Shown here: positions 1-32,477 of the stretch, in pieces
Numbering within the stretch: the first letter of the stretch is position 1
Layout of the letters: each line of letters begins with the position of its first letter
From: a virus
Length of the DNA stretch: 32,477 nucleotides
Direction: 5' to 3' (one strand)
Virus record (IMG/VR): IMGVR_UViG_3300010354_000327
Span: 1-32,477 of that record
Notes under the pieces: generated by a model
What the model was told of the DNA's origin: nothing
Database searches by the model: none
What the model saw: the letters and a program-made list of their open reading frames with translations, nothing else
Translations under genes and position numbers: made by a program

Positions 1-1
1 A

Positions 2-232
2 AATGAAAAATACGGGTACTACGATGTCGGGGGATTGTCCACGCTGGACATCCTCCAAGCAAAACTAAGTGATGATGAGTATCGGGGGTTTCTACTGGGG
101 AACGTATTCAAATATTTGTCACGACACAAGCATAAAAACGGAATAGAGGATATCCAAAAAGCATTTGTATACCTTGATTTATATGAAAAAGAGTATCGAA
201 GAAAAATAGGTTTAGGGGAGTGTGCGGATTGA
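2..232 (+). CDS. DUF3310 family protein (left-truncated by window edge)
   Basis: The frame is open to the left edge, so the true start lies outside the window; 76 codons are visible. The segment YLSRHKHKNGIEDIQKAFVYLDLY is the typical DUF3310 core (lysine/arginine-rich K/R-H-KNG followed by a helix ending in YLD). Such small proteins are common in replication modules of Gram-positive phages and are sometimes labelled nucleotide-kinase-like, but no enzymatic activity is established that I can rely on. The TTG at 35 is an internal codon and not a convincing start, because the sequence before it continues the family pattern (YGYYDVGGLSTLD). Its stop overlaps the TTG start of the next gene, so the two are translationally coupled. 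Confidence 0.8.
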   Translation, partial: NEKYGYYDVGGLSTLDILQAKLSDDEYRGFLLGNVFKYLSRHKHKNGIEDIQKAFVYLDLYEKEYRRKIGLGECAD

Positions 233-453
233 AAAAGCGTAAACCTCCATCGTATGGAGCGAACTACATGGAAAAGCTAGTAAAAGATTTATCAACCAAT
301 GATAATTTGAAGGGTAAGTATGAGAGCGTAAATTCGCCTGTTACACGAAAAATGTGGTGGGATCTTCCCGAAGATGATAGCTTTTTTCAGTATATGTATA
401 AACGTGTGGTGACAAACTCGAAGGAGGATAAAAAGAAATGGGAGAAAAGTTAA
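229..453 (+). CDS. Small hypothetical phage protein (74 aa)
   Basis: I do not recognise this protein. It is basic and charged (MKKRKPPSYGANYMEK... at the N-terminus, ...KEDKKKWEKS at the C-terminus) with a tryptophan pair in KMWWDLPEDD around residue 45. The start is TTG at 229, which overlaps the upstream TGA; the ribosome binding site AGGGGAG at 214-220 lies 8 nt before it. A GTG at 220 is in frame, but it sits inside that binding site and is less likely. The last 16 nt overlap the RusA gene. Operon position suggests an accessory role in replication or recombination; nothing more can be read from the sequence. Confidence 0.65.
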   Translation: MKKRKPPSYGANYMEKLVKDLSTNDNLKGKYESVNSPVTRKMWWDLPEDDSFFQYMYKRVVTNSKEDKKKWEKS

Positions 454-842
454 GCATATCTTTGCCGTATCCACCAACAGAAAATCACATGCGACAAAAT
501 GCATATCGTTACTCATCAACAGGGAAACGGTACGTCGCACGGACATTCACCAAAACTGCAAAATCGTGGGTTGAGGATGCAGTGGAGCGGGTGAAAAAAG
601 AGGTAGAAACGGTATCGTGGGTAGCGTTGGACTGTAAAACTGTTGTTGAGATGACGGTGTACTTCCCCGATGCAAAGAAACGTGATGCATCGAATTTATT
701 AAAGGTTACGCTGGATGTGTTGGAAAAAGGTGGCGTATACGTAAACGATAAATGGGCTTTGCCATGGGTAAAGGACTTTCACGTTCCATCGAAAACGTGC
801 AAAGGTTCAGTGGAGCTTGTGATATATGCGAAAGGAGAGTGA
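438..842 (+). CDS. rusA: RusA-type Holliday junction resolvase
   Basis: RusA family endonucleases are dimers that cut four-way DNA junctions during phage recombination or before packaging. The 134-aa length fits. The N-terminus carries the family SISLPYPPTENH strand and proline pair, and the catalytic region reads FPDAKKRDASNLLK followed by VLEKGGVYVND. E. coli RusA uses D70, D72, K76 and D91; the matching residues here are D83, S85, K89 and D104, so the second carboxylate is a serine. That could reduce activity or reflect a sub-family difference. A strong ribosome binding site (AAGGAGG, 421-427) precedes the ATG. It overlaps the gene before by 16 nt and is 3 nt from the methylase gene after it, as part of one operon. 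Confidence 0.85.
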   Translation: MGEKLSISLPYPPTENHMRQNAYRYSSTGKRYVARTFTKTAKSWVEDAVERVKKEVETVSWVALDCKTVVEMTVYFPDAKKRDASNLLKVTLDVLEKGGVYVNDKWALPWVKDFHVPSKTCKGSVELVIYAKGE

Positions 843-845
843 AGA

Positions 846-1547
846 ATGAACTACCGGGGTTCAAAACGTAGAATTGCTAAGTATATTTTACCGATAATGT
901 TAGAAAAAAGATTAGAAGGGCAGTGTTGGGTCGAGCCGTTTGTAGGTGGGGCAAACTTAATCGATAAAGTAGGTGGATGGCGAATAGGGAATGACAACAA
1001 TTTTTATTTAATAGAATTGTTTAAGGCTATTCAAAATGGGTGGACACCGCCAGAAGAATGTAGTGAAGAAGAGTATAATCATATAAAAAGAAACAAAGAT
1101 AGTTATCCACCGTGTTTGGTGGGATTTATCGGATTCGGTTGCGCTTTTGGCGGTGCGTTTATGAGTGGATATGCAAGGGATAAAAATCCGATTATTGAAA
1201 AAAGGCAAAATTATTGCCTTTGCGCAAAAAACAATATTTTGAAACAAAAAGAAAACATAATAGGTGTTCAATTTCATCACGGCGATTATAAAGATTTGAA
1301 AATCCCTAATAAAAGTTTAATTTATTGTGACCCACCTTATGAAGGTACAGGGAAGTATTCAACATCTAAAAGCTTTAACCACAACGAGTTTTGGCAGTGG
1401 TGCAGGGATAAAAAAAGTGAAGGTCACACCGTTTTTGTAAGCGAACAAAACGCCCCAGACGACTTTGAATGTGTAAAAGAGATTGAATTAAAAACGCATA
1501 TCACTAAAACAGTACATCACATAGAACGCCTGTTTACGCTTGCATAG
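846..1547 (+). CDS. Dam-like DNA N6-adenine methyltransferase (D12 class)
   Basis: Transfers a methyl group from S-adenosylmethionine to adenine N6 in DNA, probably to protect phage DNA from host restriction or to mark replication state. Visible motifs: NYRGSKRRIAKYILP at the N-terminus (D12-class start), the SAM-binding motif VEPFVGGANL at residues 29-38, and the catalytic motif DPPY at residues 162-165, in the order expected for the alpha (Dam) group. The 233-aa length is slightly short for Dam, consistent with a small target-recognition domain. It starts 3 nt after rusA. The target sequence cannot be predicted from the protein. Local base composition is more AT-rich than in the primase-helicase gene that follows. 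Confidence 0.9.
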   Translation: MNYRGSKRRIAKYILPIMLEKRLEGQCWVEPFVGGANLIDKVGGWRIGNDNNFYLIELFKAIQNGWTPPEECSEEEYNHIKRNKDSYPPCLVGFIGFGCAFGGAFMSGYARDKNPIIEKRQNYCLCAKNNILKQKENIIGVQFHHGDYKDLKIPNKSLIYCDPPYEGTGKYSTSKSFNHNEFWQWCRDKKSEGHTVFVSEQNAPDDFECVKEIELKTHITKTVHHIERLFTLA

Positions 1548-1568
1548 CAATTCATTTTGTGTTAGTAT
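1540..1568 (+). promoter_or_regulatory. Possible sigma-A promoter for the primase-helicase gene
   Basis: TTGCAT (1540-1545), 17-nt spacer, TAGTAT (1563-1568), at the end of the methylase gene and 28 nt before the ATG at 1597. The same TTGCA(N)-17-TAGTAT arrangement occurs at 29169-29197. The match to consensus is moderate. Confidence 0.35.
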
Positions 1569-1596
1569 GAGGTATTCGGCTTATAGGGGTGAGGAT

Positions 1597-3906
1597 ATGT
1601 CAAGGATATACGAGATGCACGATGATAGCGTCGCTAGCGTGCCTCTGACGATGCAGGGAAAGCGGTATTTGCACGTGTATCGCAGTCGCAGGGATAACTT
1701 AGGGCAGCGCAGCGTATGCGACTGGAGCGGGTTAGTAGAGCGGTTAAAAACGCCGTCTGTATCGGCAGAAACGCAAGCGGAGTTTGTTGTGATGGGGCAA
1801 GACGAGCAGGGGCGACTCAAAGACGTTGGAGGTTACATTGCAGGCGTTGTAGACGGCTCACGCAATAACAACAACGTCAAGAGTCGGTGGCTCGTAGCGT
1901 TGGACATTGACGAGGCGAGCAGGGATACGGTGGAGCGGGTAGAACAGACGCTACGTGGGATGCGGTACCTGATTCATTCCACAAGACGCTCCACAGAGGA
2001 TGCTCCACGGTATCGAGTACTGATACCGCTACTGCACAGTATACAGCCGAAGCAGTGGAATGAGGTGTCGTTGTATGTTGAGTCGTTGCTACGTAGCGGC
2101 GGTGTTCTCGGCGTTGATGCAGGTTCGCATAATCTCGGGCGATTCATGTACTTTCCAAGCGTATCAAGCGACCAAGAATATTTTTTCAAAGCATATGACG
2201 GCGTAGAGCTTGACGGAGAGGCGATTGTAGCCGTGCAGGTGGAGAAGCGTGCATACGGTGACCCACGACGCAAAGCAGGCTACATTGGGGCATTCTGCAC
2301 GGCATACGACATCCACGAGGCAATAGCAGAGTTTATCCCCACAGCGTACATCCGCAGAGGGGAAAAGCGATATGAGTATAGTGGTTCATCTAGTGGTACA
2401 GCAGGCGTATATGTTTTCGACGATGCGCTGGGCATGTACAGTCACCATGATTCGGATCCGCTACGTGGCAAGGGCGTGAATGCGTATGACATGGTGCTGG
2501 TGCACATGTTTAACGGTGACAAGCAGAAGATGCACGCAATGTGCGAGCAGGATACAAGGGTGATGAAGGCGTTCACGTATGAAACGGTGGAGATAAAGCA
2601 AGACGATGCGTGGCAGGAAACACTGAAAAAAGATGAGGATGGTAAACTCGTAAAAAGTATTGACAACATTACAAAGATACTGCTGAACGATGAAGAAATA
2701 TGCAATGGAATCAAGTATAACGAGTTTCACGAGACCATAGACATTGTCGGAAAACTGCCGTGGAAGTCGACAGGGAAGCAGTGGAGCGATGATGATCAGC
2801 TACGACTCATGGGGTGGCTGGAACGCAAATACGGCATCTATGCGAAGGAAAAAACAGAGATATCTTTGGCGGAATTCTTCGGCGAGAAACGCTATAATCC
2901 ACTGATTGAATACCTTGACAAATCAAACGTTGTTTGGGACGGTGTGAGCCGTGCAGAGGAGATACTGATACATTACCTAGGGGCAGACGATACGGCGCAT
3001 ATACGGGCGTTTACACGTGTCATGTTGCTTGGTGCGGTGTATCGTGCGTATGAGTCTGGATGTAAATTCGATTACGTGGTGTGCTTGCTGAGTAAACAGG
3101 GCGTTGGAAAGTCGACACTGCTTAACAAACTCGGCGGCGCCTACTACTCGGACAGCATCGGCACGATGGAGGGGATAGAGGCATACGAGTCGCTACGTGG
3201 CGTATGGATTGCAGAGGTGGCGGAGCTTGCAGCAAAACGCAAAAGCGCAGCCGAATCGGTGAAGAAATTCATCACGTCGCAAGTGGATCGGTATCGACCC
3301 AAGTTTGGGAGGATGGTGAAAAGCTTTCCACGTCGCAATATCTTCATCGCAACGACCAACGACGCCATGATGTTGAACGACGCAACGGGAGGGCGCAGGT
3401 TTCTCCCTGTGGAGTGCAAAAACGACCCTGTGGCAAGCGTTCATGAACTCACCGATGAAACAGTCCAACAGATATGGGGAGAGGTTGTAGCATGGTATAG
3501 AAGCGGTGAGCGGTGTGTCTTGTCTCAGGAGATGGAGCAGGCAGCGGAAAGCGTTCGAGAAAGTCACACGGACATCGGGATGGTTACTGAAACGGTGCTG
3601 GCGTTTCTAGAAAAGCCGATAACGGAAGATTGGTATACACGGTCGCTCTTTTCAAGGCAACAGCTACTGGGCAAAGTCGCTATCTCTGGGACAGCGGTAG
3701 AATGCACAGCCAGCAGAGATTTCATCTCAACACGTGAGATATGGAAAGAAGCACTAGACGGCGATACGGAAACGCCGAATGCAGATATGCGCAGGGAGAT
3801 TAACGCCGCCATGGCATATCTACGGGCGCACGGATGGACGAGGGCTTCTCATCGCATAGGCACTGACTACAGCAAGAATCCTGTATCGGGGTTGAAAAGG
3901 CAGTAA
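1597..3906 (+). CDS. VapE/VirE-type replicative primase-helicase
   Basis: A 769-aa replication protein that probably primes and unwinds phage DNA. The N-terminal half holds a primase-polymerase-like segment: ALDID (residues 101-105), IHSTRRST (126-133) and RYRVLIPL (138-145). The C-terminal half is a VirE/D5-like superfamily 3 ATPase with Walker A GVGKS at 502-506, a Walker B-like WIAEVAEL near 537 and the FIATTND strand, then GGRRFLPVE. The start is the ATG at 1597, with AGGGGT (1585-1590) 6 nt upstream; an in-frame TTG at 1540 and ATG at 1567 have no ribosome binding site. The gene is richer in GC than its neighbours. A terminator hairpin and then the TGTAGTAA repeat region follow directly, consistent with an initiator next to its origin. 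Confidence 0.85.
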   Translation: MSRIYEMHDDSVASVPLTMQGKRYLHVYRSRRDNLGQRSVCDWSGLVERLKTPSVSAETQAEFVVMGQDEQGRLKDVGGYIAGVVDGSRNNNNVKSRWLVALDIDEASRDTVERVEQTLRGMRYLIHSTRRSTEDAPRYRVLIPLLHSIQPKQWNEVSLYVESLLRSGGVLGVDAGSHNLGRFMYFPSVSSDQEYFFKAYDGVELDGEAIVAVQVEKRAYGDPRRKAGYIGAFCTAYDIHEAIAEFIPTAYIRRGEKRYEYSGSSSGTAGVYVFDDALGMYSHHDSDPLRGKGVNAYDMVLVHMFNGDKQKMHAMCEQDTRVMKAFTYETVEIKQDDAWQETLKKDEDGKLVKSIDNITKILLNDEEICNGIKYNEFHETIDIVGKLPWKSTGKQWSDDDQLRLMGWLERKYGIYAKEKTEISLAEFFGEKRYNPLIEYLDKSNVVWDGVSRAEEILIHYLGADDTAHIRAFTRVMLLGAVYRAYESGCKFDYVVCLLSKQGVGKSTLLNKLGGAYYSDSIGTMEGIEAYESLRGVWIAEVAELAAKRKSAAESVKKFITSQVDRYRPKFGRMVKSFPRRNIFIATTNDAMMLNDATGGRRFLPVECKNDPVASVHELTDETVQQIWGEVVAWYRSGERCVLSQEMEQAAESVRESHTDIGMVTETVLAFLEKPITEDWYTRSLFSRQQLLGKVAISGTAVECTASRDFISTREIWKEALDGDTETPNADMRREINAAMAYLRAHGWTRASHRIGTDYSKNPVSGLKRQ

Positions 3907-3921
3907 CTATAAGCAAAAATG

Positions 3922-3951
3922 AAAGCGACACTGTTGCGCAGTGTCGCTTTT
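3922..3951 (+). terminator. Rho-independent terminator after the primase-helicase gene
   Basis: A perfect 12-bp stem, AAAGCGACACTG (3922-3933) and CAGTGTCGCTTT (3939-3950), with loop TTGCG and a short T run. A-rich sequence upstream could also let it work on antisense transcription. Confidence 0.8.
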
Positions 3952-4149
3952 GTAGTAATGTAGTAAGTGTAGTACGCACTTTTACTACTATCTATTTTTT
4001 GTATACTGCTTACAGCTGTATAGGCTTTTTCTAATTATATATAAATATATATATTTACTTACTACATTACTACAATGTATATAATATATAGATAAACACT
4101 GGATTTTTCGATGTAGTAAGTTTGTAGTAACTTTGTAGTAACGTAGTAA
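3950..4149. repeat. TGTAGTAA iteron cluster flanking an AT-rich core (candidate origin or partition site)
   Basis: This fills most of the 320-bp gap between the primase-helicase and SNF2 genes. Forward TGTAGTAA copies start at 3951 and 3959 (tandem), with a variant (TGTAGTAC) at 3968. Reverse copies TTACTACA start at 4059 and 4067 (tandem), with a partial one, TTACTAC, at 3982. Forward copies follow at 4112, 4123 and 4134, exactly 11 bp apart, and CGTAGTAA at 4142. The blocks 3950-3968 and 4057-4075 form a perfect 19-bp inverted repeat around about 88 bp that includes a run of TATATA steps (4035-4056), a plausible unwinding element. Iterons next to an initiator gene suggest a replication origin; operator or centromere functions are alternatives. 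Confidence 0.6.
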
Positions 4150-4169
4150 GCTGATATAGCGTTGTACGG

Positions 4170-4198
4170 TTGCAACGCAAACCGAGTTATGATATGAT
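4170..4198 (+). promoter_or_regulatory. Probable sigma-A promoter for the SNF2 helicase gene
   Basis: TTGCAA (4170-4175), 17-nt spacer, TATGAT (4193-4198), with an extended -10 element (TATGA before the hexamer). It lies directly after the last TGTAGTAA copy, so a protein bound to the repeats could control it. Confidence 0.5.
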
Positions 4199-4226
4199 GT
4201 TCTAAACCGCACAGAGGGGGTGCATC

Positions 4227-5597
4227 GTGCAACGCTTTATACCGCACGACTATCAAACCGCAGCAATAAACTTGGTGTTACGAAAGCCGAACCTTGCTTT
4301 GTTCTTGGAGATGGGACTCGGAAAGACTGTTATCACGCTATCCGCCATTGCAGAGATGAAGCGCAACGGCGTTATAACAAAGCCCATACTCATTATCGCC
4401 CCACTCCAAGTCGCAAGACACACATGGGCAACGGAAGCAGCAAAGTGGGAGCACACTCACCACTTGCGTGTCGCATGTGTCGTCGGGCGCAAAGCAGAGC
4501 GACAAAAGGCGTTGCTTTCTGATGCCGATATTTACGTTGTAAATAGGGAAAACGCAAAGTGGTTGATGGAATATGCTTTCTCGCTCACAGAAGCCGGTGA
4601 AAAACGTATGCAATTCGATATGCTGGTCATTGATGAACTGAGCGGTTACAAATCGTCGGATACACCGTCGAGGTTTAAGCCACTTAAAGCGTATCGCCAC
4701 AATTTCAAGCGCATAGTCGGACTCACTGGAACGCCGTCGCCGAATGGACTTGCTGAACTATGGTCGCAAATGTACATCATCGATGGAGGCGAGACGCTTT
4801 ACAGCAACGAGTATCGCTTTATGCAACAGTTTTTCATTGTCAACCGTGACAAAGGTTTCCCTGTGATCACGCAAAAGCGTATCGCAGAAACGGAGATACC
4901 CAAACGCATTGAGAAGAATGCTTTTTCTCTCAAAGCGTCGGATTATCTCAACCTTCCCAAGCGCATCGACTTGTTTCACACAGCGTCACCGTCACCATCG
5001 GAGGCAAAGGTGATGAAGGAGAAGCTCAAAGAGTATCTCACGAAAATGCGTGAAACTGGACAAGACGACATGACGATGTTCACGAAAGCGATGCAAGTCG
5101 CAAACGGTGCGATATATGACGCAGACAAGCAGGTTCACATCCTCAGCAATGTAAAGCTAAACGTCATGGAGGAACTCGTCGAATCGGCGAAAAGCCCGTG
5201 CATCGTGTTCTACACGTTTAAGCATGACGCAGAGCGCATAAAAAAGCGTTTCGGTGACATGTGCAGGGAGTTGAAAACGACGCAGGACATCGTCGACTGG
5301 AACAATGGAAACATAGAGATTTTTTTGTTACACCCTGCATCGGCAGGGCACGGACTAAACCTGCAAGCAGGAGGAAATACGATTATATGGTTCGGCTTAA
5401 CGTATAGCTTGGAGCTTTACCAGCAAGCGAACGCCAGACTGCATCGGCAAGGGCAGACAAAGCCAGTCACTGTAAACCACATAATCGCCGAAAACAGCAT
5501 CGATGGTATCGTGGTTGACGCTTTACAGCGCAAAGGAGAAACGCAGGATACACTTATGAAAAGCGTCAAAATGAACATTGAAAAACTGTTGCTATAA
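4227..5597 (+). CDS. SNF2/DEAD-like helicase (superfamily 2)
   Basis: A 456-aa ATP-dependent DNA translocase or helicase of the SNF2 type found in replication modules of many Gram-positive phages. Motif order is complete: the Q-like N-terminus HDYQTAAI, motif I MGLGKT (residues 29-34), motif Ia LIIAPLQV (55-62), motif II DELS (136-139), motif III GLTGTPSPNG (165-174), motif V SAGHGLNLQAG, and motif VI QQANARLHRQGQ near 395-406. GTG at 4227 is the start, 6 nt after the ribosome binding site AGAGGGGG (4213-4220). It probably helps recombination-dependent replication or fork remodelling. It is a transcription unit of its own, between the iteron region and the strong promoter at 5627. Confidence 0.9.
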   Translation: MQRFIPHDYQTAAINLVLRKPNLALFLEMGLGKTVITLSAIAEMKRNGVITKPILIIAPLQVARHTWATEAAKWEHTHHLRVACVVGRKAERQKALLSDADIYVVNRENAKWLMEYAFSLTEAGEKRMQFDMLVIDELSGYKSSDTPSRFKPLKAYRHNFKRIVGLTGTPSPNGLAELWSQMYIIDGGETLYSNEYRFMQQFFIVNRDKGFPVITQKRIAETEIPKRIEKNAFSLKASDYLNLPKRIDLFHTASPSPSEAKVMKEKLKEYLTKMRETGQDDMTMFTKAMQVANGAIYDADKQVHILSNVKLNVMEELVESAKSPCIVFYTFKHDAERIKKRFGDMCRELKTTQDIVDWNNGNIEIFLLHPASAGHGLNLQAGGNTIIWFGLTYSLELYQQANARLHRQGQTKPVTVNHIIAENSIDGIVVDALQRKGETQDTLMKSVKMNIEKLLL

Positions 5598-5626
5598 AAA
5601 AATTTCAAAAAAAGTTGTTTTCACTG

Positions 5627-5655
5627 TTGACGGCGACAAAGTCATATGATATACT
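5627..5655 (+). promoter_or_regulatory. Strong sigma-A promoter upstream of the 165-aa unknown gene
   Basis: TTGACG (5627-5632), 17-nt spacer, TATACT (5650-5655). The spacer ends in CATATGA, giving an extended -10 element. An A/T-tract (5595-5613) resembling an UP element lies upstream. The promoters at 27422 and 30273 share this CATATG arrangement. Confidence 0.85.
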
Positions 5656-5664
5656 GTTCTCAGA

Positions 5665-5681
5665 TGGTTGAGCGACAACCA
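5665..5681 (+). promoter_or_regulatory. 5' UTR hairpin or operator
   Basis: TGGTTG (5665-5670), AGCGA loop, CAACCA (5676-5681): a perfect 6-bp inverted repeat beginning about 10 nt after the -10 box, so it falls at or next to the expected 5' end of the transcript. It may stabilise the mRNA or be a repressor site. Confidence 0.5.
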
Positions 5682-5707
5682 TACTAAAACAAAAAGGTGG
5701 AGTTAAA

Positions 5708-6205
5708 ATGAAATACACTTTTTTAGAAACGATGAAACAAGCTACAAAGGCACAAATGAACGTTCTTGTTGACGGATACACAAAAGAGGAGCTACAAGAT
5801 GTCGTGACAAACTTTGCTAAAAAAGTAGCAGACCAAATTGTAGAAGGATTGACAAATGAAGCCGTTGCGGAAAGTTTTCAAAAACTCGTGGAAGAGCAGG
5901 AGGACAACCGCTGGGAAGACTACGAAATTTACCCTTGCCCTTTCGACGAATACACCACGTCAAACAAACTAGGAGTCAGGATTTACACCGTAGAATACAA
6001 AAAAGATATTGTTAAAAACGGGCAATGCGGTTTCGAGCTAGTCAACAGAAGCGTTGATTTGCGATACGATTTCAAAAACGGCAAACCCCTCGAAGTGTGG
6101 AAAAATCGCACATGGAGCAAAGACGAAAGCGACTTGACAAATGCGATGAAAAAGGCACTATGGAAGCAAGCGTTCCTATTAGCACTGCAATACCGCTCAG
6201 CGTGA
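5708..6205 (+). CDS. Hypothetical protein with its own strong promoter (165 aa)
   Basis: I do not recognise this protein. The first 70 residues are predicted helical (MKQATKAQMNVLVDGYTKEE..., VADQIVEGLTNEAVAESFQKL). The rest looks alpha/beta with several aromatic residues (WEDYEIYPCPFDEY, VRIYTVEYKKD) and one CGFELVNRSVDLRYDF strand pair. There is no signal peptide, membrane segment or nuclease motif. AAAAAGGTGGAG (5690-5701) provides the ribosome binding site. It is transcribed alone: one of the best promoters in the window lies upstream, and the terminator at 6192 begins inside its last codons. A monocistronic, strongly expressed gene beside packaging could be an early host-takeover or anti-defence protein, but that is only an inference. 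Confidence 0.8.
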   Translation: MKYTFLETMKQATKAQMNVLVDGYTKEELQDVVTNFAKKVADQIVEGLTNEAVAESFQKLVEEQEDNRWEDYEIYPCPFDEYTTSNKLGVRIYTVEYKKDIVKNGQCGFELVNRSVDLRYDFKNGKPLEVWKNRTWSKDESDLTNAMKKALWKQAFLLALQYRSA

Positions 6206-6217
6206 GCGGTTTTTTTT
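6192..6217 (+). terminator. Rho-independent terminator before the packaging operon
   Basis: An 8-bp stem, ACCGCTCA (6192-6199) and TGAGCGGT (6203-6210), with loop GCG and a run of eight T. The stop codon TGA (6203-6205) of the 165-aa gene is inside the hairpin. Confidence 0.9.
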
Positions 6218-6220
6218 GTT

Positions 6221-6249
6221 TTGACATTATCGTGTTTTGCGTTTACAAT
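6221..6249 (+). promoter_or_regulatory. Sigma-A promoter for the packaging and head operon
   Basis: TTGACA (6221-6226), 17-nt spacer, TACAAT (6244-6249), starting 4 nt after the terminator T-run and 25 nt before terS. It lacks the CATATG module of the three other strong promoters, so it may belong to a different temporal class. Confidence 0.8.
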
Positions 6250-6273
6250 GATATTATAGGGAGGGTGGAAACT

Positions 6274-6624
6274 ATGGTGATGGGGAGACCAAAAAAAACT
6301 ATCGATTTGGTGGAGCTAAAAAAGTTATGCGAAATGCAGTGCACAGCGCATGAGATATGCGGTTTTTTCGGTATACACGAAGAAACTTTGAACCGGATTG
6401 TTAAGGATGAATATGGAATAACTTTTCCAGAGTACTTCGAGCAAAGCCGTTGCACGGGAAAAGCAGCGTTACGCAGGAGACAGTTTCAGACAGCGATGGA
6501 CGGAAATCCAACCATGCTTATATGGCTTGGCAAGAACTGGCTTGGACAGGTCGACAAGCAGGAAATCACACAACACAGTGATACAGTCGTCAAGGTTAAG
6601 ATAACGGATACAGCGGATGATTGA
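6274..6624 (+). CDS. terS: Terminase small subunit
   Basis: A 116-aa DNA-recognition subunit that binds the packaging site and hands DNA to the large subunit. The N-terminus GRPKKTIDLVELKKLCEM leads into a helix-turn-helix (TAHEICGFFGIHEETLNRIVKDEYG, residues 26-50). The C-terminal GNPTMLIWLGKNWLGQ segment is typical of small terminases of this type, which place it before an oligomerisation/TerL-contact tail. ATG at 6274 is the start, with GGAGGG (6260-6265) 8 nt upstream; an in-frame ATG lies at 6280. The open frame reaches back to 6097, but that part overlaps the previous gene and its terminator. It overlaps terL by 8 nt. Confidence 0.85.
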   Translation: MVMGRPKKTIDLVELKKLCEMQCTAHEICGFFGIHEETLNRIVKDEYGITFPEYFEQSRCTGKAALRRRQFQTAMDGNPTMLIWLGKNWLGQVDKQEITQHSDTVVKVKITDTADD

Positions 6625-7834
6625 ATATGAAATTACCGCTAGGCGGTTTAACCGTGCGTATCTCCCGTATCTCGGTGACGACACGCAGACGCAAATTTTT
6701 TTCGGCGGCTCTTCATCGGGGAAAAGCTTTTTCCTTGCGCAGCGGTGTATCATTGACGTTGTCTCTTCTCGGCGTAACTATCTCATTTGTCGTAAAACGG
6801 CAAGAACAATAAAAAAGTCGCTGTTTAACGAACTATTCAAGGCAATACAAGCGTTTCGCATGGAAAAGCTTTTCACCATCAACCGCACAGACTTAACTTT
6901 CACCTGTATCAACGGTGCACAGATACTATCCGCAGGGCTTGACGATACTGAAAAGGTGAAAAGCATAACACCAACGCAGGGCGTGCTCACCGATATATGG
7001 ATTGAGGAAGCTACCGAAACGGAGTATAACGATGTTATGCAGTTGCGCAAGCGGCTACGTGGAGAAAGCGCATCGCCGAAACGGCTTATACTCTCGTTTA
7101 ATCCGATATATCAAACTCATTGGTTATACAAAGAGTATTTTACACATTACACGGAGTCACCGTATCGGCGTGACGATTTGCTTATACTGAAAACAACGTA
7201 TAAGGATAACGACTTCCTCACTGACCAAGACAGGTACACGATGGAGAATGAAAAGGATAGCTACTTCTACAACGTGTACACATTGGGAAACTGGGGTGTA
7301 TTGGGCAAAACGATATACACGAATTATAAAGTAGAAGCGTTCGATACTAGCACATTCGACAACATATATAATGGACTAGACTTCGGCTTTGCTAGTGACC
7401 CCACGGCGTATATACGGATGCACTACGACAAGAAAAACAAGCGTATCTATGTATTCGACGAATTTATGGAGCTAGAGATGATGAATGATGCAATTGCTAC
7501 ACGTCTTCACTCCATCATCGGTGCGGAGTACATTACATGCGACAGCGCAGAACCGAAGAGTATACGTGAGCTGCAGACGCTAGGCATCCGTGCTAAGCCT
7601 GCAAAGAAAGGCAAGGACAGCATAAACTTTGGTATCCAGTGGATAAAGCGACACACCATCATTATACACCCATCATGTGTAAACTTTATCCGTGAGATAC
7701 AGCTGTATCAGTATGCTACTGACAAAAACGGCATCTACATTGCTAAACCTGTTGACAAAGATAACCATTTATTGGATGCTATGAGATATGCGCTAGAAGA
7801 ATGCTTTACGGATGAAATGGCGATATATTTCTAG
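6617..7834 (+). CDS. terL: Terminase large subunit (PBSX-like family)
   Basis: The packaging motor and nuclease, 405 aa. ATPase domain: Walker A GGSSSGKS (residues 30-37), Walker B plus catalytic glutamate DIWIEEAT (126-133), and the coupling-like strand LILSFNP (157-163). RNase H-like nuclease domain: D255 in GLDFGFASDP, D309 in CDSAEP, and D387 in NHLLDAMRYA, which together make the expected metal-binding triad. It is translated through an 8-nt overlap with terS. PBSX/SPP1-like terminases often package by headful; that is an inference, and no cos site was identified. Confidence 0.95.
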   Translation: MIEYEITARRFNRAYLPYLGDDTQTQIFFGGSSSGKSFFLAQRCIIDVVSSRRNYLICRKTARTIKKSLFNELFKAIQAFRMEKLFTINRTDLTFTCINGAQILSAGLDDTEKVKSITPTQGVLTDIWIEEATETEYNDVMQLRKRLRGESASPKRLILSFNPIYQTHWLYKEYFTHYTESPYRRDDLLILKTTYKDNDFLTDQDRYTMENEKDSYFYNVYTLGNWGVLGKTIYTNYKVEAFDTSTFDNIYNGLDFGFASDPTAYIRMHYDKKNKRIYVFDEFMELEMMNDAIATRLHSIIGAEYITCDSAEPKSIRELQTLGIRAKPAKKGKDSINFGIQWIKRHTIIIHPSCVNFIREIQLYQYATDKNGIYIAKPVDKDNHLLDAMRYALEECFTDEMAIYF

Positions 7835-7848
7835 GAGGTGATGCAGTA

Positions 7849-9123
7849 GTGGCAGCGTTTTGGGATAAGTTCAAGAAGAAACAAAAATACAGGTATGTTT
7901 CAGACGGTAGCTATGGGCAGCCTTACTGGGCGACGCAGAAAGACAAACAATTTATCACGGAAGCGTACAACAAGGTCGTCTGGGTATACTCGTGCGTCAT
8001 GCAAATATCGTCTGCAACATCATCGGTACCATGGCTTTTATACCGTAAAGGACGTGGCGGTAGAAACATTGAGATTGAGCAGCATCCAATACTGGATTTG
8101 CTAAATACCAAGGCAAATAGTTTCATGTCATCACGTGATTTCATTGATTTATGGGCAACGTATCTAGCGCTGGAAGGCAAGTTTTACGCTGAATACGTGA
8201 ATCCATCGATGCCCACGCAAATAGTGCCGTTGTATCCGCATTATATGAAACCTATCCCATCAAAAGAAGAGTTTGTATCAGGGTACAAGTATGATAACTA
8301 CAGCACGATATACTACGATAAAGAAGAGGTATTGTGGAGTAAATTCAGTGATCCACTGGACATTTATGAAGGGTTATCGCCGATACGAGCACTAAGCCGT
8401 ACCATTGATACAGAGAATGAGGCGGTCAACTGGAACAAAAGCACGCTACAAAATTCTGGTGTTCCTGCTGGCGTGTTCACGGTGCAGAATCCATCGCCCG
8501 AACTCATCGACAATTTACGTGATGAGTGGAAACGCCGATACGGTGGAGGGAGCAACGCAAGAATCCCATTAGTCCTCAATGCAGACCGTGCAACGTATCA
8601 ACCTATCGGATTGACGAGCATAGACATGGACTTTCTGAATCAAAGGAAACTAAACCGCACAGAGATATGTTCTGCTTTCGGCGTTCCATCGCAACTCGTA
8701 GGTGACCCAGAGGGGCAAACATACAGCAATTTCAGTGAAGCGGTGAAAAGTTTTTGGGAGAATACCATCATCCCCCGATACTTGGAACATATTAAGCAAA
8801 AGCTGCAAAGCGACCTACTCCCGAGATACGCTGATAACCTTGTACTCGTGTATGACCTATCAAAGATACAGGCGTTGAAAGAATCACAGGATGCACTCAC
8901 CAAACGTACCGTTGATTTGTGGAAAAGCGGATTAATAAAGAGGAACGAAGCACGGTTCGCACTGGACTATGAAGAGGTGCAGGATGGAGATGTGTTTTTC
9001 AACGACTTGGGCTTTACAACTGAACAACCGCTACCAAGTGAAGGCGAATCTAAAAGCCTTGACGCAAAAAAAAACTATTCAAACAGTTTGAGCGACAACG
9101 AAATCCATTTTATGATAGAGTAA
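7849..9123 (+). CDS. Portal protein (HK97-like)
   Basis: A dodecameric ring at the capsid vertex through which DNA passes. The 424-aa zero-frame product shows the HK97/phage_portal pattern: NKVVWVYSCVMQISSATSSVPWLLY near residues 41-65, LWATYLALEGKFYAEYV, the wing/stem segment EAVNWNKSTLQNSG, and SFWENTIIPRYLEHIKQKLQ in the clip/crown region. GTG at 7849 has an excellent ribosome binding site (AGGAGGTG, 7833-7840). Near the 3' end an A9C tract contains the heptamer A_AAA_AAC in frame (9069-9075). A -1 shift there would replace the last 15 residues with the MuF protein, giving a fusion of about 665 aa. Confidence 0.9.
   Translation: MAAFWDKFKKKQKYRYVSDGSYGQPYWATQKDKQFITEAYNKVVWVYSCVMQISSATSSVPWLLYRKGRGGRNIEIEQHPILDLLNTKANSFMSSRDFIDLWATYLALEGKFYAEYVNPSMPTQIVPLYPHYMKPIPSKEEFVSGYKYDNYSTIYYDKEEVLWSKFSDPLDIYEGLSPIRALSRTIDTENEAVNWNKSTLQNSGVPAGVFTVQNPSPELIDNLRDEWKRRYGGGSNARIPLVLNADRATYQPIGLTSIDMDFLNQRKLNRTEICSAFGVPSQLVGDPEGQTYSNFSEAVKSFWENTIIPRYLEHIKQKLQSDLLPRYADNLVLVYDLSKIQALKESQDALTKRTVDLWKSGLIKRNEARFALDYEEVQDGDVFFNDLGFTTEQPLPSEGESKSLDAKKNYSNSLSDNEIHFMIE
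9066..9075 (+). other. Putative -1 frameshift or slippage site at the portal/MuF junction
   Basis: Nine consecutive A (9066-9074) followed by C. In portal frame the codons are GCA AAA AAA AAC, which presents the slippery heptamer A_AAA_AAC at 9069-9075. A -1 shift continues with CTA TTC AAA CAG in the MuF frame. The same heptamer in the same phase occurs at 16512-16518. Transcriptional slippage, a real one-base deletion or a homopolymer sequencing error would give the same picture. Confidence 0.55.
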
Positions 9124-9845
9124 CGAAAGACATCGCAGACGCTTTCAACGAGCAACGCAAGAAAATCATCAACGCCACGTACAACAAGGATAATTTTAAC
9201 AATGAAGTGTTACGAATCATCGAAGATGACAAAGAGCGTTTTGTCAAACTGTTTCAAAAGGTGTACAGGGACATTATCCGCCACTTTGGTGCAAAGACGT
9301 ATCAAGATATCCAGTCACGCATTAAATCAACGGGAGCAACGGAAACGAAAGCATTCGACTTTACGACTGACGACATCTTGACCTATATCACCGAAACGTC
9401 CGCTGAAAAAGTCGTGCTAATCACCGAAACAACAAAGAACGATATCAAAAACATCATCATCGATTCCATGGCAGAGGGTGCAAGTATCCTCACGATGACT
9501 GAATCACTGGATAAACTGTACCTTGATAAAATTATCCCGAATCGCAGTCGCACGATAGCACGCACAGAGGTGGTGAGCGCATCGAACTTTGGCTCACTAG
9601 CAGGAGCGCAACAAACGACACCGAAGCTACGGAAAGTATGGATACCGACTTTTGACGACAGCACACGTGATTCTCACAGAGCCATGGCGAATCACCCTGC
9701 AATTAAGCTAAATGAATCATTCGATGTCAATGGCTCACGTGGAAAATACCCCGCCGATTTCTCTTTGCCTGCAAAGGAAAGCATAAACTGCAGGTGCGCC
9801 GTGGGATACGAGTACGCAGAAGAGACACAAGGAGGTGAAGCATAG
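9066..9845 (+). CDS. MuF / SPP1 gp7-like head morphogenesis protein (start missing; likely fused to portal by -1 shift)
   Basis: A minor head protein found with the portal in SPP1-like and Mu-like phages. The C-terminus has the MuF pattern: NRSRTIARTEVVSASN, then VWIPTFDDSTRDSHRAM, and INCRCAVGYEY at the end. The frame is open from 9063 and already looks coding there (LFKQFERQRNPFYDRVTKDI...), yet it has no ATG, GTG or TTG until GTG at 9207, which has no good ribosome binding site and would drop about 47 conserved-looking residues. The coordinates given start at the slippery A tract where a -1 shift from the portal frame enters. If no shift occurs, the product from 9207 would be 212 aa. Confidence 0.75.
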   Translation, partial: KKKLFKQFERQRNPFYDRVTKDIADAFNEQRKKIINATYNKDNFNNEVLRIIEDDKERFVKLFQKVYRDIIRHFGAKTYQDIQSRIKSTGATETKAFDFTTDDILTYITETSAEKVVLITETTKNDIKNIIIDSMAEGASILTMTESLDKLYLDKIIPNRSRTIARTEVVSASNFGSLAGAQQTTPKLRKVWIPTFDDSTRDSHRAMANHPAIKLNESFDVNGSRGKYPADFSLPAKESINCRCAVGYEYAEETQGGEA

Positions 9846-10072
9846 TGCCGTTGCCGAAACCAATACAAGCTGAAGAGGAAGAATTGTTCTTGACACGGTG
9901 TATGAGCGACAAGGTGATGATTGAGGAGTTTCCAAAACTGGAGCAACGGTTCGCTGTGTGCAAGATACAATGGGATGCAGTGGAGGACGAGGAAGAAGAG
10001 GATACAGAGGGAAACGAGGAAGATGCGCTGAAAAAGCTCGTTGCGTTTCTAGAACGATACAAAGGAGGATGA
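9845..10072 (+). CDS. Small acidic head-module protein (75 aa)
   Basis: Function unknown. The N-terminal half carries a signature seen in small head-region proteins of many phages: ELFLTRCMSDKVMIEEFPKLEQR then FAVCKIQW, that is F-x-x-RCM-x-D, EFP, QR-x-AVC-x-x-W. The C-terminal half is very acidic (residues 45-58, VEDEEEEDTEGNEE) and ends in a helix. GTG at 9845 overlaps the MuF stop by 1 nt (TAGTG), with AAGGAGGTG at 9829-9837 as the ribosome binding site. Its place between MuF and the protease suggests an assembly or scaffold-related role. Confidence 0.75.
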   Translation: MPLPKPIQAEEEELFLTRCMSDKVMIEEFPKLEQRFAVCKIQWDAVEDEEEEDTEGNEEDALKKLVAFLERYKGG

Positions 10073-10075
10073 AAC

Positions 10076-10666
10076 ATGGATTTCAAAGCAGTGAAATTCG
10101 AAACAAAGGCGATTAGTGACGATATATTCGAAGGCTATGCATCTTTTTTCAACAATATAGACGCGTACGATGACATCATCGAAAAAGGTGCTTTCCGCAA
10201 AACTATTTCAGAGAATCGCTCACGAATCAAAGTCCTATGGCAACATGATGCCAACGAGCCCATCGGGTTGCCCATCGACATGACAGAGGATGACAACGGT
10301 TTGTATGTTAAGGCTAAAATAAGCATGACGGATACAGGAAAAAAAGCGATGACATTGATTAAAGATGGCGTTATCACTGAAATGTCAATCGGCTACGATG
10401 TAGTGAAAGATGATTATAAAATGTTGGGAACGAAGCGAGTGAGACTACTCAAAGAAGTCAAGTTGTGGGAGTTCTCCCCTGTTACTTTCGCCGCAAACGA
10501 AAAAGCGAAGATTATGAAGATGAGAAGCTTGCTAGAATCGGTAAAAGCTGATAAGATGGATACGGCGATTAGCTTAATTCGTTCACTTGGTGCACAGCCG
10601 TCACAAGACACTGACGACATCGAGCCGAGCATTGTGCTAGACATGATAAAAAAATTGAGAGGGTGA
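10076..10666 (+). CDS. HK97-family prohead protease
   Basis: A serine protease (U35/HK97 gp4-like) that cuts scaffold segments during capsid maturation and then itself. The 196-aa protein has the typical opening FEGYASFFNNIDAYDDIIEKGAF, catalytic histidine H57 in WQHD, nucleophile S104 in MSIGYD, and an acidic residue E132 in LWEFSPVTFAAN. The ribosome binding site AAAGGAGG (10061-10068) is 7 nt before the ATG. It lies directly upstream of the capsid gene, in the standard HK97 order portal-protease-capsid. Confidence 0.93.
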   Translation: MDFKAVKFETKAISDDIFEGYASFFNNIDAYDDIIEKGAFRKTISENRSRIKVLWQHDANEPIGLPIDMTEDDNGLYVKAKISMTDTGKKAMTLIKDGVITEMSIGYDVVKDDYKMLGTKRVRLLKEVKLWEFSPVTFAANEKAKIMKMRSLLESVKADKMDTAISLIRSLGAQPSQDTDDIEPSIVLDMIKKLRG

Positions 10667-10672
10667 CACAAA

Positions 10673-11902
10673 GTGAACATCAATGAAATTCAAAAGTCAA
10701 TCACCGATGCTATCCAAAACGGCGTTTCCAAGGATGACTTGAAAACTCTTGAAGTCAAATTCATGGAAGCATTGGACAAACGGAACAACGACCAAAAAGA
10801 TGTAGAATCCATGTTCTCCAAGTTTCAAACGGAGATGGAGACAAAATTGTCTTCCATGCAATCCGCACAAGCGAAAGCGGTTCACACTGAAACAGCTAAG
10901 AAAGAAACTTTTGGTGAGTTTCTTGTGAAAGCTCGTGCACACGATCCAGAGCTAAAAGCGTTTACACGTAAAAACCTTGTCGAAAACACAGGTGACCTTG
11001 GTGGCTACCTTGTTCCAGAAACTTTCTCAAACGAAGTGCTACGGGTGCAACTTGAAGAAACAGTGGTGCGCCGTGCAGGTGCTCGTGTATTGCCGATGAA
11101 TTCACCAATCCTCAAAATCCCTGCATTGAACATGGCATCGAACGCAAGTGGATCGCTGTTCGGCGGAGTTACGGCGTATTGGGGTGGCGAAGGGCTTGAA
11201 AAAACAGAAAGCAATCCGAAATTTAAGAACATCACGCTTGAAGCAAAAAAACTTATTGGCTACGTTGAATCATCCGATGAACTTGTGGATGATGCAATTG
11301 TATCGATGGGTTCGTTGCTTTCCGATGTGTTTGCTCAATCCATCGCATTCGAAGAGGACGCAGCGTTTTTGACAGGTAACGGAGTAAACAAGCCTTTGGG
11401 GATTCTCAACGCTCCTGCTACAATCACAGTTGGACGTGTAGGCACAGGAACGGTTCAAACGTCCGACCTCGTCAACATGCTAGCTCGTTTCTATCGCAGA
11501 GGCGGAACACCTGTATGGATTATCAATCAGTCTGTGTTGCCCGATATCTACAAGCTAAAAGATGAAAACTCCAACTACATCCTTACCCCTGGCTTTACTG
11601 GCGGAATCACAGGAGACCTTCCTGGAACAATCTATGGCGTTCCTGTACTCGTCACCGAAAAAGTACCTGCACGTGGTTCAATCGGAGACGTTTCTCTTGC
11701 CGATATGCGTTATTACCTCATCGGCGATCGCCAACGCTTGACGATCATGGAATCGGAGCATGTAAAATTCAAGTTCGATGAAAAAGCGTGGCGGTTTGTA
11801 CAGCGTGTTGACGGGCAACCGTGGATCGACTCCCCTATCACACCACGTGCAGGCGGTCAAACAATTTCTCCGTTCGTACAACTTGGAAACTTCGGAACGT
11901 AA
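10673..11902 (+). CDS. Major capsid protein (HK97 fold)
   Basis: A 409-aa capsid subunit. Residues 1 to about 85 form a charged coiled-coil delta domain (KDDLKTLEVKFMEALDKR and similar) that acts as built-in scaffold and is probably removed by the upstream protease. The HK97 core starts near TFGEFLVKARAHDPELK and continues with GGYLVPETFSNEVL (N-arm), EDAAFLTGNGVNKPLGIL (central helix region) and the C-terminal FKFDEKAWRFVQRVDGQPW. GTG at 10673 follows AGAGGGTGA (10655-10663). The gene is codon-biased and cleaner in composition than its neighbours, as expected for the most abundant virion protein. Confidence 0.95.
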   Translation: MNINEIQKSITDAIQNGVSKDDLKTLEVKFMEALDKRNNDQKDVESMFSKFQTEMETKLSSMQSAQAKAVHTETAKKETFGEFLVKARAHDPELKAFTRKNLVENTGDLGGYLVPETFSNEVLRVQLEETVVRRAGARVLPMNSPILKIPALNMASNASGSLFGGVTAYWGGEGLEKTESNPKFKNITLEAKKLIGYVESSDELVDDAIVSMGSLLSDVFAQSIAFEEDAAFLTGNGVNKPLGILNAPATITVGRVGTGTVQTSDLVNMLARFYRRGGTPVWIINQSVLPDIYKLKDENSNYILTPGFTGGITGDLPGTIYGVPVLVTEKVPARGSIGDVSLADMRYYLIGDRQRLTIMESEHVKFKFDEKAWRFVQRVDGQPWIDSPITPRAGGQTISPFVQLGNFGT

Positions 11903-11929
11903 TATAACTGAAAAGGAGGAGAACAATAC

Positions 11930-12325
11930 ATGAATCGCATCAATGAAAAAATGACATTTACCAACGCCATCAACCCCACAACAGCAGCGACTGTAACAGC
12001 ATCATCGTCTGAATTGGTCGATATGTCGCAGTTTACGGAGTACCTTGCAATCGTCGCACAAGGGACAGCAACGACAGCAGGAGTCATCACTGTTACTGTT
12101 TGGGAATCCACCGCTCCAACGTGGGCTGGAGCAGTTGCAACCGTCATTACTGCATCACAGGTAACAGGAGTATCCACAACCTCGCCACGTTTTATCAACA
12201 TCAATCTACGTGAATCTCAAATCACGGATGGTCGCCGTTACCTTGGGTTGTACGTGCAAAAAGCAGACACTGCATCAGGCGTTTGCGCAGTGGTTGCTCG
12301 TGACGGAGACAGGTATTTTGGTTAA
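11930..12325 (+). CDS. Probable capsid decoration or head-associated protein (131 aa)
   Basis: I do not recognise a named family. The protein is rich in Thr, Ala and Val, looks all-beta (AGVITVTVWESTAPTW, INLRESQITDGRRYLGLYV) and is free of Lys-rich segments, which fits a small beta-sandwich on the capsid surface. It has one of the best ribosome binding sites in the window (AAAGGAGGAG, 11911-11920) and directly follows the capsid gene, so it should be made in large amounts. Decoration or head-fiber protein is therefore the best inference; a head-tail joining function is less likely, because typical connectors appear further downstream. Confidence 0.6.
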   Translation: MNRINEKMTFTNAINPTTAATVTASSSELVDMSQFTEYLAIVAQGTATTAGVITVTVWESTAPTWAGAVATVITASQVTGVSTTSPRFININLRESQITDGRRYLGLYVQKADTASGVCAVVARDGDRYFG

Positions 12326-12337
12326 TCACACAGTTTT

Positions 12338-12393
12338 ACGGCATGGATAGCCAGCGCAGGCGACAAGCGTACCCCTTAACGTTTCCATGCCGT
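12338..12393 (+). promoter_or_regulatory. Long inverted repeat between the decoration and glycosyltransferase genes
   Basis: ACGGCATGGA (12338-12347) and TCCATGCCGT (12384-12393) form a perfect 10-bp stem around a 36-nt internal region. No T-run follows, so it is not a standard terminator. A second, imperfect hairpin (GGACA, TTTA, TGTCC with outer GGT/ACC pairs, 12411-12434) lies just before the ribosome binding site. Together they may tune read-through from capsid to glycosyltransferase genes, or mark an mRNA processing site. Confidence 0.5.
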
Positions 12394-12459
12394 ATATATA
12401 AGGGAATCTTGGTAGGGACATTTATGTCCTCACCAAAACACAAAAGGGAGTGTTGCATT

Positions 12460-13101
12460 ATGACAAAAGTTATGATAGGACTTCCAATACATCGACCCAT
12501 TGAATTCAAAGTGTTCGAGTCGTTCATTCGTATGACGAACCAACGAGGAGACATTAAACTAGAGTTTTCAATGGTATCAAACAGCTTGATATACGACGCA
12601 CGAGAGTATGTGGCGGAGCAGTTTATGAAGAGTGACAATGAATATTTGATGTTCATCGACTCTGACATGACGTTTCATCCGCAAAGTCTGCAGTTTTTGC
12701 TACGGCACGACAAGGAGTTCGTCACTGCAAAGGCATTCAAAAGGGTACATCCGTATCAGCCGTGTTTTTATACAAAGGTAGTGTATGAAAACGGCATCCC
12801 TAGTTTGGAAGTGCCTACTGGATATGGTGAAGGATTACTTCCGATTGAAGGCGCAGGGCTAGCATGTGCATTGATTAAGCGATCCGCTTTTGAAAAGCTA
12901 GAAAAGCCATATTTTTTCCCGCTCCCCAACGTTGGGGAAGATTTATCTTTCTGCATCAAGCTGAAAGACGCAGGGGTTAAAATGTATTGCGACACTACGC
13001 TACAATTCGGACATCTTGCGCAACAGGAGATATTCGAAAAACATTTCGTTGATGCGTTTGCGAAGATGGAGCGGGACAAACAGCAGGAGAAAGCACAATG
13101 A
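12460..13101 (+). CDS. GT-A fold glycosyltransferase, family 2-like (first of a pair)
   Basis: A probable sugar-nucleotide-dependent transferase, 213 aa. Key parts: N-terminal strand KVMIGLPIH, the metal-binding DSD motif at residues 67-69 (LMFIDSDMTFHP), GED at 159-161 (candidate base plus helix DLSFCIKLKDAG) and a late histidine in FGH (185). There is no membrane segment, so it acts in the cytoplasm. ATG at 12460 has AAGGGAG 9 nt upstream; an open frame extends to 12343 but lacks a binding site. Sitting inside the head operon, it could glycosylate a virion protein such as the decoration protein, or modify host sugars or DNA. The acceptor is unknown. Confidence 0.8.
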   Translation: MTKVMIGLPIHRPIEFKVFESFIRMTNQRGDIKLEFSMVSNSLIYDAREYVAEQFMKSDNEYLMFIDSDMTFHPQSLQFLLRHDKEFVTAKAFKRVHPYQPCFYTKVVYENGIPSLEVPTGYGEGLLPIEGAGLACALIKRSAFEKLEKPYFFPLPNVGEDLSFCIKLKDAGVKMYCDTTLQFGHLAQQEIFEKHFVDAFAKMERDKQQEKAQ

Positions 13102-13814
13102 AAATCCTTGTTGGTGCTCCTGTGAAACAAGATGAAACAATTTTTAAGTACTACCTTGAATCGCTAGCCAATCAACAGCATGATTATGAGGTTGATTATT
13201 TTTTTATAATGCATAACTCACCGCAACTGAAACAATATTTGCATCAACATCAGTATGAGGAATATTCCAATGATACAACGTATCAAAAAGATGATACGCA
13301 TGTATGGAAGAACACCAATCTACGTGATGTAGCGAACATGAAAAACTTTCTCCTTAAAAAGACGCTTGAAGAGGGTTATGACTATTTCTTCCTTGTTGAC
13401 TCTGATATCATGTTACACCCGAAAACATTGTCGCATCTAGTCGCTCAACAAAAGCACATTTGTAGCGAGGTATTTTGGACTCGTTGGCATAGCGGCGGAG
13501 AAGAAATGCCCAACGCATGGGAGCATGATTATTACAGTTACACCAAGCTAGGCATATGGAACAAGTGGAGAAAGAAAGGCTTGTATGAAGTGGGTTACAG
13601 TGGAGCGTGTATCTTGATACACCGTGATGTCATCGCATCGGGGGTAAACTACTCACCACTGTATAATGTATCGTTCTCCAACTGGGAGGATAGGGCTTTC
13701 TGCATTCGAGCAGCGGCGTACGGATATAAAATATACATGGATACTCACTATCCTGCTACTCACTTGTACAGGGAAGAGGATGTGAAACACTATGGGCTAC
13801 GTCGCAAAACATAA
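13098..13814 (+). CDS. GT-A fold glycosyltransferase (second of a pair)
   Basis: A 238-aa protein starting with the ATGA overlap of the previous gene. It has the same architecture: KILVGAPVKQ, the DSD motif at residues 101-103 (FFLVDSDIMLHP), a YSGACILIHRDV acceptor-side segment, WED at 196-198 followed by RAFCIRAAAYG, and H222 in ATHLY. The pair is distantly related to each other and may act in sequence to build a short glycan, or as a heterodimer. The central insertion with HVWKNTNLRDVANM is absent from the first enzyme. Its 3' end overlaps the next small gene by 23 nt, so the pair is integrated in the head operon and is not a loose insertion. Confidence 0.8.
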   Translation: MKILVGAPVKQDETIFKYYLESLANQQHDYEVDYFFIMHNSPQLKQYLHQHQYEEYSNDTTYQKDDTHVWKNTNLRDVANMKNFLLKKTLEEGYDYFFLVDSDIMLHPKTLSHLVAQQKHICSEVFWTRWHSGGEEMPNAWEHDYYSYTKLGIWNKWRKKGLYEVGYSGACILIHRDVIASGVNYSPLYNVSFSNWEDRAFCIRAAAYGYKIYMDTHYPATHLYREEDVKHYGLRRKT

Positions 13815-14016
13815 GTTTTACTGTGACGAGTCGAAACAACATTACGACATCGGCGATGGCTACATTACAATCGACCGTGAAAAGGAAAGACGCTTGTATA
13901 ACCTTGGTTTCATTGAATATAGTGAACATGATGCATACGAAGTAAAGGTGATAAAGACGAGGGGGAAGGTACATGTTAGACAACGCCCCGATACCGCAGT
14001 TAATCACAGTAACTGA
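13792..14016 (+). CDS. Small head-region protein (74 aa), function unknown
   Basis: The sequence YVAKHKFYCDESKQHYDIGDGYITIDREKERRLYNLGFIEY resembles small proteins placed before head-tail connectors in many phages (pattern: basic strand, D-x-x-T/K-x-x-x-Y-x-x-GD, then R-x-x-x-L-x-x-x-G-x-I). No enzymatic motif is visible. ATG at 13792 lies within the end of the glycosyltransferase gene; AAGAGG (13774-13779) is a rather distant ribosome binding site, so coupling is likely. It overlaps the connector gene by 44 nt. Confidence 0.65.
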   Translation: MGYVAKHKFYCDESKQHYDIGDGYITIDREKERRLYNLGFIEYSEHDAYEVKVIKTRGKVHVRQRPDTAVNHSN

Positions 14017-14596
14017 AACAGAGCCCGTGTGGCATCCCGTTACGGATGTCGAATTTAAGCGCTACGCAAGAATCGATGATGCAGTTGATGAAAATCCTTC
14101 ACTGATCAACGAGATTATTCACGCAGCAACGCAGATAGTAGAGTCGTATATGGGTACCGTGTTTCATCGCAGGACTTTTGTTCAACGCCAAACAGGCGGA
14201 GTCGAATACATCCCCGCTATGAGAACGCCTGTAACGACCGTTTCGTCAATCACGTATGCAGAAAGTTTCGAATCTTCATATGTCACCGTTTCCACCTCTT
14301 CATACCGTGTTGGTGGAAACGACTTTTACCACAAAGACGGCTATTTCACCGCAGGCAGACCAGCCAATGGATACGTCATCACGTACACGGCTGGCATGGT
14401 AGCGGACGCAACGCCGTCAACGCTATCAACGGATATAAAAACAGCAGTGCTGCGTGTAGCGGCGTTTCTCTATGAGAATCGGCAAGAGTATGCGACCGGG
14501 TGGAGCGAGCAAGGATTTAGCATAAGTTACGATGTTTTGAAAGGCGTTATCGGCAGAATTGTGAATCATTCAGCGTCAGCACGAGGGGTGTTTTAA
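13973..14596 (+). CDS. Head-tail connector (HK97 gp6-like)
   Basis: A 207-aa adaptor ring subunit that sits below the portal. The family helix-loop-helix appears at residues 22-61: VTDVEFKRYARIDD, SLINEIIHAATQIVESYMGTVF (pattern LK-x-x-L-R-I-D-D ... LI-x-x-AT-x-x-VE-x-Y-x-G), followed by a beta region (TFVQRQTGG..., TTVSSITYAES) and a C-terminal helix set ending in SYDVLKGVIGRIVNHSASARGVF. ATG at 13973 has GGGGGAAGG just upstream. It overlaps the preceding gene by 44 nt and the following gene by 1 nt. Confidence 0.85.
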   Translation: MLDNAPIPQLITVTETEPVWHPVTDVEFKRYARIDDAVDENPSLINEIIHAATQIVESYMGTVFHRRTFVQRQTGGVEYIPAMRTPVTTVSSITYAESFESSYVTVSTSSYRVGGNDFYHKDGYFTAGRPANGYVITYTAGMVADATPSTLSTDIKTAVLRVAAFLYENRQEYATGWSEQGFSISYDVLKGVIGRIVNHSASARGVF

Positions 14597-14904
14597 TGCT
14601 TACGTGTTTACGAAACACCATCACTATTCAATCGCTCACCGTTACGCCAAGTGGCGGAGGAACGTTTTCCGAAGCATGGACGACAACGTCAACGGCATGG
14701 GCACGTGTTCAAGGCGTTGCGGTGGAGGAGACACGTTTTGACAAGATACAGCAAGTCGAACAGTACACCATCCGCATGCGAAAGCAACCGCTAAGCAACA
14801 CACAACGTATTGTCTACCTTGGCAAGGTGCTTGATATTGAATCCGTGCTGGACGAGACGCAATTGTCAAGGATGATGACTGTAAAAGCTAGGTGTGAGAT
14901 ATGA
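14596..14904 (+). CDS. Head closure protein (phage_H_T_join, SPP1 gp16-like)
   Basis: A 102-aa stopper or head-completion protein. The family features are clear: N-terminal RNTITIQSLTVTPSGGGTFSEAWTT, then W-A-R-V at 35-38 (TAWARVQGV), and IRMRKQPLSNTQRIVYLGKVLDIESV at 58-83, matching the strand order of the head-tail joining family. Start ATG overlaps the stop of the connector gene (TAATG). It probably seals DNA in the head and provides the docking face for the tail. Confidence 0.85.
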   Translation: MLTCLRNTITIQSLTVTPSGGGTFSEAWTTTSTAWARVQGVAVEETRFDKIQQVEQYTIRMRKQPLSNTQRIVYLGKVLDIESVLDETQLSRMMTVKARCEI

Positions 14905-15365
14905 TAAAATTCAGCATCCTTAACATAAACGCATTGCGTAAAGAAATGAAAAAGCTAAACGAGCGTATCCAAGACGAGGTTGACGAAACCATTTTATCAA
15001 TGTCACGTGTTGAGATTGAGACAGTTGCAAAAAGAAATGTTCCAGTGGATAGCGGGCGTTTGCGTGCAAGCATCATCACAGTAACGAGGAACACAACCAC
15101 ATTTAACTATACTGACCGTGAAGGCGGTAGCTACGATGGCATGCTACGAACGGTGCGAGCAAGACAAGGCGAGGTCATCGTCGGTACCAATGTGGAGTAC
15201 GCAGAGAAGATACACGAGCGTGGTGGCGGTGGACCGAATTCGGGGCGCAGCAGTGGAGGGCAAAAAAAGCCCAAAGGCTACGGTAAGCACTTTCTAAAAA
15301 AAGCGTACGATAGAGCCGTTCCACGCATCATTGTAGCAGTGAAACGCATAAAGGGGGTGCAGTGA
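14901..15365 (+). CDS. HK97 gp10-like tail completion protein
   Basis: A 154-aa protein with the family pattern: ETVAKRNVPVDSGRLRASI (residues 35-53; PVDTGxLR is the hallmark), then VGTNVEYAEKIHERGG (GT-x-V-x-YA-x-x-x-E-x-G) and a C-terminal PKGYGKHFLKKAYD segment. It helps join head and tail. A basic loop GGGGPNSGRSSGGQKKP sits where related proteins have a variable insertion. ATGA overlap with the gene before; it abuts the next gene with no gap. Confidence 0.9.
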   Translation: MIKFSILNINALRKEMKKLNERIQDEVDETILSMSRVEIETVAKRNVPVDSGRLRASIITVTRNTTTFNYTDREGGSYDGMLRTVRARQGEVIVGTNVEYAEKIHERGGGGPNSGRSSGGQKKPKGYGKHFLKKAYDRAVPRIIVAVKRIKGVQ

Positions 15366-15761
15366 ATGAGTGCTATGTGGAGCGTACAAAAATCGCTGTT
15401 TACTGCCCTAAGCGCAAACGCTACACTGATGACGAAGATCGGCAATGCGTTGTATGATGAGCCCCCAACAAATTCAGCATATCCGTACATTACCATCGGC
15501 ACGATGACGGAGACGAATGCGAATCGTTTAAACAAAGACGGTTTCTATGTCACGCTTGAAATGCGCATCTTCACTAAAAACGGCAGAGGCGGTTTCAAGC
15601 TAGCAAAGGAAATTATGGAGTTAGTGAATCAAACAATAAATCTAAAAAAATTCACCATGGATACCTACACTATGGTGCAATGTTTCTACCGCTACAGCTC
15701 TACGGAGCGTGACGAGGACAAAAACATCATCAATGCAAATTATGATGTCATTTGTCACTAA
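15366..15761 (+). CDS. Tail terminator / DUF3168 protein
   Basis: A 131-aa protein. The N-terminal SVQKSLFTALSANATLMTKIGNALYDEPPTNSAYPYITIG and the middle VTLEMRIFTKNGRGGFKLAKEIMELV fit DUF3168, whose members cap the tail tube and set the head-joining interface (lambda gpU and SPP1 gp17 function). The ribosome binding site is AAAGGGGGTG (15350-15359). The gene order gp10-like, DUF3168, tail tube is the standard one. Confidence 0.88.
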   Translation: MSAMWSVQKSLFTALSANATLMTKIGNALYDEPPTNSAYPYITIGTMTETNANRLNKDGFYVTLEMRIFTKNGRGGFKLAKEIMELVNQTINLKKFTMDTYTMVQCFYRYSSTERDEDKNIINANYDVICH

Positions 15762-15783
15762 CATTTTGAGGAGTGATTGAATC

Positions 15784-16185
15784 ATGGCAGGCACTTTTGC
15801 ATTTGGAGCAATATTCAAAATCGGCGCAACAACCATTTCAGAAATCACAAGCATTTCCGCTCCAAACTTGTCAGCAGAAACGATTGATGTCACGACACAT
15901 TCCAGCGCAGACCGCTACCGTGAATTTATCAAGGGCTTGCGTGATGGTGGAGAAATCAGCATTGAAGGAAACTACACAACCGCATCGGCTAGTGCTACAA
16001 TTATCGCACTGGAAACAAACACGCTACAAACGGTTACAGTTGACTATCCGACATCGCCATCGGTTACACGTTTTACCGCAACAGTGTTGACGACTGGGTT
16101 CACAATGGAAGCTCCCGTTGATGGAACAATTCCATTCAGCGCAACTTTCAAAGTAACAGGGCGACCAACTCTAGGGCAAATTTAG
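15784..16185 (+). CDS. Major tail tube protein
   Basis: A 133-aa subunit forming the hexameric rings of the tail tube. The sequence AGTFAFGAIFKIGATTISEITSISAPNLSAETIDVTTHSSADRYREFIKGLRDGGEISIEGNY is characteristic of small Firmicute tail-tube proteins; PVDGTIPFSATFKVTGRP near the end is the usual last strand pair. It lacks the C-terminal Ig-like domain found on some larger homologues. TGAGGAGTG (15767-15775) is the ribosome binding site, and the gene is flanked by short gaps, consistent with strong independent translation. Confidence 0.88.
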   Translation: MAGTFAFGAIFKIGATTISEITSISAPNLSAETIDVTTHSSADRYREFIKGLRDGGEISIEGNYTTASASATIIALETNTLQTVTVDYPTSPSVTRFTATVLTTGFTMEAPVDGTIPFSATFKVTGRPTLGQI

Positions 16186-16215
16186 TAAACTATTTTCAAG
16201 GGGGAGCACTATATT

Positions 16216-16521
16216 ATGACAAGGGACATAATCAATCTAGACAAACCACGGAAACTTTTATACGACTTGAATGCGATGCAGGCATACGAAAAAGTCACTG
16301 GAAAATCGGCGTTTGATCCGATTGAAAAAGTGGATGCTACAGTTTTAGGAGCGATGCTGTGGGCGTGCTTGATCCACGAGGACGACTCAATCACACTGAA
16401 AGACGTTGGAAAACTCGTCACAATAAAAAACTTGAATTATGTAGCGGGAAAACTCAATAAAGTTATTGAGGAATCGATAAAAACCGATGATGAAGATTCG
16501 GGCGAATCCTCAAAAAACTAA
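16216..16521 (+). CDS. Tail assembly chaperone (gpG-like), zero-frame product
   Basis: A 101-aa chaperone that coats the tape measure protein during tail assembly. It opens with IINLDKPRKLLYDLNAMQAYEKVTGKS, common in small tail chaperones, and ends in an acidic tail (KTDDEDSGESSKN). The last sense codons TCA AAA AAC contain the slippery heptamer A_AAA_AAC (16512-16518) directly before the TAA. A -1 shift gives a gpGT-like fusion of about 209 aa with the next frame. Its place between tail tube and tape measure is diagnostic. Confidence 0.88.
   Translation: MTRDIINLDKPRKLLYDLNAMQAYEKVTGKSAFDPIEKVDATVLGAMLWACLIHEDDSITLKDVGKLVTIKNLNYVAGKLNKVIEESIKTDDEDSGESSKN
16512..16518 (+). other. Programmed -1 frameshift heptamer A_AAA_AAC
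   Basis: In the chaperone frame, TCA AAA AAC TAA; slipping back one base continues CTA AAA CCG CCA CGC into the downstream open frame. A 5-bp hairpin (GATTC, GGGC, GAATC; 16495-16508) lies immediately upstream. Position and phase are those of the classical gpG/gpGT switch. Confidence 0.85.
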
Positions 16522-16844
16522 AACCGCCACGCATCATTGAATTGTGGGCAAACGCCGTCACAGCGTTCGGACTCGCACCACGTGATGCGTGGCGCTTAAC
16601 GTTAAGAGAGTATCACTATTTAAGCAAATCACACGAAGCAGGGGCGAAACGGGAACACTATCGTTTTGCCCTTGTGTGTAGCGTGATTGCAAATGCGCAT
16701 AGGAGTAAAGGCAAACCATTTAAGCCCAATGACTTTATGCCACGAGAGAGACGGAAGAAACAGACATGGCAGGAGCAACTACAAGTGTTACAACAGTTTG
16801 TCGCATCTTACGGAGAAGAGAAACAGGGCGGTGATGAAGCATGA
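16515..16844 (+). CDS. Tail assembly chaperone extension (gpT-like, made by -1 frameshift)
   Basis: The frame entered by the shift, about 108 codons: LKPPRIIELWANAVTAFGLAPRDAWRLTLREYHYLSKSH and so on. The segment with P-x-D-x-W-x-L-T-x-x-E is typical of the T part of gpGT fusions, where G binds the tape measure and T recruits tail tube subunits. There is no start codon with a ribosome binding site near its beginning, which supports expression only as a fusion. The 3' end overlaps the tape measure start by 4 nt (ATGA). Confidence 0.85.
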   Translation, partial: KLKPPRIIELWANAVTAFGLAPRDAWRLTLREYHYLSKSHEAGAKREHYRFALVCSVIANAHRSKGKPFKPNDFMPRERRKKQTWQEQLQVLQQFVASYGEEKQGGDEA

Positions 16845-19675
16845 TACAGGAATTATTCGTGAAGATATCGTCTGACTTCAAGGAGTTAAACAAGGGTTTC
16901 AGCGAGGCATTTCAAAACGCAAAGACTTTCAGTAGCAAAATGGAAGGCTTAACTTCTCTTGGAGATAGCATGAAAAACTTTGGAGCGTCGATGACGGGGT
17001 TTGTCACGCTACCTCTTACGCTTGCAGGTGGAGCGGCGATAAAGCTAGCTAGCGACATGGAGGAAACGCAAAACAAGGTTTCCGTTGCATTCGGCGACTC
17101 GGCGCAAGCGGTGAAGGATTGGTCAAAAACATCTATTCAATCAATGGGATTAGCGCAACAGTCTGCACTTGATGCGGCTGCCTTGTTTGGTGACATGGGC
17201 ACATCGATGGGGATAGCACGAGATGACGCAGCGAAAATGTCAATGGGGTTAACACAACTCGGAGCAGATTTAGCGTCTTTCAAAAACGTTGGTATTGACC
17301 AAGCTATGGGCGCATTGAAAGGCGTTTTCACAGGAGAAACGGACTCACTGACGCAATTGGGATACGTCATGACGGAAACAAACCTCAAAGCTTTCGCAAT
17401 GAGTAAGGGGATCTCCAAAAACGTGGAGGACATGACGCAGGCGGAAAAGGTAAACCTAAGGTTTGCATTCGTCATGGAAGCTACAAAAAATGCGCAGGGC
17501 GACTTTGCACGCACAAGCGAAGGCGCAGCGAATCAAATGCGGATGTTTGGGGAATCACTAAAAGAGCTTGGAGCGAGTTTAGGTGCTACAATTTTGCCGT
17601 TGTTCACAAAGGTTATAAAATTTACCAACGGAATATTACAAGAGTTTATGGGATTATCGGAAGGAACAAAAAAAGTCATCATCGGTGTAGGTGCTTTTGC
17701 GCTTGCATTGGGTCCAGTGATTGTAGGGATCGGAGCTGTTTTAGCAGCGTTGCCACTGATGACAACAGGGTTCATGATGGTTATCCCTGCTGTAAAAGCC
17801 CTTGGAGTAGCACTAAGTTTTCTTGCGTTGAATCCGATAGGAATGGTTATAACAGCGATTGGGGCACTTATTGCAGCAGGGATTTATTTATCGAAAGGCT
17901 GGGGCGAAACGCATGCTAAAATGTTAAAAATCAGCACAGCCATTTCATATGCGGTAGAAAAGGCATTATCTCACGCTAAGACAGCAGCGTTGTTTGCAAT
18001 CGATAAAATTTTAGCAGGGCTGAACTTGATTCTTAAATTCGTTCCAGGGTTTAAAGATAAGGTTGATACATTGCGAAAGTCTTTGTCCACCATGATGGGT
18101 GACGAATCAATAAAGCGTCAAAGCGAAGCGGTGAAGTATGCGTCTGACCAAGCTGGATTATCAATGATTGCGGCGTCTTATGCTGCCGAAAAAGCGCGGC
18201 AAAAAACAAAAGCGTTGGCAGATGATCTTAAAACCTCAAAAGACGTATCCGTTACGTACGATGACGGTATGAAAAGACTTACGGAAAGCATCGCAAAAGC
18301 AACGGCAATAAAAGATAAGGCAACCACTGCCGAAAAGAGTAACAAAAAATCAATTGATGCAACAACGGAATCACTAAAAAAAGCAAGAGAAGCTGAGAAT
18401 AAGCGTGCCAAGGAACAGTATGAAAACACGGTTACACAGCTTGACAAACTCGGCGCAGCGATAATGGAAGCGTTGAGAAAACGGTATGCGGCGCAGGAAA
18501 AAACGGAAATTGCGTTTCTAGTTTCTCAAAAGGATAGGGAAAAAGCTGGTTTAAACGAGTCTTTGGCTACTCTTAAACGTGGATATGATGAGCAAGTAAA
18601 AGCATTAAAGTCGAAGCACCGCCAAGAGGTCGACGCAATCACATCAGCGCAAAAGCAAAAAATACAAATCATTGACGCCGAAACGATGGAGCAAGTCAAC
18701 GCTTTACAAGCGCAGATTGATGGAATAAGAGGACTAACAAAAAGCGAAGAAAAACAGCTTGAAGAGCAGGCGTATAACACTAAAATTGCCGAACTGCAAA
18801 AAGAAGTGCTCGCCGCCAAATCAGCGGAGGAACGCTTAAAAGCGCAAGCTAGACTTGATGACGAGATACAAAAGCGTCAACGTGAATTGCTGTTGAACGA
18901 ACGTTCTATGCAAATTGACGCACTAGAAAAGCAGATGGAAGCTATTCGCAACAACGCCGATAAACGCAAAGAACAAATAAACATTCAAACTGAAACAGAA
19001 TTAAGCGCACTTGAAACACGTTTAGAAAACGAACTTGTTGCGCAGGAGCAGTTGTATATCGCTAGTGAAACAGCGTTGCAACAAAAGTTGGAACAAACAG
19101 AACGTTTTTACGAATCGGAAATAGAAGCTACTCGCTCAAAATTCGAAACGTTGACGAGCGATGAAAAGTTGTTTGAGGAGTCAAGGCGACTAGCACTAAG
19201 AGAGAATCAGGATGAACTGATAAACCTACTCAACGAATACAATCCGAAGTGGCAGGATGCAGGGCAAAGTTTCGGGCAGAGCATGCTAAACGGGTTGAAT
19301 TCAATGAAGTCAAGCATACAACAAACGGTCAACGAGATACTGGGCATGGTCGGCAAGATTGAAAACGAGAAACGCTATTTGCAGGGATTAATTGAACAAG
19401 GGAAGCAAACGGGAAACACTGGGTTGGTGAATTGGGCAAAACAGCAAGGCAGTTTACTCGGCGTGCCGTTTCTCGCAGATGGCGGGATCATCACGTCGCC
19501 AACGCTAGCAATGGTTGGTGAGGCAGGAACCGAAGCGGTTATCCCTCTCAATCGCCTAAACGATTTTGGCGGAGCGAAAGAGACAAATATATACCTTGAT
19601 GGACGCAAAATAACAGGAGTACTCGCTCCAACGATGGTGGACATGATACGTGGCAGGGTAGGGAGTGCATACTGA
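16841..19675 (+). CDS. Tape measure protein
   Basis: A 944-aa protein that sets tail length; at roughly 0.15 nm per residue the tail would be near 140 nm (inference). The N-terminus has MKNFGASMTGFVTLPLTLAGGAAIKLASDMEE and the AFGDSAQAVKDWSKTSIQSMGL repeat-like region. Hydrophobic segments lie near residues 280-350 (IGVGAFALALGPVIVGIGAVLAAL and following), which may insert in the host membrane. Long charged coiled coils cover about 480-820. The C-terminus ends in FLADGGIITSPTLAMVGEAGTEAVIPL, the standard end of Gram-positive tape measures. No peptidoglycan hydrolase domain was recognised. Confidence 0.95.
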   Translation: MIQELFVKISSDFKELNKGFSEAFQNAKTFSSKMEGLTSLGDSMKNFGASMTGFVTLPLTLAGGAAIKLASDMEETQNKVSVAFGDSAQAVKDWSKTSIQSMGLAQQSALDAAALFGDMGTSMGIARDDAAKMSMGLTQLGADLASFKNVGIDQAMGALKGVFTGETDSLTQLGYVMTETNLKAFAMSKGISKNVEDMTQAEKVNLRFAFVMEATKNAQGDFARTSEGAANQMRMFGESLKELGASLGATILPLFTKVIKFTNGILQEFMGLSEGTKKVIIGVGAFALALGPVIVGIGAVLAALPLMTTGFMMVIPAVKALGVALSFLALNPIGMVITAIGALIAAGIYLSKGWGETHAKMLKISTAISYAVEKALSHAKTAALFAIDKILAGLNLILKFVPGFKDKVDTLRKSLSTMMGDESIKRQSEAVKYASDQAGLSMIAASYAAEKARQKTKALADDLKTSKDVSVTYDDGMKRLTESIAKATAIKDKATTAEKSNKKSIDATTESLKKAREAENKRAKEQYENTVTQLDKLGAAIMEALRKRYAAQEKTEIAFLVSQKDREKAGLNESLATLKRGYDEQVKALKSKHRQEVDAITSAQKQKIQIIDAETMEQVNALQAQIDGIRGLTKSEEKQLEEQAYNTKIAELQKEVLAAKSAEERLKAQARLDDEIQKRQRELLLNERSMQIDALEKQMEAIRNNADKRKEQINIQTETELSALETRLENELVAQEQLYIASETALQQKLEQTERFYESEIEATRSKFETLTSDEKLFEESRRLALRENQDELINLLNEYNPKWQDAGQSFGQSMLNGLNSMKSSIQQTVNEILGMVGKIENEKRYLQGLIEQGKQTGNTGLVNWAKQQGSLLGVPFLADGGIITSPTLAMVGEAGTEAVIPLNRLNDFGGAKETNIYLDGRKITGVLAPTMVDMIRGRVGSAY

Positions 19676-21171
19676 TGCAGATCATCATATCGGGTGTGGA
19701 TAGAACAAATCGTTTCCGCTCGGGTTCACTGGAAATCGAAGATACGATAAACGAGCGTAGCATGGCACGTCTGCAACTTGTAGACGTGTCCATGACGATG
19801 GATTTACAGGATGGGCAACAGATACAGATATACGACGACTTTGCAATGCTTATATTTGCAGGGTTTCTGCTGTATCCAAAAAAACATGTTCCACTAGCTA
19901 AAAATGCGTGGTACTACGATATAGAGTGCGTCGACAATCATCAAATTGCAGACAGATGGCTTGTAGCAAAGACGTATACAAACGTTTCAGCGCAAGACAT
20001 CGCAGCGGACCTGTTACAAACATATTTAATTCCAGAAGGGGTTACACTTGGAGCGATTGACGGCGTTTCTCTTTTACCTGCAAATGAGTTGTACCCTTCA
20101 AACACACTGTTTCCGTTTCAAGCAAGCGTGCTATTAGAGAGAGCGTCTTTTCCAAGGGTTGGAACGGTGTCCGATGCGTTGAATGAATTAAGCGAGTTGA
20201 CTGGATACAGTTGGTACATTGATTATGACAAAAAGTTTTATTTTACCCCTCGTAACTTTTTCACTTCCCCTTTCGGAATCACCACTACATCAAGCGTTAC
20301 CAACGTTCAAGTTAGGCAAGACCGATCGCAGTATCGCAATCGGCAGTACATTCGTGGCGGACTAAGCCAAACCGATGAGATATCACTGGAACGCCCCACG
20401 CCTCAACCTGATGGTGTATCACGTGCTTTTATAACGAGGTTTCCTCTAGCGGATAAACCTAAAATTTTTATAAACAGTGTAGAGGTATCTCCTGCAGATA
20501 TCGGAATAAACGGACTCGATACTGGGAAGAAATATTATTACAGATACAACGAAAATGTTATTATCCAAGACGGGAGTCAAACCGTTTTAGTTTCTACTGA
20601 CGTTTTACAAGTGACATACAAAGGTCTTGTAGCCCTTGCACTTGTAGCGCAAGACGTAGACGCTATTGCATCAAGATCGGTCGTAGAAGGTGGAACTGGC
20701 GTATACGAACGCATAGATGTAGATGAATCAATTTCCTCACGGCAAGAGGCTTTGGACGTGGCAAATGGAAAGCTTACGAAATACACGAAGATTTTGCGTG
20801 AACTTACTTATGATACGTATACATCGGGGTTGGCAGCAGGGCAACTGCAAACCATCACGCTACCCGAATACAACATAAGCTCCACTGATTTTCTGATTGA
20901 CAAGGTTACAATATCGGAACTCGATGGAGCGGGACGGCTCGTATACACGGTTCACGCCATCGACGGAGAAACGTTTGGCGGATGGCAAAAGTTTTATCGT
21001 GACCTTTTGCGACAAAACGTGAAAACAAATCTAAGGGAAAACGAACTGCTCGTTGTGTTGCAAACCGTTCAAGAGTCGCAGGGCTGGACGGAGACGGTAA
21101 CGCAAACTGTTTTTGTCTGCTCCACACCATCGAATACACTTTTCCCATCAGAATCTTTCATACCGTGTTGA
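19675..21171 (+). CDS. Tail hub / baseplate-like tail protein (498 aa)
   Basis: A protein type common after the tape measure in Firmicute phages. The N-terminus (IIISGVDRTNRFRSGSLEIEDTINERS) and middle (DALNELSELTGYSWYIDYDKKFYF, QYRNRQYIRGG) match that group, which has gp27-like barrels and forms the tail tip. The motif PSNTLFP occurs twice, near residue 142 and at the C-terminus (PSNTLFPSESFIPC). No separate Dit-like gene was recognised, so this protein may combine hub and distal-tail roles, or a Dit is too diverged to see. ATG overlaps the previous stop by 1 nt. The gene ends at the second repeat-rich intergenic region. Confidence 0.8.
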   Translation: MQIIISGVDRTNRFRSGSLEIEDTINERSMARLQLVDVSMTMDLQDGQQIQIYDDFAMLIFAGFLLYPKKHVPLAKNAWYYDIECVDNHQIADRWLVAKTYTNVSAQDIAADLLQTYLIPEGVTLGAIDGVSLLPANELYPSNTLFPFQASVLLERASFPRVGTVSDALNELSELTGYSWYIDYDKKFYFTPRNFFTSPFGITTTSSVTNVQVRQDRSQYRNRQYIRGGLSQTDEISLERPTPQPDGVSRAFITRFPLADKPKIFINSVEVSPADIGINGLDTGKKYYYRYNENVIIQDGSQTVLVSTDVLQVTYKGLVALALVAQDVDAIASRSVVEGGTGVYERIDVDESISSRQEALDVANGKLTKYTKILRELTYDTYTSGLAAGQLQTITLPEYNISSTDFLIDKVTISELDGAGRLVYTVHAIDGETFGGWQKFYRDLLRQNVKTNLRENELLVVLQTVQESQGWTETVTQTVFVCSTPSNTLFPSESFIPC

Positions 21172-21412
21172 ACTCAGACTACAAGCTACACTCAGACTAC
21201 AAAAAAGCTACAACAGCTTTAAGGTTGAAAAGCTAGTATATATATAGCTTTTCCACCTCTATATATATAAAATGTAGTCTTGTAGTCTAAAATATATATA
21301 AATAAATGTAAAAAAAGATGCGTTAGTGCACGCAAGCACAAAGGCATTTTAGAAAGTATGAAAGTTGCAGACTACACGGCTACAAGACTACAAAAGCTAC
21401 GGAGGGTGACGC
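21172..21412. repeat. AGACTACA/TGTAGTCT repeat region with AT tracts (241-bp intergenic)
   Basis: AGACTACA copies start at 21176 and 21194, inverted TGTAGTCT copies at 21273 and 21281 (tandem, 8 bp), and AGACTACA again at 21369 and 21385. Shorter GCTACA copies lie at 21185, 21207 and 21379. Between them are TA-rich tracts (21235-21246, 21260-21269, 21291-21305). The layout mirrors the region at 3950-4149: tandem octamers starting TGTAGT, inverted copies and AT-rich cores, with CT in place of AA at the octamer end. It separates the tail hub operon from the fiber cluster. Confidence 0.65.
21223..21257 (+). terminator. Imperfect hairpin after the tail hub gene (possible weak terminator)
   Basis: GGTTGAAAAGCTA (21223-21235) pairs with TAGCTTTTCCACC (21245-21257) with one mismatch and a 9-nt AT loop. 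There is no clean T-run after the stem, so termination is uncertain; it may instead be part of the repeat region's cruciform potential. Confidence 0.35.
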
Positions 21413-21859
21413 ATGGAAGATAAAAAAGGTTGGCTAGGGCAGTACGAGATACTTGTAGGAGACGAACGCTTTATCATCAACAACATCATCACCGATGCAG
21501 GATTAAACATGATGCGCAATGCGCTTAATGGCGAATTGACATCAACAGAAATACGCTACTTGGCACTCGGAACATCTTCAACAGCAGTTAGCGCAACACA
21601 AACGCAACTCGGCGCAGAGATTTTCAGAACACCGTTTATCAATACGGTTAAACCAGATGTGGGGCAACTCGAAAAAACTGCTGTTGTACTGGATAGTGAG
21701 GCGGTAGCCAGCATTCAAGAGATTGGAATTTTTGCAGGTTCAACGGCGACAAATGTAAGCAACAGTGGTATAATGATTTCAAGGGTTTTATATGCACGCA
21801 ACAAGACGAATCTCGAATCTATCCAGATTGTTAGACGAGATACGATACAAAGGGGGTGA
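21413..21859 (+). CDS. Tail fiber / baseplate-associated protein (148 aa)
   Basis: Resembles proteins at the start of fiber clusters: NIITDAGLNMMRNALNGELTSTEIRYLALGTSSTAVSATQTQLGAEIFRTPF follows the pattern N-x-I-T-x-x-G-x-x-x-x-x-x-x-L then ALGTG-x-x-A-x-x-x-x-x-T-x-L-x-x-E, seen in tail fiber N-terminal modules. ATG at 21413 has GGAGGGTG (21401-21408) 4 nt upstream. It is the first gene after the repeat region and starts a run of five closely spaced structural genes. Confidence 0.7.
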   Translation: MEDKKGWLGQYEILVGDERFIINNIITDAGLNMMRNALNGELTSTEIRYLALGTSSTAVSATQTQLGAEIFRTPFINTVKPDVGQLEKTAVVLDSEAVASIQEIGIFAGSTATNVSNSGIMISRVLYARNKTNLESIQIVRRDTIQRG

Positions 21860-21865
21860 CGCATT

Positions 21866-22225
21866 GTGCCAACGTATACAAAGACTACATGGGTGAATGG
21901 TTCCTCGCCTGCGGTGAATGCAACGAATCTCAACAAAATTGAGAATGGAATAGAAACAGCGACACCTATTACAGGGCAAGTTGCAACTGGGACGACAAGC
22001 TGGACGACAACAACCACAGCAGGGTTTGCCCGTTTCAAAGACGTAGCAATCGCAGGCGTAACGACTACGATGTATCCAACGGTAGCATTTACGACAGCGT
22101 CGTATGTAACCGCGGTAGACGCTAACATTGCCCTCTGTGAGACGTATGCAGGAGGAATAAGGCTATACGCCGATGCCGTTCCTGCAAGCACTGTAACGTT
22201 CGATTACGTGGTCATAAGGGGGTGA
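21866..22225 (+). CDS. Small fiber-cluster protein (119 aa)
   Basis: It starts TKTTWVNGSSPAVNATNLNKIENGIETA, a very common opening of phage fiber or adsorption proteins (TWVNG-x-x-P-x-INATNLN-x-IE-x-G), and ends ADAVPASTVTFDYVVIRG. The middle is beta-rich and threonine-rich. GTG at 21866 follows AGGGGGTGA (21851-21859). Likely a virion component of the host-contact region; whether it is a free fiber or a linker cannot be told. Confidence 0.7.
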   Translation: MPTYTKTTWVNGSSPAVNATNLNKIENGIETATPITGQVATGTTSWTTTTTAGFARFKDVAIAGVTTTMYPTVAFTTASYVTAVDANIALCETYAGGIRLYADAVPASTVTFDYVVIRG

Positions 22226-22231
22226 TGCTTT

Positions 22232-23416
22232 ATGGCTATGGGCGACACAAACGTCGGCGGCGGTGTTTTTGCAAAAGTCGACTATAACATCACTGGCGGG
22301 CTTGCAATAAAAAGAGAAACGGCAACTAGTTTAAGCGTAGCGAGGTACGCGTTAGCAGCGACAAGTGTAGGAAATTATGCGCTTTTTGGCGGTGGAGAAA
22401 CGCCTTCTTCTAGCGCAACGATTGATGCCTACGACACGTCGCTTGTGAGGACAACGCCGACAGCATTAAGCGTAGCGAGAGCTAATTTAGCAGCGACAAG
22501 AGTAGGAAATTATGCGCTTTTCGGCGGAGGAAACACAGGCTCTTCTAGCGCAGTAGTTGATGCATACGATACCAGTTTAGTAAGGACAACGCCAACAGCA
22601 TTAAGTGTGGCTAGGAATTTTTTAGCGGCGACAAGTGTAGGAAATTATGCGCTTTTCGGTGGGGGTGTTTTTTCCGCAACTGTCGATGCTTACGACACGT
22701 CGCTTGTGAGGACAACGCCAACAGCACTAAGCGTAGCCAGGTACTATTTAGCAGCGACAAGCGTAGGAAATTATGCGCTTTTTGGCGGTGGGTATACGCC
22801 TTCTTCTAGCGCAACCGTTGACGCATATGACACGTCGCTTGTGAGGACGACGCCAACTGTACTGAGTGTAGCAAGGTACTTCTTAGCAGCGACAAGTGTG
22901 GGCAATTATGCACTTTTTGGTGGAGGTAGGGATGCTGCTTCTAGCGCAACGGTCGACGCATATGACACGTCGCTTGTGAGGACGACACCAACAGCATTAA
23001 GCGTAGCGAGAGCGATACTTTCTGCAACTAGCGTAGGAAATTACGCTTATTTTGCGGGAGGACAACCGACGGCTGGTTCATCAACTGCCTCATCTACAGT
23101 AGACGCTTACGACGCATCGCTTGTACGCAGTACACCGCCAACGATGACGGTTCAGAGAGCGTATCTTGCTGGAGCAACAATTGGAAACTATGCGCTTTTT
23201 GGTGGTGGTTCGGACGCATTTGGAAACACTGGAACAATCACAAGTGTTGTTGACGCATATTCCGCTACGTTGCGCATTCCAATACCCGCAGGCTCAAAAC
23301 ACCAATTTTCCCCTGCTACAACTGAAACGACAGTTGGCACACAAACTACAATAACTTTATCCGCTCCCATAAGTGGCTATGTAAAACATCGCAAGGGAAC
23401 AATCACCGCTATATAA
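22232..23416 (+). CDS. Kelch-like beta-propeller tail fiber (probable receptor-binding protein)
   Basis: A 394-aa protein with three parts. The N-terminal cap (MAMGDTNVGGGVFAKVDYNITGG) is followed by seven Kelch-like repeats of 42-50 residues, each built as LSVAR-x-x-LAATSVGNYALFGGG, a variable loop, then DAYDTSLVRTTPTA. The C-terminal domain (IPIPAGSKHQFSPATTETTV to KGTITAI) ends the protein. Seven blades would close a propeller. Repeats are nearly identical in DNA except after VAR and after GGG, the loops expected to face outward. GGGGGTGA (22218-22225) is the ribosome binding site. Sugar or protein receptor binding is an inference from the fold and location. Confidence 0.85.
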   Translation: MAMGDTNVGGGVFAKVDYNITGGLAIKRETATSLSVARYALAATSVGNYALFGGGETPSSSATIDAYDTSLVRTTPTALSVARANLAATRVGNYALFGGGNTGSSSAVVDAYDTSLVRTTPTALSVARNFLAATSVGNYALFGGGVFSATVDAYDTSLVRTTPTALSVARYYLAATSVGNYALFGGGYTPSSSATVDAYDTSLVRTTPTVLSVARYFLAATSVGNYALFGGGRDAASSATVDAYDTSLVRTTPTALSVARAILSATSVGNYAYFAGGQPTAGSSTASSTVDAYDASLVRSTPPTMTVQRAYLAGATIGNYALFGGGSDAFGNTGTITSVVDAYSATLRIPIPAGSKHQFSPATTETTVGTQTTITLSAPISGYVKHRKGTITAI

Positions 23417-23437
23417 AAAAAAGGGGGGGGCATGCAT

Positions 23438-23656
23438 ATGGCGGCAGGAATATCTTTAATCGGCGGCGGATACACGAAGGTTGATTTTAACGTCTCGACA
23501 GGCGGTAGCATTTCAATCGCAATCCCTGCAGGCTCGAAACATCTATTCTCTCCTGCTACAACCGAAACGACTGTAACAGTACAAACCACTTTATCACTAA
23601 CAACTCCAATTACTGGCTATATAAAATTCAAAAAAGGAACGGTGACAGCAGTATGA
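23438..23656 (+). CDS. Propeller-less paralogue of the Kelch fiber (72 aa)
   Basis: The sequence aligns with both ends of the preceding fiber with the propeller removed: the N-terminal MAAGISLIGGGYTKVDFNVSTGG matches MAMGDTNVGGGVFAKVDYNITGG, and IAIPAGSKHLFSPATTETTV matches the fiber C-terminal domain. ATG at 23438 is preferred over ATG at 23432 because it aligns with the paralogue start and is 7 nt after the A2G8 ribosome binding site (23421-23430). It probably trimerises with, caps or competes with the long fiber. The G8 run is a possible slippage tract. Confidence 0.75.
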   Translation: MAAGISLIGGGYTKVDFNVSTGGSISIAIPAGSKHLFSPATTETTVTVQTTLSLTTPITGYIKFKKGTVTAV

Positions 23657-23988
23657 TTAAATATACGATATGGGATAAAAAGAGAACATTGTATCCGCCA
23701 GTCGGTGAAAAGTTTACCCCCGAAAAAGTGTTTGAAAAGTGGGGATGGGCAGAGAATCCATCTTGTACAGTCGTCATTTCAGAGGTAAACGGTGTACTGC
23801 AGTCGTTTGATAATCTTGGAATCCTGAAACAAAATTACTCCATTACCGAAAGCGATCCTGCAAAAGCCGTTGCATTGATTGAGGAGCTCCTCAACGCTCC
23901 ACCGCCTCCACCAGCTCCTGTTGTCGATACAAGTGAAGCGATTGTGGCACGGCTTGACTACATGATTATGATGCAGGAGGGCAACTAA
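23653..23988 (+). CDS. Fiber-cluster hypothetical protein (111 aa)
   Basis: Not firmly recognised. Opening MIKYTIWDKKRTLYPPVGEKFTPEKVFEKWGWAENP is similar in style to small proteins placed before XkdX genes. A proline stretch (APPPPPAPV, residues 81-89) separates it from a helical C-terminus (SEAIVARLDYMIMMQEGN) that may bind another tail component. ATGA overlap with the preceding gene. Confidence 0.65.
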   Translation: MIKYTIWDKKRTLYPPVGEKFTPEKVFEKWGWAENPSCTVVISEVNGVLQSFDNLGILKQNYSITESDPAKAVALIEELLNAPPPPPAPVVDTSEAIVARLDYMIMMQEGN

Positions 23989-23989
23989 A

Positions 23990-24124
23990 ATGAATTTTGA
24001 AACGATAAAAAAATACTTTACTCTTGGGATGTGGAGTAAACAAATGGTTGGCAATGCAGTAAAAAAAGGAATTATCACGGCAACGGAGTACACAGCAATT
24101 ACAAACGAAAAGTGGGAGGGCTAA
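23990..24124 (+). CDS. XkdX family protein (44 aa)
   Basis: Sequence MNFETIKKYFTLGMWSKQMVGNAVKKGIITATEYTAITNEKWEG: a short helix pair with W/Y-x-x-IK-x-Y and the K-G-I-I-T-x-x-E-Y-x-x-IT segment that defines XkdX proteins of PBSX-like tails. ATG at 23990 is one base after the previous stop, with GGAGGG (23976-23981) as ribosome binding site. XkdX proteins are thought to be minor tail-end components; no biochemical role is established that I can cite. Confidence 0.85.
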   Translation: MNFETIKKYFTLGMWSKQMVGNAVKKGIITATEYTAITNEKWEG

Positions 24125-24127
24125 ACG

Positions 24128-24481
24128 ATGGTACAAGTTTCGGGTTTGGCAGAAAAAACTGGGCGATACCTTAGAGAAGACTCCACATCATTCAACCACG
24201 CAGATGCAGAGCATGGCGCATATGGTTTCGACGGTTTCGAGTATATCACTGATACAGTGGCGCATACTCCCCCTGCTGGGCAAGTGTTTTTTGCGATACA
24301 GTTTCTAGACGCATCCGTTGTACTCTCTTTGGCTGGAACGGGAATCACGGGCAACACCATCGGCGGTGCCGCTTTCCCTGCAGGCTTTACACTGTACGGA
24401 CGGTTCACGAATATACAGCTCGCCTCGGGTCGCTGTGTAGCGCAGAAAGTAACCTACAACACGATTACGGTGTTACCATGA
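24128..24481 (+). CDS. Fiber or spike-like structural protein (117 aa)
   Basis: Not a named family. The second half follows a pattern found in phage fiber domains: VFFAIQFLDASVVLSLAGTGITGNTIGG, then FPAGFTLYGRFTNIQLASGRCVAQK, a compact beta-sandwich signature (ITGNT-x-x-G-x-x-FPAG-x-x-LYG-x-F-x-x-I-x-L-x-SG). The first half holds histidines (SFNHADAEHGAYGFDGF) that could bind metal. AGTGGGAGGG (24111-24120) precedes it. It probably belongs to the exposed tail tip. Confidence 0.65.
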   Translation: MVQVSGLAEKTGRYLREDSTSFNHADAEHGAYGFDGFEYITDTVAHTPPAGQVFFAIQFLDASVVLSLAGTGITGNTIGGAAFPAGFTLYGRFTNIQLASGRCVAQKVTYNTITVLP

Positions 24482-24942
24482 TACTATACACGTTGAAACA
24501 GTTTACAACGGATACAAGCCATTTGTATGCGTCTGATGAGACACTGAAAAGCATACATGACGCATGCAACCAACAGGAAATATACGACGCATGTAAATCG
24601 GTATATACGGTGGTGCACTTTAACCGTGAAGAGCCGTTCCTCACACAATCTCCAGAAATCATCGAGTCATCGTATCAATTGCAAGATGGACAATCACTGT
24701 ATGCGGTGCTCAAAAGTGGAGTGATACACAGTATCGTTGTCACGGACGACACCCCCGCTCCACACAGCCAAAGCGTTATAGGCGATTTAGCTAAAAGTGA
24801 TGCAATTGAACAAATTAAATCAACACTTGTTTCACAGGTTCAGTTGAATCACGATGCATACACATCTACCCTTAGACAACAAGCAGAAGAGTCTGCACAT
24901 GAAACACTAGTTATGGAATTAATTGAAAGGGGTGTTTTGTAG
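24478..24942 (+). CDS. Hypothetical tail-cluster protein (154 aa)
   Basis: Not recognised. It begins as a small alpha/beta unit (MILYTLKQFTTDTSHLYASDET, YTVVHFNREEPFLTQS) and ends in a long helix (NHDAYTSTLRQQAEESAHETLVMELIERGVL). It has the XkdW-like layout (small domain followed by an XkdX gene), which makes a virion role likely. It is joined by ATGA to the gene before and by TAGTG to the gene after. Confidence 0.65.
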   Translation: MILYTLKQFTTDTSHLYASDETLKSIHDACNQQEIYDACKSVYTVVHFNREEPFLTQSPEIIESSYQLQDGQSLYAVLKSGVIHSIVVTDDTPAPHSQSVIGDLAKSDAIEQIKSTLVSQVQLNHDAYTSTLRQQAEESAHETLVMELIERGVL

Positions 24943-25223
24943 TGCCGATTGTAAATATTCTTAGAAAATTATACGTTAAAAACTTGTTTTCATTGGAAAA
25001 GCTAGAAAAGTTTTATGCGGATGGTCACATTACAGCTGCCGAAAAAAAATATATTTTGACTGGAAGTTATGACGAAGTGCAGGAAGTGCAGGAAGTGCAG
25101 GAAGTGCAGGAAGTGCAGGAAGTGCAGGAAGTGCAGGAAGTGCAAGAAGTGCAGGAAGTGCAGGAAGTGCGGGAAGTGGGTGACACCGATGATGTTGCGG
25201 CTGGGGAAAACGATAGTAAATAG
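24942..25223 (+). CDS. XkdX-like protein with an (EVQ)n tail (93 aa)
   Basis: Residues 1-42 (IVNILRKLYVKNLFSLEKLEKFYADGHITAAEKKYIL) have the XkdX helix pair and K/G-x-I-T-x-x-E-K-x-x-IL pattern. The rest is twelve tandem tripeptides: ten EVQ, then EVR and EVG, encoded by 9-bp units GAAGTGCAG (25074-25181), followed by an acidic end. The tail is expected to form an extended or helical spacer of changeable length. GTG at 24942. The last 35 nt overlap the lectin-fold gene, so the pair is coupled; the repeat may act as a linker or assembly handle for that protein. Confidence 0.75.
   Translation: MPIVNILRKLYVKNLFSLEKLEKFYADGHITAAEKKYILTGSYDEVQEVQEVQEVQEVQEVQEVQEVQEVQEVQEVREVGDTDDVAAGENDSK
25074..25181. 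repeat. 9-bp minisatellite (GAAGTGCAG)x12
   Basis: Twelve units, nine perfect; unit 8 is GAAGTGCAA (silent), and the last two are GAAGTGCGG and GAAGTGGGT. In the used frame it encodes EVQ; in the next frame it would encode KCR. Unit length is a multiple of 3, so copy number can change without a frameshift. Confidence 0.95.
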
Positions 25224-26061
25224 CAGTGGCATTGTGACGGTGAGCTTTGGACAGACGATGGCACTCGTCCCCGCATCATTGATTACGTCTATGCCGATTG
25301 GTAGCGTGGAGACAATCACAAGCGTGTCAATTCCGAACTTTTACATTGGAGCAATGGAGGTGACGGGTGCGCTCTGGAGTGAAGTGCGGACGTGGGCATT
25401 AGCGAACGGGTATACGGGTATAAACCAAGGAACGAATGCAGGCAGCACGACGTTGCCGATTGCGAGTGTGCGTTGGTACGACGTCGTCGTGTGGTTGAAT
25501 GCGTATTCGGAGCGGACGGGACTCGTGCCCGTGTATCGGGACAGCAATGGGGATGTGTTGAAGGATGGGACAGCGACAAGCACACTTGACAGTGCGGTGC
25601 AAATAAATTCAAACGGCTATCGGTTGCCGACAGCAAATGAGTGGGAAATGGCGGCAAGATGGTTGGGGACGACACCGCCGACGGTGGGCAGTCTTGCTAC
25701 ACAACGCATTGCGACCGTGAACAACGGGGTGACGTATTATTGGACGCCAGGAAACTATGCGAGTGGGGCAACGGAAAACACAGGCAACGCCACAGAGACG
25801 CAAGCGGTGGCGTGGTACAGTGCAAACAGTGGCGGGGCTGCGAAAGCGGTGGGAGGCAAACGTGCAAACGCATTGGGCATGTACGACGTGAGTGGGAACG
25901 TGTGGGAGTGGCAGTTTACGTCGACGGGGGGGATAAACCGTGGGATCCGGGGCGGTAGCTGGGGCAATGACAGCAGCTACATGATCGTAAGCAGCGTCTT
26001 CAGCCACGCACCGAGTAACATCTACACGAGTATCGGCTTCCGCTTAGCGAGGACGCAGTAA
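25189..26061 (+). CDS. C-type-lectin/FGE-sulfatase-fold tail adhesin; candidate DGR variable protein
   Basis: A 290-aa protein. Residues 1-45 form a virion-attachment region; the rest is a formylglycine-generating-enzyme-like (CLec) domain: FYIGAMEVTGALWSEV, NGYRLPTANEWEMAARW, GMYDVSGNVWEW, then IRGGSWGNDSSYM and IGFRLARTQ at the end. This is the architecture of many diversity-generating retroelement targets. Between Trp (25960) and Ile-Gly-Phe-Arg, 15 of 23 codons end in C (GGC, GAC, AGC, TAC, ATC, GTC, TTC, CAC and others), as expected if AAC codons were mutated at A. ATG 25189 (or 25192) follows GGGTGA; the frame stays open upstream through the minisatellite as KCR repeats, which I reject. 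The gene is more GC-rich than its neighbours. Confidence 0.8.
   Translation: MMLRLGKTIVNSSGIVTVSFGQTMALVPASLITSMPIGSVETITSVSIPNFYIGAMEVTGALWSEVRTWALANGYTGINQGTNAGSTTLPIASVRWYDVVVWLNAYSERTGLVPVYRDSNGDVLKDGTATSTLDSAVQINSNGYRLPTANEWEMAARWLGTTPPTVGSLATQRIATVNNGVTYYWTPGNYASGATENTGNATETQAVAWYSANSGGAAKAVGGKRANALGMYDVSGNVWEWQFTSTGGINRGIRGGSWGNDSSYMIVSSVFSHAPSNIYTSIGFRLARTQ
25957..26058 (+). other. Putative variable region (VR) of a diversity-generating retroelement target
   Basis: The last 34 codons of the lectin-fold gene, from GGSW to the end. Codons in the exposed loop are dominated by NNC triplets, while the flanks (GGT AGC TGG; ATC GGC TTC CGC) encode the conserved fold. No reverse transcriptase, Avd gene or template repeat is present elsewhere in the window. 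Confidence 0.5.
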
Positions 26062-26072
26062 ATTGCGTTTTT
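26053..26072 (+). terminator. Short hairpin after the lectin-fold gene (weak terminator or DGR-associated hairpin)
   Basis: ACGCA (26053-26057), loop GTAAAT, TGCGT (26064-26068), then TTTT. The stem is only 5 bp and includes the stop codon region. Hairpins after variable regions are known to aid retrohoming in DGRs, but this one does not have the long stem and small loop I would expect. Confidence 0.35.
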
Positions 26073-26091
26073 AGTATAAACGTTGTAAAAT
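26063..26091 (+). promoter_or_regulatory. Possible promoter for the lysis genes
   Basis: TTGCGT (26063-26068), 17-nt spacer, TAAAAT (26086-26091), 24 nt before the holin GTG. The -35 box overlaps the hairpin above. Consensus match is moderate. Confidence 0.4.
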
Positions 26092-26114
26092 ATTTATACA
26101 CAGGAGGGGCGCAT

Positions 26115-26540
26115 GTGGAACACATTTTAACAAAAGTAAACGTTAATCGTGTGGGGGTGAGTATCGCTATGGCATCGATTTTTGCCACAGTAACGGCGGT
26201 TTTTGGAGAAATAACACAGATTCATAAGCTACTTTTCGCAGTGATGCTGCTAGACTACATCAGTGGTGTATCGGCTGCCATCGTGAATAAAAGTGTATCA
26301 TCGAAAAAGGCACACATTGGCGTTATAAAAAAAATATCCATTGTCGCACTAGTAGCGTTCGCTCATCAAGTTGACATCTATTTGGGAACATATGTTGTGT
26401 GCACAGGGGTTATAGCGTTTTTCATAGCAAATGAGTTTATGAGTGTAATAGAAAACTATAGAAACATTGGCTTACCAGTACCTGATAAACTCGTAAAAGT
26501 TATGGACGTATTCGCTAAAACGGAAAACAAAAATGGATAG
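26115..26540 (+). CDS. Holin (TcdE/holin_4-like)
   Basis: A 141-aa membrane protein that times lysis by opening the cytoplasmic membrane. Four hydrophobic segments: VSIAMASIFATVTAVFG (15-31), LLFAVMLLDYISGVSAAIV (40-58), ISIVALVAFAHQVDIYL (74-90) and VVCTGVIAFFIANEFMSVI (94-112). The D-Y-x-S/T-G motif after the second segment is typical of the phage holin family that includes TcdE. The GTG start at 26115 is 5 nt from AGGAGGGG (26102-26109). It is followed by a membrane-anchored protein and an amidase, a complete lysis cassette. Confidence 0.88.
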   Translation: MEHILTKVNVNRVGVSIAMASIFATVTAVFGEITQIHKLLFAVMLLDYISGVSAAIVNKSVSSKKAHIGVIKKISIVALVAFAHQVDIYLGTYVVCTGVIAFFIANEFMSVIENYRNIGLPVPDKLVKVMDVFAKTENKNG

Positions 26541-26775
26541 CCCTTTCGGTGGGCTATTCGAGGCATTGGCGTTTCTTACCTGTGCGATCAGCTTTTTTGT
26601 TTTGGGGTTGTGCGTGAAAAATGACGGAACGCTGCATCGCATGAAGCGTTCTATCAACCGCATCGAAAGGCAACTGGGGTTGAGAGAAACGCACGAAATA
26701 ACGTTCCGTGAGTTTAGGGAAATAGTGAAAAATTTTGAAGAAGAGGAGGAAAAAGACGATGATTATAGCAATTGA
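26533..26775 (+). CDS. Membrane-anchored lysis-cassette protein (80 aa)
   Basis: One N-terminal transmembrane segment (LFEALAFLTCAISFFVLGLCV, residues 8-28), then a basic amphipathic helix (RMKRSINRIERQLGLRE) and an acidic end (FEEEEEKDDDYSN). The type is common between holin and endolysin in Gram-positive phages and may act as a co-holin or regulator, but no family was identified. ATG overlaps the holin stop by 8 nt; its 3' end contains the ribosome binding site of the amidase. Confidence 0.7.
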   Translation: MDSPFGGLFEALAFLTCAISFFVLGLCVKNDGTLHRMKRSINRIERQLGLRETHEITFREFREIVKNFEEEEEKDDDYSN

Positions 26776-27331
26776 TGCTGGTCACGGTCCTGAAACAGCA
26801 GGAAAAAGATCGCCCGATGGAACGCTACGAGAGTATCATTTTAACAGCGCAGTAGCGGATGAACTCGAAAAGCTGTTAAGCGGATACAAGTGTACTTTTT
26901 TTCGAACTGACGAGAAAAACTCGGATGTTTCCCTGCAAGCCCGATGCAACGAGGCGATCGCCAAAAAAGCGAATCTCTTCATTAGTATACACGCCAACGC
27001 CGTTGGCAACGAGTGGAACGCATCGGGCGGAATTGAAACACTGATCCGTGACGGTGATGCGACAAGCGATCGCTACCGTGATGACTTTGCAATCGCAACG
27101 GCGGTACAGCGTCGCCTTGTGCAAGGTACAAAGTTACGTGATAGACAAGTGAAGCAGCGCAAGTATCTTCACATTCTCAACGCCTCACGTTGCCCCACGA
27201 TACTCGTAGAAGCGGGGTTTATGACAAACCGCACAGAGTGCAACCTGCTGAAGAGTCCTGCATATCGTGCGCTCGTGGCGCAGTGTATCCTCAAAGGGAT
27301 AATAGACGTATACAAAACAGCTAAAAAGTGA
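26759..27331 (+). CDS. N-acetylmuramoyl-L-alanine amidase endolysin (Amidase_3)
   Basis: Cuts the amide bond between muramic acid and L-alanine in peptidoglycan. The 190-aa protein is essentially the catalytic domain: zinc ligands H9 (DAGHG), E25 (LREYHFN) and H78 (SIHAN), catalytic E150 (VEAGFMTN). No SH3, LysM or other wall-binding domain follows, which makes it a short single-domain endolysin. The start is the ATG at 26759, 8 nt from AGAGGAGGA (26742-26750); the frame is open back to 26735, but that part has no better site. There is no signal peptide, so release depends on the holin. A terminator follows at 27343. Confidence 0.93.
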   Translation: MIIAIDAGHGPETAGKRSPDGTLREYHFNSAVADELEKLLSGYKCTFFRTDEKNSDVSLQARCNEAIAKKANLFISIHANAVGNEWNASGGIETLIRDGDATSDRYRDDFAIATAVQRRLVQGTKLRDRQVKQRKYLHILNASRCPTILVEAGFMTNRTECNLLKSPAYRALVAQCILKGIIDVYKTAKK

Positions 27332-27342
27332 TACATTATATG

Positions 27343-27383
27343 AAAGCCGTCACGTTATCCCGCTCCAACGTGGTGGCTTTTTT
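27343..27383 (+). terminator. Rho-independent terminator after the endolysin gene
   Basis: AAAGCC-GT-CACGTT (27343-27356) pairs with AACGTG-GT-GGCTTT (27367-27380) around a 10-nt loop, with one 2x2 mismatch, then a T run. It ends the late operon. Confidence 0.85.
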
Positions 27384-27421
27384 GCGTCAAAAAAAATTTT
27401 CAAAAAACTTTATATATGCGC

Positions 27422-27450
27422 TTGACGCTATCACAATCATATGATACAAT
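27422..27450 (+). promoter_or_regulatory. Strong promoter for the early operon (XRE regulator, DUF2800)
   Basis: TTGACG (27422-27427), 17-nt spacer ending in CATATGA, TACAAT (27445-27450), preceded by an A/T tract (27388-27410) much like the one before the promoter at 5627. The early transcript begins with an inverted repeat GTCGC (27459-27463) / GCGAC (27475-27479). Confidence 0.85.
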
Positions 27451-27503
27451 GGTATCAAGTCGCAAGGGAACATGGCGACAAAATAAAAGGGGGAACACGC
27501 ATT

Positions 27504-27833
27504 ATGGGTATTCTTATTGCAGAAAAGCGTCGTGACATGGGGATGACGCAATTGGAATTGGCGGAACGCATCGGGGTAAGGCAGGAAACGATGTCACGGA
27601 TTGAGCGTGGAGCGCAGGTACCAAGCTACGTTGTCGCCAAAAGCATCGCAGAGGTACTAGGGGAATCAAAATTATTCGAGCCTAGCGAGGGTAGCCATGA
27701 ACGCTTTTTTCGCAACGCAAATCAGAGTCGAGCTTTCCGTTTCTTCAACATCGACGCTGTGAAAACGTTCCTAAGCGGTTCAGGCGTTGAGATTGACACA
27801 AGCAATATCTTTGGAGGAGGTGACAAGAGATGA
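27504..27833 (+). CDS. XRE-family helix-turn-helix regulator (109 aa)
   Basis: An HTH_3 domain covers residues 3-60: LIAEKRRDMGMTQLELAERIG, VRQETMSRIERGAQVPSYVVAKSIAEVLG, with the recognition helix at QETMSRIERG. The C-terminal 45 residues (FRNANQSRAFRFFNIDAVKTFLSGSGVEI) are unlike CI-type proteases and may dimerise. ATG at 27504 has AAAAGGGGG upstream. First gene of the early operon behind a CATATG promoter, so it probably regulates itself and perhaps the two other promoters of this class. No partner repressor or integrase is visible, so a lysis-lysogeny role is not supported here. Confidence 0.85.
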   Translation: MGILIAEKRRDMGMTQLELAERIGVRQETMSRIERGAQVPSYVVAKSIAEVLGESKLFEPSEGSHERFFRNANQSRAFRFFNIDAVKTFLSGSGVEIDTSNIFGGGDKR

Positions 27834-28858
27834 CGCAGAAGCACGCATTACTATCGCCTAGTGCGGCGTATCGGTGGATGGCTTGCCCCGCATCGATACG
27901 AGAATGTCAAGAAGTGCCCCATAAAATGCCACGTGACACGAGCGCAGCGGAACTAGGGTCCAAGGTTCATGCAGCGGTTGAAAAGAAGTTTGCAGGGAAA
28001 GACGCAGAAGATGTTGAGGTGATTGAAAGCGCAGCGGATGATTTTGTGGAGTATGTGAAAAGTTTTGACTTTGACACGGTGTACAGCGAAAAAACTTTAT
28101 ACATTAAGGAACAAAAGGATTGCTGGGGAACGGCGGATATCGTAGGCGTAAAAGGAGCTACACTTTACATCATCGACTTGAAATACGGCATGTATCCAGT
28201 GGAAGCGTCATGGAATTCGCAGCTGATGATATATGCTTGCGCTGCACTTGATACACTGGATGGCTTGGATCACGTGAAGGCGGTTACTATGATTATCTAT
28301 CAGCCACGACTAAAAAACATCGACGAATTCACGTTATCACGCAAATTACTGGAAAACTGGAAAACAGAAAAGTTGTTGCCCTCTGCACAAATCGCACTTG
28401 GTAGCTACGGAGAGTATGCGCTCGGGACGCATTGCCGATACTGCCCTGCCAAAAGCACATGCGTAGCAAGAAACGGCAAATTGTTTGAAAGAGTCGTTGA
28501 AGCATGTGGGCAGTATCGTGCGGTCACGGAAGGTACGAAACTGCAAATGATTGACAAGATTATGGAGCGTCACGATGAGTTTTCAAAATTCCTCAAAGAA
28601 GTTAAGGAATATGCACACTATGCGATGACGCAGGGGCACGAATTCGAAAACGTCAAGCTAGTAGACGGAAACAAAACAAGGTTTATCACTGACGTGGATG
28701 GATTGATTAAAAAACTAAAAGAGCTCGGGCACGATGAAGCGGATTATAAAGATATGAAAAGCGTCGCCTCACTTGAAAAAATCGTCGGAAAAGACGTGCT
28801 ACAATTTTACATCGGAGAGCGAGCAGGCGCTCCTGTGGTGAAGAGGAGGATGAAATGA
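27830..28858 (+). CDS. DUF2800 protein, PD-(D/E)XK nuclease-like (RecB/Cas4 type)
   Basis: A 342-aa protein common next to DUF2815 in Gram-positive phages. H47 in GSKVHAAVE, then WGTADIVGV (99-107) and IIDLKYG (114-120) give the RecB-like nuclease core with D103, D116 and K118. Cysteines at C19 and in HCRYCPAKSTC (about residues 201-211) resemble the iron-sulfur cluster ligands of Cas4/AddB-like nucleases. It likely resects DNA ends for phage recombination together with the ssDNA-binding protein downstream. ATGA overlaps on both sides. Confidence 0.85.
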   Translation: MTQKHALLSPSAAYRWMACPASIRECQEVPHKMPRDTSAAELGSKVHAAVEKKFAGKDAEDVEVIESAADDFVEYVKSFDFDTVYSEKTLYIKEQKDCWGTADIVGVKGATLYIIDLKYGMYPVEASWNSQLMIYACAALDTLDGLDHVKAVTMIIYQPRLKNIDEFTLSRKLLENWKTEKLLPSAQIALGSYGEYALGTHCRYCPAKSTCVARNGKLFERVVEACGQYRAVTEGTKLQMIDKIMERHDEFSKFLKEVKEYAHYAMTQGHEFENVKLVDGNKTRFITDVDGLIKKLKELGHDEADYKDMKSVASLEKIVGKDVLQFYIGERAGAPVVKRRMK

Positions 28859-29151
28859 ATCGCAGGGAAGTATACGACATTTTAACGAGTATAGACGCCG
28901 TGTTGAGCGGCGTTCATTCACCGCAAGAAAAAGTCGACGCTGTGAAGGAGGTGGTGGATAGCTTTACAGGAGCGTGGATCGAGTCGACGACTTATGAAGT
29001 TGTTCATGCGTTGGCTAAGCAGAAGGTGAGCAACGGAAAAATGGCGCAGGTGAAGGCACTCGTTAAGCTATGCGGAGTGGATCGATTGGAAGAGTTAAAA
29101 AACGATGCAACAAAGATGTCGGCGTTTCACGACTTTCTAAAAATTTTATAA
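28855..29151 (+). CDS. Hypothetical helical protein (98 aa)
   Basis: Not recognised. The sequence looks all-helical (REVYDILTSIDAVLSG, EKVDAVKEVVDSFTGAWIE, QVKALVKLCGVDRLEELKN) without catalytic motifs. Its ATGA coupling to the DUF2800 gene suggests a partner or regulator of that nuclease. Confidence 0.7.
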   Translation: MNRREVYDILTSIDAVLSGVHSPQEKVDAVKEVVDSFTGAWIESTTYEVVHALAKQKVSNGKMAQVKALVKLCGVDRLEELKNDATKMSAFHDFLKIL

Positions 29152-29168
29152 AAAAGCCGTTTCAGCTA

Positions 29169-29197
29169 TTGCAGTTGAGTCGCCGATGTGGTAGTAT
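29169..29197 (+). promoter_or_regulatory. Possible promoter for the DUF2815 gene
   Basis: TTGCAG (29169-29174), 17-nt spacer, TAGTAT (29192-29197), the same arrangement as at 1540-1568. It lies in a 161-bp gap. Confidence 0.4.
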
Positions 29198-29223
29198 AGG
29201 GTATAACGCTTTTGAGGGGGGCG

Positions 29224-29241
29224 ATGCGTATGCTTGTGTGA
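29224..29241 (+). CDS. Possible leader peptide (MRMLV)
   Basis: ATGCGTATGCTTGTGTGA follows a strong Shine-Dalgarno GAGGGGGG (29213-29220). The second ATG (29230, peptide MLV) has the better spacing of 9 nt. A five-codon frame with such a site just before a repeat tract suggests a translated leader that affects the downstream gene; coding function of the peptide itself is unlikely. Confidence 0.35.
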   Translation: MRMLV

Positions 29242-29243
29242 AG

Positions 29244-29298
29244 CCGTAGGAAACCGTAGAAAACCGTAGGAAACCAAACGAAACCAAACGAAACCAAG
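29244..29298. repeat. Decamer tandem repeats in the DUF2815 leader
   Basis: Units of exactly 10 bp: CCGTAGGAAA, CCGTAGAAAA, CCGTAGGAAA, CCAAACGAAA, CCAAACGAAA, then CCAAGGAG, which turns into the ribosome binding site (AAGGAG, 29296-29301). The tract is almost free of T, so the RNA would be unstructured and open for a single-strand-binding protein. Confidence 0.85.
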
Positions 29299-29312
29299 GA
29301 GCGGATGAACCC

Positions 29313-29855
29313 ATGAAAGCAACGTTAAATAATGTAAGATTTAGTTACGCCCACGTATTCGAGCCACGAGGTTTTGGCGACAATACTCCAAAGTACAGCG
29401 TATCGCTGTTGATTGAAAAGTCAGACGAAGCACTAGTGAAGCAAATAAAAGAAGCTCTACAAGTTGCCATTGACGAGGGTATCCCGAAGAAATGGGGCGG
29501 CAAGAAACCAACGAAGCTTGACATTTGCCTAAGAGACGGCGACACGGAGCGACCAGAAGATCCAAACTATGCAGGGAAGTACTACATCAACGCCTCAAAC
29601 GTCAAGCAGCCTACGGTACTCAATCAATACGCAAAGCCTGCTACACAAGACGAGTTTTACAGCGGATGCTACGGCGTAGCGGTGGTGGACTTTTACCCGC
29701 ACAGCCACAAGAATATGAAACACGGCGTTTATGCGCAGCTTTTGGCAGTGATGAAAACGGAAGATGGAGAATCTTTCGGAGCGTCGGGAGTAGACTTGTC
29801 GGAGTTAACACAATTCGCAGTGAAGCCAAGCGATACGGCGTTGGACTTTCTATGA
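29313..29855 (+). CDS. DUF2815 single-stranded DNA-binding protein (Enc34-like)
   Basis: A 180-aa protein with the family pattern: NVRFSYAHVFEPRG near the N-terminus, PKYSVSLLIEKSD, GKYYINASNVKQPTV, YSGCYGVAVVDFYPHS and YAQLLAVMKTEDGESFG. Enc34-type members bind ssDNA with an OB-like fold and coat replication and recombination intermediates. ATG at 29313 is 11 nt from AAGGAG; a tiny frame ATGAACCCATGA (29305) overlaps the start and could couple translation. It works with the DUF2800 nuclease upstream. Confidence 0.88.
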   Translation: MKATLNNVRFSYAHVFEPRGFGDNTPKYSVSLLIEKSDEALVKQIKEALQVAIDEGIPKKWGGKKPTKLDICLRDGDTERPEDPNYAGKYYINASNVKQPTVLNQYAKPATQDEFYSGCYGVAVVDFYPHSHKNMKHGVYAQLLAVMKTEDGESFGASGVDLSELTQFAVKPSDTALDFL

Positions 29856-30220
29856 TGAAGGTTATGATAAACGGCACAATCGAAACTTTTTGGGAGTCAT
29901 GGTCAATCACTGGGATGCGATCTCCTGAAACCAGAATTATAAACGAGTACGCCGTTCCGCATTATATTGTCATAGGCAAAGGCAAAAACAAAGTCGCTAT
30001 CCGAAGTGATGGAGAAATCGAGTATATTGAAGGAAATGCAGGTGTTTTGGAAACGACTATTCATGGAAAGGGCGAAGATCTTGTAAAGCTATTGCACATG
30101 GACGAGGTTATATGTAAGTGCGATAATGGAGTGGTTTTCAAAGGTATAATAAAGGAGTTTTCAGCAACAGAAGGCGTTTCAGGAGCATTGAATATCACAA
30201 TGCAGCTATATCGTCCGTAA
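29852..30220 (+). CDS. Hypothetical protein (122 aa)
   Basis: Not recognised. Beta-rich pattern (IRSDGEIEYIEGNAGVLETTIHGKG, KCDNGVVFKGIIKEFSATEG, ALNITMQLYRP) reminiscent of a small tube-like or OB fold, but without a diagnostic motif. Start ATG 29852 overlaps the DUF2815 stop (ATGA); ATG codons at 29855 and 29864 are alternatives, and none has a strong binding site, so coupling is likely. The frame stays open upstream into DUF2815, but that part is a shadow. A strong terminator follows. Confidence 0.7.
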   Translation: MMKVMINGTIETFWESWSITGMRSPETRIINEYAVPHYIVIGKGKNKVAIRSDGEIEYIEGNAGVLETTIHGKGEDLVKLLHMDEVICKCDNGVVFKGIIKEFSATEGVSGALNITMQLYRP

Positions 30221-30231
30221 AAAGTCAACAT

Positions 30232-30263
30232 GGGAAAGTGAAAAAAAACTTTCCCTTTTTTTT
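30232..30263 (+). terminator. Rho-independent terminator
   Basis: GGGAAAGT (30232-30239), A-rich 8-nt loop, ACTTTCCC (30248-30255), then eight T. It closes the DUF2815 unit directly before the next promoter. Confidence 0.9.
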
Positions 30264-30272
30264 AAAATGCGG

Positions 30273-30301
30273 TTGACATCGTCGCCATCATATGTTACAA
30301 T
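30273..30301 (+). promoter_or_regulatory. Strong promoter of the CATATG class
   Basis: TTGACA (30273-30278), 17-nt spacer ending in CATATGT, TACAAT (30296-30301). The transcript start is followed by CTTGT (30305-30309) / ACAAG (30318-30322), a small hairpin whose 3' arm abuts the ribosome binding site AGGGAGG. Confidence 0.85.
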
Positions 30302-30335
30302 AAACTTGTAAGATAAAACAAGGGAGGTTGTACCG

Positions 30336-30632
30336 ATGCAAAATTATTTATGGAATCCAACGTTACGGCTTGGGGCGGTTCGAACGATTGAGGGGTACGA
30401 GAAAGTGGTTGACTTGGATGAGCTCATCGCCCACGCCAAAAGCGAAAGCAATCCTAAACTACACGACTTTGTCAACCGCACGATACACGAGGATATCCTG
30501 CTACAAGAGGATGACGAGGACGAAGACGAAGAGTTCGAAGTAAGCATGGACGACCTGAAAAACATTGTCGACGAGTTACTGAAAAGCAAAAAATTCAGAG
30601 AGGACGTGGGGCTCGATGGTAGTCAAAATTAA
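30336..30632 (+). CDS. Small acidic protein (98 aa)
   Basis: Not recognised. It has a central acidic stretch (LLQEDDEDEDEEFEVSMDD, residues 56-74) between two helices (EKVVDLDELIAHAKSES, LKNIVDELLKSKKFRED). DNA-mimic or host-polymerase-binding small proteins often look like this, but that is speculation. First gene after a strong promoter; ribosome binding site AAGGGAGG. Confidence 0.75.
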   Translation: MQNYLWNPTLRLGAVRTIEGYEKVVDLDELIAHAKSESNPKLHDFVNRTIHEDILLQEDDEDEDEEFEVSMDDLKNIVDELLKSKKFREDVGLDGSQN

Positions 30633-30810
30633 TGCTACGGAAATCGTTGATAAAGCGTATAGACAACGGCTTTATCAACAATATGCAGAGTACTACGGTG
30701 TAGACGAGGCGGAATTGGAAAAAATTATAATGGAGCATGAAGAGGAGTTACAAAAATTGATTGACAAAATGTATATAAAGATTGACAAGCTAGAAAAAGA
30801 AACGGACTAA
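30616..30810 (+). CDS. Small helical protein (64 aa)
   Basis: Not recognised. Predominantly helical and charged (IVDKAYRQRLYQQYAEYYG, EAELEKIIMEHEEELQKLIDKMYIKIDKLEKE), suggestive of a short coiled coil. ATG at 30616 overlaps the previous gene by 17 nt with GACGTGGGG as a weak binding site. A stable hairpin follows its stop. Confidence 0.6.
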   Translation: MVVKINATEIVDKAYRQRLYQQYAEYYGVDEAELEKIIMEHEEELQKLIDKMYIKIDKLEKETD

Positions 30811-30812
30811 AC

Positions 30813-30830
30813 AGAGGGGTTCGCCCCTCT
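30813..30830 (+). other. UUCG-loop hairpin (weak terminator or processing signal)
   Basis: AGAGGGG (30813-30819), TTCG, CCCCTCT (30824-30830): a perfect 7-bp GC-rich stem with a tetraloop. No T-run follows, so it more likely stabilises or pauses transcription between the small genes and the ThyX-like gene. Confidence 0.6.
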
Positions 30831-30853
30831 TCACACAGCAAAGGAGCGGGACA

Positions 30854-31549
30854 ATGGATATACGAATCGTGCGATACAGCGATCCGCTACGGCTCAATCT
30901 AGCGAGGAATGCAGCGATTTACCTTGGCAAGGAGGATCGGGATAACATACGCCGTCCTCTAAACATTTTGCGGATGGGGCACACACTGGAGGTGTTTCGT
31001 GGTGAATCCGTGGAGTTTTCATTCAATGGCGTATCAAAAGAGGTGTACGACCACCTCACCACGTACACGACAAGGAATATGCGTGTAACGTGTGGGAACA
31101 GAGCGAAATTATCCAGCGGTTGGGTGATGCCCACGGATAAAATGAAACAACCTTCATTTGTCGGTACCATTGTAAAAGAGGCGTACAATTGGTACAGAGA
31201 ATTAGCGCACAAAGAGTCACCGCAGGTGGCGCGTTCGGCGATGCCGTGTGGAGCAACGATGAACGAATTTGTGATACAATTCAACTTCGCAACACTGATG
31301 CAGGCGGTGTTTCCACAACGCATATGGACACATGGCGCACAGGGAAACACGAGGAGCGTTGTGCAACGCATGTATGAACTATTGTTGGAGCATGATGCGG
31401 AGTTGTGGGAGGTTGCACGTGAGTGCTTTGGCGAGGGAGCAAACGAGTGGATGCAGGCGTATCGGAAACTGAAAAAGACTGATAGGGGGCAGCTACTGAT
31501 TGATGAGATTGTAAGCGAATTCGGCAAGTCAAAAAACATGTGGGAGTGA
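30854..31549 (+). CDS. Diverged ThyX-like protein (flavin-dependent thymidylate synthase fold)
   Basis: The 231-aa length and layout fit ThyX: RMGHTLEVFRGESVEFSFNGVSKEVYDHL matches the GHxxxxEH-x-x-FTF region, and QVARSAMPCGATMNEFVIQFNFATLMQAVFPQRIWTHGAQ matches the EVAR-x-x-LP ... N-x-RSL-x-x-F region. The ThyX signature (RHR-x7-S) is not present: by eye the RHR aligns with TYT and the serine with the cysteine in VTCGNR, and the late QWEI reads QGNT. It may thus use another substrate or be a degenerate copy. It sits next to a ribonucleotide reductase, which supports a role in deoxynucleotide supply. AAAGGAGCGG precedes the ATG. Confidence 0.6.
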   Translation: MDIRIVRYSDPLRLNLARNAAIYLGKEDRDNIRRPLNILRMGHTLEVFRGESVEFSFNGVSKEVYDHLTTYTTRNMRVTCGNRAKLSSGWVMPTDKMKQPSFVGTIVKEAYNWYRELAHKESPQVARSAMPCGATMNEFVIQFNFATLMQAVFPQRIWTHGAQGNTRSVVQRMYELLLEHDAELWEVARECFGEGANEWMQAYRKLKKTDRGQLLIDEIVSEFGKSKNMWE

Positions 31550-31554
31550 AGAAG

Positions 31555-31671
31555 ATGAAGAAACGAATCTTCTACTATATAGCCGTAGCGTTGAATTTTT
31601 TAGCGGTCAGGATAGCAAGACGGAGACTGACGCAAGCGCAGTTTGACAAGATGAACGGAGGGGAAAGATAG
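31555..31671 (+). CDS. Small membrane-like peptide (38 aa)
   Basis: The peptide MKKRIFYYIAVALNFLAVRI continues ARRRLTQAQFDKMNGGER: a positively charged start, a hydrophobic stretch of about 14 residues and a basic end. ATG at 31555 has GGAGTGAAG upstream, and the stop overlaps the reductase GTG by 1 nt (TAGTG), so it is coupled to it. Function unknown; its real expression is suggested only by position and spacing. Confidence 0.5.
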   Translation: MKKRIFYYIAVALNFLAVRIARRRLTQAQFDKMNGGER

Positions 31672-32477
31672 TGGGCTTTCTAAGTGAAGAGTTTTTACAG
31701 CACTACCCCGATGCGCCCGAACACATGAACGAACTATCCAGCTTTGTCTACTACCGCACGTATTCACGGTGGCTACCTGAACTTGGTCGCCGTGAAACGT
31801 GGAAGGAAACGTGCGTGCGAGCCGTTGAGTACAATGTGGGATTGGAGCGAATGCATCGGCGATCGCAGTCAACAATAAGCAAATGGGGTGTGACATACGC
31901 AGCACTATGGCGCATGGAAAAGGAGGCGCAGGAGATTTTTCACAACATGTTCAACCTGAAACAGTTTTTGAGCGGACGCACGTTGTGGGTAGGAGGAACG
32001 GAAGCGTCAAAAAAGTATCCACTAAGCAACTTCAATTGCGCATTTGTTGAGATACGGACATGGGAGGACATGTGCGACCTGTTTTACTTGTTACTCATCG
32101 GCACGGGCGTTGGTTTCTCCTGCTCCAAGGATAACGCAAAGTTACTTGCGCCGCTACATCTTCCGCAACGCATTGTGCATAAAGACTACGAATTCGCAGG
32201 GGTTAACGGCAAAAATGGGGATATCCAGTGGAGCGGGAAAGACGTCACCATCACCATCGGCGACAGCAAGGAGGGCTGGGTCGATGCATTCAGAAACTTC
32301 ATGTGGGTGCTGAGTGTTTCCAAAATGGAAACTGTTGAGACGCTTACACTTGTGTACGATAATGTGCGACCAAAAGGGGAGCGGTTGAAAGTATTTGGAG
32401 GGACAGCTAGTGGACACGAGCCACTAAAAACTATGTTTCAGAGCATTGAAAAGATGTTGAAAGGAGAGCTTGACGCT
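31671..32477 (+). CDS. nrdJ: Class II (adenosylcobalamin) ribonucleotide reductase, right-truncated by window edge
   Basis: Reduces ribonucleotides to deoxyribonucleotides for phage DNA synthesis. GTG at 31671 follows GGAGGGGAAAG; 269 codons are visible and the frame runs off the right edge. Diagnostic parts: FLSGRTLWVGGT (residues 94-105), NFNCAFV (the first redox cysteine), GTGVGFSCSK, GDSKEGWVDAF, and YDNVRPKGERLKVFGGTASG, the last being typical of monomeric B12-dependent triphosphate reductases. The frame contains an N-terminal YYRTYSRWLPE as in that class. The substrate-specificity and C-terminal cysteines lie outside the window. Confidence 0.9.
   Translation, partial: MGFLSEEFLQHYPDAPEHMNELSSFVYYRTYSRWLPELGRRETWKETCVRAVEYNVGLERMHRRSQSTISKWGVTYAALWRMEKEAQEIFHNMFNLKQFLSGRTLWVGGTEASKKYPLSNFNCAFVEIRTWEDMCDLFYLLLIGTGVGFSCSKDNAKLLAPLHLPQRIVHKDYEFAGVNGKNGDIQWSGKDVTITIGDSKEGWVDAFRNFMWVLSVSKMETVETLTLVYDNVRPKGERLKVFGGTASGHEPLKTMFQSIEKMLKGELDA

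What the first reader, a model, noticed from the sequence alone, without database searches (positions are those of the whole stretch)
25189..26061. Candidate DGR variable protein: lectin-fold tail adhesin ending in a run of NNC codons
The gene has the FGE/C-type-lectin domain order of known diversity-generating retroelement targets, and ends RGGSW ... IGFRLAR. Between the conserved Trp and Ile-Gly-Phe, 15 of 23 codons are NNC (GGC, GAC, AGC, TAC, ATC, GTC, TTC, CAC), what AAC codons become when both A positions are randomised. It sits in the fiber cluster, where receptor diversification would matter.
Basis: partly seen in the sequence, partly recalled or inferred. Interest (0 to 1): 0.75.

Follow-up and report, generated by a model that had tools for sequence, protein, structure and literature searches.

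The report
Phage adhesin captured from bacterial retroelement
This phage carries an exchangeable tail-adhesin gene whose closest known relative is a bacterial protein diversified by a mutation-making retroelement; the phage itself shows no sign of that machinery, so the variable tip was probably written by a bacterial retroelement, either still acting on it or before the gene was captured.

Summary
The protein has the FGE/C-type-lectin fold; its best PDB match is TvpA, a known DGR variable protein. A phage-encoded DGR is not supported: no reverse transcriptase, Avd or template repeat lies in the record, and a circularly complete collinear relative has no RT or Avd and carries a different protein in the same slot. 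New evidence supports the DGR link all the same. The nearest homologues lie in a Paenibacillaceae MAG; without the VR, the window protein is sister (97/94) to the variable protein of a complete chromosomal DGR (VP, Avd, RT, TR; VR/TR differ at 10 A and no non-A positions) that has a second VR on another contig. The window's NNC excess (z 5.9) falls among members with a located template (4.4-8.1). Best reading: an orphan DGR variable protein captured as a tail adhesin. Diversification in trans is plausible, not shown: no matching template was found.

The parts
25180..26061 (+).
   Evidence: PF03781 E 1.1e-23; AlphaFold2 pLDDT 92.9, best PDB match TvpA 2y3c Z 29.3, rmsd 2.2 A over 233 residues; N-terminal VTPM..LGK.IV shared with the gene in the same slot of G001
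25948..26043 (+). DGR-type variable region RGGSW-GNDSSYMIVSSVFSHAPSNIYTS-IGFR
   Evidence: 15/23 NNC; aligns without gaps to the template repeats L154:5413-5511 and the L205 TR; fixed positions S4, V9, S10, V12, A16, P17 shared with the L154 VP
24942..25223 (+). small gene upstream (phrog_134) overlapping the adhesin start, with an (EVQ)n tail encoded by a 9-bp repeat; left edge of the exchangeable slot
26115..26540 (+). holin gene (PF05105), right edge of the exchangeable slot
   Evidence: collinear in G001, L200, L202
31672..32477 (+). 5' part of a B12-dependent ribonucleotide reductase gene cut off by the contig end; with the contig start it brackets about 2.1 kb missing from the record
   Evidence: blastn to G001 and G009, which join the two ends through 2.1 kb without an RT

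Best explanation
The gene is an orphan DGR variable protein. A tail-adhesin slot of this siphovirus-like phage has taken up an FGE/C-type-lectin domain from a family of bacterial proteins that are targets of chromosomal DGRs. The variable C-terminal segment displays the binding residues. Its NNC pattern was written by mutagenic retrohoming from an AAC-rich template by an RT that this phage does not encode. Shown: fold, family, sister relation to a cassette variable protein, codon signature, exchangeability of the slot, absence of RT, Avd and TR in the record. Inferred: that it acts as an adhesin and that a DGR wrote this VR. Not shown: whether a host DGR still rewrites it in trans or whether it is a frozen captured variant; I consider these about equally likely.
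For: (1) NNC 15/23 against 21% in the gene, p 1.4e-5, or 8e-4 with amino acids controlled. (2) Calibration over 33 family members: those with a located template have z 8.1 (L154), 7.2 (L153), 4.4 (L077); the window has 5.9; none of the 23 members from z 2.9 downwards has a template found. (3) Closest relatives by body are in Paenibacillaceae MAG REEB470: L153 50-54%, L154 44-52%. L154 is a complete DGR: VP; Avd (NF033474 over its cut-off); RT with GLPIGNLTSQ and YMDD; TR at 5413-5511; VR/TR differ at 10 TR adenines and at no other base. (4) Tree without the VR: window + L154, support 97/94. (5) L153, on another contig, is a second VR of the same TR (12 A and 3 non-A differences of 99), so the DGR of this lineage evidently acts on unlinked targets. 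(6) VR fixed positions shared with the L154 TR, and differences to the L205 TR enriched at its adenines (20/38 against 18/61, p 0.019). (7) The slot holds unrelated proteins in G001 and L200 and nothing in L202. (8) No cysteine at all, so not an active FGE enzyme, which uses cysteines (active-site requirement from general knowledge). (9) Top structural match is the DGR protein TvpA; TaqVP and Mtd also match.
Against: No template matching this VR in IMG/VR, 84,980 genomes, or 395 genomes of the MAG's order with 3 mismatches. The window VR differs from the L154 TR at 27-28 non-A positions of 99, so that DGR did not write it. The downstream hairpin is a 5-bp stem, weaker than the 7-10 bp GC-rich stem with GRNA loop described for phage DGRs in PMC3240598, though L154, L153 and L077 lack one too. 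No population variation could be examined. Several high-z members also have no template found, so the calibration rests on three positives.
Confidence: 0.7

Rival explanations
1. Ordinary non-DGR lectin adhesin: the C-ending codons are chance or local codon bias in an FGE-fold tail protein.
For: No RT, Avd or TR in the phage record; no RT or Avd in its complete relative; no template in the public collections searched. With amino acids controlled, other stretches of the phage reach a similar z of about 3.5. Many FGE relatives of this family have ordinary VR codons, for example L155 with 4/24.
Against: p 8e-4 at a site fixed beforehand; z 5.9 lies with template-bearing members; sister to a cassette variable protein.
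Confidence: 0.2
2. The phage carries its own DGR in the part missing from the record.
For: About 2.1 kb are missing between the contig ends.
Against: In both collinear relatives that stretch is 2.1 kb and holds the rest of a ribonucleotide reductase gene plus small ORFs, with no RT. In the one DGR of this family with all parts on one contig, the RT and TR lie within about 5 kb of the target; here both flanks of the target are syntenic with the relative and free of them.
Confidence: 0.03
3. Frozen capture (a sub-case of the best explanation): the VR was written by a DGR in a bacterial donor, then moved into the phage slot, and no DGR acts on it now.
For: No matching template found; the slot exchanges whole domains; weak downstream hairpin.
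Against: No direct evidence either way; the NNC pattern has not visibly decayed, so capture would be recent.
Confidence: 0.35

Closest known systems
Chromosomal DGR of Paenibacillaceae MAG REEB470 (JAGWXQ010000024.1, locus L154)
   Same: FGE/C-type-lectin variable protein, same VR register and shared fixed residues; window protein is its sister (97/94)
   Different: Has Avd, RT and TR next to the target, on a contig with ctsR, an ATP:guanido phosphotransferase gene (mcsB-like) and a clpC-like gene; the phage gene has none and its VR does not match that TR
TvpA, Treponema denticola DGR variable protein (2y3c)
   Same: Same fold (Z 29.3, 32% identity over 233 residues), C-terminal VR ending GFRLA
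   Different: Cellular protein with its own DGR (from the literature); sequence identity low
Mtd of Bordetella phage BPP-1
   Same: C-type-lectin receptor-binding protein of a phage with a C-terminal VR; structural match (Z about 12.5)
   Different: Phage-encoded RT, Avd, TR and downstream hairpin in BPP-1 (PMC3240598 and general knowledge); none found here
Remote variable proteins of cyanobacterial DGRs (PMC7517822)
   Same: Targets lying away from the RT
   Different: In the cell's own genome; here the target is in a phage record

Membership tests
DGR variable protein | C-type-lectin (FGE subtype) fold with C-terminal variable segment | tested here: met
DGR variable protein | VR codons of AAY origin (NNC/NNT) above gene background | tested here: met
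   15/23 NNC, 18/23 NNY; z 5.9
DGR variable protein | Template repeat differing from the VR at adenines | tested here: not met
   none in the window, none in IMG/VR or genome contigs by exact pattern, none in 395 genomes with 3 mismatches; metagenomes not searched, the window's 2.1 kb gap unseen, and the window's own record probably excluded from the scans
Complete DGR in this phage | Reverse transcriptase | tested here: not met
   no RVT_1 in the window or 14 related records; 2.1 kb of the window's genome unseen
Complete DGR in this phage | Avd accessory protein | tested here: not met
   bAvd absent from the window, G001 and G009; found in G103 as control
Complete DGR in this phage | GC-rich 7-10 bp hairpin with GRNA loop downstream of the VR (phage DGRs, PMC3240598) | tested here: not met
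   5-bp stem only; the template-bearing members L154, L153 and L077 also lack it, so weakly diagnostic
DGR variable protein | Population variation confined to AAY-derived codons | not testable with these tools
   no second copy of the gene in the collections allowed; reads not available
Formylglycine-generating enzyme | Active-site cysteines | tested here: not met
   the protein has no cysteine

The most novel reading that the evidence does not exclude
An RT-less phage uses a DGR of its host in trans: it has domesticated a target of the host's retroelement as tail adhesin, so the host's own diversifier retargets the phage.
Probability: 0.3. Interest if true: 0.85.

Novelty: new variant of a known kind. 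Interest (0 to 1): 0.5.

Why it matters
The phage DGRs described in the papers read here carry RT and template beside the target, and the large survey PMC8144416 states that its method would miss DGRs acting on remote targets. A phage adhesin that is sister to the variable protein of a chromosomal DGR suggests that DGR targets move between cells and phages without the machinery, and makes it testable whether a cellular DGR can diversify a phage in trans. The same scan hints that orphan DGR-type VRs are common in viral contigs: only 1 of 79 FGE-bearing records has an RT, though many of these records are fragments.

Tried and rejected
Template search in the window, both strands, A-tolerant: best candidates have 28 non-A mismatches of 102 and lie in a run of shifted hits in the A-rich gene 16841-19675. 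Template pattern scans of IMG/VR (two halves of the VR), of genome contigs (3' half), and of 395 genomes of the MAG's order: nothing. The L154 TR as template of the window VR: rejected, 27-28 non-A mismatches. The L205 TR (Acholeplasmataceae M50B101): closer, 18 non-A mismatches, but not the template; no VR of the L205 TR was found in the G109 loci held. Host search by portal: only about 31-35% matches in seven genomes of the MAG's class, not decisive; portal not found in the 12 MAGs with FGE relatives. Tetranucleotide comparison does not tie the phage to any of these MAGs (r 0.22 to 0.55 with cellular loci). The host is therefore unknown; the holin and endolysin argue for a walled host (inference). 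Direct search with P0001 in IMG/VR found no close copy.

Full report
Observation. The gene at 25189-26061 (probably from GTG 25180) encodes an FGE-sulfatase/C-type-lectin protein whose C-terminus reads RGGSW-GNDSSYMIVSSVFSHAPSNIYTS-IGFRLAR. 15 of the 23 codons between W and I are NNC, against 55/267 elsewhere in the gene (p 1.4e-5); with amino acids fixed p is 8e-4 (phage usage) or 1e-4 (gene usage). A few other stretches of the phage reach a similar controlled z, so this statistic alone is not proof.

No DGR in this phage. The record is an IMG/VR virus contig with no RVT_1, no bAvd and no template repeat. A collinear relative, G001, is circularly complete (its ends overlap on the window map) at 33.6 kb; together with G009 it shows that the window lacks only about 2.1 kb, which in G001 holds the rest of a ribonucleotide reductase gene and small ORFs; neither relative has an RT. 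The window gene lies in a slot between a small phrog_134 gene and the holin gene; in G001 that slot holds an unrelated 282-aa protein with the same N-terminus, in L200 a longer version of that type, in L202 nothing.

Relatives. In 84,980 genomes the nearest homologues lie in Paenibacillaceae MAG REEB470 (L153, L154, L155 and others; about 20 FGE domains in 1.4 Mb) and in Izimaplasma/Acholeplasmataceae MAGs. L154 is a complete chromosomal DGR: FGE variable protein, Avd (NF033474, over cut-off), RT (GLPIGNLTSQ, YMDD), template repeat at 5413-5511, on a contig with ctsR, an ATP:guanido phosphotransferase gene and a clpC-like gene. Its VR differs from the TR at 10 positions, all template adenines. 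L153, on another contig, carries a second VR of the same TR (12 A and 3 non-A differences), a remote target. In a tree without the VR the window protein pairs with L154 at 97/94. A second cellular DGR-type RT with an AAC-rich TR of the same register was found in Acholeplasmataceae M50B101 (L205).

Calibration. Across 33 family members, NNC excess over the gene's own background is z 8.1, 7.2 and 4.4 for the three with a located template, 5.9 for the window, and 2.9 or less for 23 members in which no template was found; the remaining six, at 3.8 to 7.1, lie in records without an RT. Fixed positions of the VR (S4, V9, S10, V12, A16, P17) are shared with L154, and the differences from the L205 template are enriched at its adenines (p 0.019).

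Structure. The AlphaFold2 model (pLDDT 92.9) matches TvpA best (Z 29.3), then CarF, PvdO and FGE; TaqVP and Mtd also match. The protein has no cysteine, so it is not an active FGE enzyme (with general knowledge of the enzyme).

Conclusion. Shown: an exchangeable phage tail-region protein of DGR-target ancestry with a DGR-like VR, and no DGR parts in the record. Inferred: it is an adhesin and its VR was written by a DGR outside the phage. Open: whether a host DGR still acts on it. No matching template was found in the collections searched; those scans probably exclude the window's own record, and metagenomes could not be searched.

Noticed in passing
25074-25178: 9-bp tandem repeat GAAGTGCAG (11.7 copies) encoding (EVQ)n at the end of the gene 24942-25223; absent from the relative G001.
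   Followed up: partly
22352-23013: Imperfect repeats of about 135 bp in the kelch-like fiber gene 22232-23416; relatives have similar repeat proteins that differ in sequence.
   Followed up: no
12340-12404: Match to Rfam int-alpA RNA (RF02996, 41.4 bits) just after the capsid genes, overlapping the start of the gene 12343-13101.
   Followed up: no
L154:1-5511; L153: Complete chromosomal DGR in Paenibacillaceae MAG REEB470 with a remote second target, in a MAG with about 20 FGE domains.
   Followed up: yes
L205 (G109:C192): RT with a GLPIGNLTSQ motif and an AAC-rich template repeat in Acholeplasmataceae MAG M50B101; its target was not found in the loci held.
   Followed up: partly
L074-L152: Of 79 IMG/VR records with FGE genes only L077 has an RT, yet many have NNC-rich VRs, some in arrays of several variable proteins (L075/L076, L114-L152).
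   Followed up: partly
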